Both the position numbers and the translations under genes were made by a program. Shown piece by piece: positions 1-64,000 of a stretch of 64,000 nucleotides of DNA (position 1 is the stretch's first letter; each line of letters starts with the position of its first letter). Below the pieces are notes generated by a model that did not search any database, was not told where the DNA came from, and saw nothing but the letters and a program-made list of their open reading frames with translations. Source of the DNA: Rhodococcus rhodochrous (lineage in GTDB: Bacteria; Actinomycetota; Actinomycetes; Mycobacteriales; Mycobacteriaceae); contig NZ_LT906450.1 of assembly GCF_900187265.1 (NCBI RefSeq), positions 1,727,444 through 1,791,443 of the forward strand, written 5' to 3'.

Positions 1-746
1 TGCCCGCAACCATCGGGGTCGTCGACGGAACCCCGACGGTAGGTCTGTCGGAACAGCAGATCCGCATGCTCGGCGCGGAGGACGTCCCGGTCGTCAAACT
101 CGGTATCCGCGACCTGCCGGTCGCAGCGGCCAAGCGGCTGCACGGCGGGACGACGGTGTCGGCGACGGCGCTGCTCACGCATCGCGCCGGGATCGACGTG
201 TTCGCCACCGGCGGCCTGGGCGGCGTGCATCGGGGAGCTTCGTCGACCTTCGACGAGAGCGCGGATCTCGTTGCGCTGGCGACACTTCCGATCCTCGTGG
301 TGAGCGGCGGCGTCAAATCCGTCCTCGACATCCCTGCCACACTCGAACGGCTCGAGACGCTCGGGGTGGTCGTGGTCGGCTATCGGACCACGCGTTTTCC
401 CGGCTTCTATGTGCGCGACAGCGGCTGCGATGTCGACGAGGTGGAGTCGGCGGAGCAGGCCGCAGCGGTGGCACGGGCGCGGGACGGGCTGGGTCTGCGG
501 GCGGCGGTGCTCGTCGGGAATCCGGTGGCGGCCGAGGCGCAGATCGATCCGGAACTGCACGATCGCGTGCTCGCCGAGGCCGAGCACGCCGCCGCCGAGG
601 CCGGGACACGCGGCAAGGCGATCACCCCGTTCCTGCTCGACCACATGCACCGGGCCACCGAGGGGCGCTCGCTCGAGACGAATGTCGCGGTCTATCGCGG
701 GAACGTCGCGGTCGCCGCGGAGATCGCGCACGCGTTGGCGTCCTGA
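1..746 (+). CDS. psuG: Pseudouridine-5'-phosphate glycosidase (3' part)
   Basis: The reading frame is open from base 3, so the N-terminus lies upstream of the window and about 248 residues remain of a family usually near 300. PsuG reversibly splits pseudouridine 5'-phosphate into uracil and ribose 5-phosphate in the cytoplasm. The segments GGTTVSATALLTHRAGIDVF and ATGGLGGVHRG are the family core, followed by SGGVKSVLD and GYRTTRFPGFY. The usual partner, the pseudouridine kinase PsuK, is not seen downstream; it could lie upstream. The stop sits 4 nt from the convergent Nudix regulator's stop. Confidence 0.93.
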   Translation, partial: PATIGVVDGTPTVGLSEQQIRMLGAEDVPVVKLGIRDLPVAAAKRLHGGTTVSATALLTHRAGIDVFATGGLGGVHRGASSTFDESADLVALATLPILVVSGGVKSVLDIPATLERLETLGVVVVGYRTTRFPGFYVRDSGCDVDEVESAEQAAAVARARDGLGLRAAVLVGNPVAAEAQIDPELHDRVLAEAEHAAAEAGTRGKAITPFLLDHMHRATEGRSLETNVAVYRGNVAVAAEIAHALAS

Positions 747-750
747 TTCG

Positions 751-1425
751 TCACTGCAGGAGGAAGGCGGCGGTGGACGACGGCAGGGGAGTGCCGCGCC
801 GGCGGTAGATCTCGGCGGGCCGGCCTGTACCCTCCCTGCGCAGTTCGCCGGTGGGTTCGAGACCGTGCAGCAGGTGCCGGCGGAAGGTGTCCTTGGGATA
901 GCTGCGGGCATAGACGGTTTCGTACAGCATCCGCAGGTCGAGCACGGTGAACTGTTCGCCGAGGAAGTTGCCGGGGTCGACCTCGGCGGAGTACCGGCGT
1001 CGCAGGTCGGCGACCGCCAGGTCGACGATCTCGGCATGGTCGAAGGCGAGGTCGGTGGTCTCGGTCGTCGGCACGAGATGCGCCTCCGCAGGGATCTCGG
1101 CGACCGGCACCGCGGCGCCGTGGGCCATCGACAGCACCCATCCGCGGTCGTCGCGCTCGGGATCGTCGAGCATGGCGAGCTGGTGGAAGTCGACGCCCGT
1201 GAGCCCGGCCTTGTCGCGCAGGGCGCGTTCGGCGGCCTCGGCGAGTCGCTCACCGGGGTGCAGGAATGTGCCGGGCAGGGCGAAGTTGCCGTCGGGACGT
1301 TCGACGACCAGTACCTTCAGTACTTCGTCGACGGTGAGGACCGCGACGTCCACGGCCACCGAGGGGCGCGGGTAGTCGGTGAGCGACCTGCCGGTCGAAT
1401 CGGTCGGTGTGCCCATGGTGGACAT
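751..1425 (-). CDS. Nudix-domain/winged-helix regulator, NrtR-like
   Basis: This 224-aa protein has an N-terminal Nudix fold (about residues 20-150) and a C-terminal winged-helix region (from about FTVLDLRMLYETVY onward), the architecture of NrtR regulators, which bind ADP-ribose or related nucleotides and leave DNA. The Nudix box is degenerate: where hydrolases have REUXEEXGU, this protein reads RALRDKAGL, so the metal-binding Glu residues are lost and hydrolysis is unlikely. It is divergent from the ADP-ribosylglycohydrolase gene, with a perfect palindrome between. No clear Shine-Dalgarno precedes the ATG; a second ATG lies three codons in. The regulator role is well supported by architecture; the ligand is inferred. 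Confidence 0.85.
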   Translation of the reverse strand: MSTMGTPTDSTGRSLTDYPRPSVAVDVAVLTVDEVLKVLVVERPDGNFALPGTFLHPGERLAEAAERALRDKAGLTGVDFHQLAMLDDPERDDRGWVLSMAHGAAVPVAEIPAEAHLVPTTETTDLAFDHAEIVDLAVADLRRRYSAEVDPGNFLGEQFTVLDLRMLYETVYARSYPKDTFRRHLLHGLEPTGELRREGTGRPAEIYRRRGTPLPSSTAAFLLQ

Positions 1426-1436
1426 TCAATCATCGA

Positions 1437-1454
1437 TGCGCTAACTTTAGCGCA
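1437..1454. promoter_or_regulatory. Candidate operator: perfect 18-bp palindrome
   Basis: TGCGCTAA-CT-TTAGCGCA is a perfect inverted repeat with 8-bp arms and a 2-bp centre. It lies 12 bp from the start of the Nudix/winged-helix regulator and 24 bp from the start of the divergent ADP-ribosylglycohydrolase, so one bound dimer could control both promoters. The regulator's own operator is the simplest reading. Confidence 0.65.
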
Positions 1455-1477
1455 GACTTGATCGAAGCGAGGGGCTC

Positions 1478-2458
1478 ATGGAAACGACCGCAGCACAGAA
1501 CGACCGGGCCGCCGGAGTCCTGCTCGCCACCGCAGCAGGCGACGCACTCGGGGCGGGATACGAATTCACGTATCCGACGGACACCACGCCCATCGACATG
1601 ATCGGCGGCGGACTCGGGCCGTTCGCGCCCGGCGAGTGGACCGACGACACCTCGATGGCCCTCGCCATCGCCGAGGTCTCGGCGACCGGCATCGACATCG
1701 GTGAGGGTGCCGGACTCGACGCGGTCGCGGCGCAGTTCCTCCGCTGGTACGCCACCGACCCCAAGGACATCGGCAACCAGACGCGTGCCGTCCTGCGCGA
1801 GGCGGGACCCACCGCCGCCACCATGACGGCGCGCGCCCGCAGCCTCCCGGGGCGCACCGGCGGCAACGGATCGCTCATGCGCACCGCACCCGTCGGGCTC
1901 GCCTTCCTCGACGACGCCGAGCGGTGCCTGGACGCGGCCCATGCGATCAGCAGCCTCACCCACGCGGACGAGCAGGCATCCGAAGCGTGCCGGCTGTGGT
2001 CGTTCGCGATCCGTCACGCCGTCCTCCACGGCACCTTCGACGGGGTGCGGGTCGCTTTGTCCTGCCTGTCCCAGCCCGCCGCACAGCGGTGGGCGGTGCT
2101 GCTGGACGAGGCGGAGGCCGCGCCGAGCCCGCGCGTGTTCGACAACAACGGCTGGGTCGTCCACGCCCTGCAGGCCGCGTGGTGGGCGATCACGCACGCC
2201 CGCACCGACGGCCCTGGACACCTGCCGGAGGCGCTCGAACTGGCCGTGCGCGCAGGCAACGACACCGACACGGTCGCGGCCATCGCGGGTGGACTGCTCG
2301 GCGCCCGGTGGGGTGCGTCCGCGGTGCCGGGGCGGTGGCGTCGCATGCTGCACGGATGGCCCGGTTACCGCGCGGACGACCTCGAGCGCCTCGGGCTGCT
2401 CACCGCGCGGAAGGGCTCCGGGGCAGGCGGGGATGTACTACGGATCGTCCAGAGCTGA
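1478..2458 (+). CDS. ADP-ribosylglycohydrolase (DraG/ARH family)
   Basis: A 326-aa cytoplasmic enzyme of the ADP-ribosylglycohydrolase fold, which removes ADP-ribose from proteins or other acceptors using two Mg ions. Metal-binding motifs are visible: GDALGAGYEF near the N-terminus, WTDDTSMALA (residues about 50-60), and GNDTDTVAAIAGGLLGARWG near the C-terminus. GAGGGGC just before the ATG is the ribosome site. Its divergence from a regulator of the NrtR type suggests feedback, because the reaction product ADP-ribose is a known ligand for such regulators. The natural substrate cannot be told from sequence. Confidence 0.9.
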   Translation: METTAAQNDRAAGVLLATAAGDALGAGYEFTYPTDTTPIDMIGGGLGPFAPGEWTDDTSMALAIAEVSATGIDIGEGAGLDAVAAQFLRWYATDPKDIGNQTRAVLREAGPTAATMTARARSLPGRTGGNGSLMRTAPVGLAFLDDAERCLDAAHAISSLTHADEQASEACRLWSFAIRHAVLHGTFDGVRVALSCLSQPAAQRWAVLLDEAEAAPSPRVFDNNGWVVHALQAAWWAITHARTDGPGHLPEALELAVRAGNDTDTVAAIAGGLLGARWGASAVPGRWRRMLHGWPGYRADDLERLGLLTARKGSGAGGDVLRIVQS

Positions 2459-2547
2459 GACTCCCCGAGATCCGCCGGATGCCTCCGCTCACGGTTGTGA
2501 TGCGGTAGACACGACCCGTCGGACGGATACTCGAGGAGGGATCGCAC

Positions 2548-3705
2548 GTGGCTTCCATCGCACTTCCACGCATCATGCGCGTCGGCGGGGGCGCCGTCGA
2601 GGAGATCGGGGAGGTGGTCGCCGGACTCGGACTCGCCCGGCCCCTGGTGGTGACCGACAAGTTCCTGGTCGGCACCGGTGCGGTGGATCGGATGGTCGCG
2701 CAGCTCGAGGCCGCCGGACTGCGGCCGGCCGTCTTCGCCGAGACCGTTCCCGACCCCACCACCGCCTCGCTCGACGCGGGTGTCGCAGCGGTCGCCGAGC
2801 ACGACGCCGACTGTGTGATCGGGTTCGGTGGAGGAAGCCCGATGGACACGGCCAAGGCCCTCGGCCTGCTCGCCCGGAAGGGCGGCCACATGCGCGACTA
2901 CAAGGCGCCGCGCGACAACATCGGCCCGGCGCTACCGGTGATCGCCGTGCCGACCACGGCGGGAAGCGGCTCGGAGGCAACCCAGTTCACGATCATCAGC
3001 GACAGCGAGTCCGACGAGAAGATGCTGTGCACGGGCCTGGCCTTCCTGCCGGTCGCTGCGATCGTCGACTATCGGCTCACCATGACGATGCCTCCGCGCC
3101 TGACGGCGGGCACCGGCGTGGATGCACTCACCCATGCCATCGAGGCCTATGTCAGCAGGAAGGCGAACCCGTTCTCCGACAGCCTCGCGCTCGTCGCGAT
3201 CGACACCATCGGACAGGTACTGCGGCGCGTCTACGCGGACGGGCAGGACGCCGAGGCGCGCGAGCGGATGATGCTGGCCGCCACGCAGGCGGGCATCGCG
3301 TTCTCCAACTCCAGCGTCGCGCTCGTGCACGGCATGAGCCGTCCGATCGGGGGGCACTTCCATGTTGCGCACGGACTGTCGAACGCGATGCTGTTCCCGG
3401 CGGTCACCGAGTTCTCGGTGGATGCCGCCGAGTCCCGCTATGCCGACTGCGCCCGGGCCCTCGGCGCGGCCTCGGCGGACGCGTCCGATGCGACGGCCGC
3501 CGCAGACCTGGTCGTCGCGCTGAAGGAACTGTGTCGCGACGTGGAGGTGCCGACACCGAAGTCGTACGGCATCGACAAGCAGACCTGGGACGAGAGGGTC
3601 CCGGTCATGGCCGAGCAGGCGCTGGCGTCGGGATCCCCGAACAACAACCCGAGGATCCCGACGGCCGAGGAGATCCGCGATCTCTACGGGCGGGTCTACG
3701 CCTGA
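2548..3705 (+). CDS. Iron-containing alcohol dehydrogenase
   Basis: A 385-aa group III (Fe-ADH) NAD(P)-dependent dehydrogenase. The nucleotide motif GGGSPMD is at residues 94-100, PTTAGSGSEATQF follows, and the metal site is built from DALTHAIEAY and the His-rich segment HGMSRPIGGHFHVAHG. A GTG start is chosen because GAGGAGGG lies 7 nt before it. It follows the ADP-ribosylglycohydrolase by 89 nt on the same strand but need not share its promoter. Family members oxidise short alcohols or diols or reduce aldehydes; the substrate here is unknown. Confidence 0.92.
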   Translation: MASIALPRIMRVGGGAVEEIGEVVAGLGLARPLVVTDKFLVGTGAVDRMVAQLEAAGLRPAVFAETVPDPTTASLDAGVAAVAEHDADCVIGFGGGSPMDTAKALGLLARKGGHMRDYKAPRDNIGPALPVIAVPTTAGSGSEATQFTIISDSESDEKMLCTGLAFLPVAAIVDYRLTMTMPPRLTAGTGVDALTHAIEAYVSRKANPFSDSLALVAIDTIGQVLRRVYADGQDAEARERMMLAATQAGIAFSNSSVALVHGMSRPIGGHFHVAHGLSNAMLFPAVTEFSVDAAESRYADCARALGAASADASDATAAADLVVALKELCRDVEVPTPKSYGIDKQTWDERVPVMAEQALASGSPNNNPRIPTAEEIRDLYGRVYA

Positions 3706-3712
3706 GACCGGC

Positions 3713-3907
3713 TCATTCGGGAGCCTGATCGTCGGGCTCGACCTTCTCCGTCTTCACCCGGTCCGCGACGTTGCCGGGCGCACCCTCCTCCTCGCGTTCG
3801 TTCTCGACCTTCTGCTCGAGCTTGTCGACGAGATTCTTGATCTTCTGGCCGGTGAGGTCGTCGTTGTCCTCGGGGCGGCCCGAGCCGTGCTTGGGGGCGT
3901 TGTCCAT
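3713..3907 (-). CDS. Small hydrophilic hypothetical protein
   Basis: A 64-aa, highly charged protein without hydrophobic segments. The middle (about residues 18-40) is Lys/Glu-rich and could form a short amphipathic helix or coiled coil. AAGGACGG precedes the ATG. I do not recognise a family. It ends 7 nt from the convergent alcohol dehydrogenase and is divergent from the carbonic anhydrase. Codon use is typical of the neighbours, which supports it being real. Confidence 0.6.
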   Translation of the reverse strand: MDNAPKHGSGRPEDNDDLTGQKIKNLVDKLEQKVENEREEEGAPGNVADRVKTEKVEPDDQAPE

Positions 3908-4091
3908 CGACGTCCGTCCTTCGTTCGTAGGGTGCAGGGGAGCGGTACCCGAGCGCCGGAACGGTCAAACGGCAGCAGCTCCCGGCGCGGTACTCCGCAA
4001 CGGTTCTGCTCACGCCGATCACCACCCTGTACGGGGACGGCGATGCGGACGATCATCGTGGCGGTCTGTCCGACGACGAAGGGGGACGAGG

Positions 4092-4589
4092 ATGACCGTC
4101 ACCGAGGAATTCCTGAGGAACAACGAGACCTACGCGGCCGGCTTCTCCGGCCCGCTGCCGCTTCCACCCAGCAAACACATCGCGATCGTGGCGTGCATGG
4201 ACGCCCGGCTCGACGTGTACCGGGCGCTCGGCATCGAAGAGGGTCAGGCCCACGTGATCCGCAACGCCGGCGGCGCCGTGACCGACGACGTGATCCGCTC
4301 GCTCACGATCAGCCAGCGACTGCTCGGCACCACCGAGATCGTGCTGGTCCACCACACCGACTGCGGCATGCTGACCTTCACCGACGACGAGTTCACGCGC
4401 GCGGTGCAGGACGACACCGGTATCCGCCCGGCCTGGGCACCGGAGTCCTTCCGCGACCCGCACGAGGACGTGCGCCAATCGCTGCGCCGCATCGAGACCA
4501 GCCCGTTCGTCACGAAGACCACCTCGCTGCGCGGGTTCGTCTTCGACGTGGCCAGTGGCGAACTCGAGGAGACCGTGCCCGCCGCCTAG
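4092..4589 (+). CDS. canA: Beta-class carbonic anhydrase, Rv1284-like
   Basis: A 165-aa beta carbonic anhydrase interconverting CO2 and bicarbonate. The zinc site is complete: C35 (in CMDARLD, with D37 and R39), H88 and C91 (in HHTDCGM). Length and ligand numbering match M. tuberculosis Rv1284 closely. The frame is open further upstream, but the ATG at 4092 follows GGGGGACGAGG and starts where the family starts. Its stop is 1 nt from that of the convergent PIG-L gene. Confidence 0.93.
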   Translation: MTVTEEFLRNNETYAAGFSGPLPLPPSKHIAIVACMDARLDVYRALGIEEGQAHVIRNAGGAVTDDVIRSLTISQRLLGTTEIVLVHHTDCGMLTFTDDEFTRAVQDDTGIRPAWAPESFRDPHEDVRQSLRRIETSPFVTKTTSLRGFVFDVASGELEETVPAA

Positions 4590-4590
4590 C

Positions 4591-5373
4591 TCAGAGCGGG
4601 AGCTCGGTCTCCTGCAGCCCGGGCGGAAGGCCGCGGCGCCGGAACCACTCGACGCCGAAGGCGGCGCGCAGGTGTTCCTCGGGCATGTTCAGCATCGGCC
4701 CGAAGTCGCCGATCTGCGACTCGTAGCCGACCATCGCCGCACGTTTGGCACCCAGCGCCTCCGACACGTCCACCGCGGTGGTCAGTTCCGACTCCGGCAG
4801 GCCGAAGGTCCCGAGGTCCGGTGGGCGCACGTCGTCGGGGGTGTCCGGCAGCGCCGAGAGCAACCGCATCAGGTGGTCCCGGTTGCTCGACGCCTCGTAG
4901 ACGGCGTCGTGCCCGGTGATGCGTTCGGCATGGACCCCGGCCCGGTGGACCTGGACGTGATCGGGATGGCCGTACCCGCCGTGCGCGTCGTAGATCGTGA
5001 CGACATCGGCGCGTTCCTGCTCGATCACGGTGGCCAGTCTGGCTCCCACCTCGCTCGGATCGGCGTTGGCGAAGGCATTCGGGTCGTGGTTGCCGGCGGT
5101 GCCGGCCATCCCCGAATCGCCGTATCCGAAGGGCACCACCCTCGCCGCACCCAGCGCCCGGGCCGATTCCTCGAGTTCCTTCGTGCGGCGGGCGGCGAGG
5201 GATTCACCGGGCGCGAGCAGTCCGTCGGGATACTCGCCGCGGGCACCGTCGGTGGCGACGACGAGCACGACGCGATGCCCGGCGTCGGCGGCCCGGCGCA
5301 TCACGCCACCGGTGAGGAATACCTCGTCGTCGGGGTGTGCGTGGAAGCACAGCAGAACGCTCATGGCGTTCAT
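4591..5373 (-). CDS. PIG-L family N-acetyl-sugar deacetylase
   Basis: A 260-aa zinc-dependent deacetylase of the LmbE/PIG-L family. The motif HAHPDDE (H13, D16) and the later GGYGHPDH provide the metal ligands. In mycothiol-producing actinobacteria this family includes MshB (mycothiol synthesis) and Mca (conjugate amidase); nothing seen here assigns it to either, so only the family is given. Two ATGs, three codons apart, are possible starts, and neither has a strong ribosome site. Confidence 0.88.
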   Translation of the reverse strand: MNAMSVLLCFHAHPDDEVFLTGGVMRRAADAGHRVVLVVATDGARGEYPDGLLAPGESLAARRTKELEESARALGAARVVPFGYGDSGMAGTAGNHDPNAFANADPSEVGARLATVIEQERADVVTIYDAHGGYGHPDHVQVHRAGVHAERITGHDAVYEASSNRDHLMRLLSALPDTPDDVRPPDLGTFGLPESELTTAVDVSEALGAKRAAMVGYESQIGDFGPMLNMPEEHLRAAFGVEWFRRRGLPPGLQETELPL

Positions 5374-5402
5374 GCTGACACGCTGCCCGTCCGTTGCAGT
5401 GG

Positions 5403-7445
5403 TCAGTCCGACTCGCCGTAGCGGGCCGCGAGGTTCTCGGGCATCGGTTCGTGCCGCAGATACTGGCGGGCGAAATCGGCGGTGCCCTGCGTGATGGCCC
5501 GCAGTTCGACCGGATAGCGGCCGAGTTCGAGTTCGGGAACCTCCGCGCGCAGCAGGGCGACACCCGGCTCGGGGGATTCGGTGCCGAGCACCCGTCCGCG
5601 CCGGGCCGACAGATCACCGAGGACAGCGCCGAGATACTCCTCGGGCACGATCACCCGCACGGCGGCGACCGGTTCGAGTACGCGAACGGTGCTGTGCGCG
5701 GCCGCATCCCGCAGGGCCAGCCCGGCTGCGGCCTGGAAGGCCGCGTCGGACGAATCCACGGAGTGGGCCTTGCCGTCGACCAGGGTGACCTGCACGTCGA
5801 CGAGCGGATATCCCGTCGTCACACCCTTCTCGGCCTGCGCGTACACGCCCTTCTCCACGGACGGGATGAACTGGCGCGGAACCGCACCGCCCACCACCTT
5901 CTCGGCGAAGACGACTCCGCTGCCCACCGGCAGTGGTTCGACCTCGACGTCGACGACCGCGTACTGGCCGTGCCCGCCGGATTGTTTGACGAGCCTGCCG
6001 TGCCCTTTCGCGGGTCCGGCGAAGGTCTCCTTCAGCGGCACCCGATGCTCGACCGTGTCGACCTGGACACCGTGCCGGGTGCGCAACCGTTCGAGGACCA
6101 GTTCGGCGTGCGCCTCACCCGTGCACCACAGCACGAGCTGATGGGTCTCGGGATTCTGTTCGACGCGCAGCGCGGGATCCTCGGAGGCGAGGCGAGACAG
6201 GGCCTGCGACAGCTTGTCGTCGTCGGTGCGGGTGTGTGCCTCGATCGCGACGGGGAGCAGGGGAGTCGGGGTGGGCCACCGGTCGAGTGGGACCGGATGG
6301 TCGGGGTCGTACAGGACGTCGCCGGGTTGTGCGGTCGCGAGTTTCCCGACGGAGGCGATGTCTCCCGCCACGGCCTCGCCGACCGGGCGCTGTTGCTTGC
6401 CGAACGGGCTCGTCAGGGCGGGAATGCGTTCGCGGCTGTCGCGGTCGCCGTCGGCCAGTGCGACGATCGTGTCGGGTCGCAGCGTGCCGGAGTAGACGCG
6501 CACCAGGCTGATCCGCCCGACATAGGAGTCGCCGGCCACGCGCACGACCTGCGCGGCGAGCGGACCGTCCGGATCGCACGGTGGTGCCCCACGACCGCGG
6601 TGCGTCGGCGCCGGGAAACCGGTGGTGATCAACTCGAGGAGTTCGACGGCGCCGATCCCCGTCTCGTCGGCGGGGACGGCCGGGTGCAGGGTGCAGGCCA
6701 GGATCTCGCGGGTGAGCCCTTCCTGCAGGGAGGCCGTGTCGAGTTGCTCGCCGGCGATGAATCGCTCCATGAGCGTGTCGTCCTGGCCGGAGATGGCCTC
6801 CACGAGGCTCTCCCGCGCCTCGGTGGACACCGGGCACGGACCGGGTTCGCCGTAGCTGCGGCCCGTCAGCAGACCCATCGATCCGATCGGGCGGTCGCCG
6901 TCGTAGACGGGATAGAACATGGCCCGCAGGGTGTCCGGTCCCAATCCGAAGGCGTCGTGGCAGTCGGTGAGCATGTCGTCGAAGCTGTGCCGGGCGACGT
7001 CGAGTTTGTTCACCACGATCGCGCGGGGGATCGCCTCGTCGTCGCATTCGCGCCAGAGCGCGCGGGTCGCGGCACTGATGGGATCGGTGGCGGAGACGAC
7101 GAAGATCGCCGCGTCGGCGGCGTGCAGGCCCGCGCGGACCTCGGCGTCGAAGTCGGGATGTCCCGGCGTGTCGATCAGGTTGATCTTGATGTCGTTCCAT
7201 TCGAGGGGGACGACGGACAGCTGCACCGACCGGCGGTGGCGCTGCTCGATCTCCTCGTAATCGGACACCGTGGTGCCCTCGGCGACGCGCCCGGCGCGCC
7301 CGACGGCGCCCGCGGCGACGGCGAGGGATTCGGTGAGGGTGGTTTTCCCGGAGCCGCTGCACCCCACCAGGGCAACGTTGCGGATCCGGTCGGGACTGTC
7401 GGCGGTCGGTGCCTGCCGGCTGCGTGCTGCGGAGCGATCGGGCAT
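5403..7445 (-). CDS. fusA2: EF-G-like translational GTPase (EF-G2, FusA2 type)
   Basis: A 680-aa protein with the EF-G domain order but a divergent P-loop, GCSGSGKTTL, in place of the canonical GHVDHGKTT. The G3 motif DTPGHPDF and G4 motif NKLD are intact. This matches the second, EF-G-like family of mycobacteria (M. tuberculosis Rv0120c). Members may not support translocation like EF-G, and their role is unclear. The start at 7445 is preferred because GGGAG lies 8 nt upstream; the frame extends 10 codons further. Confidence 0.88.
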   Translation of the reverse strand: MPDRSAARSRQAPTADSPDRIRNVALVGCSGSGKTTLTESLAVAAGAVGRAGRVAEGTTVSDYEEIEQRHRRSVQLSVVPLEWNDIKINLIDTPGHPDFDAEVRAGLHAADAAIFVVSATDPISAATRALWRECDDEAIPRAIVVNKLDVARHSFDDMLTDCHDAFGLGPDTLRAMFYPVYDGDRPIGSMGLLTGRSYGEPGPCPVSTEARESLVEAISGQDDTLMERFIAGEQLDTASLQEGLTREILACTLHPAVPADETGIGAVELLELITTGFPAPTHRGRGAPPCDPDGPLAAQVVRVAGDSYVGRISLVRVYSGTLRPDTIVALADGDRDSRERIPALTSPFGKQQRPVGEAVAGDIASVGKLATAQPGDVLYDPDHPVPLDRWPTPTPLLPVAIEAHTRTDDDKLSQALSRLASEDPALRVEQNPETHQLVLWCTGEAHAELVLERLRTRHGVQVDTVEHRVPLKETFAGPAKGHGRLVKQSGGHGQYAVVDVEVEPLPVGSGVVFAEKVVGGAVPRQFIPSVEKGVYAQAEKGVTTGYPLVDVQVTLVDGKAHSVDSSDAAFQAAAGLALRDAAAHSTVRVLEPVAAVRVIVPEEYLGAVLGDLSARRGRVLGTESPEPGVALLRAEVPELELGRYPVELRAITQGTADFARQYLRHEPMPENLAARYGESD

Positions 7446-7522
7446 CGAGCTACTCCCTCGTGTGACCTGCAGCACAGTCTAGGGCATTCCGATCGTCCCT
7501 CCGGGGAGGTTCGCAACACGCG

Positions 7523-7571
7523 CTCGAGGCTCGCAACGCCACCGGTGACCGATGGTGTTGCGAGCCTCGAG
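7523..7571. terminator. Strong hairpin after the gltB-cysJ operon
   Basis: CTCGAGGCTCGCAAC (7523-7537) pairs perfectly with GTTGCGAGCCTCGAG (7557-7571) across a 19-nt loop. It lies 24 nt past the diflavin reductase stop and before the EF-G2 gene, so it should end the gltB-cysJ transcript. Confidence 0.75.
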
Positions 7572-7595
7572 GTGCTGGTGCGTACCCCGGCCTGC

Positions 7596-9359
7596 TCAGT
7601 ACACGTCGCGCACGTACCGCTTCTCGCGCTTGAGGGTGGTGACGTACTCGACGGCCTGCTCGTCGCTCATACCGCCGTGCTCGGCGACGATCTCGTGCAG
7701 CGCACGGTCGACGTCCTTGGCCATCCGCGACGCATCGCCGCAGATGTAGAAGTGTCCACCCTCCTCGAGCCACGCGAACAACTCCGCGCCGTGCTCCTTC
7801 ATGCGGGTCTGCACGTAGATCTTCTCGGCCTGATCGCGGGAGAACGCCAGGTCCAGGCGCGTGAGCACACCCGAGTCGACGAACTCCGTCAGCTCGTTCT
7901 CGTAGATGTAGTCGCAGCCGCGCTTCTGGTCGCCGAAGAACAGCCAGTTCTTCCCCGTCGCACCCCGTGCGCGACGCTCCTGCAGGAAGCCGCGGAAGGG
8001 TGCGATGCCGGTGCCCGGACCGACCATGATCATCGGTGCGGTGTCGTCGGCGGGCACGCGGAAGGCCTTGTTCTTCGACACGAAGATGCCCACCTTGCCT
8101 TCACCGACACGATCGGCGAGGAAGGTCGAGCACACCCCGCGACGCTCGCGGCCGTCGGTGCCGTAGCGCACCGCCGCGACCGTCAGGTGCACCGAACCGT
8201 CGCACGCGTTCGGGCTCGACGAGATCGAGTACGCCCGGTGCTGCAGCGGACGCAGCAGCGCCAGGAACTGCTCGGCCGACAGCTCGGGCGCGGGATCGAG
8301 CAGGAGCACGTCGAGAATGTCGCGGCCCCACAACCATTCGTCGAGCGCAGCCTTGTCGCCGTGCCGCAGCACATAGGTGAGTTCCTCGTTGCCCGTGTGC
8401 TTCTCGATCTCCTCGAGGAGATCGACGGACGGGGCGGTGATCTCGTAGTTGTAGGTGAGCAGGTGCTCGAGGGTGTCGTCGTGCCCCTCGGGGACGCTCG
8501 CGCCGTCGAGACCGAGCCGACCGAGGATCGCGTGCACGAGTTCGGTGTCGTTGACGGGCACCACGTTCAGCGCGTCGCCCGCTTCGTATTCCAGACCGGA
8601 ATCGGCGAGCGCGAACTCGTAGTGCCGGATCTCCTTCGCCGAGTCCTCCCCGGACAGCAGCACGTTCGACGTCAGCACCGCCGGATAGGGATTCTTGCGG
8701 GTCCACTGCGACTTCGCCCGGGCCGGTGCCGCCGGTGCCGCGGGAGCGGGAGCACCATCGCCCACGATGCCCTCGACGGCCGCGACGAGCGGCAGCGTCT
8801 CCGCGATCCACGTCGCGGCGAGCTCCTCGAACTCGACGTCACAGTCCACCCGCGGCACGATGCGCTGCGCACCGAGCTGCTCGAGACGCATGTCGATGAG
8901 CTTGCCGGCCTGGCAGAACCCGTCGTACCCCGTGTCACCGAGAGCGAGCACCGCGAAGTTCATGCCGTCGAGGCGCGGCGCGCTCTCGGCCGACAGCGCA
9001 TCCCAGAACAGCTCGGCGTTGTCGGGCATCTCGCCCTCGCCGTAGGTGGATGTGACGATCAGGACCTGGCCCAGACCGGCGAACCGGTCGAGGTCCATGT
9101 CGTCGAGAGCGCACACGACGGGCACGAAGCCCTGGGTGCGCGCCGCAGCCGCGGCGTCCTCGGCGACGGCTTCGGCATTGCCGGTCTGCGAGCCGTAGAG
9201 CACGTGCAGAGCAGGCGCCGAGCCGGCGGTCCCGGCATCGTCGGCGGGACCACCGGAGAACAGGCGGGTCTGCATCCCGGCGACGAAGCCGGAGAGCCAC
9301 GACCGCTGATCGGCGGTGAACGGAGCGTCGAGGGGAATGAACGGGCCGGTGGTGGTCAC
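7596..9359 (-). CDS. cysJ: CysJ-like NADPH diflavin reductase
   Basis: A 587-aa diflavin oxidoreductase. Residues about 50-190 form an FMN-binding flavodoxin domain (YGSQTGNAEAVAED, TSTYGEGEMPDN, ALGDTGYDGFCQAG); about 220-420 form the FAD domain (YSISSSPNACDGSVHLTV); the rest is the NADPH domain (VGPGTGIAPFRGF, YICGDASRMAKDVDRAL, C-terminal aromatic Tyr). It resembles the sulfite reductase flavoprotein, but no sulfite reductase haemoprotein is nearby. Its GTG start overlaps the gltB stop by 4 nt, so the two are translationally coupled. I infer that it passes electrons from NADPH to the glutamate synthase in place of GltD. Confidence 0.88.
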   Translation of the reverse strand: MTTTGPFIPLDAPFTADQRSWLSGFVAGMQTRLFSGGPADDAGTAGSAPALHVLYGSQTGNAEAVAEDAAAAARTQGFVPVVCALDDMDLDRFAGLGQVLIVTSTYGEGEMPDNAELFWDALSAESAPRLDGMNFAVLALGDTGYDGFCQAGKLIDMRLEQLGAQRIVPRVDCDVEFEELAATWIAETLPLVAAVEGIVGDGAPAPAAPAAPARAKSQWTRKNPYPAVLTSNVLLSGEDSAKEIRHYEFALADSGLEYEAGDALNVVPVNDTELVHAILGRLGLDGASVPEGHDDTLEHLLTYNYEITAPSVDLLEEIEKHTGNEELTYVLRHGDKAALDEWLWGRDILDVLLLDPAPELSAEQFLALLRPLQHRAYSISSSPNACDGSVHLTVAAVRYGTDGRERRGVCSTFLADRVGEGKVGIFVSKNKAFRVPADDTAPMIMVGPGTGIAPFRGFLQERRARGATGKNWLFFGDQKRGCDYIYENELTEFVDSGVLTRLDLAFSRDQAEKIYVQTRMKEHGAELFAWLEEGGHFYICGDASRMAKDVDRALHEIVAEHGGMSDEQAVEYVTTLKREKRYVRDVY

Positions 9360-12300
9360 GCGGAGACTCCCATCGTGGAGGTGAGGACGTTCGGGACGGC
9401 GTTGCGTGCGAACAGTTCCTCGTAACCGGGCAGGCGACCTGCGGCATCGAGATTCCTGCGGCTTTGCAGGACGATCCAGCCGTAGGTACCGGGCGCATCG
9501 ATCGAGCGGACGTTGCGCAGGGCCAGGGCCTGCTTGTAGTCGTTCAGGCGCTTGTCGGCGACCAGCGCCGCGAGCTGCTCGTCGGTGTGATCGGCGATCG
9601 CAGCGAGGGCGTAACGCTCGAGCTTCGCGACGAGGAAGAAGTCCTCGGTGAGCAGCAGATTGCGTGCGGCCTTCTGCACCGCCGGGTCCGACACGTCGGT
9701 GGCGCCGGGGACCTTCTGCAGCGCCATCTCCTGCGCGGCGGCAAGCACCGTGTAGTTGTTGAGCAGCGCGTACATGGCCTCGGTGTCGGTCGCGTCCGGG
9801 GTGACACCACCGGCGACGGGAACACCCGAGCGGCAGTTCTCCTTGAACTTGCGCACCTGGTGCGCGACCAGTGCCGTGGCGACCTCGGCAGCGAGGTCCT
9901 TGCGCGACGCTGCGGCGAGGATCTCGTCGAGGTCCTGGTACTGCAGCAGGGCGCGCGGCATGCCGTACGCGAACCGGTGCTGCTCGACCTGCCAGTTGTC
10001 GATCAGGAAGCGGGCCTTCACCGAGCCGGTGGCCTCGACGTGCAGGTGCAGCAGCTGCAGCACTGCAGCGTTGTGGATCGCGGCCTGCGGGTCGTCGCCG
10101 GTGATCGACCCGAGGACGATCGAGTCGGCGCTAGCCTTGCGGGGGAGCAGGCCCTCGGGGTCGTACTGGTAGACGAACCCGCCGGACATGCCGTTGCCGA
10201 AGCCCTTGCCGAACTCGCCGATGTTGAGCACCGCGCCGTTGGTCATGTACTCGCATGCGAACTCACCGACGCCCTCGACCACCGCGGTCGCACCGGAATT
10301 GCGCACCGCGAAACGGTCGCCGGCCTCGCCCTCGACGAACAGGCGACCACCCGTAGCGCCGAAGAGCGCGAAGTTGCCGATCAGGACGTTTCCGCCCCGC
10401 TCGTCGCTTCCGCCACCCGGGGAGCGCAGCACGATCTGCCCGCCGCACTGACCCTTGCCGACACCGTCGTTGGCGGTACCGGTGTGCTCGATGCGCATGC
10501 CGTCGTTGCAGAACGCCCCGAAGGACAGGCCCGCCGAACCGGAGGTGGTGAGGGTGACGGTGCCGTCGCGCAGCCACCGGCGTCCGCGCTCGTCGTCGAG
10601 CACGGCCGGCAGGGCGCCGAGATCCTCGTGGTTGAGCATGCGCTCGATGTCGATCGCCAGCTGCGCGCCGACGCTCTTGTTGTTGTTCGTCAGCTGCACG
10701 CCGTCCCCGAGCGAGACGGTGAGGTCCTTCGCATCGACGAGGGCCTCGCGCAGCCGGGCCACCCACGCCTCGTCGAGCGAGTAGTCCTTCTCCATGTAGA
10801 CCGGATTGTCGATGTGCACCTCGGGCAGCACCGCGAGCATCGCCCGCAGGTCCAGCCGGCCCACGCTCGACGGGTGGTCGAGCAGGTGCAGCAGGTCGGC
10901 GCGGCCACGCGCGTCGCGCAGCGACCGCAGACCCAGGCGGGCGAGCAACTCGCGGGTCTCGTGCGCGACGTTGAGCAGGTACTGGGCCATCGCCCGCGGA
11001 TCGCCGTTGAACACTTCGGGATTCGTGGTCAGACCTGCCGGGCACTTGACGTTGCAGTTCTTCGCCATGACGCAGCCGAGCATCATCAGCGCGGTGGTGC
11101 CGAACTCGAAGCTGTCGGCGCCGAGCAGCGCCGAGACGATGACGTCCGACGCCGTCTGGTGCGCACCCGAACACCGCAGCACGACCTTGTCGCGCAGACC
11201 GTTGGCGGTGAGGGCCTGATGGACCTCGGCCACACCGATCTCCGCGGACCGGCCCGCGTACTTCAGCGAGGTCACCGAGGCGGCGCCCGTGCCGCCGGTG
11301 TTGCCGGCGACGTTGATGACGTCGGCGCCCGCCTTGGCGACACCCACGGCGATCGTGCCGATGCCCTCGGAGGAGACGAGCTTGACGATCACCCGCACCC
11401 GCGCCGCCTTGGCGTCGTGGATGAGCTGGGCGAGGTCCTCGATGGAGTAGGTGTCGTGGTGCGGCGGCGGCGAGACCAGCTCGACGCCGGGGGTCGCGCC
11501 GCGCGCCGCGGCGATCTCCACGGTGACCTTCTTGGCGGGCAGCTGACCACCCTCGCCGGGCTTCGCGCCCTGCGCGATCTTGATCTCGATCTCCTCGAGC
11601 ATCGGATCGGCGAGGTAACCGGCCCACACACCGAAGCGGCCGGACGCGAACTGCTTGATGCGCGAGCCGCGGATGGTGCCGTAGCGGGAGATGTGCTCAC
11701 CGCCCTCACCGCAGTTCGACATGCCGCCGACCATGTTGGTGCCGTGCGCGACGGCCTCGTGGGCGTTCGAGTTGAGCGCGCCGTGGCTCATCGCACCCGA
11801 CGCGAGCGCCGGGGTGATCTCGTGCGCCGGCTGCACCCGGTCGAGTCGCACGCTCAGCGGGGCCTGGCGGACCTGCTCGAGATAGTGCGCGGCGTCACCG
11901 ATCGCGTGCACGGTCAGAGTGTCGCCGTAGCAACGGTGCGAGACGATGGCGTCACCGAAGCGCGCGACGAGCGAGGCCGCGAGCGCATCAGGACGACGGT
12001 GGTCGTCGGCGAGCGGACCGGTCAGACGCAGGACGAATTCGCTCTCACCCACCCGCGCCGCGGAGATCCCGCGCACGAGCATCGAGTTGTTGCCGAACCG
12101 CGCGAAGCGGCCCATCTCCTTGGTGAAGTCCTCGGCGGTGACGGCGTAGGTGACGTCGGCGGGCAGGGCGAGCACGTCGCGCAGCGCCGCGGGACGCTGT
12201 GTGCGCTCGTCGGCCATCGTGCGGGCGAACGCGCGGTAACCCGGGGTGATCTCGAAGGCATCGATCTCGGCGGGTGTCAGGGCGCGGAAGCCGCCGTAGC

Positions 12301-14851
12301 GGTACGACGCGTCGTCGAGACCGTGCGCGTCGGAGAGCCGGTGCAGCGGCAGCAGACGCAGCGCGTCGGTCAGATCCGGCTCGGCCTCCTTCTCGACGGG
12401 CAGCGTGAACGGCTCCTCGGTCATGTCCACGAAGCCGCGCACGGCGGTCGTGCCGAACGAGTGACCTGCGCCCTCGGCGCGCTCCTTGAACAGACCCAGC
12501 AGGGGGACGTCCTTCTCCGTCTCGACGCTGAGGGCCCGGCGATGCCAGTCGGCGACGGCCTGCGCGAGGGTGGTGAAACCGACACCGCCGACCGCGGACT
12601 TCACGTTCGGGAACCAGCGCGCGAGCACCTCGTCGCTCGTGTCGAGATAGCTCGGCTCGAAGAATTCACCACCGATGTACGACTCGACGGTGCACAGGCC
12701 GACGCGTCCCATCGTCTTCATGAGGGACTTCTCCGCAGCCTTGCGGAACTTCAGGAACGCGGCATCGGCGTCGTCGCCGTACTTCTCCTCGGCGCGCATC
12801 TGCACCGTGAGCGGATACACCGCGGCGGCACCGAAACCGAGGGTCGCGGCGATGTGGTGCGACGAGAACAGTTGTCCGGACTCGACGATAACGGACACGC
12901 GCAGACGCAGCCCCTCGTCGATCAGGCGCTGGTTGACCGCGGCGACGGTGAGCACCATCGGTAGTCCGGCACGGTCGGTGGAGACGTGGCGGTCGGTGAG
13001 CACGGCGATGCCACCGGATTCGCGGGCGAAGTCGGCAACGGCCTCGGCCGTACCGTCGATCGCGGCGGCGAGTGCGGCCGCGTTCGCCTTGGCGTCGTCG
13101 AAGACGGGGGAGTACAGCATCTCGAAACGCTGCACCGGGGTATCGGACTGCTCGCGGATACGCAGCATGTCGAGGTGCGTGAGGATCGGGGTGGGCACCA
13201 CGATCTGGGTCGCGGACGACGCGGGAGCACCGCTACCGGGTCGGGCGCCGAGCGCGACGCGCAGGGTCATGCCGTCCGCCTCGCGGATCGAGTCCAGCGA
13301 CGGGTTGGTGACCTGGGCGAAGCGCTGCGAGAAGTACTTGGCCACACCGCCTTCCTGATCCGACAGCGCATTGATCGCGTTGCCGTAACCCATCGCGGAG
13401 ATGCGCTCCTGACCCGACGCGAGCATCGGGTCGAGCATGAACCGGAAGGACTCCTGGTTGATGCTGTAGGACACGTAGCGCTGGTAGCGGCCGAGATCGC
13501 CGTTGTAGCGCAGCGGGGAACCGGCCTTCTCGGCGGGAACCTCGGGCAGGGCATCGAGTTCGCGACGGGCCTCGTCGACGAGCGATGCGTAATCCTGCTG
13601 GGCGGCAAGAAGTTCCAGTGCCTCGACGGTCCCGTAGGAGCGGCGCGTGCGGTGATCGAAGTACAGCATGCCGCCGGCCTCGATGCGGCCGCGACGCAGG
13701 ACGGTTTCGGGGGCGAAGTCGAACTGACCGGCTTCGGAGGTGACGGCGAGGTAGTTCTCGGTCTCCACGGTGCGCAGCGGGCGCAGGCCGAGGCGGTCGA
13801 GGCGCGCGCCGACGACGGTGCCGTTGCCGAAGATCAGCGCGGCGGGACCGTCGTTCTTCTCCTCGTACAGCGAGAAGAACTCGAGCATCGCGCGGACCTG
13901 CGGCGACAGTTCGATGTCGTTCTCCCAGGCCGGCGGCATCATCTGCACGACGGCGGTGACGAGGTCGAGGTCGTTGTGGGCGATGCGCGAGGCCAGGGTC
14001 TGGTCGAAGCGGCAGCTGTCGGACTGTCCCGGCGGGCGGATGATGTCGCGGCCCATCGCGCGGGCGAGGGCGCCCTCGAACAGCCGGTTCTTGCGATCGG
14101 TGTTGAGCTCGCCGTTGTGTGCCATGAGGCGGAACGGCTGCGCCATCGTCGGATGCGGATCGGTGTTCGTCGAGAACCGGGTGTGGAAGAACAGGGTGTG
14201 TACCGCGTGCCGCGGGTCGGTGAGATCGCGGAAGTACGGGATGACCTCGTGGGAGTTCAAGCGGTTCTTGAGAACCTGCGTGCGCGCACTGAGCGAGAGC
14301 GGGTACAACCCGGCCAGTTCCGGCTCGGTGTAGGCGCGGGCCTCGACCTCGAGGAGCACGCCGTGCAGCAGCCGGTCGAACTCGTCGACGGAGTCGCACG
14401 CGTCGGGCCGGGTGAAGATCCACTGGCGGATCGGCAACTGGTATTTCGGTGCGGTGGAACGCAACACGCTGTCGTCGACCGGGACGTCGCGCACCGCGAG
14501 CACGGTGACCCCGGCTCCGGCGAGTGCCGACGAGACGAGTTCCTCGGCGTCCGTATGTGCTGTGGGCTCGGTGGGGAGGAAGAAGTTTCCGACTCCGAAG
14601 TGCCCTTCCTGCAAGGGCATTCCGGTGATCTCGGAGAAAAATGCGACCGACAGGTCGACGTTGATGCCGGCTCCGTCGCCGACCCCCTCGGCGGACATGC
14701 CGCCCCGGTGCGGCACGACGCACAGGGCCTCGTGGCCGCGGGTGAGCACCTCGTGGGTCTGCACGCCGTCCTTGCGGGTGATGAAACCGACACCACAACT
14801 GCTCTTGTCCAGCGTGCTGTCGTACAGGCCGGTGTCACTGGCGTGCGTCAC
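9356..14851 (-). CDS. gltB: Glutamate synthase large subunit, long form
   Basis: GltB makes two glutamates from glutamine and 2-oxoglutarate. This protein is about 1831 aa, against roughly 1500 for classic GltB. The order is class II amidotransferase (nucleophile C19 in SSCGVGF, HNGELNT), central domain, FMN/synthase domain with a 3Fe-4S site at C1260, C1266 and C1270, GXGXG beta-helix domain to about residue 1567, then an extra C-terminal tail of about 260 residues. The GTG start at 14851 follows AGGAGG by 6 nt and leaves an 18-residue propeptide. The small subunit GltD is absent; the coupled downstream gene is a diflavin reductase. Confidence 0.92.
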   Translation of the reverse strand: MTHASDTGLYDSTLDKSSCGVGFITRKDGVQTHEVLTRGHEALCVVPHRGGMSAEGVGDGAGINVDLSVAFFSEITGMPLQEGHFGVGNFFLPTEPTAHTDAEELVSSALAGAGVTVLAVRDVPVDDSVLRSTAPKYQLPIRQWIFTRPDACDSVDEFDRLLHGVLLEVEARAYTEPELAGLYPLSLSARTQVLKNRLNSHEVIPYFRDLTDPRHAVHTLFFHTRFSTNTDPHPTMAQPFRLMAHNGELNTDRKNRLFEGALARAMGRDIIRPPGQSDSCRFDQTLASRIAHNDLDLVTAVVQMMPPAWENDIELSPQVRAMLEFFSLYEEKNDGPAALIFGNGTVVGARLDRLGLRPLRTVETENYLAVTSEAGQFDFAPETVLRRGRIEAGGMLYFDHRTRRSYGTVEALELLAAQQDYASLVDEARRELDALPEVPAEKAGSPLRYNGDLGRYQRYVSYSINQESFRFMLDPMLASGQERISAMGYGNAINALSDQEGGVAKYFSQRFAQVTNPSLDSIREADGMTLRVALGARPGSGAPASSATQIVVPTPILTHLDMLRIREQSDTPVQRFEMLYSPVFDDAKANAAALAAAIDGTAEAVADFARESGGIAVLTDRHVSTDRAGLPMVLTVAAVNQRLIDEGLRLRVSVIVESGQLFSSHHIAATLGFGAAAVYPLTVQMRAEEKYGDDADAAFLKFRKAAEKSLMKTMGRVGLCTVESYIGGEFFEPSYLDTSDEVLARWFPNVKSAVGGVGFTTLAQAVADWHRRALSVETEKDVPLLGLFKERAEGAGHSFGTTAVRGFVDMTEEPFTLPVEKEAEPDLTDALRLLPLHRLSDAHGLDDASYRYGGFRALTPAEIDAFEITPGYRAFARTMADERTQRPAALRDVLALPADVTYAVTAEDFTKEMGRFARFGNNSMLVRGISAARVGESEFVLRLTGPLADDHRRPDALAASLVARFGDAIVSHRCYGDTLTVHAIGDAAHYLEQVRQAPLSVRLDRVQPAHEITPALASGAMSHGALNSNAHEAVAHGTNMVGGMSNCGEGGEHISRYGTIRGSRIKQFASGRFGVWAGYLADPMLEEIEIKIAQGAKPGEGGQLPAKKVTVEIAAARGATPGVELVSPPPHHDTYSIEDLAQLIHDAKAARVRVIVKLVSSEGIGTIAVGVAKAGADVINVAGNTGGTGAASVTSLKYAGRSAEIGVAEVHQALTANGLRDKVVLRCSGAHQTASDVIVSALLGADSFEFGTTALMMLGCVMAKNCNVKCPAGLTTNPEVFNGDPRAMAQYLLNVAHETRELLARLGLRSLRDARGRADLLHLLDHPSSVGRLDLRAMLAVLPEVHIDNPVYMEKDYSLDEAWVARLREALVDAKDLTVSLGDGVQLTNNNKSVGAQLAIDIERMLNHEDLGALPAVLDDERGRRWLRDGTVTLTTSGSAGLSFGAFCNDGMRIEHTGTANDGVGKGQCGGQIVLRSPGGGSDERGGNVLIGNFALFGATGGRLFVEGEAGDRFAVRNSGATAVVEGVGEFACEYMTNGAVLNIGEFGKGFGNGMSGGFVYQYDPEGLLPRKASADSIVLGSITGDDPQAAIHNAAVLQLLHLHVEATGSVKARFLIDNWQVEQHRFAYGMPRALLQYQDLDEILAAASRKDLAAEVATALVAHQVRKFKENCRSGVPVAGGVTPDATDTEAMYALLNNYTVLAAAQEMALQKVPGATDVSDPAVQKAARNLLLTEDFFLVAKLERYALAAIADHTDEQLAALVADKRLNDYKQALALRNVRSIDAPGTYGWIVLQSRRNLDAAGRLPGYEELFARNAVPNVLTSTMGVSA

Positions 14852-15174
14852 GGACGTCCTCCTCGGTGCATCGAAGTCGTCGTCGACCGGCAGTGACGAT
14901 GCGAAGAAGGGGGAACGCGTGGGAAGGCGCAGCTCCTGATGTGCATAGACGTGTGCCGGAGACGATATGTGTGAATGCAGACGTCTTTGTCCGAATGCGC
15001 CGTGCGTTGCGACGGTGGAGCGAGCAGCAATGGCCAGTGTAGCGCACGTGTTAACTCCGGTGACGGCGGGATACATCACAACCCACCGGGCGTAAACGCT
15101 GTATTGCGGGAGGGTCTTCGCTACGCTCGCGCCCAACGGCGTCGACAGGCCGGACCATGAGCAGGGAGAGCGAT
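14852..15174. other. Intergenic region between gltB and aldehyde dehydrogenase
   Basis: This 323-bp gap separates two divergent genes and must hold both promoters. AGGAGG for gltB is at 14858-14863 and AGGGAGA for the dehydrogenase is just before 15175. I see a short palindrome AGACGTCT near 14980 but no convincing promoter hexamers, and no recognisable GlnR or AmtR site. Confidence 0.5.
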
Positions 15175-16599
15175 ATGACCGACATTCTCGACCGCACGAA
15201 GATCTACTTCGACGGGCAGTGGGTGGACTCCGACGGCGCCGGCCGCATCGAGGTCGTGAACCCGACGACCGAAGAGGTCATCGCGGTGGTCGCCGAGGGT
15301 GTCGCCTCCGATGTCGATCGGGCCGTCGCCGCGGCGAAGGCCGCCTTCCCGGCCTGGTCCGCGCTCAGTGGTACGTCACGCGCCGCCTACCTGGAGAAGG
15401 TCTCCTCGCTGGCGAACGAGCGTGCCGACGAGCTCACGAGCGTCGTCTCCCAGGACATGGGGATGCCCGCCCACTTCGCGCGTGCCATCCAGGTCGGGAT
15501 GCCGCTGAAGAACATCGCCGCCTATGCGTCGCTGGCAGGAACGTACGACTTCGACGACCAGGAGATCGGCAACGCCCTGGTCGTACGCGAACCCATCGGT
15601 GTCGTCGGCGCGATCACCCCGTGGAACTACCCGCTGCACCAGGTGGTGCTCAAGGTGTTCGCCGCGCTCGCCGCCGGATGCACCGTGGTGCTCAAACCCA
15701 CCGAGGTCGCGCCGCTGGTGACCTACGCGCTCGTCGACATCGTCGACGAGGCCGGCCTGCCGCCGGGCGTGTTCAACCTCGTCAGCGGCTACGGACCGGT
15801 CGTCGGCGAGGCCATCGCCGCACACCCCGACGTCGACATGGTGTCGTTCACCGGTTCGACGCGCGCCGGCAAGCGCGTCTCGGTCGTCGCCTCGGAGACG
15901 GTGAAGAAGGTCGCGCTCGAACTCGGTGGCAAGTCGGCCAACATCATCCTCGACGACGCCGACCTCACCGCCGCCGTCACCGAGGGTGTCGGCAAGTGCT
16001 TCCTCAACTCCGGCCAGACCTGCACCGCCCTGACCCGCATGCTCGTCCCCGCCGACCGTCTGCCGGAAGCCACCGCCATCGCCGAGCAGGTCGCGCGGGC
16101 CTACACCGTCGGGCTGCCCGACGATCCGTCGTCGAAGCTCGGTCCGCTCGTCAGCGGCACGCAGCAGGGGCGCGTGAAGGCGTACATCGACAAGGGTGTC
16201 GAGGAGGGCGCCGAACTGGTGCTCGACGGCCGCGAAACCGAGTTCACCACCGGCTACTTCGTCGGCCCCACCGTGTTCACGAACGTCGCACCGGAGATGA
16301 CGATCGCCCGCGAGGAGATCTTCGGACCGGTGCTGTCGATCATCGGATACCAGGACGAGGACGACGCGGTGCGCATCGCCAACGACAGCGAGTACGGCCT
16401 GTCCGGCGGGGTCTGGTCGGCCGACCCGGCGCGAGCGGAGGCCGTGGCCCGCCGTATGCGCACCGGTCAGGTCTACATCAACGGCGGCGCCTTCAACACC
16501 GACGCACCCTTCGGCGGTTACAAGCAGTCGGGTATCGGACGCGAGGCCGGCGTCTTCGGGCTCGAGGAGTTCCTGGAGATCAAGACGATCCTGCGCTGA
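15175..16599 (+). CDS. NAD(P)-dependent aldehyde dehydrogenase
   Basis: A 474-aa aldehyde dehydrogenase that oxidises an aldehyde to its acid. Visible motifs are the coenzyme loop [18 protein letters not shown], the general-base Glu in LELGGKSAN, and the catalytic Cys in NSGQTC, followed by EEIFGPV. An ATG at 15157 is also in frame, but 15175 is preferred because AGGGAGA lies about 8 nt before it. Substrate is unknown. The stop codon context is duplicated in a tandem repeat immediately downstream. Confidence 0.92.
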
Positions 16600-16735
16600 C
16601 GGCGGTGCCGTCCAATTCTGCGCTGACGGCGGTGCCGTCCAATTCTGCGCTGACGGCGGTGCCGTCCAATTCTGCGCTGACGGCGGTGCCGTCCAATTCT
16701 GCGCTGACGGCGGTGCCGTCCAATTCTGCGCTGAC
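16591..16735. repeat. Tandem array: five 27-bp repeats at a gene end
   Basis: Five identical 27-bp units occupy 16601-16627, 16628-16654, 16655-16681, 16682-16708 and 16709-16735. They are preceded by a 10-bp partial unit (CTGCGCTGAC, 16591-16600) that is the last codons and stop of the aldehyde dehydrogenase. Each unit contains the stem GACGGC-GGT-GCCGTC followed by CAATTCT, so the array can fold as serial small hairpins. The length is a multiple of three, so frames stay open across it. There are no spacers, so it is not a CRISPR. Confidence 0.97.
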
Positions 16736-16746
16736 GGATGAGTGCG

Positions 16747-16779
16747 CGGCACCGGTCGGAGTCTTTCCGGCCGGTGCCG
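16747..16779. terminator. Hairpin terminator between convergent genes
   Basis: CGGCACCGG (16747-16755) pairs with CCGGTGCCG (16771-16779). The 15-nt loop can itself pair further (CGGA with TCCG). It lies just after the 27-bp repeat array and 20 nt before the stop of the convergent SDR gene, so it could serve both transcripts. Confidence 0.65.
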
Positions 16780-16799
16780 TGTCGTTTCGTCGGACCCGG

Positions 16800-17597
16800 T
16801 CAGTAGTAGACCGCGCCGGGCACGCCACCGCCCACGGCGATCGCGTCGCCGGTGATGCCGATGCTGCGCGGGCTCGCGAGGAACGCGACGACGTCGGCGA
16901 CCTCGCTCGCGTCGATGAGGCGGTTCACGGAGTTCTTCGCGATCTGCTGTTCCAGTTCGGCTACCGGCGTGCCGGTCTCGGCCGACTCCTCGGCCAGTCG
17001 CGCCGCCAGCCGTTCGGTGCGGGTGCGGCCGGGGTGGACCACGGTGACGTTGATGCCGTGCGGGCCGAGTTCGTCGGCTAGGTTCTTCGTCACGGCTGCG
17101 ACGCTGACGTTCCGGACCGTCTGGGCGATGGAGTTCGCGCTGCGCGCGCCGAGCCCGCTGATGTTGATGATCCGGCCCCAGCCCTGCTCGATCAGGTAGG
17201 GGGCGACGGCGCGTGCGGTGCGCAGACAGCCGAGGACCTTGATCTCGACCTCGTTGCGCACGATGTCGTCGGTGGTCGCGGCGAAATCCGTCGGCTTGTT
17301 GGCACTCCAGGGAGTGGCGGCGGAGTTGACGAGGATGTCGACCCCACCGAGTTCGGCGACGGCCCGCGCGACGAGTGCGTCGACCGAGGCCTGGTCGCCG
17401 GTGTCGGTGGGCACGGGAACGATTCGGCGCCCGGTCTCCTCCGAGAGGATTTTCGCCGCGGTGTCGAGATCGGCTGCGGTACGGGCTGCGATCACCACGT
17501 CGGCGCCCTCGGTGGCCAGTGCCCGCGCGATGGCGTAGCCGATGCCGCGGCTACCGCCGGTGACGATGGCCCTCTTCGCGGTAAGTCCGAGATCCAT
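16800..17597 (-). CDS. Short-chain dehydrogenase/reductase lacking the catalytic Tyr
   Basis: A 265-aa SDR with the NAD(P)-binding motif TGGSRGIG near residue 14, NSAAT as the NNAG-equivalent, and the catalytic Ser in INISG. The expected YxxxK reads AAVTK, so the active-site Tyr is replaced by Ala while Lys remains. Several actinobacterial SDR homologues share this pattern, and their activity is uncertain. AGGAGCAGC before the ATG at 17597 sets the start. Product and substrate are unknown. Confidence 0.85.
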   Translation of the reverse strand: MDLGLTAKRAIVTGGSRGIGYAIARALATEGADVVIAARTAADLDTAAKILSEETGRRIVPVPTDTGDQASVDALVARAVAELGGVDILVNSAATPWSANKPTDFAATTDDIVRNEVEIKVLGCLRTARAVAPYLIEQGWGRIINISGLGARSANSIAQTVRNVSVAAVTKNLADELGPHGINVTVVHPGRTRTERLAARLAEESAETGTPVAELEQQIAKNSVNRLIDASEVADVVAFLASPRSIGITGDAIAVGGGVPGAVYY

Positions 17598-17707
17598 GCT
17601 GCTCCTGTCTGCTCTTCGGGATGTCCCGACGGTATGCCGACAGGGGAGCCGGCGGCCACGTTTGCAACCGGCGTGATGCGAATCGGTGGACGGCTCCGGG
17701 TATGGCA

Positions 17708-17739
17708 ACGGCCCCCGCACCGGGTGGTGCGGGGGCCGT
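17708..17739. terminator. Strong hairpin terminator
   Basis: ACGGCCCCCGCACC (17708-17721) pairs perfectly with GGTGCGGGGGCCGT (17726-17739) around GGGT. It lies 12 nt past the stop of the chorismate-mutase-like gene and should end its transcript. Confidence 0.8.
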
Positions 17740-17751
17740 CGGTAGTAGGTC

Positions 17752-18048
17752 TCAGGCCTTGCGGGTGCGGCCGAGGCGCAGCAGCGTCATCGCGAGCGTG
17801 CTGCCGTCGGCGCCGAGTTCGGCGAAGCGTCCCAGTACGGCCATCTCCTCGGCCTGTGCTTCGCGGCTCGCGTCGGTGCCCTTCGCGGATGCTCCGGCGC
17901 GCTGAACGAGCTCCGAACGCCGCTTGATCACCGCGAGCAGCTGAGCGTCGAGCTCCTTGATCTGCTCGAACAGCTCCCCGAGCTCTGCCTCGGCCGACGA
18001 AGCTTCGCCGACGGACGCGATGCCAGGCGAATCAAGCTGGACAGTCAT
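17752..18048 (-). CDS. Chorismate-mutase-like (AroQ fold) protein
   Basis: A 98-aa helical protein resembling the intracellular AroQ chorismate mutase of mycobacteria (Rv0948c): LDAQLLAVIKRRSELVQRAG, then RFAELGADGSTLAMTLLRLG at the C-terminus. AroQ converts chorismate to prephenate. The KRR segment is retained, but the IGKAR motif that supplies catalytic Lys/Arg reads RAGASA here, so activity is doubtful. GGAGGAG lies 7 nt before the ATG at 18048. It could be a weak mutase or a regulatory partner. Confidence 0.7.
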   Translation of the reverse strand: MTVQLDSPGIASVGEASSAEAELGELFEQIKELDAQLLAVIKRRSELVQRAGASAKGTDASREAQAEEMAVLGRFAELGADGSTLAMTLLRLGRTRKA

Positions 18049-18368
18049 GCAGACTCCTCCGGTCTCGTCTGAATCGTCACAGATTGTGTCGTGCTCACGC
18101 CTACAGGTGTTACCGACACGTAGGGAAAAATTCTCGCGAGACTCTCCCATGCGCGTCCTGTCCCTTCAGAAACGGCCGTGACCTGGTTCAACACTCTGAT
18201 GACCGAGGGGTATGTTAATTGTCACACCGATCGGTGCCAACTCGTGTGCCCGTCGGTGACATCGCCCCCGGAAGGGTCCGCATCCGGTCCGCTGCTCGAG
18301 GTAGCGTTCCGGCCGACCGGCACGGCCGAGGACGTCGGGGCTCCTCGGTACACCGGGAGGGGAGACCG
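18049..18368. other. Divergent intergenic region
   Basis: The 320-bp gap holds the promoters of the chorismate-mutase-like gene and the membrane protein. GGAGGAG (near 18057) and GGGAGGGGAG (near 18360) are the ribosome sites. An AT-rich stretch, TATGTTAATTGTCAC, near 18210 is the likeliest promoter segment for the plus-strand gene. I see no gene in it. Confidence 0.45.
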
Positions 18369-19334
18369 ATGCGACGACCTGTTGTCCCGTGGGGTGGGCG
18401 CGGCACGGAGGCTGCGACTTCCAGGGCCGAACCGACGTCCGACACCGAACCGACGTCCGACACCGAATCGACGTCCGGCACCGAACCGCCGAGCGAATGG
18501 CAGCACGGCACGCGCAATCTGCACGTGTACGCAGCGGCCGGCGCGGCGGTGCTCGTGGCGGTGTTCGCCGCGGCCCGCGGAGCGGGCGCGTGGAGCACCG
18601 AGTCGGTGGGTGCCGACCGCTTCTATTCGATCCTGGCGTTGTTGATGCTGCTGACGGCGGCCTTCGGTGCCACCTTCTGGTGGCCTGCCGGATCCGGGGG
18701 TCGGCGACCGTCGCCGTCGCCTCCGAGCCGCACACCGCGGGTCCGGTACGTCGAGACGGCCGGTCGCGGCGGTACCGAGATCGGGGGCCGCCGTCCCGTC
18801 TTCGGTCTGCTGCTCGCGATGGTCCTGTGCGGGACGTTCCTCTCGCTCGGTGCTGCCGTGGAGATCGTGGTCGGGAACGAGGGGCTACCCCTCGTGGCGC
18901 TGGTGCTGGCGCTCGTCGCCGCGGTGTGCCTGACCTTCCTCGTGGAGGTGGCACTCGGGCGCATCCGGGCCGGTTCGCTGGTTCTCGGGCCGGACGGGAT
19001 CAGGCTGCGCGGCTGGTTCGTGGAGTCCTATCTGCCGTGGGTCTCGGTGCGGGGCCTCCGTGCGGTCGACCGGGGGTTCCCGGAGATCTGGATCGAGGGG
19101 CACGGGTCGGCGGCGTGGGCGCGTCGGCGCACGGGTCGGGTGTTCCCGTTCGGGCGCCTGCCGTCCGAGCCCCGGATCGAGGTGGACTCACGGCATCTGG
19201 CCGTCGATCCGGTGCAGTTGTACCGCTTCCTCGAGTTCTATGTGGAGCACCCTCGGCACCGCCGTGAACTGGGAACACCGGCGGCTGCGGAGCGTCTCGC
19301 GGAGGGGCCACCGTTCGACGCCGGCGACGAGTGA
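18369..19334 (+). CDS. Four-TM membrane protein with C-terminal cytoplasmic domain
   Basis: A 321-aa protein I do not recognise by name. The N-terminus carries a Thr/Ser/Glu repeat (TSDTEP-like, about residues 23-40) encoded by three 18-bp repeats. Four hydrophobic segments follow (about 50-72, 80-103, 137-160, 168-190). The last 120 residues are soluble and resemble a small beta-rich domain of the PH type seen in actinobacterial membrane proteins. GGGAGGGGAG precedes the ATG. Function unknown. Confidence 0.75.
   Translation: MRRPVVPWGGRGTEAATSRAEPTSDTEPTSDTESTSGTEPPSEWQHGTRNLHVYAAAGAAVLVAVFAAARGAGAWSTESVGADRFYSILALLMLLTAAFGATFWWPAGSGGRRPSPSPPSRTPRVRYVETAGRGGTEIGGRRPVFGLLLAMVLCGTFLSLGAAVEIVVGNEGLPLVALVLALVAAVCLTFLVEVALGRIRAGSLVLGPDGIRLRGWFVESYLPWVSVRGLRAVDRGFPEIWIEGHGSAAWARRRTGRVFPFGRLPSEPRIEVDSRHLAVDPVQLYRFLEFYVEHPRHRRELGTPAAAERLAEGPPFDAGDE
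18432..18485. repeat. Three 18-bp in-frame tandem repeats
   Basis: Units at 18432-18449 and 18450-18467 are identical (CCGACGTCCGACACCGAA); the third, 18468-18485, differs at two positions. They encode a six-residue TSDTEP-type repeat in the disordered N-terminus of the membrane protein, so changes in copy number would keep the frame. Confidence 0.95.
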
Positions 19335-19525
19335 AAACAACGTAGTACGTATTGTAGAATGGCGTTTCCGTTCACGTTTCTGCAACGTGTGTCCGGACCG
19401 ACGCAATTGCGGCACTCGGTGCCGTAGCATCGGTCGGACGCTTCGGGAGGACGCCTTCCCGAAGAGCCGAGCGCTCGGCGGTGCCGGCGCGTGGACCCCA
19501 GGTGTTCGACCAGATTGGACGAGAA

Positions 19526-20710
19526 ATGACCGCTCCGGAACGCATCGTCATCGTCGACGGCGCACGCACCCCCGTCGGTAGCTTCGGCGGCGCACTCAAG
19601 GACGTACCCGCGCACGAACTCGGCGCCACCGCGGTCCGTGAGGCGCTGCAGCGCGCGGGTGTCGCAGGTGAGGACATCGACGAGGTCGTCATGGGCTGCA
19701 TCGGCCAGGTCGGTGCCGACGCCTACAACGCCCGTCGCGTCACCCTCGCCGCCGGACTTCCCGTCTCCACCCCGGCCCTGACCGTCAACCGCCTGTGCGG
19801 CTCGGGTCTGCAGGCCGTGTGGTCCGCGGCCCAGGAGATCCGTTGGGGTGCCGCGGAGATCACCGTCGCCGGTGGCGACGAGAGCATGTCGCGCATGCCG
19901 TTCTACGACTTCGGTGCCCGCAACGGTTACAAGCTCGGCAACCGCGAGCTCGTCGACGGCACCGTCGGCATGCTCACCGATCCGTTCAGCGGACTGCACA
20001 TGGGCGTCACGGCCGAGAACGTCGCCCGCGAGTACGGCGTCAGCCGCGAGCAGCAGGACGAGTTCGCCCTCGAATCGCAGCGCCGCGCCGCCACCGACGC
20101 CGCGAAGGCCGCCTTCGCCGAGGAGATCACCCCGGTCGAGATCGGTGGCCGTAAGCCCGTCACCGTCACCGAGGACGAGCACCCCAAGCCCGACACCACG
20201 CTCGAGGTGCTCGGCAAGCTGCGCTCCGCCTTCATCAAGGACGGCACCGTCACCGCCGGTAACGCCTCCGGTATCAACGACGGCGCAGCCGCGCTCGTCC
20301 TGGCCCGTGAGTCGGTCGCGCGCGAACGCGGCCTCGGCGCCTCCGTCGTGCTCGAGTCGGTCGTCACCGCGGCGATGGAGCCCGAGCTGATGGGCTACGC
20401 CCCGACCCTCGCCCTGGTGAAGCTGTTCGAGCAGAACGGCCTGACCCCGGCCGACATCGACACCGTCGAGCTCAACGAGGCCTTCGCCTCGCAGGCCGTG
20501 GCGGTGGCGCGCGACGCCAAGCTCGACCCGGAGAAGACCAACCCCTACGGCGGTGCCATCGCCCTGGGCCACCCGGTCGGCGCGACCGGCGCGATCCTGA
20601 CGCTGCGCGTCGCCAAGGACCTGATCCGCCGCGATCTCGAACTCGGTGTCGTCACCATGTGCATCGGTGGCGGACAGGCACTCGCCGCGCTGCTGCGCCG
20701 CGTGTCCTGA
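19526..20710 (+). CDS. Acetyl-CoA acetyltransferase (thiolase)
   Basis: A 394-aa thiolase that condenses two acetyl-CoA or cleaves 3-ketoacyl-CoA. The acyl-carrying Cys is in NRLCGSGLQAV, the His in ALGHPVGATGA and the second Cys in MCIGGG, all intact. The frame is open for 15 codons further upstream, but the family begins at MTAPERIVIVDGARTP. GGACGAGAA before it is a weak ribosome site. Length fits AtoB/FadA-type biosynthetic or degradative thiolases. Confidence 0.93.
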   Translation: MTAPERIVIVDGARTPVGSFGGALKDVPAHELGATAVREALQRAGVAGEDIDEVVMGCIGQVGADAYNARRVTLAAGLPVSTPALTVNRLCGSGLQAVWSAAQEIRWGAAEITVAGGDESMSRMPFYDFGARNGYKLGNRELVDGTVGMLTDPFSGLHMGVTAENVAREYGVSREQQDEFALESQRRAATDAAKAAFAEEITPVEIGGRKPVTVTEDEHPKPDTTLEVLGKLRSAFIKDGTVTAGNASGINDGAAALVLARESVARERGLGASVVLESVVTAAMEPELMGYAPTLALVKLFEQNGLTPADIDTVELNEAFASQAVAVARDAKLDPEKTNPYGGAIALGHPVGATGAILTLRVAKDLIRRDLELGVVTMCIGGGQALAALLRRVS

Positions 20711-20732
20711 TCCGGGCAGGTTTCGAAGGCCC

Positions 20733-20772
20733 GACAGTGGCGGGAGCGATACGTATCGCTCCCGCCACTGTC
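20733..20772. terminator. Perfect 40-bp palindrome, bidirectional terminator
   Basis: Bases 20733-20752 are the exact reverse complement of 20753-20772, giving 20-bp arms with no spacer. It lies between the convergent thiolase (stop 20710) and jetC. Its right edge enters the jetC stop codon (20771-20773). It would fold as a long hairpin in either transcript. Confidence 0.85.
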
Positions 20773-23700
20773 ATGTCTGCAGCTCGGTGAGCGGTCGGAG
20801 TTGCCGGACGCGGCCGTCCCAGTGCACGCGGGTCGTCACGGCCGCGCCGTCGGCGAGGCGCCGGACCTCGTAGACGTCGAGCTCGGGTACCTCGGGCACA
20901 CAACCCCACAGTGCGTGCCCGGTCATGACGAAGTCGATGTCCTGCCGCACGAGCAGGCCCATGAGTTCACCGATCGTCGGGTCGTCGATCTTGGCGAACG
21001 CGTCGTCGAGCAGCACGAGCCGCAGTGCGGTGCCGGTGTCGGGTAGGCCCGAGAGATAGCCGTCCGCCGCCGCGAACAGCGCCACGTACGACACGAACCG
21101 GGTCTCGCCCTGGGATATCTTGGCGCGCGCGGAGATCCGCCGCTCGCGGCCCGGTTCGGGACCGAGAATCGTCACCTCGACCTCATGCCAGCGCCGATAG
21201 TCCAGTGCCTGCGACAGGTGCTGCGCGTAGCCGGCGGACGGATCGGCGGCGTGAGCGGATTCCACCCGGCGCCGCAGCATCCCGACCAGGTCGGAAGCGT
21301 CCCCGGGTGACCGTTCGCTGGCGGTGAGCAGCTGCGTCAACCGCGCCGCGTCGGCGCCCTCGCCGCCGGGTCGCCACTCGATCCGCACGCCGATCCCGTG
21401 CGTCGTGCGGCTGTCGGCGAGACTGTCGTTCATCGCGGCGATCACCTGTCGCGCCCGCTCGATCCGCCGACGCAGTTCGTCGGCCACACCGCCGAGCACG
21501 AATCCCGTGAACACGTCGTGCTCGCGTTGCGACAGTGCCCGTCGGCCGTCCTCGACCTGCCGGGTCAGGGCGACCGCGACACCCGCAGGCGTGGTGTCGT
21601 CGCCCGCCCCGGCGATCCGGACGCGATGGGCGCCGTGCGTCACCGTGTGCTCGATGTCGAACCGGGCCGTGATGTCGCGATCGAACTGCTGCAGCGCGAC
21701 CAGCATCGCGTTCTCGTCGACTCCCGTGCGCGGCGGCAATGCGGCCAGCAGGGTACGGGCCACCGAGAGCACGTGATCCGGATCCTCGAGGTGGACGGGA
21801 GGTAGAAGCGCCGGGGCAGACGCGGCGGAGTCCGGGCCGGGATCCTCCTCGAGCGCAGCGCGCAGTTCGGGCAGCTGCAGGTGAGCGGCGAGCAGTTCGG
21901 CGGCCGCGGCGAGTTCGTGACGATCGCGGTCGAGCCGTTCGCGTGCGGCCGCACACCGCTGGAGCACCTCGGCGACGGCACGGCCGAGATGGTCGCGATG
22001 GGCGACCGTGCGTCGGTACTGCTCGTCGGCGCGTGCCCGTTCGGCCTCCGAATCGCGCAGTTCCTGCGCCAGATCGGCGGCGTCGACGTCGACGGCCGCC
22101 GTCTGCGCCGCGACCACCGCGGCCTTCGCGTGCCACTCGTAGCGGCACGACTCGGCGATCTCCTCCGCGTCGACCCGCTCGGCGGTGGCCTGCGCACACC
22201 GCTCGGCGGCATCGGTGAACCTGGCGTGGGCAGCGAGGACGTCACCGAGGTCGCGTGCCAGCTCGGTGCACAGTGTGTCGGCGGACGCACAGCCGGCGAC
22301 CAGCGCCTCGAGTTCCGGAACGTCGCCGGGCACGCCGAAGTGCTCACACGCTGTGCGGTGGGCGTCGAGTTCGGCGGTCCAGCGAGCACGCAGGGTCGTC
22401 GCCCGCTCGCGCAGTTCCACCGCGGTGTTCGCCGCTGACCGCACACGCGCGTGCGCGTACCGACGTCGTTCGAGCGCGGCGCGCATGGCATGCGAGGTCG
22501 GCGCGGTCGACAGATGCGCGTCGATCTCCGCCCGCCGGTGCGCCGCGTCCGGATAGTCGACGCGCAACTGGTCCACCGCCAGGTCGATCCGGGCGAGTTC
22601 GGCGCGGATCTCGTCGAGACGCACACGACGGGCCGCGATCGCGGCCTCCCGGGCCGGCCTGCCGATGCAACGCGGAGTCTCGGCCGTGTGACGTCCGCGC
22701 AGAACACCGTTGTGCCAGCGGCCGTCCCGCGAGACCGAGGCCACCGCTGTGGCGTCCTCGAATCCGATCGTGCTGAGGACCGCCTCGATCGCCGGGCGCG
22801 GGACGTCGGCCTCGGGGTCCGGGCGCAGGACCGTCGACAGGGGCTGCGACGGTGGTTCGCCGCGCGGCGAGACGAGGACCTGGCCGCCCAGTGCGCGCAA
22901 GCGGCCCTCGCCGTCGACCGTTGCGGTGAGGAAACCCGCGGCGAGCAACGCAGCCTCGATCCCGGCGCGGTCGTCGTCCCCGAGCGTGTCGACGAACTCG
23001 ACCGCCCGCCACAGGGGAACACCGTCGGTGCGAACGTGCCAGGGCGCCTGCTCCGGTCCCTCGCCGCCAGCTTCGAGGACCGCCTGCTCCCGGACGAGAT
23101 CTTCACGCGCGGTCCGCGCCTCGCGTTCACGGCGCTCCCGTTCGGCGGGGGCACTGTCGAGGTCGCTCAGGGCGGATCGAGCGGCCGCTGCGGGCAGCGA
23201 GTCCAGCTCCGCGAGTGCCGAATCGAGGTCGATGTCCTCGGAGTCCGTGTCTGCGGGGCCGGCGGGGCCGGAAAAGCCGGCAGGATCCGTAGGAGAGGCA
23301 TCGATCAGTGCGTCGAGCTGCGTGGACAGTCGGCGCATCAGGACGACCCGATCCCGGTCGAGTTCCGGCAGCAGAGCCGTCGTGCGGTCGGCGGTGATCC
23401 ACTCGCGCCACCGATGCTGCAGACCGGCGGCGGCCGCACCGACACCGGCATCCGTCTCGGCGGCGTCGACGGCACGCTGCTCGGCGTCGCGGGCCGCGCG
23501 GTCGGCCGCCGCCTCGGCTTCCTGGACGGCGTGCGCGGCCGCGTCGAGACGACGCGCCTCGAGCAGTCGCCGACCCGCCTGGTCCTGTCGGCGGCGGATC
23601 GCCTCGGCGGCACGGAGGACCGCATCCCGGACCTCGTCGACGTGCCCGGCGTCGAGGGAGACCGTCGCGACGACCGGCCGCACCACCTGCTCGGTGGTGT

Positions 23701-25027
23701 CGTCGATGCCGGTGCGCACCGGTTCGAGCACCGCGGGTGGACGGTCGACGGAGAAATGCAGCGTGGTCGGCACGGTGTCGTGCGGAAGACCCACCGACAG
23801 CAGCTCGCGACCTGCCGTCACGAGCCGTCGCGCGGCACGCGTGATCGAGCAGGTCAGGTCGTCGAGAACGCGGACCGCGTGGTCGGCGTCGCGCCGCTCC
23901 CGCAGACGGCTGCGATCGGCGGCAGCGGCCGCGTGGTCGGCGGCGCGCCGGAGCGTATCGACGGCGAGCTGGCGCTGCGCGAGATCGTCCGCGGACCGGA
24001 ACATCGCGTGGGTCTCGAGTCCGCGGATCGCGCGGTCGAGTTCGGCGACCTGGTCGCGGCGCTCCTTCAGGCGGGTGTCCGCCGCGGCGGCCTGCGCGTC
24101 GAGGTCGGCCGCCTCGGCTTCCGCGACCGTGAGTGCGCGTCGCGTCTCGACGACCCGTTGTGCGAGGTCGCGGGCGGTCGCGGCGTCGGCGCGCAGCAGA
24201 TCCGCCGCGTACTGCCGGTACACCTCGTGGAACTGCAGCACGTGTCCATGCGCCGTTTCGAGACGGAGCTGCTCCTGGCGGGTGTCGCCGAGCAGGTCGA
24301 GGCGACCTCCCCCTTCGGCGAGCATGTTCTCCGTCAGCGGTGGCAGCGCGTCCGACAGGATCTGGGGGAGGCGCCCCTCGTCGATGCGGTGGCCGACATC
24401 GGGTGAGCGAAGGGTGTGCAACAGCTGCAGGAGGCCGTCGTAGCGTTCGCGTCCCGTCTCCCCGTGCAGGCCGAACACCAGCCTCCGCACGGTCTCTCGA
24501 TGCCGCTCCGGATCACGGGTGAGATTGTCGGCTCCGACGAGGTCGGCGAGTCGCTCCCGTGAGAGTGGGATGCGGGCGTCGTCGACGAGGTGCAACTCGG
24601 TGCCGACACGCAAGGATGTCGTGAAGAAGTGCACGTCGCTGCGACGGGCGTCGGCGCGGTACCGGATCTGCGCTCCGACGGTGAGATGTCCGCTGGGACG
24701 CGCCAGTTCGAGCCACAGATAGCCGACACGGTCGGTGATGTCCGAGGCCCCGGTGCGCATGAGTTCGTCCAGATCGACCTTCGCGGCGCCCGTCGCGTCC
24801 ATACGTCTGCGGTCGGCGTCGAGCAGGAAGGGCAGCAACATTTCGAGGGCGCGGGACTTCCCCGATCCGTTGGTGCCGCGCAGGATCATCCGTCCACCGG
24901 ACAGGACGAACTCGACGTCCAGGTAGTGCCAGACGTTCACGATGCCGGCGCGGTGGAGACGCCAGCGATCCGGGAAACGGGGTGGAGGGTTCTCGTCGAG
25001 GGCGGAGGGGTCGGACGAGTGGGTCAT
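20771..25027 (-). CDS. jetC: JetC: SMC-like ATPase of a Wadjet system (TIGR02680 type)
   Basis: A 1418-aa SMC/MukB-like ATPase. Walker A is GTNGSGKS at residues 51-58, the ABC signature is near residue 1305 (ISQGETRF), and Walker B LLDDAFAKID is near 1338; a long Ala/Glu/Arg-rich coiled-coil region lies between. This is the TIGR02680 family, which travels with DUF2397 and DUF2398 proteins. In Wadjet plasmid defence, JetABC forms a loop-extruding complex and JetD cuts the DNA. Its ATG overlaps the jetB stop by 4 nt. No jetD follows. The same frame runs on into jetB antisense, but MTHSSD fits the overlap. Confidence 0.88.
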   Translation of the reverse strand: MTHSSDPSALDENPPPRFPDRWRLHRAGIVNVWHYLDVEFVLSGGRMILRGTNGSGKSRALEMLLPFLLDADRRRMDATGAAKVDLDELMRTGASDITDRVGYLWLELARPSGHLTVGAQIRYRADARRSDVHFFTTSLRVGTELHLVDDARIPLSRERLADLVGADNLTRDPERHRETVRRLVFGLHGETGRERYDGLLQLLHTLRSPDVGHRIDEGRLPQILSDALPPLTENMLAEGGGRLDLLGDTRQEQLRLETAHGHVLQFHEVYRQYAADLLRADAATARDLAQRVVETRRALTVAEAEAADLDAQAAAADTRLKERRDQVAELDRAIRGLETHAMFRSADDLAQRQLAVDTLRRAADHAAAAADRSRLRERRDADHAVRVLDDLTCSITRAARRLVTAGRELLSVGLPHDTVPTTLHFSVDRPPAVLEPVRTGIDDTTEQVVRPVVATVSLDAGHVDEVRDAVLRAAEAIRRRQDQAGRRLLEARRLDAAAHAVQEAEAAADRAARDAEQRAVDAAETDAGVGAAAAGLQHRWREWITADRTTALLPELDRDRVVLMRRLSTQLDALIDASPTDPAGFSGPAGPADTDSEDIDLDSALAELDSLPAAAARSALSDLDSAPAERERREREARTAREDLVREQAVLEAGGEGPEQAPWHVRTDGVPLWRAVEFVDTLGDDDRAGIEAALLAAGFLTATVDGEGRLRALGGQVLVSPRGEPPSQPLSTVLRPDPEADVPRPAIEAVLSTIGFEDATAVASVSRDGRWHNGVLRGRHTAETPRCIGRPAREAAIAARRVRLDEIRAELARIDLAVDQLRVDYPDAAHRRAEIDAHLSTAPTSHAMRAALERRRYAHARVRSAANTAVELRERATTLRARWTAELDAHRTACEHFGVPGDVPELEALVAGCASADTLCTELARDLGDVLAAHARFTDAAERCAQATAERVDAEEIAESCRYEWHAKAAVVAAQTAAVDVDAADLAQELRDSEAERARADEQYRRTVAHRDHLGRAVAEVLQRCAAARERLDRDRHELAAAAELLAAHLQLPELRAALEEDPGPDSAASAPALLPPVHLEDPDHVLSVARTLLAALPPRTGVDENAMLVALQQFDRDITARFDIEHTVTHGAHRVRIAGAGDDTTPAGVAVALTRQVEDGRRALSQREHDVFTGFVLGGVADELRRRIERARQVIAAMNDSLADSRTTHGIGVRIEWRPGGEGADAARLTQLLTASERSPGDASDLVGMLRRRVESAHAADPSAGYAQHLSQALDYRRWHEVEVTILGPEPGRERRISARAKISQGETRFVSYVALFAAADGYLSGLPDTGTALRLVLLDDAFAKIDDPTIGELMGLLVRQDIDFVMTGHALWGCVPEVPELDVYEVRRLADGAAVTTRVHWDGRVRQLRPLTELQT

Positions 25028-26154
25028 CGACACGTGCTTTCGGCGGGGACGGGACGGTAGCGGGCGGAGGGGGCGGTCAGTTCGAGTCCGTTCTCGTGCG
25101 GGCGCGCCAGCCCGAGCCGGACGAGCAGAGCGACGACATCCCGGCGCAGGAGCGCGAGATCGCGGACGTAGATGCTCTTCCAGGTGCGGGAACGCGCGGC
25201 GGCGAGGTCGGCGAGAACCGAGTCGAGGGTGTGGACGTCGACGTGCAGCGTGGCCGCTGCCGAGTCGCCGAACCGTTCGGTGAGTTCGGCCAGGAGCAGC
25301 AGGCAGGCGTGCTTCAGGGTGCCCGACCCCGGGAACGCCTCGTCGGTGAGTACGCCGGCCGGGTCGTACGCGAGCGCGCCCTCGGCACGCACCTCGAGCA
25401 CGAGGCCGAAGTCGTCCTCCAGCATGCGGGCGAGCTCGTGCCGGTCGCGGGCGAGGATCGTCGCCGACTCGTCGTCCAGTTCGTCGCGCGCGACGAACGG
25501 ATCCTCGACGAGCCTGCGATACAGGCGGCGGGCGGCGGGTTCGTGTTCGTGACGGGCGAGTGCCGCTGCGGGACCGGGCATCCCGTGCAGCGGAATGTCG
25601 AGCAGATGGGGAAGCAGGTCGCGGTGGACGTCGAGATGCGGCCCGTCGCCGGTCGCCTCGTCGACGTGACCGGACTCGGTGATCACGCCCCATTCCTCGA
25701 GGACGCGCAGGGCCGCAGCGAAGTTCCGCTCCTCGGACACCGGGTCGCCGAACACGATCCCGATCTCGCGCGCATCGGCGCGGACCTGCTCGAGCAGGTC
25801 GTCGACGGACACCCTCGCACCGGTTCCCGGCTCGATCAGTGCCGCGCACACCAGCGCGAGACACGCGTAGGTGGTCGCGCCGAACTCGGTACCGTCGGCG
25901 TGCCGGAGCGCGCGGTGCGGTGACGTGGACCCGAGCGGTGCCTTGGTCAGACGGGCGAAGGTCGGTTCGATGACGAGCCGGTATCCGAGGCGATCGGCGA
26001 ACATGGACTTCAGGGCCGGGGCATGGCGCCGAACGAGGTCGAAGGTCTCCCGATCGCTCGCCGCGGTGACGATCGGTTGCTGCAGCAGTGCCCGCGCGGC
26101 GTCCCGCCGACCGGAGACGTCCCCCGACACCGCGCTCGCGTACGAGGTGCTCAC
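25024..26154 (-). CDS. jetB: JetB: DUF2398/TIGR02678 Wadjet subunit
   Basis: A 376-aa soluble protein matching the TIGR02678/DUF2398 type by its features: N-terminal RRDAARALLQQPIVTA, the LVRRHAPALKSMFADRLGYRLVIE segment, LTEERF-like helices and C-terminal winged-helix-like region. In Wadjet it is the kite-like bridge between the SMC arms and JetA. It overlaps jetA by 4 nt at its start and jetC by 4 nt at its end, so the three are co-translated. Confidence 0.82.
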   Translation of the reverse strand: MSTSYASAVSGDVSGRRDAARALLQQPIVTAASDRETFDLVRRHAPALKSMFADRLGYRLVIEPTFARLTKAPLGSTSPHRALRHADGTEFGATTYACLALVCAALIEPGTGARVSVDDLLEQVRADAREIGIVFGDPVSEERNFAAALRVLEEWGVITESGHVDEATGDGPHLDVHRDLLPHLLDIPLHGMPGPAAALARHEHEPAARRLYRRLVEDPFVARDELDDESATILARDRHELARMLEDDFGLVLEVRAEGALAYDPAGVLTDEAFPGSGTLKHACLLLLAELTERFGDSAAATLHVDVHTLDSVLADLAAARSRTWKSIYVRDLALLRRDVVALLVRLGLARPHENGLELTAPSARYRPVPAESTCR

Positions 26155-27664
26155 GGGGCCACCGCGCTGTGATCGAGCGGTGCCGTGGCCGACGTGCGCA
26201 GCGAGAAACCGTGCACGGTGAGATCACCGGCGGGGGAGTGCACCACGGTGTCGGCGCCCGGCTCCGCCGTCAGCGACAACCCGAGATCGGGATCGTCCAT
26301 GTGCACCGGCCCGTCGGTGGTGCGGTGACCCGCGAGCGCAGCGGCGAGGACGTCGAGCAGGACGTCGAGCGCCTCCGGCGACAGATCGGCTCCGTGCAGG
26401 TCGCCGGCGGCACCCAGCTCGGCGACGGCGTCGGAGCGTCGGCGCGACTCGCGCCGGGCGAGTTCATCGGCCCGGACCCGGCCGGGCAGCGAATCGGGGA
26501 GGCGGCCGACGGCCCCGCGGGACGTGTGGTCGCCGCGTTCGCGCAACGACACGGGCACGACGACGGGATCGGCCCGCCACCACGACGTGCCCGCACCCAC
26601 CCGCGGGTCGGTCTCGTCGGGGCCGAGCAGCAGGTGCCGGCTGGGGAAGGCGCCGAAGGTCGCGGCGAACAACCGGTGGGCCTGGTCGTCGGACGACTCG
26701 GTGAACCACCGGGCCAGGCGCAGGAGGTCCGCGCGGTGTGAGAATCCCGGTGCGGTCGTCGTGATCCGTCGCGTGCGCACGAGCAGCCGGTTCAGGGCCG
26801 ACGCTGCTGCCTCGCGCATGCGTCGCGGGCCGGCGTCCTCGGCGTACCACTGCGCCAGTTCGTCCCAGTCGGTGCGACGGCGACCGGGGGACCGGTCCGG
26901 GACGGTGTTCGGCAGGCCGGACTCGAGCAACGCGGCGAGCAGGAGGTCCAGACGCGGCCCCATCCGGTCGAGCCTGCCGGCGACGAGAGGCGCGAGACGC
27001 TCGACGTCCGAACCGACGATATCGACGTAGTCGAGGAGCAGGTTCTTGGTCTCGGCGTAGTCGTCGACCACGTCCGCGCGTTCGCGATCGGGGAAGTGTT
27101 CCAGACGACCCAGGATCTCGGCGAGGTGCGAGTAGAAATCGGCGACGCTGTCGGCGAACAACCGGTGGTGCGGAACAGGGCGGTGACATGGGCGGCCAGT
27201 TCGTCCCGGTCGGGCACGCTCCCGTCGTCCACCAGCAGCTCGTCGATGCGGGAGAGTTCGTCGGCGACGCAGCGGAGCGACTCGCGTGCCACGCCGCGCA
27301 CATCGTCGGAGGTGGTGAGGAGCCTGCCGGCCTCGCGGTGCACCCGCAGCCCCGCCGGTGTCGGCCGGTACCGGGCACGGACCTCGGTCGAGGCGGTCTC
27401 GGGAGCGCTCCGCCGGTGGGAGCCGCCACCGTCGGTTCCGCCGCTCGTGAGTGCGAGATTGCCCCACCGGACCAGGCCGCGGCACCGGGCATCGACGACC
27501 GCGATATCGAGCGCCACCCCGCGCCGCGCACACGAGACCGCGATATCGTCGGCGGACAGATCGGCGAGCAGGAGGTCGGTGAAGCAGTCCATCACCGCGA
27601 GGTACTCGTCCGCTTCGTCGGCGACGAGATGACGGAACAGGTCGCGACCGATGTGTTCGCCCAT
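26151..27664 (-). pseudogene. jetA: JetA: DUF2397/TIGR02677 Wadjet subunit, frameshifted
   Basis: Two overlapping frames together encode a JetA-type (kleisin-like) protein. The first frame, from the ATG at 27664, is sensible to about residue 165 (DELAAHVTALFR). The second continues with RLFADSVADFYSHLAEILGR and LLLDYVDIVGSDVERLAPLV to the stop at 26151. The switch falls within 27159-27172 (minus strand CGCACCACCGG), where adding one base restores about 504 aa, the family length. The gene may be dead, or the base may be a sequencing error. Confidence 0.8.
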
Positions 27665-27711
27665 CCGACCTCTTCTCCCGAGTGCTGACGCCGTACGGAC
27701 AGACAGGCTAG

Positions 27712-27749
27712 CCCGGTGAACGCCGAGCGGGGCGGACTAGTTCACCGGG
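27712..27749. promoter_or_regulatory. Candidate operator upstream of the jet operon
   Basis: CCCGGTGAAC (27712-27721) and GTTCACCGGG (27740-27749) are perfect inverted copies 18 nt apart, each flanked by CTAG. They lie 48 nt upstream of jetA and about 90 nt upstream of the divergent marR gene. This could be an operator of either unit. Confidence 0.45.
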
Positions 27750-27827
27750 TGCGCGCACGGGCTGTGGAGAGGCAGGCCGGAAATCGGCAGGACACCGCGC
27801 GGATTCGTGCCCTGCCTCACTCGCGTT

Positions 27828-27833
27828 TATAGT
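27828..27833 (+). promoter_or_regulatory. -10 element for a leaderless marR transcript
   Basis: TATAGT is followed after 6 nt by the GTG start at 27840, the spacing expected if transcription begins at the start codon. No Shine-Dalgarno is present, which agrees with a leaderless mRNA. Confidence 0.55.
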
Positions 27834-27839
27834 TGCCCT

Positions 27840-28328
27840 GTGCAACACAATCGGCAGACCCGGCGGCCGTCCGCGGACGGCGTTGCCCGCGTATACGAGG
27901 AGTTCGTGCTTCTCGTGCGCTTCCTGACGTCCGGAGCACGAACGCAGGACAGCGGACTCTCGCTGGTCCAGCATTCGCTTCTCGGCTTCATCTCCCGAAA
28001 TCCGGGCTGCCGCGCCACCGACATATCCGAGGTCTTCGGCGTCCACCGCTCGACCGTGTCGCGCCAACTGCGTCACGCCGTCGATGCGGGCTGGGTCGAG
28101 GCGGGGACGGGTCCGGCACGTGCCGGACATCCGCTCCGGCTCACCGACCACGGAGCGACAGTTCTCGAAGGTGCGGTCGTGCGTCGTCTCGACGACGTCC
28201 GCGCCGGCCTCGAGGGCTGGGACGAGAACGAACTCGAACGCTTCGTGGATCTCCTGCGCCGCTTCCGCGCAGGAATCGATTCCGACGACCGGACTCCCGA
28301 CCAGAACGATGGAGATTGCAGTGCGTGA
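27840..28328 (+). CDS. MarR-family transcriptional regulator
   Basis: A 162-aa winged-helix protein. The helix-turn-helix is in CRATDISEVFGVHRSTVSRQLRHAVDAGWV (about residues 57-86), followed by the wing and a C-terminal dimer helix. The start is the GTG at 27840 because a TATAGT box lies at leaderless spacing. It overlaps the acyl-CoA ligase gene by 8 nt, so it probably controls that gene and itself, perhaps in response to a fatty acid or acyl-CoA. Confidence 0.85.
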   Translation: MQHNRQTRRPSADGVARVYEEFVLLVRFLTSGARTQDSGLSLVQHSLLGFISRNPGCRATDISEVFGVHRSTVSRQLRHAVDAGWVEAGTGPARAGHPLRLTDHGATVLEGAVVRRLDDVRAGLEGWDENELERFVDLLRRFRAGIDSDDRTPDQNDGDCSA

Positions 28329-30111
28329 GTACTCGACCCCGGCCCCGTTCACCATCGGTGACGACGAATCGGTCGTCCACACGGTGTTCACCCATGCGGA
28401 GAAGACTCCGCACCGCGTGATGTACTCCCGGCCGCAGGGTGACGACTGGGTCGCGGTCACCGCGCAGCAGTTCGCCGACCAGGTGAAAGCCGTCGCCAAG
28501 GGCCTGATCGCCAACGGTGTGCAGCCCGGCGACCGTGTCGCGCTGCTCTCGGCCACCCGCTACGAGTGGTCGCTGTTCGACTACGCGATCTGGACGGCCG
28601 GGGCCGTGTCGGTACCGATCTACGACTCCTCGTCCACGGAGCAGATCCGCTGGATCCTCCAGGACTCCGAGGCCGTCCTCGCCGTCGTCGAGACCGCGCG
28701 GCACGAGAAGCTCTTCGTCGACATGCCCGACACCCTCCGTCGCATCCTGCAGATCGAGGACGGCGCGGTGAACACGCTCGCGGCCGACGGCGCCGACGTA
28801 GACGACGCCGAGATCACCACGCGTCTGGCCGGAATCCGTTCCGGCGGCCTGGCCTCCCTCGTCTACACCTCGGGAACCACCGGGCGTCCCAAGGGCTGCA
28901 TGCTCACCCACCGCAACTTCCTCGCCGAGGTCCGGTCGATCCTCACCTCGGACGTCGGTATCGTCGCCAAGCCCGGCAACCGCGGCCTGACCTTCCTGCC
29001 CCTCGCACACGTGCTGGCACGCGCGGTGTCGCTCGCGCTCTTCGAATCCGGCACGGCGCAGGCGCACTGGGCGGACTTCTCGACCGTCTCCGCGCAGTTC
29101 GCCCGGTACTCGCCGAACATCATCCTCGGTGTGCCGCGCGTCTTCGAGAAGGTGCGCGACGCGGCAGCGGGCAAGGCGGCGGCCGGCGGACCGGTCAAGG
29201 CGGCGATCTTCGGTTTCGCGGAGCGCACCGCCATCGCCCACAGCGAGTCGCTCGATCACGGCGGCCCCACCTTCACGTTGAAGGCCAAGCGCGCCCTCGC
29301 CGACAAGCTGGTCTACTCCAAGCTGCGTGAGGCCATGGGCAACGAGTGCTGGTACGCGATCTCCGGCGGCGGTGCTCTGAGCCCCCGCCTCGGCCACTTC
29401 TTCCGCGGCGTCGGCGTGCCGATCTACGAAGGCTACGGCCTCACCGAGACCACGGCCGCACACAGCGTGAACACCCCCGGCGCGCAGAAGATCGGCACCG
29501 TCGGACGCCCCATGGGCGGGAACTCGGCGCGCATCGCGGAGGACGGCGAGATCGAGCTGCGCGGCATGGTCGTCTTCGACGGCTACTGGCGCAACGACGA
29601 GGCCACCGCGGGTGCCTTCCACGACGGCTGGTTCCGCACCGGCGACCTCGGCGCGCTCGACGAGGACGGCTACCTGTCCATCACCGGACGCAAGAAGGAC
29701 CTCATCATCACCGCCGGCGGCAAGAACGTCTCGCCCGGGCCGATCGAGGACCGCATGCGGTCGCACACCCTCGTCTCCCAGGCCGTCGTCGTCGGGGACG
29801 GTCGTAGCTTCGTCACCGCTCTGGTGACCGTCGATCCGGAGGTCTTCGAGAACTGGAAGACCGAGAACGGCAAGCCGACCGGTGCGACGATCGCGGACCT
29901 GCGCCACGATCCCGCGCTGCGCGACGCGGTGCAGACCATCGTCGACGATGCCAACACCCTCGTCTCGCACAGCGAGGCGATCAAGAAGTTCGTCATCCTC
30001 GACCGGGATCTCACCGAGGAGTCGGGTGAGCTCACGCCGACGCTGAAGATCAAGCGCAACGTCGTCACCGAGCGTTTCGCCCACGAGATCGACGCCCTGT
30101 ACGCGAAGTGA
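28321..30111 (+). CDS. fadD15: Long-chain fatty-acid-CoA ligase, FadD15-like
   Basis: A 596-aa ANL-superfamily ligase that activates fatty acids to acyl-CoA through acyl-AMP. Motifs are [12 protein letters not shown] (P-loop), [39 protein letters not shown] and the C-terminal catalytic Lys in TPTLKIKR. The N-terminus [19 protein letters not shown] matches M. tuberculosis FadD15. The GTG at 28321 has GGAG 6 nt upstream; an ATG four codons earlier is an alternative. It overlaps the marR stop. Confidence 0.92.
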
Positions 30112-30136
30112 CGCCCTGAGGCGTGTTACTCGAGCA

Positions 30137-30171
30137 GCGACCGCCGATCCGGGATCCGGATCGGCGGTCGC
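30137..30171. terminator. Bidirectional hairpin terminator
   Basis: GCGACCGCCGATCC (30137-30150) pairs perfectly with GGATCGGCGGTCGC (30158-30171) across a 7-nt loop. It lies between the convergent acyl-CoA ligase and malQ genes and can end both. Confidence 0.8.
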
Positions 30172-30186
30172 AGTGTTCGTGACGCG

Positions 30187-32310
30187 TCACTCCACCGGTG
30201 AGGTGTCTCCGGAGACCGCACGGGCCAATCTCGCGAATCCGTCGTGGTCGACGAGATCCTCGACGAGGACGACCTTGCCGCGGGCATCGGCGAGCGGGAC
30301 CCGCCAGTTCGGGTACTCGTCGACCGTGCCCGGCTGGTTCTGGCTGCGGCGCTCACCGGTCACATCGGCCAGCGAGATGCCCAGCAGCGCAGACGGACTC
30401 GCTGCGATCAGCCGGTGCAACGCCTCGACCTGCCGATCGACGTCGGCTTCGCCCTCGTCGAGCAGTCCCCGCTCCACCGCGAGCGCCAGAACCGAGTCGC
30501 GTTCGGCGGCCGCATCGGTGAGTTCGGTGTCGAGATCGCCCTCGAGCAGACCGAGTTCCGATCGCAGCCGGATGTGGTCGCCCGCCAGATATCCCGCCGT
30601 GGGCGCGAGGTCGTGCGTGGTCACCGACGTCAGGCACAGGGAGCGGTAGGTCTCCGGCCCGCGCGGGGAGTCCTCGTCGCGTTCGAACCACAGGATCGAC
30701 GTCCCGGCGATGCCGCGCTCGGCGAGATACTCCTGCACCCACTCCTCGAAGACCCCGAGGTCCTCACCCACGACCACGGCACCGGCGCGGTGCGCCTCGA
30801 GCGCCAGGATGCCGACGAGTGCCTCGTGGTCGCTGCGGACGTACGCGCCGTCGGCCGGTGACATCCCCTCCGGCACCCACCAGGTGCGGAACAGTCCCAG
30901 GATGTGATCGGCCCGGACACCACCCGCGTGCCGCAACGCCGAGCGCACCAAATCGCGGAAGGGGATGTATCCCAGCTCCGCGAGGCGACCCGGCCGCCAC
31001 GGCGGCTGATTCCAGTTCTGGCCGTTGCGGTTGAAGTCGTCGGCGGGGGCACCCACCGTGACGCCCGACGCCAACGCATCGCCCAGCGTCCAGGCGTCGG
31101 CGCCGTGCGGACCGACGCCCACGGCGAGGTCGTGCACGATGCCGATATCGGAACCTGCTGCGAGCGAAGCGGTTTGGGCGTTGGCGAGCTGTTCGTCGCA
31201 CAACCACTGCAGCCACCGGTGGAAGTCGATCCGCGAGGCGAGCCGCTCGCGCAACCGGGCGACCTTCGGGTCGTCGGGACTCGGGGCGCGCGACGCCCAC
31301 CGGTCGGCGCGGTCGCCGAACTTCTCGTACAGCGCGCACCACAGCGCGAAGTCGTCGAGCGCCTGCCCGCCCTCGGCGCAGAACGCCTCGTACCGTGCCC
31401 GTCGGGCGGGGCCGAGCGGCACCCGGTACACGCGCTCGAGGACGTCGAGCTTCGCGCGGAAGGTCGCATCCCGGTCGAGACGCCGCGCCTTCCGATTCGC
31501 CTTCGCCGCGCGCTGTGCGTGATCGTCGAGTTCCTTGCGGTGCTTGGCGGGCAGATAGGCCGTCTCGGGGATGTCCTCGATCCGCAGATACAGCGGGTCG
31601 ACGAAGCGCCGCGACGACGGCAGATAGGGCGACGGTTCGTGCGGGGGCACGGGTTCGGCCGCGTGCACGGGGTTGATGAGGACGAAGTCGCCGCCGTAAC
31701 CGGCCGTGATCGCCGCCAGATCGGCCAGGTCGGCGAAGTCGCCGATGCCCCACGACCGGCGGCTGCGCACCGAATAGATCTGGGCCGCAAGGCCCCAGCG
31801 CTTCTTCTCGAGCAGCCGGTCGGCGGTGGACAACCGGCGCGGGGTCACCACGAGGACCGCGGTGGCCTCGATGTCGTTGCTGCGGGCGTGCACGACGTGC
31901 CAACCGAGGGGCAGGCGCGGAACGGCGAAGGTCGCGCGGCCCACGAGCCGGCCGTCGACGGTCCGCGGGTCCACCCACACGTCGCGCTGCTCGACGTCGA
32001 CCTCCTCGCCGTCCTCGGTGACGACCCACACCGCGACCGGGTCGCCGTGCGGCACGTGCACCGGGAACGTCCGGTTCTCGCCCTCGACGACCACGAGCGC
32101 GGGCGGGAGCATGCTGCGCCACGGACGGTCGTCGACGTCGGCGAGCGATTCCACGACCTCGTCGTCCGTCCGGGCAGGGACGTCGAGCGCGGCGAGTACA
32201 CGCCGCAACGTCTCGTCGGAGACATCGTGGTCGCGTCCACCCCACCCCGTGTAGGTGGTGGTGATGCCGTGCTTTCCGGCCAGTTCGCGCAGCTTCGCCG
32301 AGGACGTCAC
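30187..32310 (-). CDS. malQ: 4-alpha-glucanotransferase
   Basis: A 707-aa glycoside hydrolase family 77 enzyme that transfers glucan chains between maltodextrins in the cytoplasm. ADHILGLFRTWWVPEG and VVGEDLGVFEEWVQEYL contain catalytic-site residues. The N-terminal 150 residues form the extra domain typical of actinobacterial MalQ (the M. tuberculosis protein is of similar size). It is divergent from the macro-domain gene with only 49 nt between starts. Confidence 0.94.
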   Translation of the reverse strand: MTSSAKLRELAGKHGITTTYTGWGGRDHDVSDETLRRVLAALDVPARTDDEVVESLADVDDRPWRSMLPPALVVVEGENRTFPVHVPHGDPVAVWVVTEDGEEVDVEQRDVWVDPRTVDGRLVGRATFAVPRLPLGWHVVHARSNDIEATAVLVVTPRRLSTADRLLEKKRWGLAAQIYSVRSRRSWGIGDFADLADLAAITAGYGGDFVLINPVHAAEPVPPHEPSPYLPSSRRFVDPLYLRIEDIPETAYLPAKHRKELDDHAQRAAKANRKARRLDRDATFRAKLDVLERVYRVPLGPARRARYEAFCAEGGQALDDFALWCALYEKFGDRADRWASRAPSPDDPKVARLRERLASRIDFHRWLQWLCDEQLANAQTASLAAGSDIGIVHDLAVGVGPHGADAWTLGDALASGVTVGAPADDFNRNGQNWNQPPWRPGRLAELGYIPFRDLVRSALRHAGGVRADHILGLFRTWWVPEGMSPADGAYVRSDHEALVGILALEAHRAGAVVVGEDLGVFEEWVQEYLAERGIAGTSILWFERDEDSPRGPETYRSLCLTSVTTHDLAPTAGYLAGDHIRLRSELGLLEGDLDTELTDAAAERDSVLALAVERGLLDEGEADVDRQVEALHRLIAASPSALLGISLADVTGERRSQNQPGTVDEYPNWRVPLADARGKVVLVEDLVDHDGFARLARAVSGDTSPVE

Positions 32311-32359
32311 GGTCCTGAATCATGCCAGCAAAACGACTCGGGGGCAGCGCGCGGACCAT

Positions 32360-32887
32360 ATGGTCGACAGGGTGACCGCTCTCGACATCGCGCACGGCGA
32401 CATCACCACCATCGCGGTGGATGCGATCGTCAACGCCGCGAACTCCTCCCTGCTCGGAGGCGGGGGAGTGGACGGTGCGATCCACCGGGCCGGCGGCCCG
32501 GAGATCCTCGCCGCATGCCGCGAACTCCGCGCGACCTCGCTACCCGACGGACTCGAACCGGGCCGTGCGGTGGCGACGCCCGCCGGTCGCCTCCCGGCGC
32601 GGCGGGTGATCCATACCGTGGGCCCGGTGTGGTCGGCGCACGAGGACCGCTCCGGAATTCTGCGCTCGGCCTACCGCAACAGTCTGCTCGTCGCGCAGGA
32701 CCTCGGCGCCCGGACGGTGTCGTTCCCGCTCGTCTCGGCCGGTATCTACGGCTGGCCCCTCGACGACGCCGCCCTGCAGGCCGTCACGACGATCCGGGAG
32801 ACGCAGACGGACGTGGAGACCGTCGTACTCGTCGGGTTCGGCGACGCCGCCGTCGACGCTCTCCGGCGCGCCGTCTCCCGGACGTGA
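32360..32887 (+). CDS. Macro-domain protein (ADP-ribose binding/hydrolase)
   Basis: A 175-aa protein that is a single macro domain. DAIVNAANSSLLGGGGVDGAIHRAGG is the ADP-ribose loop of the MacroD/YmdB class, and FPLVSAGIYGWP is the second loop. Such enzymes deacetylate O-acetyl-ADP-ribose (the sirtuin product) or remove ADP-ribose from proteins. The ATG at 32360 starts at the domain edge, and the GTG at 32372 is possible. The stop is 5 nt from that of the convergent gene. Confidence 0.92.
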   Translation: MVDRVTALDIAHGDITTIAVDAIVNAANSSLLGGGGVDGAIHRAGGPEILAACRELRATSLPDGLEPGRAVATPAGRLPARRVIHTVGPVWSAHEDRSGILRSAYRNSLLVAQDLGARTVSFPLVSAGIYGWPLDDAALQAVTTIRETQTDVETVVLVGFGDAAVDALRRAVSRT

Positions 32888-32892
32888 TCGGT

Positions 32893-34326
32893 TCAGGAAT
32901 AGTCGCCGAAGCCGTCGAAGAGGGTCGGTTCGTCGGGGTTGTCGAACAGCGCGGGCTGCTCGGGCGACGCCTCCCGGCCGGCGCTCGAGCGCGACGCGCG
33001 TGATCCGGCCGAATCGGTCCCCTCGCCCTGTTCGAGGAACTGGAGGGCCTCCGCGAGCGAACGGCTCGTCGCCTCCCATTCCAGTGCCCGCGCCCGTGCC
33101 TCGCGAGCACCGTCGGTGTTGAGCGCCGCCTCGCGGGTCTGCGACTCACCGTCCCACCACACCTGCAGCTCGGTGCTGATGGTGAGGAACCGTCGCAACT
33201 GCTCGGGATTGCGATCGCCGATCGCCGCGACGGTGCTGGCGGCGACGTCGGCGGCACCGTCGAGATGGAAGTCGCGCACCGCGAGCAGGGCCACCGGAAG
33301 ATCGTCCTCGGCGTCGGGCAACTGCGAGACGTCGCCCCAGGGAGGATCGGCCGCCCCGCCCGTCGCACCGTCGAATCCCTGATCGCGCAGCAGCGAGCCA
33401 CCGATATGGGTGGCGAACGAGCTGTCGACGGTGTCGAGGAACTGGGTGATGGTCTCGAGCGATCCGAGCAGGTGCGCCGGAGCGAACGGCGCGGCCGGAA
33501 CATGATCGACGATCGCGAGGCGGTCGTCGACCAGCACGAACTTCAGGTGCGGCCACCGGCGGTTGAGATCGACGCAGATCTCGGCGGCCCGCGTACGTCC
33601 GGTGATGGAATGGACGATCGGTGCGAACAGGTCGACGGTGCCACCACCGGGGCCGACACCGACGAACACCAGCACCCCGGCGATCCGCAGGACGAGATCG
33701 CCGTCCTCGTCCCAGGCGGGAAGATCGTCGATCTGCTCGTGCAGGGTGGATTCGATCAGTTCGCGCACATGGTCGTCGCCGGTGGGGACGACCGCGAGCG
33801 GGACCTCCGGGGCCTGGGTGCGGTCCGCCTGGGGTGTCTCGGGCACGAGGAACGAGGTGAGCTCGGCGACCGAGCGCTCCGTTCCGAACGTCTCGGCCCG
33901 CAGGAAGAGGGGGTGGGGAACACCCCACACCGAACGAAGTGCACGCACGGCGATGACGGCGAGCTGATCGGCCCAGCTGCCAGGACGATCGATCCAGAAC
34001 GCCGGGGATCCGCCGTCCTCCGGATCGTCCGGTCCGCGGGAGGGCGCCTGCAGCCCGAGTTCGAGGAGCATCTGCTCGTCGACCGGGGTGAGGTGCCGGT
34101 CGGGGGCGAGGTGTGCGTTGGACGGGACCTCGCAGCGGACGAGCCGGTCTCCCCACGCGTAGAACTGCACGCACGGCCCGGCAGGGCCACCGGCCTCGTC
34201 GGTGAAGGGTTCGAGGACCAGGCCGTCGCCGTCGCACATGGCCGCGACATGGTCGGCCAGGCGCGTGCGGAACTCGCGCCAGGCCGCGTCGACGTCCTGG
34301 TCGAACCGGGTCTGCGCGTCGGCCAT
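32893..34326 (-). CDS. Hypothetical protein, YbjN/TY-Chap-like
   Basis: A 477-aa acidic soluble protein. The middle (about residues 155-320), with DLVLRIAGVLVFVGVG and AAEICVDLNRRWPHLKFVLVDDRLAIV, resembles the YbjN/type-III-chaperone-like fold found in actinobacterial TY-Chap proteins. The N-terminus has a related half, suggesting duplication. The C-terminal 60 residues are disordered and end in repeated PALFDNPDEPTLFDGF-type motifs. Function is unknown; the fold call is by overall resemblance only. Confidence 0.6.
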   Translation of the reverse strand: MADAQTRFDQDVDAAWREFRTRLADHVAAMCDGDGLVLEPFTDEAGGPAGPCVQFYAWGDRLVRCEVPSNAHLAPDRHLTPVDEQMLLELGLQAPSRGPDDPEDGGSPAFWIDRPGSWADQLAVIAVRALRSVWGVPHPLFLRAETFGTERSVAELTSFLVPETPQADRTQAPEVPLAVVPTGDDHVRELIESTLHEQIDDLPAWDEDGDLVLRIAGVLVFVGVGPGGGTVDLFAPIVHSITGRTRAAEICVDLNRRWPHLKFVLVDDRLAIVDHVPAAPFAPAHLLGSLETITQFLDTVDSSFATHIGGSLLRDQGFDGATGGAADPPWGDVSQLPDAEDDLPVALLAVRDFHLDGAADVAASTVAAIGDRNPEQLRRFLTISTELQVWWDGESQTREAALNTDGAREARARALEWEATSRSLAEALQFLEQGEGTDSAGSRASRSSAGREASPEQPALFDNPDEPTLFDGFGDYS

Positions 34327-34475
34327 GATCGGACCCCCTTCTCTGTGCGGTCGAGCCGAGAGAAAGACTAGTCGCCGGCACCGACAGGCATTCCTCCGCT
34401 GGGTCGCACGAGCGACGGCTTGCCCAAGCGCACGGTTCTCGGCCTGCGACGGCCCGCCGAGGTGTTCCGATCCCG
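34327..34475. other. Upstream region of the TY-Chap-like gene
   Basis: This gap precedes the minus-strand hypothetical gene; AGAAGGGGG just before its ATG is the ribosome site. I see no other structure in it. Confidence 0.4.
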
Positions 34476-34682
34476 GTGAACGAAACCGTGTCGATCCGTC
34501 CGGAGGTGCCCGACCATCGACGCATGATCGACGCCATCATCCGTCTCGTCCGGACCCTGCCGGCCCGCATCCCCGCAGGACGGTCGGCCGATCCGTCCGT
34601 GTGGCCCGTCGTCGTACCGGCCGGAACACCCGAACGCACCACGGATGCCGTGGCGGACTATGCGATCCGGGTCTCGATATGA
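34476..34682 (+). CDS. Possible small hypothetical protein
   Basis: A frame of up to 68 aa (52 aa from the internal ATG at 34524). Codons are strongly G/C at the third position like real genes here, and the sequence MIDAIIRLVRTLPARIPAG could form an amphipathic helix. No ribosome site lies at the right distance from either start and I recognise no family, so this may be chance. Confidence 0.3.
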   Translation: MNETVSIRPEVPDHRRMIDAIIRLVRTLPARIPAGRSADPSVWPVVVPAGTPERTTDAVADYAIRVSI

Positions 34683-34731
34683 CCGTGCTCGCCGGGGCGG
34701 GCTCGAGGGCAATGGCGTCGGGAGGCGGGTT

Positions 34732-35766
34732 TCACCGCAGTTCACGCACGAAGCGGCCGATTTCGGCGAGCGCGCGGCCGCTCTCCGGGACGATCCCCGC
34801 CGCGGCCTGGAAGACGTGCACCTGTTTCTCCCACACCTGGAGTTCGGTGGAGACGCCGGCGAGTTGCAGCCGCCGGGCCATCAGCTCGGCGTCGACGTAG
34901 GTCATCTCCTCGGATCCGGTCTGGATGAGTGCGGGAGGCATCTCGGACAGGTCGAGATCGACGGGGGAGGCGACCGGCTCGGCGCCTTCGCCACCGAGGC
35001 GCTCGGCGCGATCGACGAGGGTCGACAGGACGCCGACGGCGCGTCGTGGGAAGACGGCGCACCGGTGCGAATTGGGATGGTCGAGCTTGCCCCGCGGGTC
35101 GAGATCGGTGAGGGGCGACAGGGCGACGGTGCCGGCCGGACGGCCGATGCCGAGGCGTACGGCTTCGTGGGCGACGGCGAAGGTGAGGAAGCCACCCGCG
35201 GAGTCCCCGGCGATCACGACACGCTCGACCGGGTAGCCGTGTGCCACGAGCCAGCGCAATCCGTCGAGCCCGTCCTCGACCGCGCGCCGGATCGGATGGC
35301 GGGGCAGCATGCGGTAACCGACCGCCAGAACCGGCGCGCCGGTTGCGGCGGAGATGCGGGAGACCAGATGGCGGTGCGTGGTGAGCCCGCAGCACAGGAA
35401 TGCGCCACCGTGCAGGTACAGGACGGCGGTGCTGTCGATATTGGCCCGGACGGCGGTGCCGTCCGTACCGACCTGTGCGGCCGGGGGTGCGGCACCCGGA
35501 GCCCACAGCAGTTCCGCCGGGCACGTCGGGAGATCGACCCGCCGGCGGTGTGTGCCGGGTACCGGCACGAGTGGGAACGCGAGGCGGTCGATCACCGACG
35601 CCGGCCAGGGGAGGGTCGGCGCGTACGACCACGCCTCGATGAACGGCCGCACGGTACGACGCACGGAGAAGGACAGGGCACGGGACTGAGTGCTCACCCC
35701 CGCGAACTCGCGCGTCGTGGCGCGGTGCGCGGGCAGAGGGAGCAACTCGGCGTGGGCGACGCTCAC
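34732..35766 (-). CDS. Alpha/beta-hydrolase of the hormone-sensitive-lipase family
   Basis: A 344-aa esterase or lipase. The oxyanion-hole motif is YLHGGAFLCCG, the nucleophile Ser sits in GDSAGG, the acid is probably in SEEMTYVD and the His in KQVHVFQ, giving the HSL (lipase family IV) layout. The GTG at 35766 has AGGAGG 8 nt upstream; a GTG three codons earlier overlaps that ribosome site and is less likely. Substrate unknown. It is divergent from the next small gene. Confidence 0.88.
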   Translation of the reverse strand: MSVAHAELLPLPAHRATTREFAGVSTQSRALSFSVRRTVRPFIEAWSYAPTLPWPASVIDRLAFPLVPVPGTHRRRVDLPTCPAELLWAPGAAPPAAQVGTDGTAVRANIDSTAVLYLHGGAFLCCGLTTHRHLVSRISAATGAPVLAVGYRMLPRHPIRRAVEDGLDGLRWLVAHGYPVERVVIAGDSAGGFLTFAVAHEAVRLGIGRPAGTVALSPLTDLDPRGKLDHPNSHRCAVFPRRAVGVLSTLVDRAERLGGEGAEPVASPVDLDLSEMPPALIQTGSEEMTYVDAELMARRLQLAGVSTELQVWEKQVHVFQAAAGIVPESGRALAEIGRFVRELR

Positions 35767-36080
35767 GACCGGCACCTCCTCGGTCTGCCCGGAGTCGTGG
35801 TCGGACCCGGTCGGGGTGGCTGCACGGACTTCGGATTTACGAGGATACGCCCGTTCATCCAGGTCGCGAGGGTTCGCGGAGCAATCGTTGTGGTCCTGGT
35901 CTCAGGGTGATGATTCCGGGTGAAGGTGGGTTCTCGGCGATGTACCTTCTGTCAGGTACCGGCAGTGCAAAAAGTTTTCCGGACCTTCTACACATTCCGT
36001 ACTTTTCGGGCCACACTGACTGTATGTTTCGACTGCGGCGCGCGGCCCGGCGTCGCTCCTGGGGGACGAACGAAGGCGAG
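35767..36080. other. Divergent intergenic region with repeat elements
   Basis: The 314-bp gap is less GC-rich than the genes. It has an inverted repeat GTACCT-N6-AGGTAC (35942-35959) and two short elements (around 35953-35966 and 35990-36000) that recur upstream of the tetR gene. A 63-codon frame with two CxxC pairs is open here, but its codon use does not look coding. Confidence 0.5.
35953..36000. promoter_or_regulatory. Two-part element shared with the tetR promoter
   Basis: CAGGTACCGGCAGT (35953-35966) and ACACATTCCGT (35990-36000) recur at 38083-38096 (12 of 14 bases) and 38110-38120 (11 of 11). The distance between the halves differs by 10 bp, one helical turn. This suggests a shared regulator. 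Confidence 0.4.
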
Positions 36081-36422
36081 ATGTTGCGTAAATTCGACGT
36101 TGCAAGCATGAGTGCCGACGAGATCACCGCGGAGAACCTGCCCCGGATGGTGGCGGACGCCGCGGCATGCGAGCCCGACCGGATCGCCGTGGCGCACGGC
36201 GTGGACACCACCACCTACGCCCGGCTGCACGACGAGGTCGTCAAGCTCGATGCGGCCATGGGGATCCTGCTCGGAAAGGCCTCGCTCGTGCCCATCGCGC
36301 TCGCGACCGTCTTCCCGGCGCTCGCCGACTCGGCGCGCGGCGACCTGCGCGACGTACTCGACGCACTCGTGATCGATCTCGTCGACTGTGTGGCCCCCGA
36401 ACCTCTCTCCGCAGCCGGCTGA
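36081..36422 (+). CDS. Small adenylation-domain-like protein
   Basis: A 113-aa protein (104 aa from a second ATG at 36108). NLPRMVADAAACEPDRIAVAHG-type sequence followed by TTYARLHDEVVKLDAAMG resembles the first 50 residues of NRPS/ANL adenylation domains, where the chain continues to the P-loop. Here it instead ends in a hydrophobic helix and PEPLSAAG, with no P-loop or later motif. It may be a remnant or a stand-alone small protein. It is 93 nt upstream of a carboxylesterase gene. Confidence 0.6.
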   Translation: MLRKFDVASMSADEITAENLPRMVADAAACEPDRIAVAHGVDTTTYARLHDEVVKLDAAMGILLGKASLVPIALATVFPALADSARGDLRDVLDALVIDLVDCVAPEPLSAAG

Positions 36423-36515
36423 CAACCGACCCGGCATCCACCATCATCGAATCGGTAGGTCGACGAACGAAGTGAACGGTACTGCACGGCGGTACCGACC
36501 GGGGTGGGAGGCCAC

Positions 36516-38054
36516 GTGGAGGACGACACGCTCACCGTCGCCTGCAAATACGGCGAGGTCCGCGGATATCGCGACGGCGGGGTCTACGTCTGGAAGGGCA
36601 TCCCGTACGCGGCCCCGACCGGTTCCCGGCGGTTCCGGTCGCCGTTACCACCGGAACCGTGGGACGGCGTCCTCGACGGCGCACGATTCGGACCGATCGC
36701 TCCGCAGAGTCGGCAGAGTCCGATCGGGATCGAACCCGAGATGACGTTGAGCGAGGACTGTCTCTCGCTCAACATCTGGGCGCCGCCGCCCGACGGCCGC
36801 CGCCGCCCCGTCATGGTCTGGATCCACGGGGGCGCCTACATCATCGGATACTCGGGTCAGAAGATCTACGACGGCCGAATCCTGTGCGAGAGCGGCGATG
36901 TCGTGGTCGTCACGATCAACTACCGGCTCGGTGCGCTCGGTTTCCTCGATCTGTCGTCGTTCTCCACACCCGATGCCACCTTCGAATCCAACGTCGGTCT
37001 CCGGGACCAGATCGCCGCCCTCGAGTGGGTGCGCGACTGCATCGCCGACTTCGGGGGCGATCCGGACTGCGTCACGCTCTTCGGGGAATCGTCCGGTGCG
37101 GGGTCGGTCACCACACTCATGACGGTCCCGAAGGCCGAAGGCTTCTTCCATCGCGCGATCGCCCAGTCGCCGCCCGCCACCTCGGTGTACGGCAGCGAAC
37201 GTGCCGCGACGGTCGCGCAGCGCTTCCTCGAGATCCTCGACCTACCGCCGTCCCGAGCCGCCGAACTGCTCACGATGTCGACCGACACACTGGTCGAGGC
37301 GTCGGAAGTGCTCGTCGCCGAGACCCCCACGAAGGTGCCGGGAACGCTCGCCATGACCCCGGTCGTCGATCGCGACCTGGTGCCGAAGTATCCGGTCGCT
37401 GCCTTCCAGAAGGGGCTGTCGCACCGGATCCCGCTGATCATCGGCTCGAACAAGGACGAGCCGTCGATCTTCCGCTTCATGAAGTCGCCGTTGATGCCCG
37501 TGAACGATACGGCCGTGCAAGCGATGTTCAAGGCGCTGGCCGACGACCGGACGGATCTGCCTCCCGAGCGTCTCGCCGAGATCGTCGCGGCGTATCCCGA
37601 CCTGCCCAAACCCGCCGGAGCGATGGCACTCTCGCGCGATGCCGGTTTCCGGATGCCGGTGCTGTGGGTCGCCGAAGCGCACAGCGCGCATTCGCCGACC
37701 TGGGTGTACCGCTTCGACCACGCCACCCCGATGCTCAAGGCTGCGCGGATCGGTGCCGGGCACGCAACCGAATTACCTTACGTATTCGGTAATTTCGGCA
37801 CCCTCGGTCGGGATCCGACCTTCTGGCTCGGCGGCCGCAGGTCCGCCGGGGAGGTCTCCGGGCGTGTGCAGCGGCGCTGGCTCGCGTTCGCGCACCACGG
37901 CGTGCCGGCGGCGCTGGACGGCTCGAAGCACTGGCCGCAGTACGAGGTGGAGGAACGTTCGACCCTGCTCATCGACTCCACGGACAGGGTCGAGTCGGAT
38001 CCGGACGGCGAGATGCGCCGGGTCTGGGGCAGTCAGGTCATGGCCTTCACCTGA
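36516..38054 (+). CDS. Type B carboxylesterase
   Basis: A 512-aa carboxylesterase of the cholinesterase family. The oxyanion motif is WIHGGAYIIG, the Ser is in FGESSGAGS, the Glu is in NKDEPSIFRF, and the His is in AGHATELPYVFG, so the triad is complete. No signal peptide is seen, so it should be cytoplasmic. The GTG at 36516 has GGGAGG 5 nt upstream. It may be co-transcribed with the adenylation-like small gene. Substrate unknown. Confidence 0.9.
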   Translation: MEDDTLTVACKYGEVRGYRDGGVYVWKGIPYAAPTGSRRFRSPLPPEPWDGVLDGARFGPIAPQSRQSPIGIEPEMTLSEDCLSLNIWAPPPDGRRRPVMVWIHGGAYIIGYSGQKIYDGRILCESGDVVVVTINYRLGALGFLDLSSFSTPDATFESNVGLRDQIAALEWVRDCIADFGGDPDCVTLFGESSGAGSVTTLMTVPKAEGFFHRAIAQSPPATSVYGSERAATVAQRFLEILDLPPSRAAELLTMSTDTLVEASEVLVAETPTKVPGTLAMTPVVDRDLVPKYPVAAFQKGLSHRIPLIIGSNKDEPSIFRFMKSPLMPVNDTAVQAMFKALADDRTDLPPERLAEIVAAYPDLPKPAGAMALSRDAGFRMPVLWVAEAHSAHSPTWVYRFDHATPMLKAARIGAGHATELPYVFGNFGTLGRDPTFWLGGRRSAGEVSGRVQRRWLAFAHHGVPAALDGSKHWPQYEVEERSTLLIDSTDRVESDPDGEMRRVWGSQVMAFT

Positions 38055-38131
38055 GCGCACCCCGAAGCGCCGAGCACATCTGCAAGTACCGGCGGTACAC
38101 CCTTCGATGACACATTCCGTGCGTTGATCCG

Positions 38132-38149
38132 GTTGAACACGTGTGCAAC
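38132..38149. promoter_or_regulatory. Candidate TetR operator
   Basis: GTTGAACACGTGTGCAAC is an 18-bp palindrome with one mismatched pair, ending 9 nt before the tetR GTG. A second overlapping pair, TTGAA (38152-38156) and TTCAA (38164-38168), covers the start codon. Autorepression by the encoded TetR is likely. Confidence 0.65.
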
Positions 38150-38158
38150 GCTTGAAAC

Positions 38159-38815
38159 GTGCGTTCAACCGTCGCCGGTGAAGACCTCACCACCCGTGCA
38201 CGGATCCGCGACGCCGCGATCCGGTGCATCGCCGCGTACGGCGTCGGCGTGCCACTACGCACCATCGCCGCAGAGTGCGGCGTCAGCGCTTCGCTGATCG
38301 TGCATCACTTCGGATCCCGCGCCGGATTGAAGGAACACTGCGACCGGTACGTGCTCGACGGGATCCGGCAGGCGAAGAGTGCCGTCCTCGACCCGCAGGC
38401 CGGGCCGGCCGCGCTGAACGACCAGATGGAGCACATCGAGAACTACGCGACCACGGTCGCCTATCTCTTCCGCACCCTCCGGGCCGGCGGTGCACCCGCC
38501 GCCGACTTCCTCGACCGACTCGTCGCCGACACCGAGGCATATCTCGAAGAGGCGGTGGCTGCCGGAACCGTGCGGCCCAGCCGGTTCCCCTCCGAACGAG
38601 CACGCGCCCTCATCTCGTTCAGCGTCGGCGCCGTGCTCATGGACCTTCCGGGTCCGGACGAGTATCTCGATCTCGAGACGTTTCCTGCCAGGCTGCGTTC
38701 CTACACCGAGCGCCTCATGCTGCCGATGCTCGAGCTCTACACCGAGCCGTTGCTGACGGACTCGACGCTCCTCGAGGCATTTCTGGCAGCACGGAAGGCA
38801 CCCCCCGACTCCTGA
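38159..38815 (+). CDS. TetR-family regulator, Rv1219c-like
   Basis: A 218-aa repressor. The helix-turn-helix is [25 protein letters not shown] (about residues 31-56) and the rest is the ligand-binding helical domain. The GTG at 38159 has no ribosome site and lies just after a palindrome. It precedes an ABC exporter by 10 nt, and the three-gene set matches M. tuberculosis Rv1219c-Rv1218c-Rv1217c, where TetR controls a multidrug exporter. Confidence 0.88.
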
Positions 38816-38825
38816 CGGAGGAAAG

Positions 38826-39770
38826 ATGGACACCCAGATCATCGAAATCCGCGACGTCGTCAAGACATTCGGAACCACGAGAGCCCTCGACGGCTTCTCG
38901 ATGACCGTCGAACGCGGTACCGTCGCCGGATTCCTCGGACCGAACGGCGCCGGCAAGTCCACAGCGATCCGCGTGCTGCTCGGAATGCTTCGTGCCGATT
39001 CCGGCACCGTCCGCGTCCTCGGACTCGACCCGTGGACCGACGCCGTCGCGATCCACCGCCGGCTCGCGTACGTGCCCGGCGACACGAACCTGTGGCCCAC
39101 CCTCACCGGTGGCGAGATCATCGACGTCCTCACCCGCATCCGCGGGGGCGAGGTCCGCACGCGTCGTCGCGCCGAACTCCTCGAGCGGTTCGAACTCGAT
39201 CCGACGAAGAAGGCCCGCACCTATTCGAAGGGCAACCGGCAGAAGGTCGCACTCGTCGCCGCACTCGCATCGGACGCCGAGCTCTACCTGCTCGACGAAC
39301 CCACCTCGGGTCTCGACCCGCTCATGGAGGCGGTGTTCACCGACGAGGTGCGAGGGCTCCGCGACCGCGGCGCGACCGTCCTGTTGTCCAGCCACATCCT
39401 CGCCGAGGTCGAGAAGCTCTGCGACACGGTGACGATCATCCGGGCCGGGCGCGACGTCGAGACCGGCACCCTCGCGCAGTTGCGGCACCTGACGCGCTCG
39501 TCCGTGCGGGCCACCACGAGTGCCCCTGCCGAGCGACTGGGCGGGCTCTCCGGGGTCCACGACCTCTACGCCGACGACGGCCGGCTCGCGTTCGACGTCG
39601 ACAACACCGCCCTCGCCCCGGTCCTGCAGGAACTCGCCGGACTCGGCGTCGAGAACCTCACCATCACGCCCCCGTCGCTCGAAGAGCTGTTCATGCGGCA
39701 CTACGGCGACACCTTCGACACCGGTGACGGGAACGGCGCCGGTGCGGTGGAGGAGGTGTCCTCACGATGA
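38826..39770 (+). CDS. ABC exporter ATP-binding protein, Rv1218c-like
   Basis: A 314-aa nucleotide-binding subunit. Walker A is GPNGAGKST (residues 38-46), the signature-like motif is [15 protein letters not shown] (a degenerate LSGGQ), and Walker B is [13 protein letters not shown]. It overlaps the permease gene by 4 nt. With the permease it should export a drug or an endogenous hydrophobic compound. Confidence 0.93.
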
Positions 39771-41419
39771 CCACGACGACACCGACAGCTGTACCGACCC
39801 CGAGCGGTACCTCCGCGACGTCCGCGGCACCGTTCACCGGGCTCGGCACCCTGCTGCGGCTCTACCTGCGGCTGGACCGCGTGCGCATCACCGTCTGGAC
39901 CCTCGCGCTCGCCTTCACGGTGTGGTCGACCGTCCTCAGCCTGGCCGCGGTCTATCCCGACGAGGCCTCCCGTCAGGCCCGTGCTGCCCTGCTGGAGAAT
40001 CCGGCTGCCGTACTCATGACGGGCCCGGCCTACGGGATCGACAACTACACGCTCGGGGCGATGACCGCGAACGAACTGAGCCTGACCGTCTTCGTCGCGA
40101 CCGCGATCATGAGCATCCTGCTCGTCGTGCGGCACACCCGGGCGCAGGAGGAATCCGGCCGGCTCGAACTTCTGCGGGCGCTGCCCGTCGGGGCCTATGC
40201 TCCGCCGGCGGCCGCCCTGATGCTGGTCTCGGTCGCGAACCTCATCGTGGGCACCGGTATCACCGTCGCGCTCATCGCAGGCGGGCTCGATGTCGTCGGC
40301 TCGGTCGCCTTCGGTGTGGCCTCCGCCGTCACCGGGGTGCTCTTCGGTGCGGTCGCGGCAGTGACCGCCCAGTTCGGCGAACACTCCCGCTCGGCCACGG
40401 GTACCGCGCTCGCAGTGCTCGCTGCGGCCTTCTTCGTCCGCGGCGCCGGCGACATCATCGAGTCGACCGGCTCGTGGCTGTCGTGGCTCTCGCCGATCGC
40501 CTGGGCCCAGCAGACCCGGCTCTACGTCGACGAGCGGTGGTGGCCGCTGTTGTTGTCCGTCGCCACGACGGTCGTGCTGCTCACCGTCGCCGTCGCACTG
40601 TCGCGGCGCCGCGACCTCGGAGCCGGACTGCGGGCACCGAAACCCGGACCCGCCGAGGCAAATTCCGCGTTGCTCGGTCCGGTCGGTCTGATCCGCCGCC
40701 TGCTGCGCGGAGCCTTCGTGGGCTGGCTGACGGGACTGGTCCTGTTCGGCGTCGCGATGGGCGCTCTCGCCAGCTCCGTCGAGGACCTCATCGACGAGAT
40801 GCCGCAGGTGCTGGACATGGTCGGCGTGGACCCCGACGCCCTCACCGCCTCATTCTCCGGGATGATGCTGATGTTCCTCGCTCTCGGCGCCACCGCCTTC
40901 GGTGTGTCCGGCGTGATGCGGATGCGCAGCGAGGAGGACGGTGGACGTTCCGGTCTCGTGATCGTCACCGGAACGGCGCGCAGCGCATGGCTGTTCGCGG
41001 CACTCGGCGTGATCGTCGTCCAGTTGGTCGTGGCGCTGCTCGTCTCCGGTGCTGCGACCGGACTGGGGGTCGCGCTCGCGGTGGGCGACTGGGGGTGGAT
41101 GCCGCGGATGATCGCGGCGTCCCTGGCCTACGCGCCGGCTGCGATCCTCGTGGTCGCCGTGGCGTTCGCGCTGCTGGGCTGCGTGCCGCGTGCCACCGGG
41201 CTCGTGTGGGTGCTCGTGGTGTGGATGGTGTTCGTCGCGTGGCTCGGCGAGATGCTGAACCTCCCCGACGAACTCGTCGCACTGTCGCCGTTCTCGCATG
41301 TCCCGCTGGTGCCCGCAGAGGGGGTGACGGTGATGCCGCTGATCGTCCCGGCGGTTGCGGCGGTGCTGCTCGTCGCAGCGGCGATCGTCGGTTTCCGCCG
41401 CCGCGACGTGCAGGTGTGA
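39767..41419 (+). CDS. ABC exporter permease, tetronasin-type
   Basis: A 550-aa inner-membrane protein with about twelve hydrophobic segments in two halves (about residues 45-280 and 310-545), a fused double permease typical of polyketide-antibiotic exporters (M. tuberculosis Rv1217c). ATGA overlap with the ATPase gene implies co-translation. Stops with the convergent GNAT-like gene are 4 nt apart, with no separate terminator seen. Confidence 0.9.
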
Positions 41420-41423
41420 CGGA

Positions 41424-41714
41424 TCAGTTGCGGTATTCGGGATGTTCGGAGACGAACTTCTCGACGTACGAGCAGGACGTACCGATCTTCAGTCCCTGCT
41501 TCCTGGTCTCGTCGAGGGCGTGCTTCACCACGATCCCGGCGAGGCCCTTGCCGCGGAACTGCGGGTCGGTGACGGTGTGGTCGAAGTCCCGCAGGTCGCC
41601 GTGCTGCGTGTAGTCGGCGTAGGCCGCGAGGTCGTCGCCGAGATAGAGCGCGAAACGGGCCTTGTCGGCGTCGTGCTCGATCCGGGGTTCGGTGCCGTCG
41701 ATGTTCTGCGTCAT
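41424..41714 (-). CDS. Small GNAT-like acetyltransferase (YjdJ type)
   Basis: A 96-aa protein of the short GCN5-like family: DHTVTDPQFRGKGLAGIVVKHALDETRKQG contains the acetyl-CoA loop (RGKGLA), and CSYVEKFVSEHPEY is the conserved C-terminus. Members are about half a standard GNAT and their substrates are unknown. It is the last gene of a six-gene minus-strand operon and its start overlaps the S51 peptidase stop by 4 nt. Confidence 0.88.
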   Translation of the reverse strand: MTQNIDGTEPRIEHDADKARFALYLGDDLAAYADYTQHGDLRDFDHTVTDPQFRGKGLAGIVVKHALDETRKQGLKIGTSCSYVEKFVSEHPEYRN

Positions 41715-42361
41715 GATCTCACCGTACTCGGGGCGTGACCGGGAGGAGTGTCGACGACGATCGCGTCGTCGTCGGTCAACGCCACGTGTTCGACGTCGTG
41801 CTCGCGCAGGTAGCGCAGGGTCTGCCGTATCCCGTCGTCGGCCAGCATCGAGTCACCGGCGTGCGGCACGATCGCGTGTTCGACCCAGCCGAGTCCGTCC
41901 CACACCACCGGGACACCGCAGGTCGCGGCGACCTCGTCGGGGTCGTCGGAGAACTCGATGCCGCGCAGCGACGGTGTGGCGACACAGGCCCCGGCGCTGT
42001 AGCCCCCGTACACGAGACGGTTGTCGCTCACCAGATCCGTGAGCACGGTATCGCCTCCGCTGCGGGCCAATTGCGCTCGCAGGACGAAAGTGTTGCCGCC
42101 GCGCACCCACACGGACGTGAAGTCCGACAGGCGCCGCCGGAGCGAGTCGGGATCGTCGAGGTGATCACGTAGATCCACCTCCTCCGGTTCGAAGCCGAGC
42201 GACCGCAGCGGGCCCATCTCGCTCGTGACCGCCGCCGTGCGGGCCGAGGCGGGCCACGCGTCGGCGGCGTTCGCGATCACCGCGATCCGGCCCGGCGTCG
42301 TCAACCGGACGAAGGCGTCCGGATCGGTGCCGAACCGGTAGGAGGACAGGAACAGCCGCAC
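41711..42361 (-). CDS. Peptidase S51 (dipeptidase E-like)
   Basis: A 216-aa Ser peptidase of family S51. The nucleophile lies in GGYSAGACV, the preceding VRGGNTFVLRAQL is a family motif, and the His is probably in IVPHAGD. Members cleave N-terminal Asp dipeptides or cyanophycin fragments. The GTG at 42361 lies 4 nt after the DinB-like stop with no ribosome site, so initiation is probably coupled. Confidence 0.85.
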   Translation of the reverse strand: MRLFLSSYRFGTDPDAFVRLTTPGRIAVIANAADAWPASARTAAVTSEMGPLRSLGFEPEEVDLRDHLDDPDSLRRRLSDFTSVWVRGGNTFVLRAQLARSGGDTVLTDLVSDNRLVYGGYSAGACVATPSLRGIEFSDDPDEVAATCGVPVVWDGLGWVEHAIVPHAGDSMLADDGIRQTLRYLREHDVEHVALTDDDAIVVDTPPGHAPSTVRS

Positions 42362-42365
42362 GACG

Positions 42366-43220
42366 TCAGATCGTGAACGCGAGGTTGTCGACGATGCGGC
42401 GTCCGACCTCGGTGTCGCCGCCGAGGGAGATCTCCTCGATCCGGTCCTCGGCGCGCACGCGTCCACCGGCGAGCCGAACGAACAACCCGGAGTCCATCGC
42501 GATCGTGGTCGTGACCGGTTCGGACAGGGCCGGCACCTCGGTGGCCCGTCCGTGCACCTCGATGTGGATGGTGCGCGCGAGGGGACCGGTGAGTTCGAGC
42601 GTGATGCGCGCTCCCTCGGGGGCCTTGCCGCGCTTGCCGACGATGAACGGAACCGCACCGAAGACCTCCGCGGATCCGAGTTCGGCACGCGGGCCGCCCT
42701 CGCTGCCCGTCCTGCCGAGCGCGTCGCAGATGTCGAGTTCGTGGAGCCAGCAGTCGAACACGCGGATCCGCATGAAGCGCCCGTACGGTGCCGGCCCGAC
42801 GGGAGTGTTCGACTGTTTCCCGAAGTCCTCCTGGGTCATCGCGCCGAGTTGCTCCGTGCGCAGGGCGACGATCTCGCGGTACCGCTCGAGCACGACCGCG
42901 CCGGGGACGGGACGCAACGACTCCACCCACAACTCGTTGAAGGCCGCGATGTCGTTGCGCACGTGGTCGAACGAGCGCACGTCGCGTTCGACGCGCGGAG
43001 CCTCGATGCCCGCGAGCATCGACTCGGTGCCGATGAGATGCGCAGTGATGTCCTTGACGGTCCATCCCGGCAGGCAGGTGGCGGTCGTCCACTCGTCCTC
43101 GGTCAGTCCCGCCAGCAGGTCGTCGAGCACGGCGAACTGCTCGAGCAGCAGCGGCCGGATCGTGTCGATCGGGAACTCGGCAGCGGAGGTGTCGGGGGTG
43201 GTGTCGGGCTGTGATGTCAC
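42366..43220 (-). CDS. DinB-like/maleylpyruvate isomerase-family protein
   Basis: A 284-aa protein with the N-terminal four-helix metal site of the mycothiol-dependent isomerase family: CLPGWTVKDITAHL and FDCWLHELDICDAL supply His ligands. The C-terminal 90 residues form a separate small domain. Members use mycothiol as cofactor, but many have unknown reactions. It overlaps the HIT gene stop by 4 nt. Confidence 0.83.
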   Translation of the reverse strand: MTSQPDTTPDTSAAEFPIDTIRPLLLEQFAVLDDLLAGLTEDEWTTATCLPGWTVKDITAHLIGTESMLAGIEAPRVERDVRSFDHVRNDIAAFNELWVESLRPVPGAVVLERYREIVALRTEQLGAMTQEDFGKQSNTPVGPAPYGRFMRIRVFDCWLHELDICDALGRTGSEGGPRAELGSAEVFGAVPFIVGKRGKAPEGARITLELTGPLARTIHIEVHGRATEVPALSEPVTTTIAMDSGLFVRLAGGRVRAEDRIEEISLGGDTEVGRRIVDNLAFTI

Positions 43221-43657
43221 TGGTGCTCCTCGGCGGTGAGACGTTCGAGACCGGCGCGGATGATCGCCGCGGTGGTCTCGGGGTCGTGGGGGCGACGGCG
43301 GACCAGACCGATACCCATCCGGACACGATCGCCGTTCCAGCGGGGCAGGAGGTGCAGATGGGTGTGGAAGACGGTCTGGAAGGCTGCTCGTCCGTCGTTC
43401 AGGACGAGATTGGTTCCGTCGGTGGCGAGTTCGGAACGGGCCATCGCCCGGGCGATCCGTTGTCCGGCACGGAAGACTGCCGCACCCGACGCCGGATCGA
43501 GCTCCTCGAGGCGTGCGGTGTGCACGCGGGGGATCACGAGGGTGTGCCCGCGCGCGATCGGTCGGATGTCGAGGAAGGCCACGACCTCGTCGTCCTCGTA
43601 CACCCGTGTCGCCGGACCGCTGCCGTCGGCTATGGCGCAGAACACACAGGAACTCAC
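43217..43657 (-). CDS. HIT-family nucleotide hydrolase
   Basis: A 146-aa histidine-triad protein. The triad HTHLHLLPR is complete and the N-terminal CVFCAI carries a CxxC zinc-type pair. HIT enzymes hydrolyse nucleoside phosphoramidates or dinucleotide polyphosphates. It sits 9 nt after the sirtuin gene stop. Confidence 0.92.
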   Translation of the reverse strand: MSSCVFCAIADGSGPATRVYEDDEVVAFLDIRPIARGHTLVIPRVHTARLEELDPASGAAVFRAGQRIARAMARSELATDGTNLVLNDGRAAFQTVFHTHLHLLPRWNGDRVRMGIGLVRRRPHDPETTAAIIRAGLERLTAEEHQ

Positions 43658-43666
43658 CGGGTCACC

Positions 43667-44431
43667 TTAACGCGGTGTGTCGGCCCCGATCTCCAGTGTG
43701 TCGACGAGGGCGGGGAGACCGACGGCAGCAGTGGTGCGCCAGGCATGGTCGGCCTGATCGCTCAGATCGGTCTCGCGTGGATCGATCTGCACCACCGGTA
43801 CGCCGTGACTGCGTGCGAGCGACGGCAGGCCGGCCGCCGGGTAGACGACACCCGAGGTGCCGACGACGAGCAGCAGGTCGGCATCACGCAGGGACTCGGT
43901 CGCGGTCTCCCACGGTTCCTGCGGCAGCATCTCGCCGAACCACACGACGCCCGGCCGCCCGTCGCCTCCGCATGCGGGGCACGACGGCGGATCGAGACGA
44001 GCGACGGGATCCTCCGGCGGATCGGGAAGGTCGACGGCGCGCTCGCACCTGCTGCAGCGTGGGGCGAACAGGCTTCCGTGCAGATGGGTGACCTCGGAGC
44101 TTCCGGCCCGCTCGTGGAGGTCGTCGACGTTCTGCGTCACGATCTGCACGTGGGCCGCCCGTGCCCAGTCGGCGAGCGCCAGGTGTCCGGCATTGGGCTG
44201 CACCCGGCGGACGAGCGCGACCCGCCACTGGTACCAGGCCCAGACCGTAGCCGGATCGTCCGCCCACGCCTCCGGTGTGGCGAGCGCGGTGGCGTCGAAG
44301 TTCTCCCACAACCCGGTCTGCGCGTCGCGGAAGGTGGGGACACCGCTCTCGGCGGACATCCCGGCACCGGTGAGGACGGCGACGCGGCGGGCCGAGCGGG
44401 CGAGGTCGAGGACGGGGGCCGGCACGTTCAT
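43667..44431 (-). CDS. cobB: Sir2-family NAD-dependent deacylase
   Basis: A 254-aa sirtuin that removes acyl groups from Lys using NAD, releasing nicotinamide and O-acyl-ADP-ribose. GAGMSAESGVPTFRDAQTGLW is the NAD loop, QNVDDLHERAG and VTHLHGSLF give the catalytic His, and two Cys pairs (CSRC and CPAC) bind zinc. The YxxR pattern (YQWR) near residue 67 is the one that in CobB and SIRT5 favours succinyl or malonyl groups. Confidence 0.93.
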   Translation of the reverse strand: MNVPAPVLDLARSARRVAVLTGAGMSAESGVPTFRDAQTGLWENFDATALATPEAWADDPATVWAWYQWRVALVRRVQPNAGHLALADWARAAHVQIVTQNVDDLHERAGSSEVTHLHGSLFAPRCSRCERAVDLPDPPEDPVARLDPPSCPACGGDGRPGVVWFGEMLPQEPWETATESLRDADLLLVVGTSGVVYPAAGLPSLARSHGVPVVQIDPRETDLSDQADHAWRTTAAVGLPALVDTLEIGADTPR

Positions 44432-44453
44432 GTGGCCAGGTTAGGTGCTCGGG

Positions 44454-44612
44454 TCAGGAGGGATCCGGGATCGGGTGCTCCCTGCCGCATCGCGGGCACG
44501 GCTCCTCCTCGGAGGTGAGCATCGCTCCGCAGTCGGGGCAGAGGAGATGGAGCCAGCAGACCGGGTCGCCGCCGAGGTCGTCGTCGTGGTCCTTCTCGCG
44601 GTCGTGACTCAT
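44454..44612 (-). CDS. Small zinc-ribbon protein
   Basis: A 52-aa protein with an acidic N-terminus (MSHDREKDHDDDL) and two Cys pairs, CPDC and CPRC, spaced 14 residues apart, preceded by an extra Cys in VCWLHLL. AGGGG lies 6 nt before its ATG. It is first in the operon, 22 nt upstream of the sirtuin, with 8 nt or fewer, or overlaps, between most later genes. It could bind DNA, RNA or a partner. Function unknown. Confidence 0.75.
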   Translation of the reverse strand: MSHDREKDHDDDLGGDPVCWLHLLCPDCGAMLTSEEEPCPRCGREHPIPDPS

Positions 44613-45049
44613 GAGAGCCCCTTACGCCGCCTGCCGGACGAGCGCAAAGATGTCGTTCGGCGACGCGGTATCTGAATCGATTCCGAAGTGTTCTGAATCG
44701 GTACACACCGTCGATCGGTACACGCGGAACGAATCTGTTTGCACACCGCCTGCTTTCGCTTCGGAGGCCGTTTCCCGGCCCGTTCCCGGGACCGTTTCCG
44801 ATCGTCCTCCACGCTCTTGCTCACCGGAGGAAAATGGCATTTGTGAGGTGAGCTGCCTCACAAACTTGCGCCATCTTGCTGTTCGGACTCGATTCAGATG
44901 ATTTCACCAGGTTGCGAGGTCACGGGAGGGCACGGTAGGTCTGCTTAAGCCTTTCAGTGCATGACGGGCCGTCACATGGCCTTCGATAACGCATCTTTCG
45001 CCGCCGATCGCGGCACGACGCGCACTTTCATCGACGCAGGAGTCAAGAA
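44613..45049. other. Divergent intergenic region upstream of pnt
   Basis: The 437-bp gap has lower GC than its flanks. TCTGAATCG occurs at 44671-44679 and 44692-44700 (21 bp apart), CGGTACAC at 44699-44706 and 44716-44723, and a perfect 9-bp inverted repeat at 44840-44864. AGGAG at 45038-45042 serves the TTG start of pntAA. I see no convincing gene. Confidence 0.5.
44840..44864. promoter_or_regulatory. Inverted repeat upstream of pntAA
   Basis: TTTGTGAGG (44840-44848) and CCTCACAAA (44856-44864) are perfect inverted copies around 7 nt. The half-sites resemble GlxR or Rex half-sites (TGTGA/TCACA), but the spacing is longer than either consensus. It lies about 185 bp upstream of pntAA. Confidence 0.5.
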
Positions 45050-46177
45050 TTGAGTACCGAAGGATCGAACACGGGGAGCGGAGCGCACCGCCGTCCGACC
45101 GTCGGCGTGGTTCGTGAGACGAACGACGGGGAACGGCGGGTCGCGCTCGTACCGAAGATCGTGCCCTCCTTGATCGGCAAGGGGCTCGACGTCGTCGTCG
45201 AGTCCGGTGCCGGCCAGGGCGCGCTCATTCCGGATGCGGCTTACAAGGAAGCCGGCGCGACCGTCGGCGACGCCTGGTCCGCCGACATCGTCGTCAAGGT
45301 CGCTCCGCCGAGCGACGCCGAGATCGCACGCCTGAAGTCCGGTCAGCGCCTGATCGGCTTCCTCGCCCCGCGCAACGCCGACAACCAGATCGGCTCCCTG
45401 ACGCAGGCCGGTGTCGAGGCGTACGCCGTCGAGGCCATTCCTCGTATCTCCCGCGCGCAGGTCATGGATGCCCTGTCGTCGCAGGCGAACGTCGCCGGTT
45501 ACAAGGCCGTGCTGGTCGCGGCGAGCGAATCCACGCGCTTCTTCCCGATGCTCACCACCGCCGCAGGCACCGTGAAGCCGGCGACCGTGCTGGTGCTCGG
45601 TGTGGGTGTCGCGGGTCTGCAGGCGCTCGCCACGGCGAAGCGTCTCGGTGGCCGCACCACCGGATACGACGTGCGTCCCGAGGTCGCCGACCAGGTCCGG
45701 TCGGTCGGTGCCCAGTGGCTCGACCTCGGCATCGACGCCGCCGGTGAGGGTGGCTACGCACGCGAGCTCACCGAGGCCGAGCGGGCCCAGCAGCAGCAGG
45801 CGCTCGAAGACGCCATCAAGGGCTTCGACGTCGTCATCACCACCGCGCTCGTGCCGGGCCGCCCGGCGCCGCGCCTGGTGACCGCCGCCGCGGTCGAAGG
45901 GATGAAGCCGGGTTCGGTGATCGTCGACCTCGCCGGCGAGACCGGTGGCAACTGCGAACTCACCGAGCCGGGGCAGACCGTCGTCAAGCACGACGTCACC
46001 ATCTGCTCGCCGCTCAACCTGCCCGCGACGATGCCGGAGCATGCCTCCGAGCTCTACTCGAAGAACGTGTACGCGCTGATCGAGCTGCTGCTCGACGAGT
46101 CCGGTGCCCTGGCCCCGGACTTCTCGGACGAGATCCTCGCGGCTGCCTGCGTGACGCGTTCGAAGGAGAACTCCTAG
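45050..46177 (+). CDS. pntAA: NAD(P) transhydrogenase alpha subunit, NAD-binding part
   Basis: A 375-aa soluble subunit of the proton-translocating transhydrogenase, which moves hydride between NADH and NADP+ using proton flow. The NAD-binding Rossmann segment is VLVLGVGVAGLQALATAKRL, with the conserved GRPAPRLVT loop. Translation starts at a TTG with AGGAG 7 nt upstream. The next gene begins directly after its stop. This is the split (three-gene) form. Confidence 0.93.
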   Translation: MSTEGSNTGSGAHRRPTVGVVRETNDGERRVALVPKIVPSLIGKGLDVVVESGAGQGALIPDAAYKEAGATVGDAWSADIVVKVAPPSDAEIARLKSGQRLIGFLAPRNADNQIGSLTQAGVEAYAVEAIPRISRAQVMDALSSQANVAGYKAVLVAASESTRFFPMLTTAAGTVKPATVLVLGVGVAGLQALATAKRLGGRTTGYDVRPEVADQVRSVGAQWLDLGIDAAGEGGYARELTEAERAQQQQALEDAIKGFDVVITTALVPGRPAPRLVTAAAVEGMKPGSVIVDLAGETGGNCELTEPGQTVVKHDVTICSPLNLPATMPEHASELYSKNVYALIELLLDESGALAPDFSDEILAAACVTRSKENS

Positions 46178-46506
46178 ATGTACAACGAACTACTCGCGAA
46201 CATCGCGATTCTGGTCCTGGCCGGATTCGTCGGTTTCGCCGTCATCTCCAAGGTGCCGAACACGCTGCACACGCCGCTGATGTCGGGCACCAACGCGATC
46301 CACGGCATCGTCGTGCTCGGCGCACTCGTCGTGCTCGGTCATCTCCCCGGTGATGCCCACTGGGGCATCAAGATCATCCTGTTCGTCGCTCTGGTCTTCG
46401 GCACCCTGAACGTCGTCGGTGGCTTCGTCGTCACCGACCGCATGCTCGGGATGTTCAAGCAGCGCAAGGACTCCCCGGCTGCACAGAAGAAGGGGGCTGA
46501 CGCCTG

Positions 46507-46507
<1 letters not shown>
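46178..46507 (+). CDS. pntAB: NAD(P) transhydrogenase alpha subunit, membrane part
   Basis: A 109-aa subunit with about three transmembrane helices (LLANIAILVLAGFVGFAVIS, IHGIVVLGALVVLG, IILFVALVFGTLNVVGGFVV) that form part of the proton channel. It abuts pntAA and overlaps pntB by one base (TGATG), so all three are one translation unit. Confidence 0.94.
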
Positions 46508-47931
<1,424 letters not shown>

Positions 47932-47958
47932 GCCTTCCGGACCTGTCGCTGCTCCCTT

Positions 47959-47992
47959 ACGGCGCCCACGCGGATCACCGCGTGGGCGCCGT
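47959..47992. terminator. Strong bidirectional terminator
   Basis: ACGGCGCCCACGCGG (47959-47973) pairs perfectly with CCGCGTGGGCGCCGT (47978-47992) around ATCA. It lies between the convergent pntB and bkdC genes. Confidence 0.85.
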
Positions 47993-48016
47993 CGGCGTCA
48001 GGGCGGCCACGCTCAC

Positions 48017-49360
48017 CTAGTTGTCGGCAACGAGCATGGGCACGGGATCGCCGAGGAAAGCGCCGATCGTCGCGAGTGCCCGTCCCGCCTGCTCCCCGTC
48101 GACGAGCCGATGATCGAACGACAGCGACAACGTGACCACTTTGCGGATCGCAAGAGCACCGTCCACCACCCACGGGCGATCGGAGATCGCACCGACGGCG
48201 AGGATCGCCGACTCGCCGGGATTGAGGATCGGTGTTCCCCCGTCCACCCCGAACACCCCGACGTTCGTCACCGAGACCGTCGAACCCGTCAGCTCGGACG
48301 GCGTGGAGCGACCCGTCCGCGCGCGGTCGGCGACCTCGGCGATCGACCGGGCCAGGTGCGGCAACGACAGGCGCTGGGCCTCCCGGACCACCGGGACCTT
48401 CAGGCCGTCGGAGGTCGCGGTGGCGATCCCGAGATGCACGTCGTGATGGAGCACGATCTCACCTGCGTCGTCGTCCCAGTGCGCGTTGAGCGACGGTTCG
48501 GCCGCGATCGCGTGCAACAGCGCGCGGGAGACGATGCTCAGCGCCGTCGGACGGACGCCTTCGAAGGCCGGCGACGCGCGCAGGGTCGACACCAGATCGA
48601 CGGTGGCAGTCGCGTCGCACGTGAGGAAGACACTCGCGTGCGGGGCGGTGAAGGCGCTGCGGGAGACGGCCTCGGCGGTCCTCTTGCGCACCCCTCCTAC
48701 GGGTATCCGCGTGGTCCTCTCGGGGGAGGGCGCACGGGCGGGTGGGCGTGATTGTCCGGCGGTGGTTTCCTCGCCGTGCCCGGCGGTGGGTTCTTCGCCG
48801 TGCCCGGCGGTGGGTTCTTCGCCGTGCCCGGCGGTGCGCCGCACGTCGTCGCGTGTGATCACCCCACCTCGGCCGGTGCCCGTCACCGTGTCAAGATCCA
48901 CCTCGAGGAGGGCTGCGAGTTTGCGTGCGCCGGGCTTCGCGTCGGGTCGTGCAGGTGGGGTGTCGCCGTCGCTGTCCCGCCCGGTGTCCGCCGAGGTACG
49001 GCGGGTCGCGCGCCTGCTCTGCGGGGCGTCGCCGGGGCCGTAACCGACGAGCACCGACGGTCGGGACGGGACGCCGCTGTCACCGGTCGGTTCGGCGGGT
49101 CCGTCCTCGGTGACGATCCGCAGCAGAGGTGCCCCGACCGGCACCGTCTGCCCTGGTTCGACCAGCAGTTCCTCGACCGTGCCGGCATAGGGCGACGGCA
49201 GTTCCACCGTGGCCTTGGCGGTTTCGACCTCCCCGATGACCTGGTTGAGTTCGACGCGATCGCCGACCGCGACGGCCCACTGCACCCAGTCCGCTTCGGT
49301 GAGTCCCTCACCGAGATCCGGGAGACGGAATTCCTGTACTGCACGTGTGGGATTCGTCAT
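48017..49360 (-). CDS. bkdC: Branched-chain keto-acid dehydrogenase E2 (acyltransferase)
   Basis: A 447-aa dihydrolipoyl acyltransferase. One lipoyl domain (residues about 9-84) has its lipoyl Lys K49 in VETAKATVE; the E3-binding domain is around DAKPGARKLAALLEVDLD; a linker carries three in-frame octapeptide repeats; and the catalytic domain ends in LSFDHRLVDGEQAGRAL with the catalytic His. It is the last gene of the E1a-E1b-E2 operon. E3 must come from elsewhere. Divergent Lrp and the gene order point to branched-chain keto acids rather than pyruvate. Confidence 0.9.
   Translation of the reverse strand: MTNPTRAVQEFRLPDLGEGLTEADWVQWAVAVGDRVELNQVIGEVETAKATVELPSPYAGTVEELLVEPGQTVPVGAPLLRIVTEDGPAEPTGDSGVPSRPSVLVGYGPGDAPQSRRATRRTSADTGRDSDGDTPPARPDAKPGARKLAALLEVDLDTVTGTGRGGVITRDDVRRTAGHGEEPTAGHGEEPTAGHGEETTAGQSRPPARAPSPERTTRIPVGGVRKRTAEAVSRSAFTAPHASVFLTCDATATVDLVSTLRASPAFEGVRPTALSIVSRALLHAIAAEPSLNAHWDDDAGEIVLHHDVHLGIATATSDGLKVPVVREAQRLSLPHLARSIAEVADRARTGRSTPSELTGSTVSVTNVGVFGVDGGTPILNPGESAILAVGAISDRPWVVDGALAIRKVVTLSLSFDHRLVDGEQAGRALATIGAFLGDPVPMLVADN
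48757..48828. repeat. Three 24-bp tandem repeats in bkdC
   Basis: Units at 48757-48780, 48781-48804 and 48805-48828; the last two are identical and the first differs at two bases. They encode TAGHGEEP-type octapeptides in the E2 linker between the E3-binding and catalytic domains, where a flexible segment is expected. Confidence 0.95.
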
Positions 49361-49369
49361 CGCTGCGCC

Positions 49370-50353
49370 TCACGCTGCGAGTGCGCGGTCGACCGCATCG
49401 AGGATGCGATCCGGGTCGGGACGGTGATGGGATTCGAGTTTGGCCGGAGGATAGGGGATGTCGAATCCGCCGACCCGCAGGACCGGTGCCTCGAGCTGGT
49501 AGAAGCACCGCTCGGTCGTGCGGGCGGCGATCTCGGCGCCGATGCCGCAGAAGACCGGCGCCTCCTGCACGACGACGAGTCGGCCGGTCCGTCGCACCGA
49601 GGCCTCGATCGTGTCGAAGTCGATGGGGGACAGCGACCTCAGATCGACGACCTCGAGCGAATGCCCTTCCGTCTCGGCGATCTCGGCTGCGCGCAACGCC
49701 GTGCCGACCAGCGCACCGAAGGTCACGACCGTCGCGTCGGAACCGGACCGGACGACCCGCGCGGATGTGAGCGGGAGGTCGGGGGCGGTGTCCGTGTCGA
49801 CCTCACCGCGTTCCCAGTAGCGGTGCTTCGGCTCGAGGAAGATCACCGGATCGTCGAGTGCGACGGCCTGCTGGATCATCCAGTACGCGTCGGACGGAGT
49901 GCTCGGGCTCACGACCCGCAGACCCGCGGTGTGGATGAAGTACACCTCCGGTGATTCCGAATGGTGTTCGACCGCACCGATGCCGCCGCCGTAGGGGATC
50001 CGGACGGTCAACGGGGCCACCACGGCACCGGCGGTGCGGTAGTGGATCTTCGCGACCTGCGAGACGATCTGGTCGAAGGCCGGGTAGACGAAGCCGTCGA
50101 ACTGGATCTCGCACACGGGCCGATAGCCGCGCAGCGCCATTCCGAAGGCCGTTCCCACGATCCCGGATTCGGCGAGGGGAGTGTCGATCACGCGGCCCTC
50201 ACCGAAGTCCTTCTGCAGGGTGTCGGTGATGCGGAAGACGCCGCCGAGTGTGCCGACGTCCTCGCCCATGATGACGACCTTGGGGTCGTGTTCGAGTGCG
50301 CGGCGGAGTCCGGCGTTGAGGGCGCCGCCGAGGGTCATCGTCGTGGTGGTCAT
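49370..50353 (-). CDS. bkdB: Branched-chain keto-acid dehydrogenase E1 beta
   Basis: A 327-aa transketolase-like subunit of the E1 component. Conserved segments include ALEHDPKVVIMGEDVGTLGG, FQDVCEIQFDGF-type CEIQFDGFVYPAFDQI, and RIPYGGGIGAVEHHSESPE. It starts with MTTTTMTLGG and overlaps the E1-alpha stop by 4 nt. E1 decarboxylates the keto acid and passes the acyl group to E2's lipoate. Confidence 0.93.
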   Translation of the reverse strand: MTTTTMTLGGALNAGLRRALEHDPKVVIMGEDVGTLGGVFRITDTLQKDFGEGRVIDTPLAESGIVGTAFGMALRGYRPVCEIQFDGFVYPAFDQIVSQVAKIHYRTAGAVVAPLTVRIPYGGGIGAVEHHSESPEVYFIHTAGLRVVSPSTPSDAYWMIQQAVALDDPVIFLEPKHRYWERGEVDTDTAPDLPLTSARVVRSGSDATVVTFGALVGTALRAAEIAETEGHSLEVVDLRSLSPIDFDTIEASVRRTGRLVVVQEAPVFCGIGAEIAARTTERCFYQLEAPVLRVGGFDIPYPPAKLESHHRPDPDRILDAVDRALAA

Positions 50354-51450
50354 CGTCGCGCCTCCTCCTCTGCGGGGCCGAAACTCGCCAGATACTCGGC
50401 GTAGTCCGCACGTTCCTGTTCGACGAGCGGATGCTCGGTGGCGTAGACGTGGTCGAACAGGGCATCGGGTTCGGGGTCGGGCATCTCGAGCGTGCCGCGC
50501 CGGAGCCGCATCGCGGCCTCGTCGGCGGCCGACCGGACCTCGTCGAAGAAGTCCTCGTCGGCGTGCCCCTCGCGTTCGAGCAGTCGGCGCAGCCGATCGA
50601 TGGGATCGCGTGCCTTCCACTCCTCGAGATCGGCGGGTGTGCGGTAGCGGGTGGGGTCGTCGGAGGTCGTGTGCGGACCCATACGGTAGGTGAGGGCCTC
50701 GATGAAGAACGGGCCGGCACCCTCGCGGGCATGCCGGACGGCACGCCGGGTCACCGCCAGGACCGCGAGGACGTCGTTGCCGTCGACCTGCACGGCCGGC
50801 ATCCCGAATCCGGCAGCGCGCCCTGCGAGGGGGACAGGGCTCTGCACGTGGGTGGGCGCGCTGATCGCCCAGTGGTTGTTCTGGCAGATGAACACCACGC
50901 CGACGCCCCAGCTGACGGAGAAGACCATCGCCTCCGAGATGTCGCCCTGGCTCGTGGCGCCGTCTCCGAAGTACACGACGGTGGCGATCTCGGCTCCGTC
51001 GAGCTTCGCGCCCATCGCGTAACCGGTGGCGTGCAGGCCCTGGGCTCCGACGACGATCGCGGGGTTGGTGGTGGCGACCGTCTTCGGATCCCATCCGGAC
51101 AGTCCGCACCCACGCCACAGGCGTGTCATGTCGGCGGGATCGACACCGCGGCACAACGCGACGGCGTGCTCACGGTAGCTGGTGAAGACGTAGTCGTCGG
51201 GCGCGAGTGCCCGGGCGGAGCCGACCTGCGCGGCCTCCTGGCCCTGGAGCGGCGCCCAGAGGCCGAGTTCACCCTGCCGTTGGAGGGCCGTCGCCTCTGC
51301 GTCGATGCGTCGCGCGACGACCATGTCGCGGTAGAGCCCGCGCAGTTCGTCGGGGCCGACGTCGGCGACGAGTGGGCCGTACTCGGTGTCGAGGACGCGT
51401 CGCCCGTCGGGTTGGATCAACTGGACCGGATAGGCGGTCGGTACAACCAT
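50350..51450 (-). CDS. bkdA: Branched-chain keto-acid dehydrogenase E1 alpha
   Basis: A 366-aa thiamine-diphosphate subunit. The ThDP motif runs from GDGATSQGD to QNNHWAIS, and RMGPHTTSDDPTRYR is the phosphorylation-loop equivalent. MVVPTAYPVQ at 51450 is preferred, with GAGGTGATCC upstream; the frame extends further but the family does not. First gene of the bkd operon, divergent from the Lrp regulator. Confidence 0.93.
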   Translation of the reverse strand: MVVPTAYPVQLIQPDGRRVLDTEYGPLVADVGPDELRGLYRDMVVARRIDAEATALQRQGELGLWAPLQGQEAAQVGSARALAPDDYVFTSYREHAVALCRGVDPADMTRLWRGCGLSGWDPKTVATTNPAIVVGAQGLHATGYAMGAKLDGAEIATVVYFGDGATSQGDISEAMVFSVSWGVGVVFICQNNHWAISAPTHVQSPVPLAGRAAGFGMPAVQVDGNDVLAVLAVTRRAVRHAREGAGPFFIEALTYRMGPHTTSDDPTRYRTPADLEEWKARDPIDRLRRLLEREGHADEDFFDEVRSAADEAAMRLRRGTLEMPDPEPDALFDHVYATEHPLVEQERADYAEYLASFGPAEEEARR

Positions 51451-51497
51451 CGGATCACCTCGTCGGTGCGGATCCGGCGTGCCCTCGTGAGGCCCGA

Positions 51498-51531
51498 CCG
51501 GATGATGTGTGCCGTACATCACATCATCCGG
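51498..51531. promoter_or_regulatory. Perfect inverted repeat, candidate Lrp operator
   Basis: CCGGATGATGTG (51498-51509) and CACATCATCCGG (51520-51531) are perfect inverted copies with a 10-nt spacer. It lies between divergent bkdA (start 51450) and lrp (start 51617), where a regulator of branched-chain catabolism would bind. Confidence 0.65.
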
Positions 51532-51616
51532 GCGAATCGCGCGTGCGCAATCGGTCCGCCTCCGACTGTGCAGAAAGCACGGTTTCGGGGTGCCCCGAGC
51601 TGGCAGACTGCGAAGA

Positions 51617-52105
51617 ATGACCAGTCTGGATGCCACCGATGCGCGTCTGCTCCTCGAGCTCACACGCACACCGCGCGCCACGGGAGTCGAGCTGGCGCAG
51701 CGTCTCGGGTTGTCCCGCAACACCGTCCAGGCGCGCCTGGCCCGATGGGAGGCCGAGGGCGTGCTCGCCTCGTTCGACCGGCGCGTGGATCCCGTCAGCC
51801 TGGGCTATCCGCTCGCCGCCTACGTGGCCACCCGGGTCGATCAGCACCGTCTCGACGAGGTCGTCGACGAACTCGCGCAGATCCCCGAGGTCACCGAGGT
51901 CTACGGGCTGACCGGGCAGATCGACCTGTCGGTGAAGGTGGTCGCCCGCGACGCCGACGACCTCTACCGGCTCGCGGGCCGCATCCTGAAGATCCGCGGC
52001 GTCGAACGCACCGACATGTCGTTGGTCATGCAGGACCTCGTCCCGCAGCGCACGTCTCCGCTGCTGGCCCGGGCGGCCGGGCGCAGCGGAGACGAGACGG
52101 CGTAG
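51617..52105 (+). CDS. Lrp/AsnC-family regulator (BkdR-like)
   Basis: A 162-aa protein: winged helix in LLLELTRTPRATGVELAQRLGLSRNTVQARLARWE (about residues 10-45), then an RAM-type ligand domain (VTEVYGLTGQIDLSVKVVARDADDLY). Members sense amino acids and switch divergent operons. The ATG at 51617 starts at the domain edge. Position next to bkdABC suggests it controls that operon in response to a branched-chain amino or keto acid. Confidence 0.88.
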   Translation: MTSLDATDARLLLELTRTPRATGVELAQRLGLSRNTVQARLARWEAEGVLASFDRRVDPVSLGYPLAAYVATRVDQHRLDEVVDELAQIPEVTEVYGLTGQIDLSVKVVARDADDLYRLAGRILKIRGVERTDMSLVMQDLVPQRTSPLLARAAGRSGDETA

Positions 52106-52109
52106 AGCG

Positions 52110-52583
52110 TCAGCGGCCCGCGTTCGGGGTGGCCAGCTGTGCGGCGGCCTTGCGGATCTGATCGGGGATCGGGACGGGGCGGCGCGTCTGCGGGTCGACG
52201 TAGACGTGGACGAACCGGCCGGTCGCGGCGGGGATCAGGGTGTCGTCGGCCTCCCGGAAGATTGCGAGCGAATAGGTGATCGACTGTGTGCCCAGGCGTT
52301 CGACCGCCAGTCCGACCTGCAGGCGGTCGGGGAAGGACAGTTCGGCGAGATAACGGCAGGAGGTCTCGGCCACGACCCCGATCGCGTCGAGTTCGCGGAT
52401 GTCGACACCGGTGGTGGAGATGAGCCACCCGTTGACCGCCGAGTCGAAGTACGAGTAGTACGTGACGTTGTTGACGTGGCCGTAATGGTCGTTGTCGGCC
52501 CAGCGCGTCTGCATGGGCCACAACACCGGGAACTGCTCCGGCTCAGGCGGGGCGGCTGGGCTCGTCGGTTGGCGGTTGCTCAC
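52110..52583 (-). CDS. Acyl-CoA thioesterase (4HBT hot-dog fold)
   Basis: A 157-aa hot-dog thioesterase: RWADNDHYGHVNNVTYYSYFD holds the catalytic Asp of the 4-hydroxybenzoyl-CoA thioesterase family. The GTG at 52583 is favoured because a TATCGT box lies 6 nt upstream, giving a leaderless transcript; no ribosome site is visible. It hydrolyses an acyl-CoA of unknown chain type. Confidence 0.85.
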   Translation of the reverse strand: MSNRQPTSPAAPPEPEQFPVLWPMQTRWADNDHYGHVNNVTYYSYFDSAVNGWLISTTGVDIRELDAIGVVAETSCRYLAELSFPDRLQVGLAVERLGTQSITYSLAIFREADDTLIPAATGRFVHVYVDPQTRRPVPIPDQIRKAAAQLATPNAGR

Positions 52584-52765
52584 GTCTCGACGATAGTGCT
52601 CTCGGCACGGCAAATCAGACCAACCCCCACGCCAATCCCGAACCGAGACGCAAAACCCTCGAATCGGACGTGTACAGGGCGTGTTCGCCGCTGGGTCGTC
52701 CCAGCGCGCGCGGCGTGTCGCCGCAAAGCCGGAACGGCATGTGCCGTTCGTGTCAGGATCGGGTC

Positions 52766-53605
52766 ATGTCCGATACCCCCGTTCTCCTCTCCACCGTCGA
52801 ACTCGCCGAGATGATCGAGCAGGGCCGGTCGCCGGTGATACTCGACGTCCGCTGGGCGCTCGGCGACAGACACGGACGGGACCGGTTCCACGAAGGGCAC
52901 ATCAGCGGCGCGGTCTACGTCGACCTGGACGAGGATCTCGCCGATCCGCCCGCCCCGGGGCTCGGCCGTCATCCGCTGCCCGACATCGACCGATTCCAGG
53001 CCACCGCACGCCGGTGGGGGATCGACGACGGTGCTCTGGTCGTCGCATACGACGACAGTGGTGATCTCGCCGCGGCCCGCGCCTGGTGGCTGTTGCGCTG
53101 GGCCGGGCACTCCGAGGTGCGGCTGCTCGACGGCGGACTGCAGGCGTGGATCGCCGGCGGGCACCCTCTCGCCGCAGGTCCGGGCGGCGAGAAGAAACCG
53201 GGCAACGTGACGTTGAGTCCCGGCCACATGCCCACGATCGGTCCCGACGAGGCCGCGGCCTTCGCGACCCACGGAGTCCTGCTCGATGCGCGGGCCCACG
53301 CGCGGTACTGCGGCGACGAGGAGCCGGTGGACCGCCGGGCGGGGCACATTCCCGGGGCGGTCAGCGCGCCGACCACCGAGAACCTCCGCCAGGACGGTTC
53401 GTTCCTGCCCGCGGATCAGATCGCGCACCGCTTCTCGAAGCTGGGTGTGAAGCGCACCGACGTCGCCGTGTACTGCGGATCGGGAATCAACGCCGCACAC
53501 GAGATCGCCGCGCTGGAGATCGCGGGCATCGACGCCGCCCTGTATCCGGGCTCGTGGTCGCAATGGTCGGCGGATCCGAAGCGGGAGGTCGCCACCGGCA
53601 GTTGA
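52766..53605 (+). CDS. Thiosulfate/3-mercaptopyruvate sulfurtransferase
   Basis: A 279-aa tandem rhodanese protein. The first domain is inactive and the second holds the active-site Cys in VYCGSGINA. It moves sulfur from thiosulfate or mercaptopyruvate to an acceptor. The ATG at 52766 (MSDTPVLLST) is preferred to upstream frame. A hairpin follows its stop. Confidence 0.92.
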   Translation: MSDTPVLLSTVELAEMIEQGRSPVILDVRWALGDRHGRDRFHEGHISGAVYVDLDEDLADPPAPGLGRHPLPDIDRFQATARRWGIDDGALVVAYDDSGDLAAARAWWLLRWAGHSEVRLLDGGLQAWIAGGHPLAAGPGGEKKPGNVTLSPGHMPTIGPDEAAAFATHGVLLDARAHARYCGDEEPVDRRAGHIPGAVSAPTTENLRQDGSFLPADQIAHRFSKLGVKRTDVAVYCGSGINAAHEIAALEIAGIDAALYPGSWSQWSADPKREVATGS

Positions 53606-53624
53606 GCGATCCGCCGGCCGATGC

Positions 53625-53667
53625 GCAGTTCTCGTCGACGATTCGCGAGATCGCCGACGAGAACTGC
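53625..53667. terminator. Hairpin after the sulfurtransferase gene
   Basis: GCAGTTCTCGTCG (53625-53637) pairs perfectly with CGACGAGAACTGC (53655-53667) across 17 nt, starting 20 nt past the stop. Confidence 0.75.
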
Positions 53668-53735
53668 ACGCCGGAGCCGGCCGCGAATGGGACACCCCGG
53701 AGTATCCCGGAGAAACGCCCGGTAAATTAACGCAA

Positions 53736-54587
53736 ATGAAGCATTTCGCCCGAGGCCGTACGACGATCACCGTAGGTGCTGCAGTCCTGGCGACCCTGCT
53801 CGCCGCACCGACCGTATCGGCCGCGCCGGTGCCGGCCGATACGGCACCGTCCCACTGCGTATCCGCCACTCCCCAGGCCGAGATCGCCGCACTGACCGAT
53901 CCCGCGGGAATCGACACCTTCGACGACGCCCGCACCCGGATCGCCGAGCTGCGCGACCTCCTCACCCGCAGCGACGACTACCGTGGCACGTTCGTCCTCG
54001 CCTTCGACGAGATCCTCGAACTCACCGGCCCGACCCTCGACTCCGGGATCTACGACGATCCCGAATGGGCGTCCGCGCTCGCCGTCGAAGTGGTGCGTCT
54101 CTACCTGGCGAATCTGCACGAGTACGTGACCGGCGGGTCGCCGGCGCCGCACTGGGCGGACGCGCTCGCGCTCACCGAACAGTGCGACCGCAGCCCCGGT
54201 CGCGTGTTGCTCGGCGCGATCGTCGCCCACCTGGTGGTCGACTTCCCGGAAGCGCTCGTGACCATCGGATCGACGCCCGAGCACACCCGCGATTTCTACA
54301 CCTTCGGTGAAGCGCTCGTCGATGCTGCACCCGTGATCGCCGAGGAGTTCGAGGCGGTCTACGGCGTCGACCTCGGCCCGTTCTTCACCGGCTGGTTCGT
54401 CGGCGACCTGGTGGGCGACACCGAGACCACCACGTTCATGTTCCAGTCGGCACGAACAGCCGCGTGGGTCAACAACTTCGGTCTGCAGAACCCCGCCACG
54501 CACGACATCACCCGCCTCGAGATGAACGTCGCGGTCGACGCTGCCACCGTGGTGCTCGACGGTCTCGAGCAGGCCGGAATCGTCTGA
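53736..54587 (+). CDS. Secreted DUF5995-like protein
   Basis: A 283-aa protein with a signal peptide (basic KHFARGR, hydrophobic TVGAAVLATLLAAPTVSA, cleavage near AAP). The mature part, with PHWADALALTEQCDRSPGRVLLGAIVAHLVVDFPEAL, matches the DUF5995 family of actinobacterial secreted proteins by appearance. Function unknown. A Cys at position about 41 follows the cleavage site but is not in a lipobox. Confidence 0.78.
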   Translation: MKHFARGRTTITVGAAVLATLLAAPTVSAAPVPADTAPSHCVSATPQAEIAALTDPAGIDTFDDARTRIAELRDLLTRSDDYRGTFVLAFDEILELTGPTLDSGIYDDPEWASALAVEVVRLYLANLHEYVTGGSPAPHWADALALTEQCDRSPGRVLLGAIVAHLVVDFPEALVTIGSTPEHTRDFYTFGEALVDAAPVIAEEFEAVYGVDLGPFFTGWFVGDLVGDTETTTFMFQSARTAAWVNNFGLQNPATHDITRLEMNVAVDAATVVLDGLEQAGIV

Positions 54588-54615
54588 CGACGGGGTCGTC
54601 CTCGGTTCCCGCCGT

Positions 54616-55434
54616 TCAGGAACGGGAGTACTCCGACGCGCGGCGCACCTGCTCGCGCGTCGGAGCCACCCCCGTGTAGAGCTCGAACTGCAGCGCCGCC
54701 TGCAGCGCGATGACCTCGTCGCCCGTGATCGCCGGGATGTCGTGCTCGCGGGCGAACCGGACGAGCGGGGTGTCCGGCGGGACGGCCACGACGTCGAAGA
54801 CCGTCGCCGCTGCGGCGACGAAGTCGTGGGGGAGCGGCAGGTCGCCCGATTCGGCGCCGCCCGCCATCCCGATCGGAGTGGCGTTGACGATCAGCCCAGG
54901 GGTGACCTCGCTCGTGTCGGCGCGCCATTCGTAGCCGTACTTGCGCGCGAGCGGCCGTCCGGTGTCCTCGTTGCGCGCGACGATCGTTCCGTCGGTGAAT
55001 CCGTTGTGGCGCAGCGCCGCCGTCACCGCCTTCGCCATGCCCCCGCTGCCCACCACCGTGACCGGTAGGGCGGAGTCGACGCCGTGCTCGACGAGCAGAT
55101 CGCTCACCGCCTGATAGTCGGTGTTGTAGGCGTGCAGGACGCCGTCGTCGTTGACGATCGTGTTCACGGACTCGATGGCCCGCGCCGAATCGTGCAGCAC
55201 GTCGACGAGCGGCAGCACGGCTTCCTTGAACGGCATGGACACCCCGGCTCCGCGGATGCCCAGGCCGCGTATCCCCGCCACGGCGTCCTCGATGTTCACG
55301 GGCGCGAACGCCTTGTAGACGAAGTCGAGACCGAGTTCCTCGTAGAGGTAGTTGTGGAACCGGGTGCCGATGTTGCTGGGGCGGCCGGACATCGAGATGC
55401 ACAGCCGGGTGTCCTTGGAGATGCGCTCGAGCAT
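54616..55434 (-). CDS. Shikimate 5-dehydrogenase-like protein
   Basis: A 272-aa AroE-fold protein: SMPFKEAVLPLVD has the catalytic Lys, YNTDYQAV the second shikimate contact and VVGSGGMAKAV the NADP loop. The usual N-terminal SxS shikimate motif reads SMSGRPSNIG, so the substrate may differ. GAGGAA directly before the ATG at 55434 sets the start; an ATG 18 codons earlier is less supported. It is divergent from a crotonase. Confidence 0.83.
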   Translation of the reverse strand: MLERISKDTRLCISMSGRPSNIGTRFHNYLYEELGLDFVYKAFAPVNIEDAVAGIRGLGIRGAGVSMPFKEAVLPLVDVLHDSARAIESVNTIVNDDGVLHAYNTDYQAVSDLLVEHGVDSALPVTVVGSGGMAKAVTAALRHNGFTDGTIVARNEDTGRPLARKYGYEWRADTSEVTPGLIVNATPIGMAGGAESGDLPLPHDFVAAAATVFDVVAVPPDTPLVRFAREHDIPAITGDEVIALQAALQFELYTGVAPTREQVRRASEYSRS

Positions 55435-55463
55435 TTCCTCACCGTAGACCGGATGCACTCGGA

Positions 55464-55475
55464 AACATCGATGTT
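55464..55475. promoter_or_regulatory. 12-bp perfect palindrome between divergent genes
   Basis: AACATCGATGTT is a perfect palindrome between the shikimate-dehydrogenase-like and crotonase genes. TGTTCT also occurs at 55473-55478 and 55491-55496, 18 bp apart. Possibly operator sequence. Confidence 0.4.
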
Positions 55476-55511
55476 CTTGCTTGAGCATGCTGTTCTCATG
55501 ATTAAGAATGA

Positions 55512-55517
55512 GATACT
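55512..55517 (+). promoter_or_regulatory. -10 box for the crotonase transcript
   Basis: GATACT lies 9 nt before the ATG at 55527, so the mRNA should be leaderless or nearly so; no ribosome site is present. Confidence 0.45.
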
Positions 55518-55526
55518 GTCCGATAC

Positions 55527-56309
55527 ATGGGAGACGATCTGGGCGCAGGCGGACTGAGATTCGAACGGGAAGGCGCGATCGGCTGGTGCATCATCGATCG
55601 GCCCGCAGCACGCAACGCATTCACCCCGGCGATGTACTACGGGATCAAACGTGCGGTGCGACTGGTCAATTCCGATCCCGACCTCGCTGCCCTCGTCATC
55701 ACCGGTGTCGACGACGTCTTCGCGCCCGGCGGTGACCTCGGCGGTCGCGCCGAACCCGGCGACGATCTGCCCGAGGGCCTCTCGGGAGTGGACGTCGTCC
55801 CGTTCCTGACCATCCGCGACAGTCGCGCCCCCGTCATCTCCGCCGTCAACGGCATCTGCCAGGCCGGGGGACTGCTGGTCGCGATGATGTCCGACATCGC
55901 CGTCGCCAGCGAACGCGCGACCTTCCGTGTCCCCGAACTCCTCCGGGGCATCCCCGACGCGACCTTCGCCGCAGCACTACCCGCGCACGTCGGTCTCGCC
56001 GCCGCCCGCGACCTGCTGTTGTCGGCGCGGGTCTTCGACGCCCACGAGGCGCAGCGCCTGGGAGTCATCTCCCGCGTCGTCCCGCACGAGCAACTGCGCG
56101 AGGCCGCCCTCGAAGCCGCGCGGCAGGTCCTGCGGACCGCGCCGATCGCGCGTGCCCAGGTCAAGCGCATGCTCAACGAGCGCTACGGGCAGTTCGACTA
56201 CCAGACGATGTTCGGGGCACTCGAGACCTCGCCCGAACCCCGCGAGGGGATGCGGGCCTTCATGGAGAAGCGCGAGCCCGACTGGATCCCGCGCAACCTT
56301 CCCGCCTGA
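55527..56309 (+). CDS. Enoyl-CoA hydratase/isomerase (crotonase family)
   Basis: A 260-aa crotonase-fold enzyme. DVFAPGGDLGGR and NGICQAGGLLVAMMSDIAVAS form the oxyanion-hole segments, and FRVPELLRGIPD follows. The usual Glu pair of true hydratases is not clear, so the reaction (hydratase, isomerase, or other) is open. Neighbours suggest acyl-CoA catabolism. Confidence 0.88.
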   Translation: MGDDLGAGGLRFEREGAIGWCIIDRPAARNAFTPAMYYGIKRAVRLVNSDPDLAALVITGVDDVFAPGGDLGGRAEPGDDLPEGLSGVDVVPFLTIRDSRAPVISAVNGICQAGGLLVAMMSDIAVASERATFRVPELLRGIPDATFAAALPAHVGLAAARDLLLSARVFDAHEAQRLGVISRVVPHEQLREAALEAARQVLRTAPIARAQVKRMLNERYGQFDYQTMFGALETSPEPREGMRAFMEKREPDWIPRNLPA

Positions 56310-56341
56310 GCGGCAACACGGGCACGCTCCCCGCGACGGCA

Positions 56342-57049
56342 TCACGGGCACGACTCCGCCGCGCCCAGCAGGGCACGGTGGTCGTCGACCGTGATCGGCA
56401 ACGCGTAACGCACCGCCACGGTCAGGTACCGGCCGGCGAACCAGCAGCGGTAACCCGGAGCCGGGGGCAACCACTGCGCCGGCGTGCCGTCGCGCTTGTC
56501 GAGGTTCGCCTGCCCGTCGACGGCGACGAGGTTGTAGATGATGTCGTTCGCGAACCGGCGCCGCCGTTCGGCAGGCCATGCGGAGGCACCGAGATCCCAG
56601 GCCGCGGCGAGTGGATAGATGTGATCGATGTGCACGGCGTTCGCCGCGGCGCGCCGGAACTCCACGCGCGCCCCGGTATACGGATCGTTGAGGACCCCGC
56701 TCGTCACGACGCAGTCGTCGGTGCCGGCCCGGAAGGTGGGGGAGGAGAGGTCGCGCGCGAGGACGTTGTTGCGGGTGTCGCACCCGTCGTGCCCACCGGC
56801 GCCGGGGTGGTCGTCGGACCAGGCCGGACCGAACACACATCGCTCGCCCGCGCCGCAGCCCCGCTGATAGCCGGGCACCTTCCGGCGCTCCTCGACCACC
56901 GTCACCTGCTCGAGCAGGGCATGCACCTCGGCTCGGGCGGGGCTGCCCGGCACCGTCCCGGATCCCGGCGCGGTGCGGTCCCACAACCACGACACCGCCA
57001 CCGCGACCAGCACTGCCGCCACCCACCATGTCGCGTTCCCCCCACGCAC
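56342..57049 (-). CDS. Secreted HNH-family nuclease (DUF1524-like)
   Basis: A 235-aa protein with an N-terminal membrane segment or signal (WWVAAVLVAVAVSWLWD) and a C-terminal nuclease domain: VHIDHIYPLAAAWDLGASAW and NLVAVDGQANLDKRDGTPAQWLPP are the HNH/GmrSD-type core. Six Cys residues suggest disulfides outside the cell. It may degrade extracellular nucleic acid. Confidence 0.87.
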   Translation of the reverse strand: MRGGNATWWVAAVLVAVAVSWLWDRTAPGSGTVPGSPARAEVHALLEQVTVVEERRKVPGYQRGCGAGERCVFGPAWSDDHPGAGGHDGCDTRNNVLARDLSSPTFRAGTDDCVVTSGVLNDPYTGARVEFRRAAANAVHIDHIYPLAAAWDLGASAWPAERRRRFANDIIYNLVAVDGQANLDKRDGTPAQWLPPAPGYRCWFAGRYLTVAVRYALPITVDDHRALLGAAESCP

Positions 57050-57114
57050 GCGGCGATCCTGACATGCCCGGCCGACACGATGCTGCCGACAGGACCCTCG
57101 GGGCGGAGCGATCC

Positions 57115-57144
57115 GGAGTGAGGCGATTCGGAGTGAGGCGATTC
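57115..57144. repeat. Two 15-bp tandem repeats at a gene end
   Basis: GGAGTGAGGCGATTC occurs at 57115-57129 and 57130-57144; the second copy overlaps the stop codon of the quinone-reductase-like gene. This parallels the larger array after the aldehyde dehydrogenase. Confidence 0.95.
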
Positions 57145-58066
57145 AGGGGAGCGTGACGACGATCTTCCCGCCGGCGTGCCCGGACTCGACGAGTTCCAGG
57201 GCGGCCCCGGCTTCGGCGAGCGGGAAGGTCCGCTCGATGCGCGGCGCGAGGACACCCCGCTCGACGAACGCCGCGACCCGCTCGAACACCTCCCGGGTCC
57301 GTCGCCGCGTGATGCCCGAACCGCCCAGCTTCTCCGCGCGGGCCGGATCGGCGACACTCACGACCCGTTCCGGCGCCCGCGTCAGCGCGACCGCCCGTTC
57401 GAGCACGTCGCCACCCACGAGGTCGACGACCGCGGTCACCGCCCCGCACCGCTCGGTGATGGCCGCGACCCGCGCGTCGAATCCGTCACCGGACTCGATC
57501 CACAGTCCGCCGCACGATTCGACGAGTTCCCGTTTGCCCGCGCTCGCCACGCCGAGCACGGCGGCACCCGCGGCGTGCGCGAGTTGCGTCGTTGCCGACC
57601 CGACACCACCACCGGCCCCCAGGACAAGGACGGTGTCCGCATCGACGATCTCGAGGTGCTCGACGATGTCGAAGGCCGTTCCGGACGCGACCGGGAGGGT
57701 GGCCGCAACCTCGAACGGCACGGAGTCGGGCTTGTGCGCGGCAGCCCGCGCGTCGACGAGGGTGTACTCGGCGTAGCCGCCGTAGCCCTCCGCGGTGGCT
57801 CCGAAGACGGCATCGCCCGGCCGGAAGCGGGTGTCCGGACCGACGGCCTCCACCACACCCGAGACCTCCCGGCCGAGCACCGCCGGGAAGTGCACCGTGA
57901 CGCTGCCCGTGCGCCGTCCGGACCGCACCTTCCAGTCGGCGGGATTCACGCCCGCGGCCCGGACCGCCACGAGGAGCTGCCCCGGACCGGGTGAGGGGAC
58001 GGGGGTGTCGAACAGCTGCTGTGTCTCCGGACCGCCGTACTCCACGAAGCCGTATGCGCGTGCCAT
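57143..58066 (-). CDS. NADP-dependent quinone reductase-like (MDR) enzyme
   Basis: A 307-aa medium-chain dehydrogenase/reductase without zinc motifs. The N-terminal GroES-like fold has AGVNPADWKVRSG, and the NADP motif is LVLGAGGGVGSATTQLAH. Such enzymes reduce quinones or enones. ATG at 58066; divergent from the helicase gene by 49 nt. Confidence 0.9.
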   Translation of the reverse strand: MARAYGFVEYGGPETQQLFDTPVPSPGPGQLLVAVRAAGVNPADWKVRSGRRTGSVTVHFPAVLGREVSGVVEAVGPDTRFRPGDAVFGATAEGYGGYAEYTLVDARAAAHKPDSVPFEVAATLPVASGTAFDIVEHLEIVDADTVLVLGAGGGVGSATTQLAHAAGAAVLGVASAGKRELVESCGGLWIESGDGFDARVAAITERCGAVTAVVDLVGGDVLERAVALTRAPERVVSVADPARAEKLGGSGITRRRTREVFERVAAFVERGVLAPRIERTFPLAEAGAALELVESGHAGGKIVVTLP

Positions 58067-58115
58067 GGGACCCAGCCTGCCATCGGGGTCGGGTGCAGCT
58101 GGCACGATAGTGGGC

Positions 58116-60923
<2,808 letters not shown>

Positions 60924-61694
60924 ATGGCACGGGGCAACGTACGCCGCTACGGCACGGCCCGCCGGATCGACGGTGGCATCGAGGCGCGCACCAAGCGGGG
61001 CGCGATCGGCCGAAGCTGGTGGTCGAAGGAACTGATCTCGGCGATGGAGGAGGTCGCCGAGAAGGGGCGACTGACGCGGGGCCGTGCCTACGCGCGCGCC
61101 GGTCAGGTGATCTCCATGCGACTCGAACCCGGTGCGGCCGTCGGCGAGGTGCAGGGCAGCCAGCTCACACCGTTCACCTCGGCGGTGCGGGTGCGGACGC
61201 TCGACGAGGACGCGGTGGGTGAACTCGTGTCGCTGGTCCGCTCGTCGCCGGGCATGCTGGCGCGACTCGCGGCGGGCATCCTCCCCGAAGAGCTGGGATC
61301 CTCCCTGCTGCCGCGACGCGCGGGTGAACTCGATTTCGACTGCACGTGCCCCGACGACTCGTGGCCCTGCAAGCACGCTGCGGCCGTTGCCTACCTGCTC
61401 GCAGAACACGTCGACGACCAGCCGCTCGCGGTCCTGACCCTGCGCGGACTGGACCTCGCGACGCTGATCGGGGGTGTCGACGAAGCGGATGCCGACGACG
61501 ACGCGGCCGCGTCGCAGGACTTCTACGGTGACGACACCGAGTTGCCCGAGTTGCCCGCGGAGCGGTTCCGCCCGGCCCTCGATGACCTCGATCCGATGCT
61601 GCTGCGCCGCGCCTTGCGGGCCGGTGGAACCGACGAAGCCGTGGTGATCCGCGGGATCACCGACCTCGAGGATCTCTACCGCCGCATGCGCTGA
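60924..61694 (+). CDS. SWIM zinc-finger protein
   Basis: A 256-aa protein. The SWIM motif is FDCTCPDDSWPCKHAAAVAYL (CxC-x6-CxH) near residue 140. Such proteins pair with SNF2 helicases and probably bind nucleic acid. Start directly after the helicase stop. Confidence 0.9.
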   Translation: MARGNVRRYGTARRIDGGIEARTKRGAIGRSWWSKELISAMEEVAEKGRLTRGRAYARAGQVISMRLEPGAAVGEVQGSQLTPFTSAVRVRTLDEDAVGELVSLVRSSPGMLARLAAGILPEELGSSLLPRRAGELDFDCTCPDDSWPCKHAAAVAYLLAEHVDDQPLAVLTLRGLDLATLIGGVDEADADDDAAASQDFYGDDTELPELPAERFRPALDDLDPMLLRRALRAGGTDEAVVIRGITDLEDLYRRMR

Positions 61695-61803
61695 CCGCGA
61701 TCGGACGCCGGTGGTTGTGCCGTCCGCACCCGGGGTATGCCGCCCGATGAAGGTGACGGCTCCGGTCGCGCCGCCGACAGCACATGCCACGAGTGGAGGA
61801 TTC

Positions 61804-62355
61804 ATGCGGACACCGGAAGCACCGTCGACAGCGCGAGAGAACGCCGAACGTGCGGTCGATGCGGTCCAGGACGAGGCCGACACCTATCGGAACGGGGAGG
61901 ATCGCCCCCTCGGCGGATATGCGGTGCTCATGTCCGTCTACCTCACCACCGTCGGCACGCTCGGTGCCGTCGCGGCCAGGCGCGGGCGGGCGATGCCGAG
62001 GCCCGATGCCGGGGATCTCGTGGTCACCGCGCTCGCGAGCCACAAGATCTCCCGGATCGTGAGCAAGGCGGCGGTGACCAGCCCGGTGCGGGCACCGTTC
62101 ACGAAGTTCGACGGCCCCGGTGGTCCGGCCGAGGTGATGGAGCAGCCGCGCAAGTCGTCGCGGGTCCGTCACGCGGTCGGGGAACTGCTTGCGTGCCCCT
62201 TCTGCCTCGACCTGTGGACGGTGACGGCGCTGGTCTTCGGCCGTGTCTACGCTCCGAATCTCACACGTCTGGTGGCGGGTTCGTTCGCGGCGCTGACCGG
62301 AGCCGACTTCCTGCACCTTGCGTACGCGAAGGCGCAGCAGATGGCCGAGGGCTGA
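61804..62355 (+). CDS. DUF1360-like membrane protein
   Basis: A 183-aa protein with three or so hydrophobic segments and the conserved ACPFCLDLWTVTALVFGRVY and VVTALASHKISRIVSK motifs of the DUF1360 family. GGAGGATTC precedes the ATG. Function unknown. Confidence 0.82.
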   Translation: MRTPEAPSTARENAERAVDAVQDEADTYRNGEDRPLGGYAVLMSVYLTTVGTLGAVAARRGRAMPRPDAGDLVVTALASHKISRIVSKAAVTSPVRAPFTKFDGPGGPAEVMEQPRKSSRVRHAVGELLACPFCLDLWTVTALVFGRVYAPNLTRLVAGSFAALTGADFLHLAYAKAQQMAEG

Positions 62356-62389
62356 TCTCGACCCTCGGGTATCGACCCGGGTGCACGGA

Positions 62390-62418
62390 CCCCTCACGCG
62401 ACGATCGTTCGTGAGGGG
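62390..62418. terminator. Hairpin terminator
   Basis: CCCCTCACG (62390-62398) pairs with CGTGAGGGG (62410-62418) across 11 nt, 35 nt past the DUF1360-like stop and before mmsA. Confidence 0.65.
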
Positions 62419-62561
62419 TGCCGGCCGATCCGGTCCGGTGTGACGGTAGACATACGTGGACTTCCAACTATAGGATGAGCGAAGACTTCGGGCCTTCGCC
62501 CGTTCGCGCCGAAAATCGCACATCCCACGTCATCGCACACCAGTAAAGGACGGGATCGGAC

Positions 62562-64000
62562 ATGAGCGTTCGAGAATTGACCCACTTCGTCGGCGGACAG
62601 CACGTCGCCGGCACCTCCGGCCGCTTCGCCGACGTCTTCGCCCCCAACACCGGAGAGGTCCAGGCCCGCGTGCCGCTCGCGGCCGACTCCGAGGTCGACG
62701 CCGTCATCGCCAACGCCGCCGAGGCGCAGAAGGTGTGGGCGTCCTGGAATCCTCAGAAGCGCGTGCGCGTCCTCATGAAGTTCGTGCACCTCGTGCAGGA
62801 GAACATGGACGAACTCGCCCACCTGCTGTCGAGCGAGCACGGCAAGACCGTCCCCGACGCGAAGGGCGACATCCAGCGCGGCCTCGAGGTGATCGAGGTC
62901 GCCATCGGCGCCCCGCACCTCCTCAAGGGTGAGTACACCGAGTCCGCAGGCGGCGGCATCGACGTCTACTCGATGCGTCAGCCCCTCGGTGTCGTCGCCG
63001 GGATCACCCCGTTCAACTTCCCGGCCATGATCCCGCTGTGGAAGGCCGGTCCTGCCCTCGCCGCCGGAAATGCATTCGTGCTCAAGCCTTCCGAGCGCGA
63101 CCCCTCCGTGCCGCTCCGCCTGGCCGAGCTCTTCCTCGAGGCCGGCCTGCCCGCCGGTGTGTTCAACGTCGTCAACGGCGACAAGAGCGCCGTCGATTAC
63201 CTGCTGAACGACCCGCGCATCAAGGCGATCGGCTTCGTCGGCTCGACCCCCATCGCGCAGTACATCTACGAGACGGCCGCGAAGAACGGCAAGCGCGCAC
63301 AGTGCTTCGGTGGTGCGAAGAACCACGCGATCATCATGCCCGATGCCGACCTCGACCAGGTCGCGGACGCACTCGTCGGCGCCGCCTACGGCTCGGCCGG
63401 TGAGCGCTGCATGGCGCTGTCCGTCGCCGTCCCCGTCGGCGAGGAGACCGCGGACCGGCTCGTCGCCAAGCTCACCGAGCGCATCGCCGAACTGCGTATC
63501 GGCACCAGCTTCGACGAGAAGGCCGACTTCGGTCCGCTCGTGACCGCCGCCGCCCGCGACCGCGTGCACGGCTACATCGCCCAGGGCGTCGAGGAAGGCG
63601 CCGAGCTGGTCGTCGACGGCCGCGACTTCGTCCTCGAAGGACACGAGAACGGCTTCTTCTCCGGCGCCACCCTGTTCGACAAGGTCACCCCCGAGATGTC
63701 CATCTACAAGGAGGAGATCTTCGGCCCCGTGCTCACCGTGGTGCGTGCGCGCGACTACGAGGATGCCCTGCGCCTGCCGACCGAGCACGAGTACGGCAAC
63801 GGCGTCGCGATCTTCACCCGCGACGGCGACACCGCCCGCGACTTCGCCGCCCGCGTCGAGGTCGGCATGGTCGGCATCAACGTCCCGATCCCCGTCCCGA
63901 TCGCGTACTACACCTTCGGCGGCTGGAAGGCCTCCGGCTTCGGCGACCTCAACCAGCACGGCCCCGACGCCTTCCGCTTCTACACCAAGACCAAGACGGT
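62562..64000 (+). CDS. mmsA: Methylmalonate-semialdehyde dehydrogenase (5' part)
   Basis: The first 479 codons of a CoA-acylating aldehyde dehydrogenase that turns methylmalonate semialdehyde into propionyl-CoA in valine catabolism. The frame has no stop before the window ends. GITPFNFPAMIPLWK, FVGSTPIAQYIY and the catalytic Cys in GSAGERCMAL are the MmsA signatures; GERCM is specific to the CoA-dependent subfamily. AAAGGA and GGGATCGG lie upstream of the ATG. Valine catabolism genes usually follow. Confidence 0.93.
   Translation, partial: MSVRELTHFVGGQHVAGTSGRFADVFAPNTGEVQARVPLAADSEVDAVIANAAEAQKVWASWNPQKRVRVLMKFVHLVQENMDELAHLLSSEHGKTVPDAKGDIQRGLEVIEVAIGAPHLLKGEYTESAGGGIDVYSMRQPLGVVAGITPFNFPAMIPLWKAGPALAAGNAFVLKPSERDPSVPLRLAELFLEAGLPAGVFNVVNGDKSAVDYLLNDPRIKAIGFVGSTPIAQYIYETAAKNGKRAQCFGGAKNHAIIMPDADLDQVADALVGAAYGSAGERCMALSVAVPVGEETADRLVAKLTERIAELRIGTSFDEKADFGPLVTAAARDRVHGYIAQGVEEGAELVVDGRDFVLEGHENGFFSGATLFDKVTPEMSIYKEEIFGPVLTVVRARDYEDALRLPTEHEYGNGVAIFTRDGDTARDFAARVEVGMVGINVPIPVPIAYYTFGGWKASGFGDLNQHGPDAFRFYTKTKT

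Follow-up and report, generated by a model that had tools for sequence, protein, structure and literature searches.

A divergent glutamate synthase paired with a CysJ-like diflavin reductase: a candidate iron-sparing GOGAT

Results

The window, that is, the whole stretch of 64,000 nucleotides of Rhodococcus rhodochrous DNA analysed here, carries on its minus strand a gene for a divergent large subunit of glutamate synthase (gltB2) followed by that of a CysJ-like NADPH diflavin reductase (Table 1). The original prediction had placed such a reductase beside gltB, with a 4-nt overlap between the gltB stop and the reductase GTG and with neither GltD nor a sulfite reductase haemoprotein adjacent. 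These points were confirmed. The TGA of gltB2 lies at 9358-9356 and the diflavin GTG at 9359-9357, a 4-nt overlap (GTGA); overlaps of this kind are present in many relatives too. The pair is flanked by an EF-G2-like gene (5403-7475, minus strand) and an aldehyde dehydrogenase gene (15157-16599, plus strand), and neither gltD nor cysI adjoins it in the window. All Pfam domains of both proteins score above cut-off: GATase_2, Glu_syn_central, Glu_synthase and GXGXG, in the order found in GltB, and Flavodoxin_1, FAD_binding_1 and NAD_binding_1 in the diflavin protein. Since the GAGGAGG at 14864-14858 is invariant in 10 Rhodococcus upstreams, the GTG at 14851 is supported as the start of gltB2. A perfect tandem array (16591-16737; 27-base unit, 5.4 copies, 100% matches) lies where the aldehyde dehydrogenase gene ends, and another short array is found at 18427-18488 (18-base unit, 3.4 copies).

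Table 1. Features of the gltB2-diflavin locus (window coordinates)
Feature	Position	Strand	Basis
gltB2, large subunit of glutamate synthase, divergent type	9356..14851	-	1831 aa from GTG 14851; four Pfam domains; own clade, support 100
CysJ-like NADPH diflavin reductase (flavodoxin-FAD-NADPH domains)	7596..9359	-	587 aa; Pfam
GTGA overlap, gltB2 stop / diflavin start	9356..9359	-	Sequence
Ribosome-binding-like GAGGAGG 5' of gltB2	14858..14864	-	Invariant in alignment of 10 Rhodococcus upstreams
Cys19, N-terminal nucleophile of glutaminase domain (role by homology)	14795..14797	-	CGVGF in 74/74 full-length relatives
Cluster motif C1260-x5-C1266-x3-C1270	11042..11074	-	74/74 relatives; canonical GltB has one residue more
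Insert between central and FMN domains, residues 901-997	11861..12151	-	Alignment with 13 canonical GltBs; absent in L056 and L057
C-terminal extension, about residues 1633-1831 (candidate docking part)	9359..9955	-	Alignment with canonical GltBs

The N-terminal Cys and synthase-site motifs are retained in 70 to 74 of 74 GltB2s, and 236 of the 354 columns invariant in canonical GltBs are invariant and identical in GltB2, while 36 hold another fixed residue, several of them beside the cluster. The cluster motif itself reads CVMAKNCN[IV]KCP (C-x5-C-x3-C) in all 74 full-length GltB2s, against C-x5-C-x4-C in the 13 canonical GltBs compared. The largest stretches found only in GltB2 span residues 831-871, 901-997 and 1633-1795, and the C-terminal extension has no Pfam match above cut-off. 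Adaptation to a diflavin donor is the likely reason for the shortened cluster loop and for the C-terminal extension. With NF008730 (cut-off 1047 bits), the window GltB2 scores 1040.4 and that of P. agglomerans 1051.4, E. coli GltB reaching 2931.5. In a tree of 30 GltB2s and 13 canonical GltBs, GltB2 stands apart from the canonical type with support 100; this tree includes no ferredoxin-dependent glutamate synthase (Fd-GltS), and a long-branch warning applies to it. The one Fd-GltS compared (1llw) has some 20 extra residues between GEGGE and IKQ, known as the 'Fd loop', which are missing in GltB2; here GltB2 is 5 residues shorter than the NADPH type. The reading of GltB2 as an Fd-GltS was dropped on the comparison with that one enzyme. 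Met487 of the window protein aligns with Met479 of A. brasilense and is invariant in 8 of 8 aligned sequences; Met479 is placed between the cluster and FMN in the consulted part of a 2021 review (PMC8097209).

The window diflavin obtained 607.9 bits with the cysJ profile TIGR01931, below its cut-off of 668, and 476.6 bits with NF004859 ('sulfite reductase subunit alpha'), above its cut-off of 432. Together with four of four relatives it falls below the cut-offs of both TIGR01931 and NF008197, and two of two true CysJ from Pantoea/Erwinia, which adjoin CysI, lie far above them; the NF004859 cut-off is exceeded by the window protein, the four relatives and also true CysJ. Of 80 diflavins, 77 to 80 carry the FMN, FAD and NADPH motifs; the frameshifted L107 and the cut-off L124 account for two of the misses. 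The closest solved structures are sulfite reductase (SiR) flavoproteins. GltB2-linked diflavins form one group apart from CysJ and from nitrate-reductase fusions, with support 92/71, short of full support, in a tree from which one short row and two long branches were left out. The distance matrices of GltB2 and diflavin correlate with r=0.918 (n=74, near-copies included), the best of 500 shuffles giving 0.09.

A search of 84,980 species genomes with the C-terminal stretch of GltB2 (9359-10075) as the query confirmed 263 relatives, of which the best 80, from named genomes, were retained. A diflavin gene directly follows gltB2 on the same strand in 80/80 of these best loci, so the conserved pairing that was to be checked does exist. 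In 68 of the 80, a possible diflavin start codon lies at -10 to +60 of the gltB2 stop. No fused GltB2-diflavin protein was found among the 80, a stop codon ending gltB2 first where the frame was followed. These best 80 of 263 loci belong to Actinomycetota and to alpha-, beta- and gammaproteobacteria, among them Rhodococcus (the nearest named relatives), Nocardia, Mycolicibacterium, Mycobacteroides, Agrobacterium, Rhizobium, Shinella, Hyphomicrobium, Labrenzia, Methylobacillus, Corticibacter, Pantoea and Erwinia. Within the order, 60 of 298 genomes gave diflavin matches at 1e-60; open-frame length points to nitrate-reductase fusions for many of these (that of the window genome was checked). The 7 best matches from other genomes of the order, 51-83% identical (tblastn), all stand behind GltB2. 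Since these 7 and all 80 loci are paired, the pairing is not a matter of chance. The eighth-best match of the order (L059 in G160, about 6136-7491) is a diflavin of the GltB2-linked type, broken or truncated, with no GltB2 nearby. Full-length matches to the extension occur in only 3 of 396 genomes of a phylum sample, the window's included, plus one fragment; the type is therefore scattered. Nine plasmid records carry the GltB2 extension, and in the four opened (4/4) it is paired with a diflavin, the first gene being annotated as 'glutamate synthase-related protein' or gltB and the second as 'sulfite reductase (flavoprotein) subunit alpha' or cysJ. In Corticibacter (L225), a canonical gltB and a gltB2-diflavin pair lie less than 18 kb apart; its GltB2 is the nearest to the Erwiniaceae type among the tree rows.

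The window genome (5.27 Mb, one contig) also holds a canonical gltB (1613-aa open frame; NF008730, 1689 bits) with an adjoining GltD of 750 bits at 85-89 kb, the gltD itself at 87623-89032. No protein above the CysI cut-off was found in it. The NIR_SIR proteins found were NirB and a 594-aa protein closest to ferredoxin-nitrite reductase and far below the CysI cut-off, and, apart from the window diflavin, FAD_binding_1 matched only a 1377-aa protein that has molybdopterin domains. The original prediction had named a separate gltD serving this GltB, or a cysI partner for the flavoprotein, as findings that would count against it. The GltD found stands beside its own canonical gltB and the NIR_SIR proteins are NirB and one nitrite-reductase-like protein, so neither an unpaired GltD nor a CysI was found. 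Because a canonical GltBD is present, the window's own pair may be dispensable.

In Pantoea and Erwinia, each of the 10 genomes has GltB2 as its sole large GOGAT (in 4 also by central domain); profile search recognised no canonical GltB in any of the ten, some of which are drafts. A small protein with the FMN domain, some 450 aa long, is additionally present in two of them. The GltD-family profile TIGR01318 at 1e-40 had no match in 8 of the 10, and in the remaining two, both Pantoea, it matched AegA, above the AegA equivalog cut-off; no standalone GltD was thus recognised by profile in any of the ten, drafts included. Run on 25 other genomes, the same search had a GltD-like match in every one. 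A GDH-family search at 1e-20 found no match in 4 of the 10, one of these being a MAG and one a Candidatus. Each of the ten genomes has exactly two diflavins, and the second one of P. agglomerans and E. persicina is a true CysJ by NCBIfam cut-offs, beside a CysI that likewise exceeds its cut-off, and away from the pair. The gene order in these two species is arcB, gltB2, diflavin, sspB, sspA, rpsI, rplM, zapE, and in E. coli it is arcB, yhcC, gltB, gltD, nan genes, sspB, sspA. As the arcB-sspB order is common to both, the pair occupies the place of gltBD in the two genomes opened. In a sample of the family, 191 of 295 genomes had a central-domain match, and six had a single match in the GltB2 score range, among them P. 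agglomerans, the one opened.

According to the part of PMC12364357 available to us, which cites Hara 2012, a P. ananatis gltB knockout is a Glu auxotroph; the same part states that P. ananatis is without a close homologue of E. coli GOGAT and that its gltB product shares 64% identity with one from Agrobacterium. In our comparisons, 9 of the 10 Pantoea/Erwinia GltB2s are 68.3-68.8% identical to one Agrobacterium GltB2, and two canonical enterobacterial GltBs are 45% identical to the Agrobacterium canonical GltB. On these identities, the published P. ananatis gltB is very probably a GltB2.

The 350 bases upstream of gltB2 at 35 actinobacterial loci were scanned on both strands with a degenerate 19-letter IdeR/DtxR consensus (iron box). 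At least 15 of 19 letters were matched in 18 of the 35 upstreams, against 1 of 1488 control windows of 350 bases from the same sources (both strands); the 35 loci are related to each other, and L052 and L068, both boxless, are probably one genome twice. Four more upstreams score 14, three of them from the R. jostii group. None of 5 canonical gltB upstreams (500 bases) reached 15, the highest being 13. With a stricter consensus, at least 14 letters were matched in 10 of 35 upstreams versus 0 of 884 control windows, the controls being read on one strand and the upstreams on both. The window upstream has no iron box (11/19, the background level), nor have its close Rhodococcus relatives (10-13). 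Upstream of proteobacterial gltB2, a scan for Fur-like and Irr-like sites with consensus words gave nothing clear.

Of 92 loci, 19 have a HemS/ChuX-like gene behind the diflavin and in the same orientation, and at 8 of them the two genes overlap; some of these calls are weak tblastn matches, and the Ketogulonicigenium one is also without a Pfam hit. No HemS match was obtained in the other 73, and there is no HemS gene at the window locus or at its close Rhodococcus relatives. HemS was the most frequent family (3 members) among the 58 of 78 neighbouring ORFs that were scanned. At the 35 actinobacterial loci, box and HemS occur together in 15, the box only in 3, HemS only in 0 and neither in 17 (Fisher p 3e-7, which ignores kinship). 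Other neighbours fit this iron signature: a free flavodoxin gene directly behind the diflavin at five Rhodococcus loci (L073, 8542-8991; L072 and L074-L076), a TonB receptor upstream of the Methylobacillus pair and siderophore uptake genes near the Ketogulonicigenium pair. At L057 (G074), a HemS/ChuX gene and a second FAD/NADPH reductase, without flavodoxin, lie behind gltB2-diflavin on the same strand (4231-6433).

Discussion

GOGAT is a central enzyme of ammonia assimilation. We think it very probable, from homology, gene order and the published mutant, that gltB2 and its diflavin neighbour together specify an NADPH-dependent glutamate synthase of two proteins, which makes no use of GltD, and thus a further type of NADPH-GOGAT. 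The route put forward in the original prediction, from NADPH through FAD and FMN to the cluster and FMN of GltB, remains the best explanation after an unpaired gltD and a cysI partner were sought and neither was found. The pairing it described stands; the normal GltBD of the genome, the wide spread and the iron signature of relatives were not part of it. By homology to GltB, GltB2 would hydrolyse glutamine, channel the ammonia to 2-oxoglutarate and reduce the resulting iminoglutarate on FMN. The diflavin would take a hydride from NADPH onto its FAD, and single electrons would then pass from the FMN of the flavodoxin domain to the 3-cysteine cluster of GltB2 and on to its FMN, in a predicted complex of both proteins. 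The Pantoea and Erwinia genomes, with GltB2 alone, support such a diflavin-fed enzyme; there, the pair appears to have replaced GltBD.

GltBD carries one [3Fe-4S] and two [4Fe-4S] clusters, as given in the consulted part of PMC8097209. A diflavin in place of GltD would leave 3 of these 11 irons, hence an iron-sparing reading. In many Mycobacteriales the pair probably serves under iron shortage, because it would need one cluster (3 Fe) instead of three (11 Fe). The IdeR-like boxes and the HemS-like downstream genes suggest that GltB2-diflavin is an iron-sparing GOGAT. We lean, by a small degree, to the full picture: a diflavin that replaces GltD and spares two [4Fe-4S] clusters, an IdeR box in many Mycobacteriales, an operon with a heme-degrading HemS-like protein, horizontal spread, and, in Pantoea and Erwinia, a position at the former gltBD site with no other GOGAT present. 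In some operons the diflavin could also serve HemS.

Could GltB2 instead be fed in trans by GltD, ferredoxin or flavodoxin, with the diflavin a mere neighbour doing its own job? The window genome does contain a GltD, five Rhodococcus loci have a free flavodoxin gene behind the diflavin and two Pantoea genomes have the GltD-like AegA. However, such feeding appears quite improbable in view of the unbroken pairing in the best 80 of 263 loci (80/80), the strong co-divergence of GltB2 and diflavin, the lack in GltB2 of the extra stretch of the one Fd-GltS compared, and the Pantoea/Erwinia genomes, where TIGR01318 at 1e-40 is unmatched in 8 of 10 and finds only AegA in the other two. Service by the genome's own GltD was rejected, as that protein adjoins its own gltB and Pantoea/Erwinia are without a recognised standalone GltD. 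Another view, that the diflavin is simply the CysJ of a sulfite reductase and stands beside gltB2 by accident, would agree with its closest solved relatives, with the NF004859 score and with the names in plasmid records. It is hardly credible, since the protein stays below TIGR01931 and NF008197, unlike two of two true CysJ adjoining CysI, belongs to a separate tree group (92/71) and comes from a genome in which no protein above the CysI cut-off was found. An accidental position was rejected on the 80/80 pairing (best 80 of 263) together with true CysJ-CysI elsewhere in the two opened genomes.

The pair might also make an amino compound other than glutamate, or the main client of the diflavin might be heme degradation by HemS. 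The 36 type-specific residue switches relative to canonical GltB and the HemS-like gene downstream in 19 of 92 loci speak for this. We consider it very improbable, because 236 of 354 canonical invariant columns are unchanged, 73 of 92 loci have no HemS match, no other large GltB accompanies GltB2 in any of the 10 Pantoea/Erwinia genomes, and loss of gltB in the published mutant causes Glu auxotrophy according to the consulted part of PMC12364357.

The diflavin-fed enzyme proposed here resembles the GltB-GltD of A. brasilense and E. coli in its large-subunit domains, N-terminal Cys, three cluster cysteines, 2-OG/FMN core motifs and, as predicted, NADPH as source. It differs from them in the lack of GltD, a cluster loop one residue shorter, the extra insert and the C-terminal extension, and in that its presumed donor is a diflavin reductase without iron-sulfur clusters, whereas GltD carries two [4Fe-4S]. 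With the Fd-GltS of Synechocystis (1llw/1ofd) it shares a large subunit unbound to GltD and a predicted donor with a small one-electron carrier domain; however, GltB2 is without the GEGGE-IKQ extra stretch and the carrier forms one protein with its NADPH reductase. As in the NADPH sulfite reductase CysJ-CysI, a flavodoxin-FAD-NADPH protein is expected to pass single electrons to an Fe-S enzyme, but here the client would be a glutamate synthase, and the diflavin falls in its own group and below two cysJ equivalog cut-offs, though above NF004859. In the actinobacterial nitrate reductase-diflavin fusions (window genome, 5.26 Mb), a CysJ-like module has likewise been recruited to another Fe-S enzyme, in that case fused to a molybdoenzyme and on a separate tree branch.

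The consulted part of the 2021 review (PMC8097209) describes GltD, ferredoxin and fused eukaryotic GOGAT forms, and the word diflavin is absent from it; our literature search found no paper on a GltB2-diflavin pairing. A diflavin-fed GOGAT would put right the present annotation of the two genes as 'glutamate synthase-related protein' and 'sulfite reductase subunit alpha', would explain glutamate synthesis without GltD in Pantoea and Erwinia, and would matter for glutamate-producing P. ananatis. It would also show a core pathway rebuilt toward a lower iron need, the pair of many soil and plant bacteria probably being a less iron-demanding version of a central enzyme.

Standalone diflavins of the genus g2 (L233, L234 and L235) are the nearest neighbours of the GltB2-linked group; they are without the N-terminal segment and have no evident partner.
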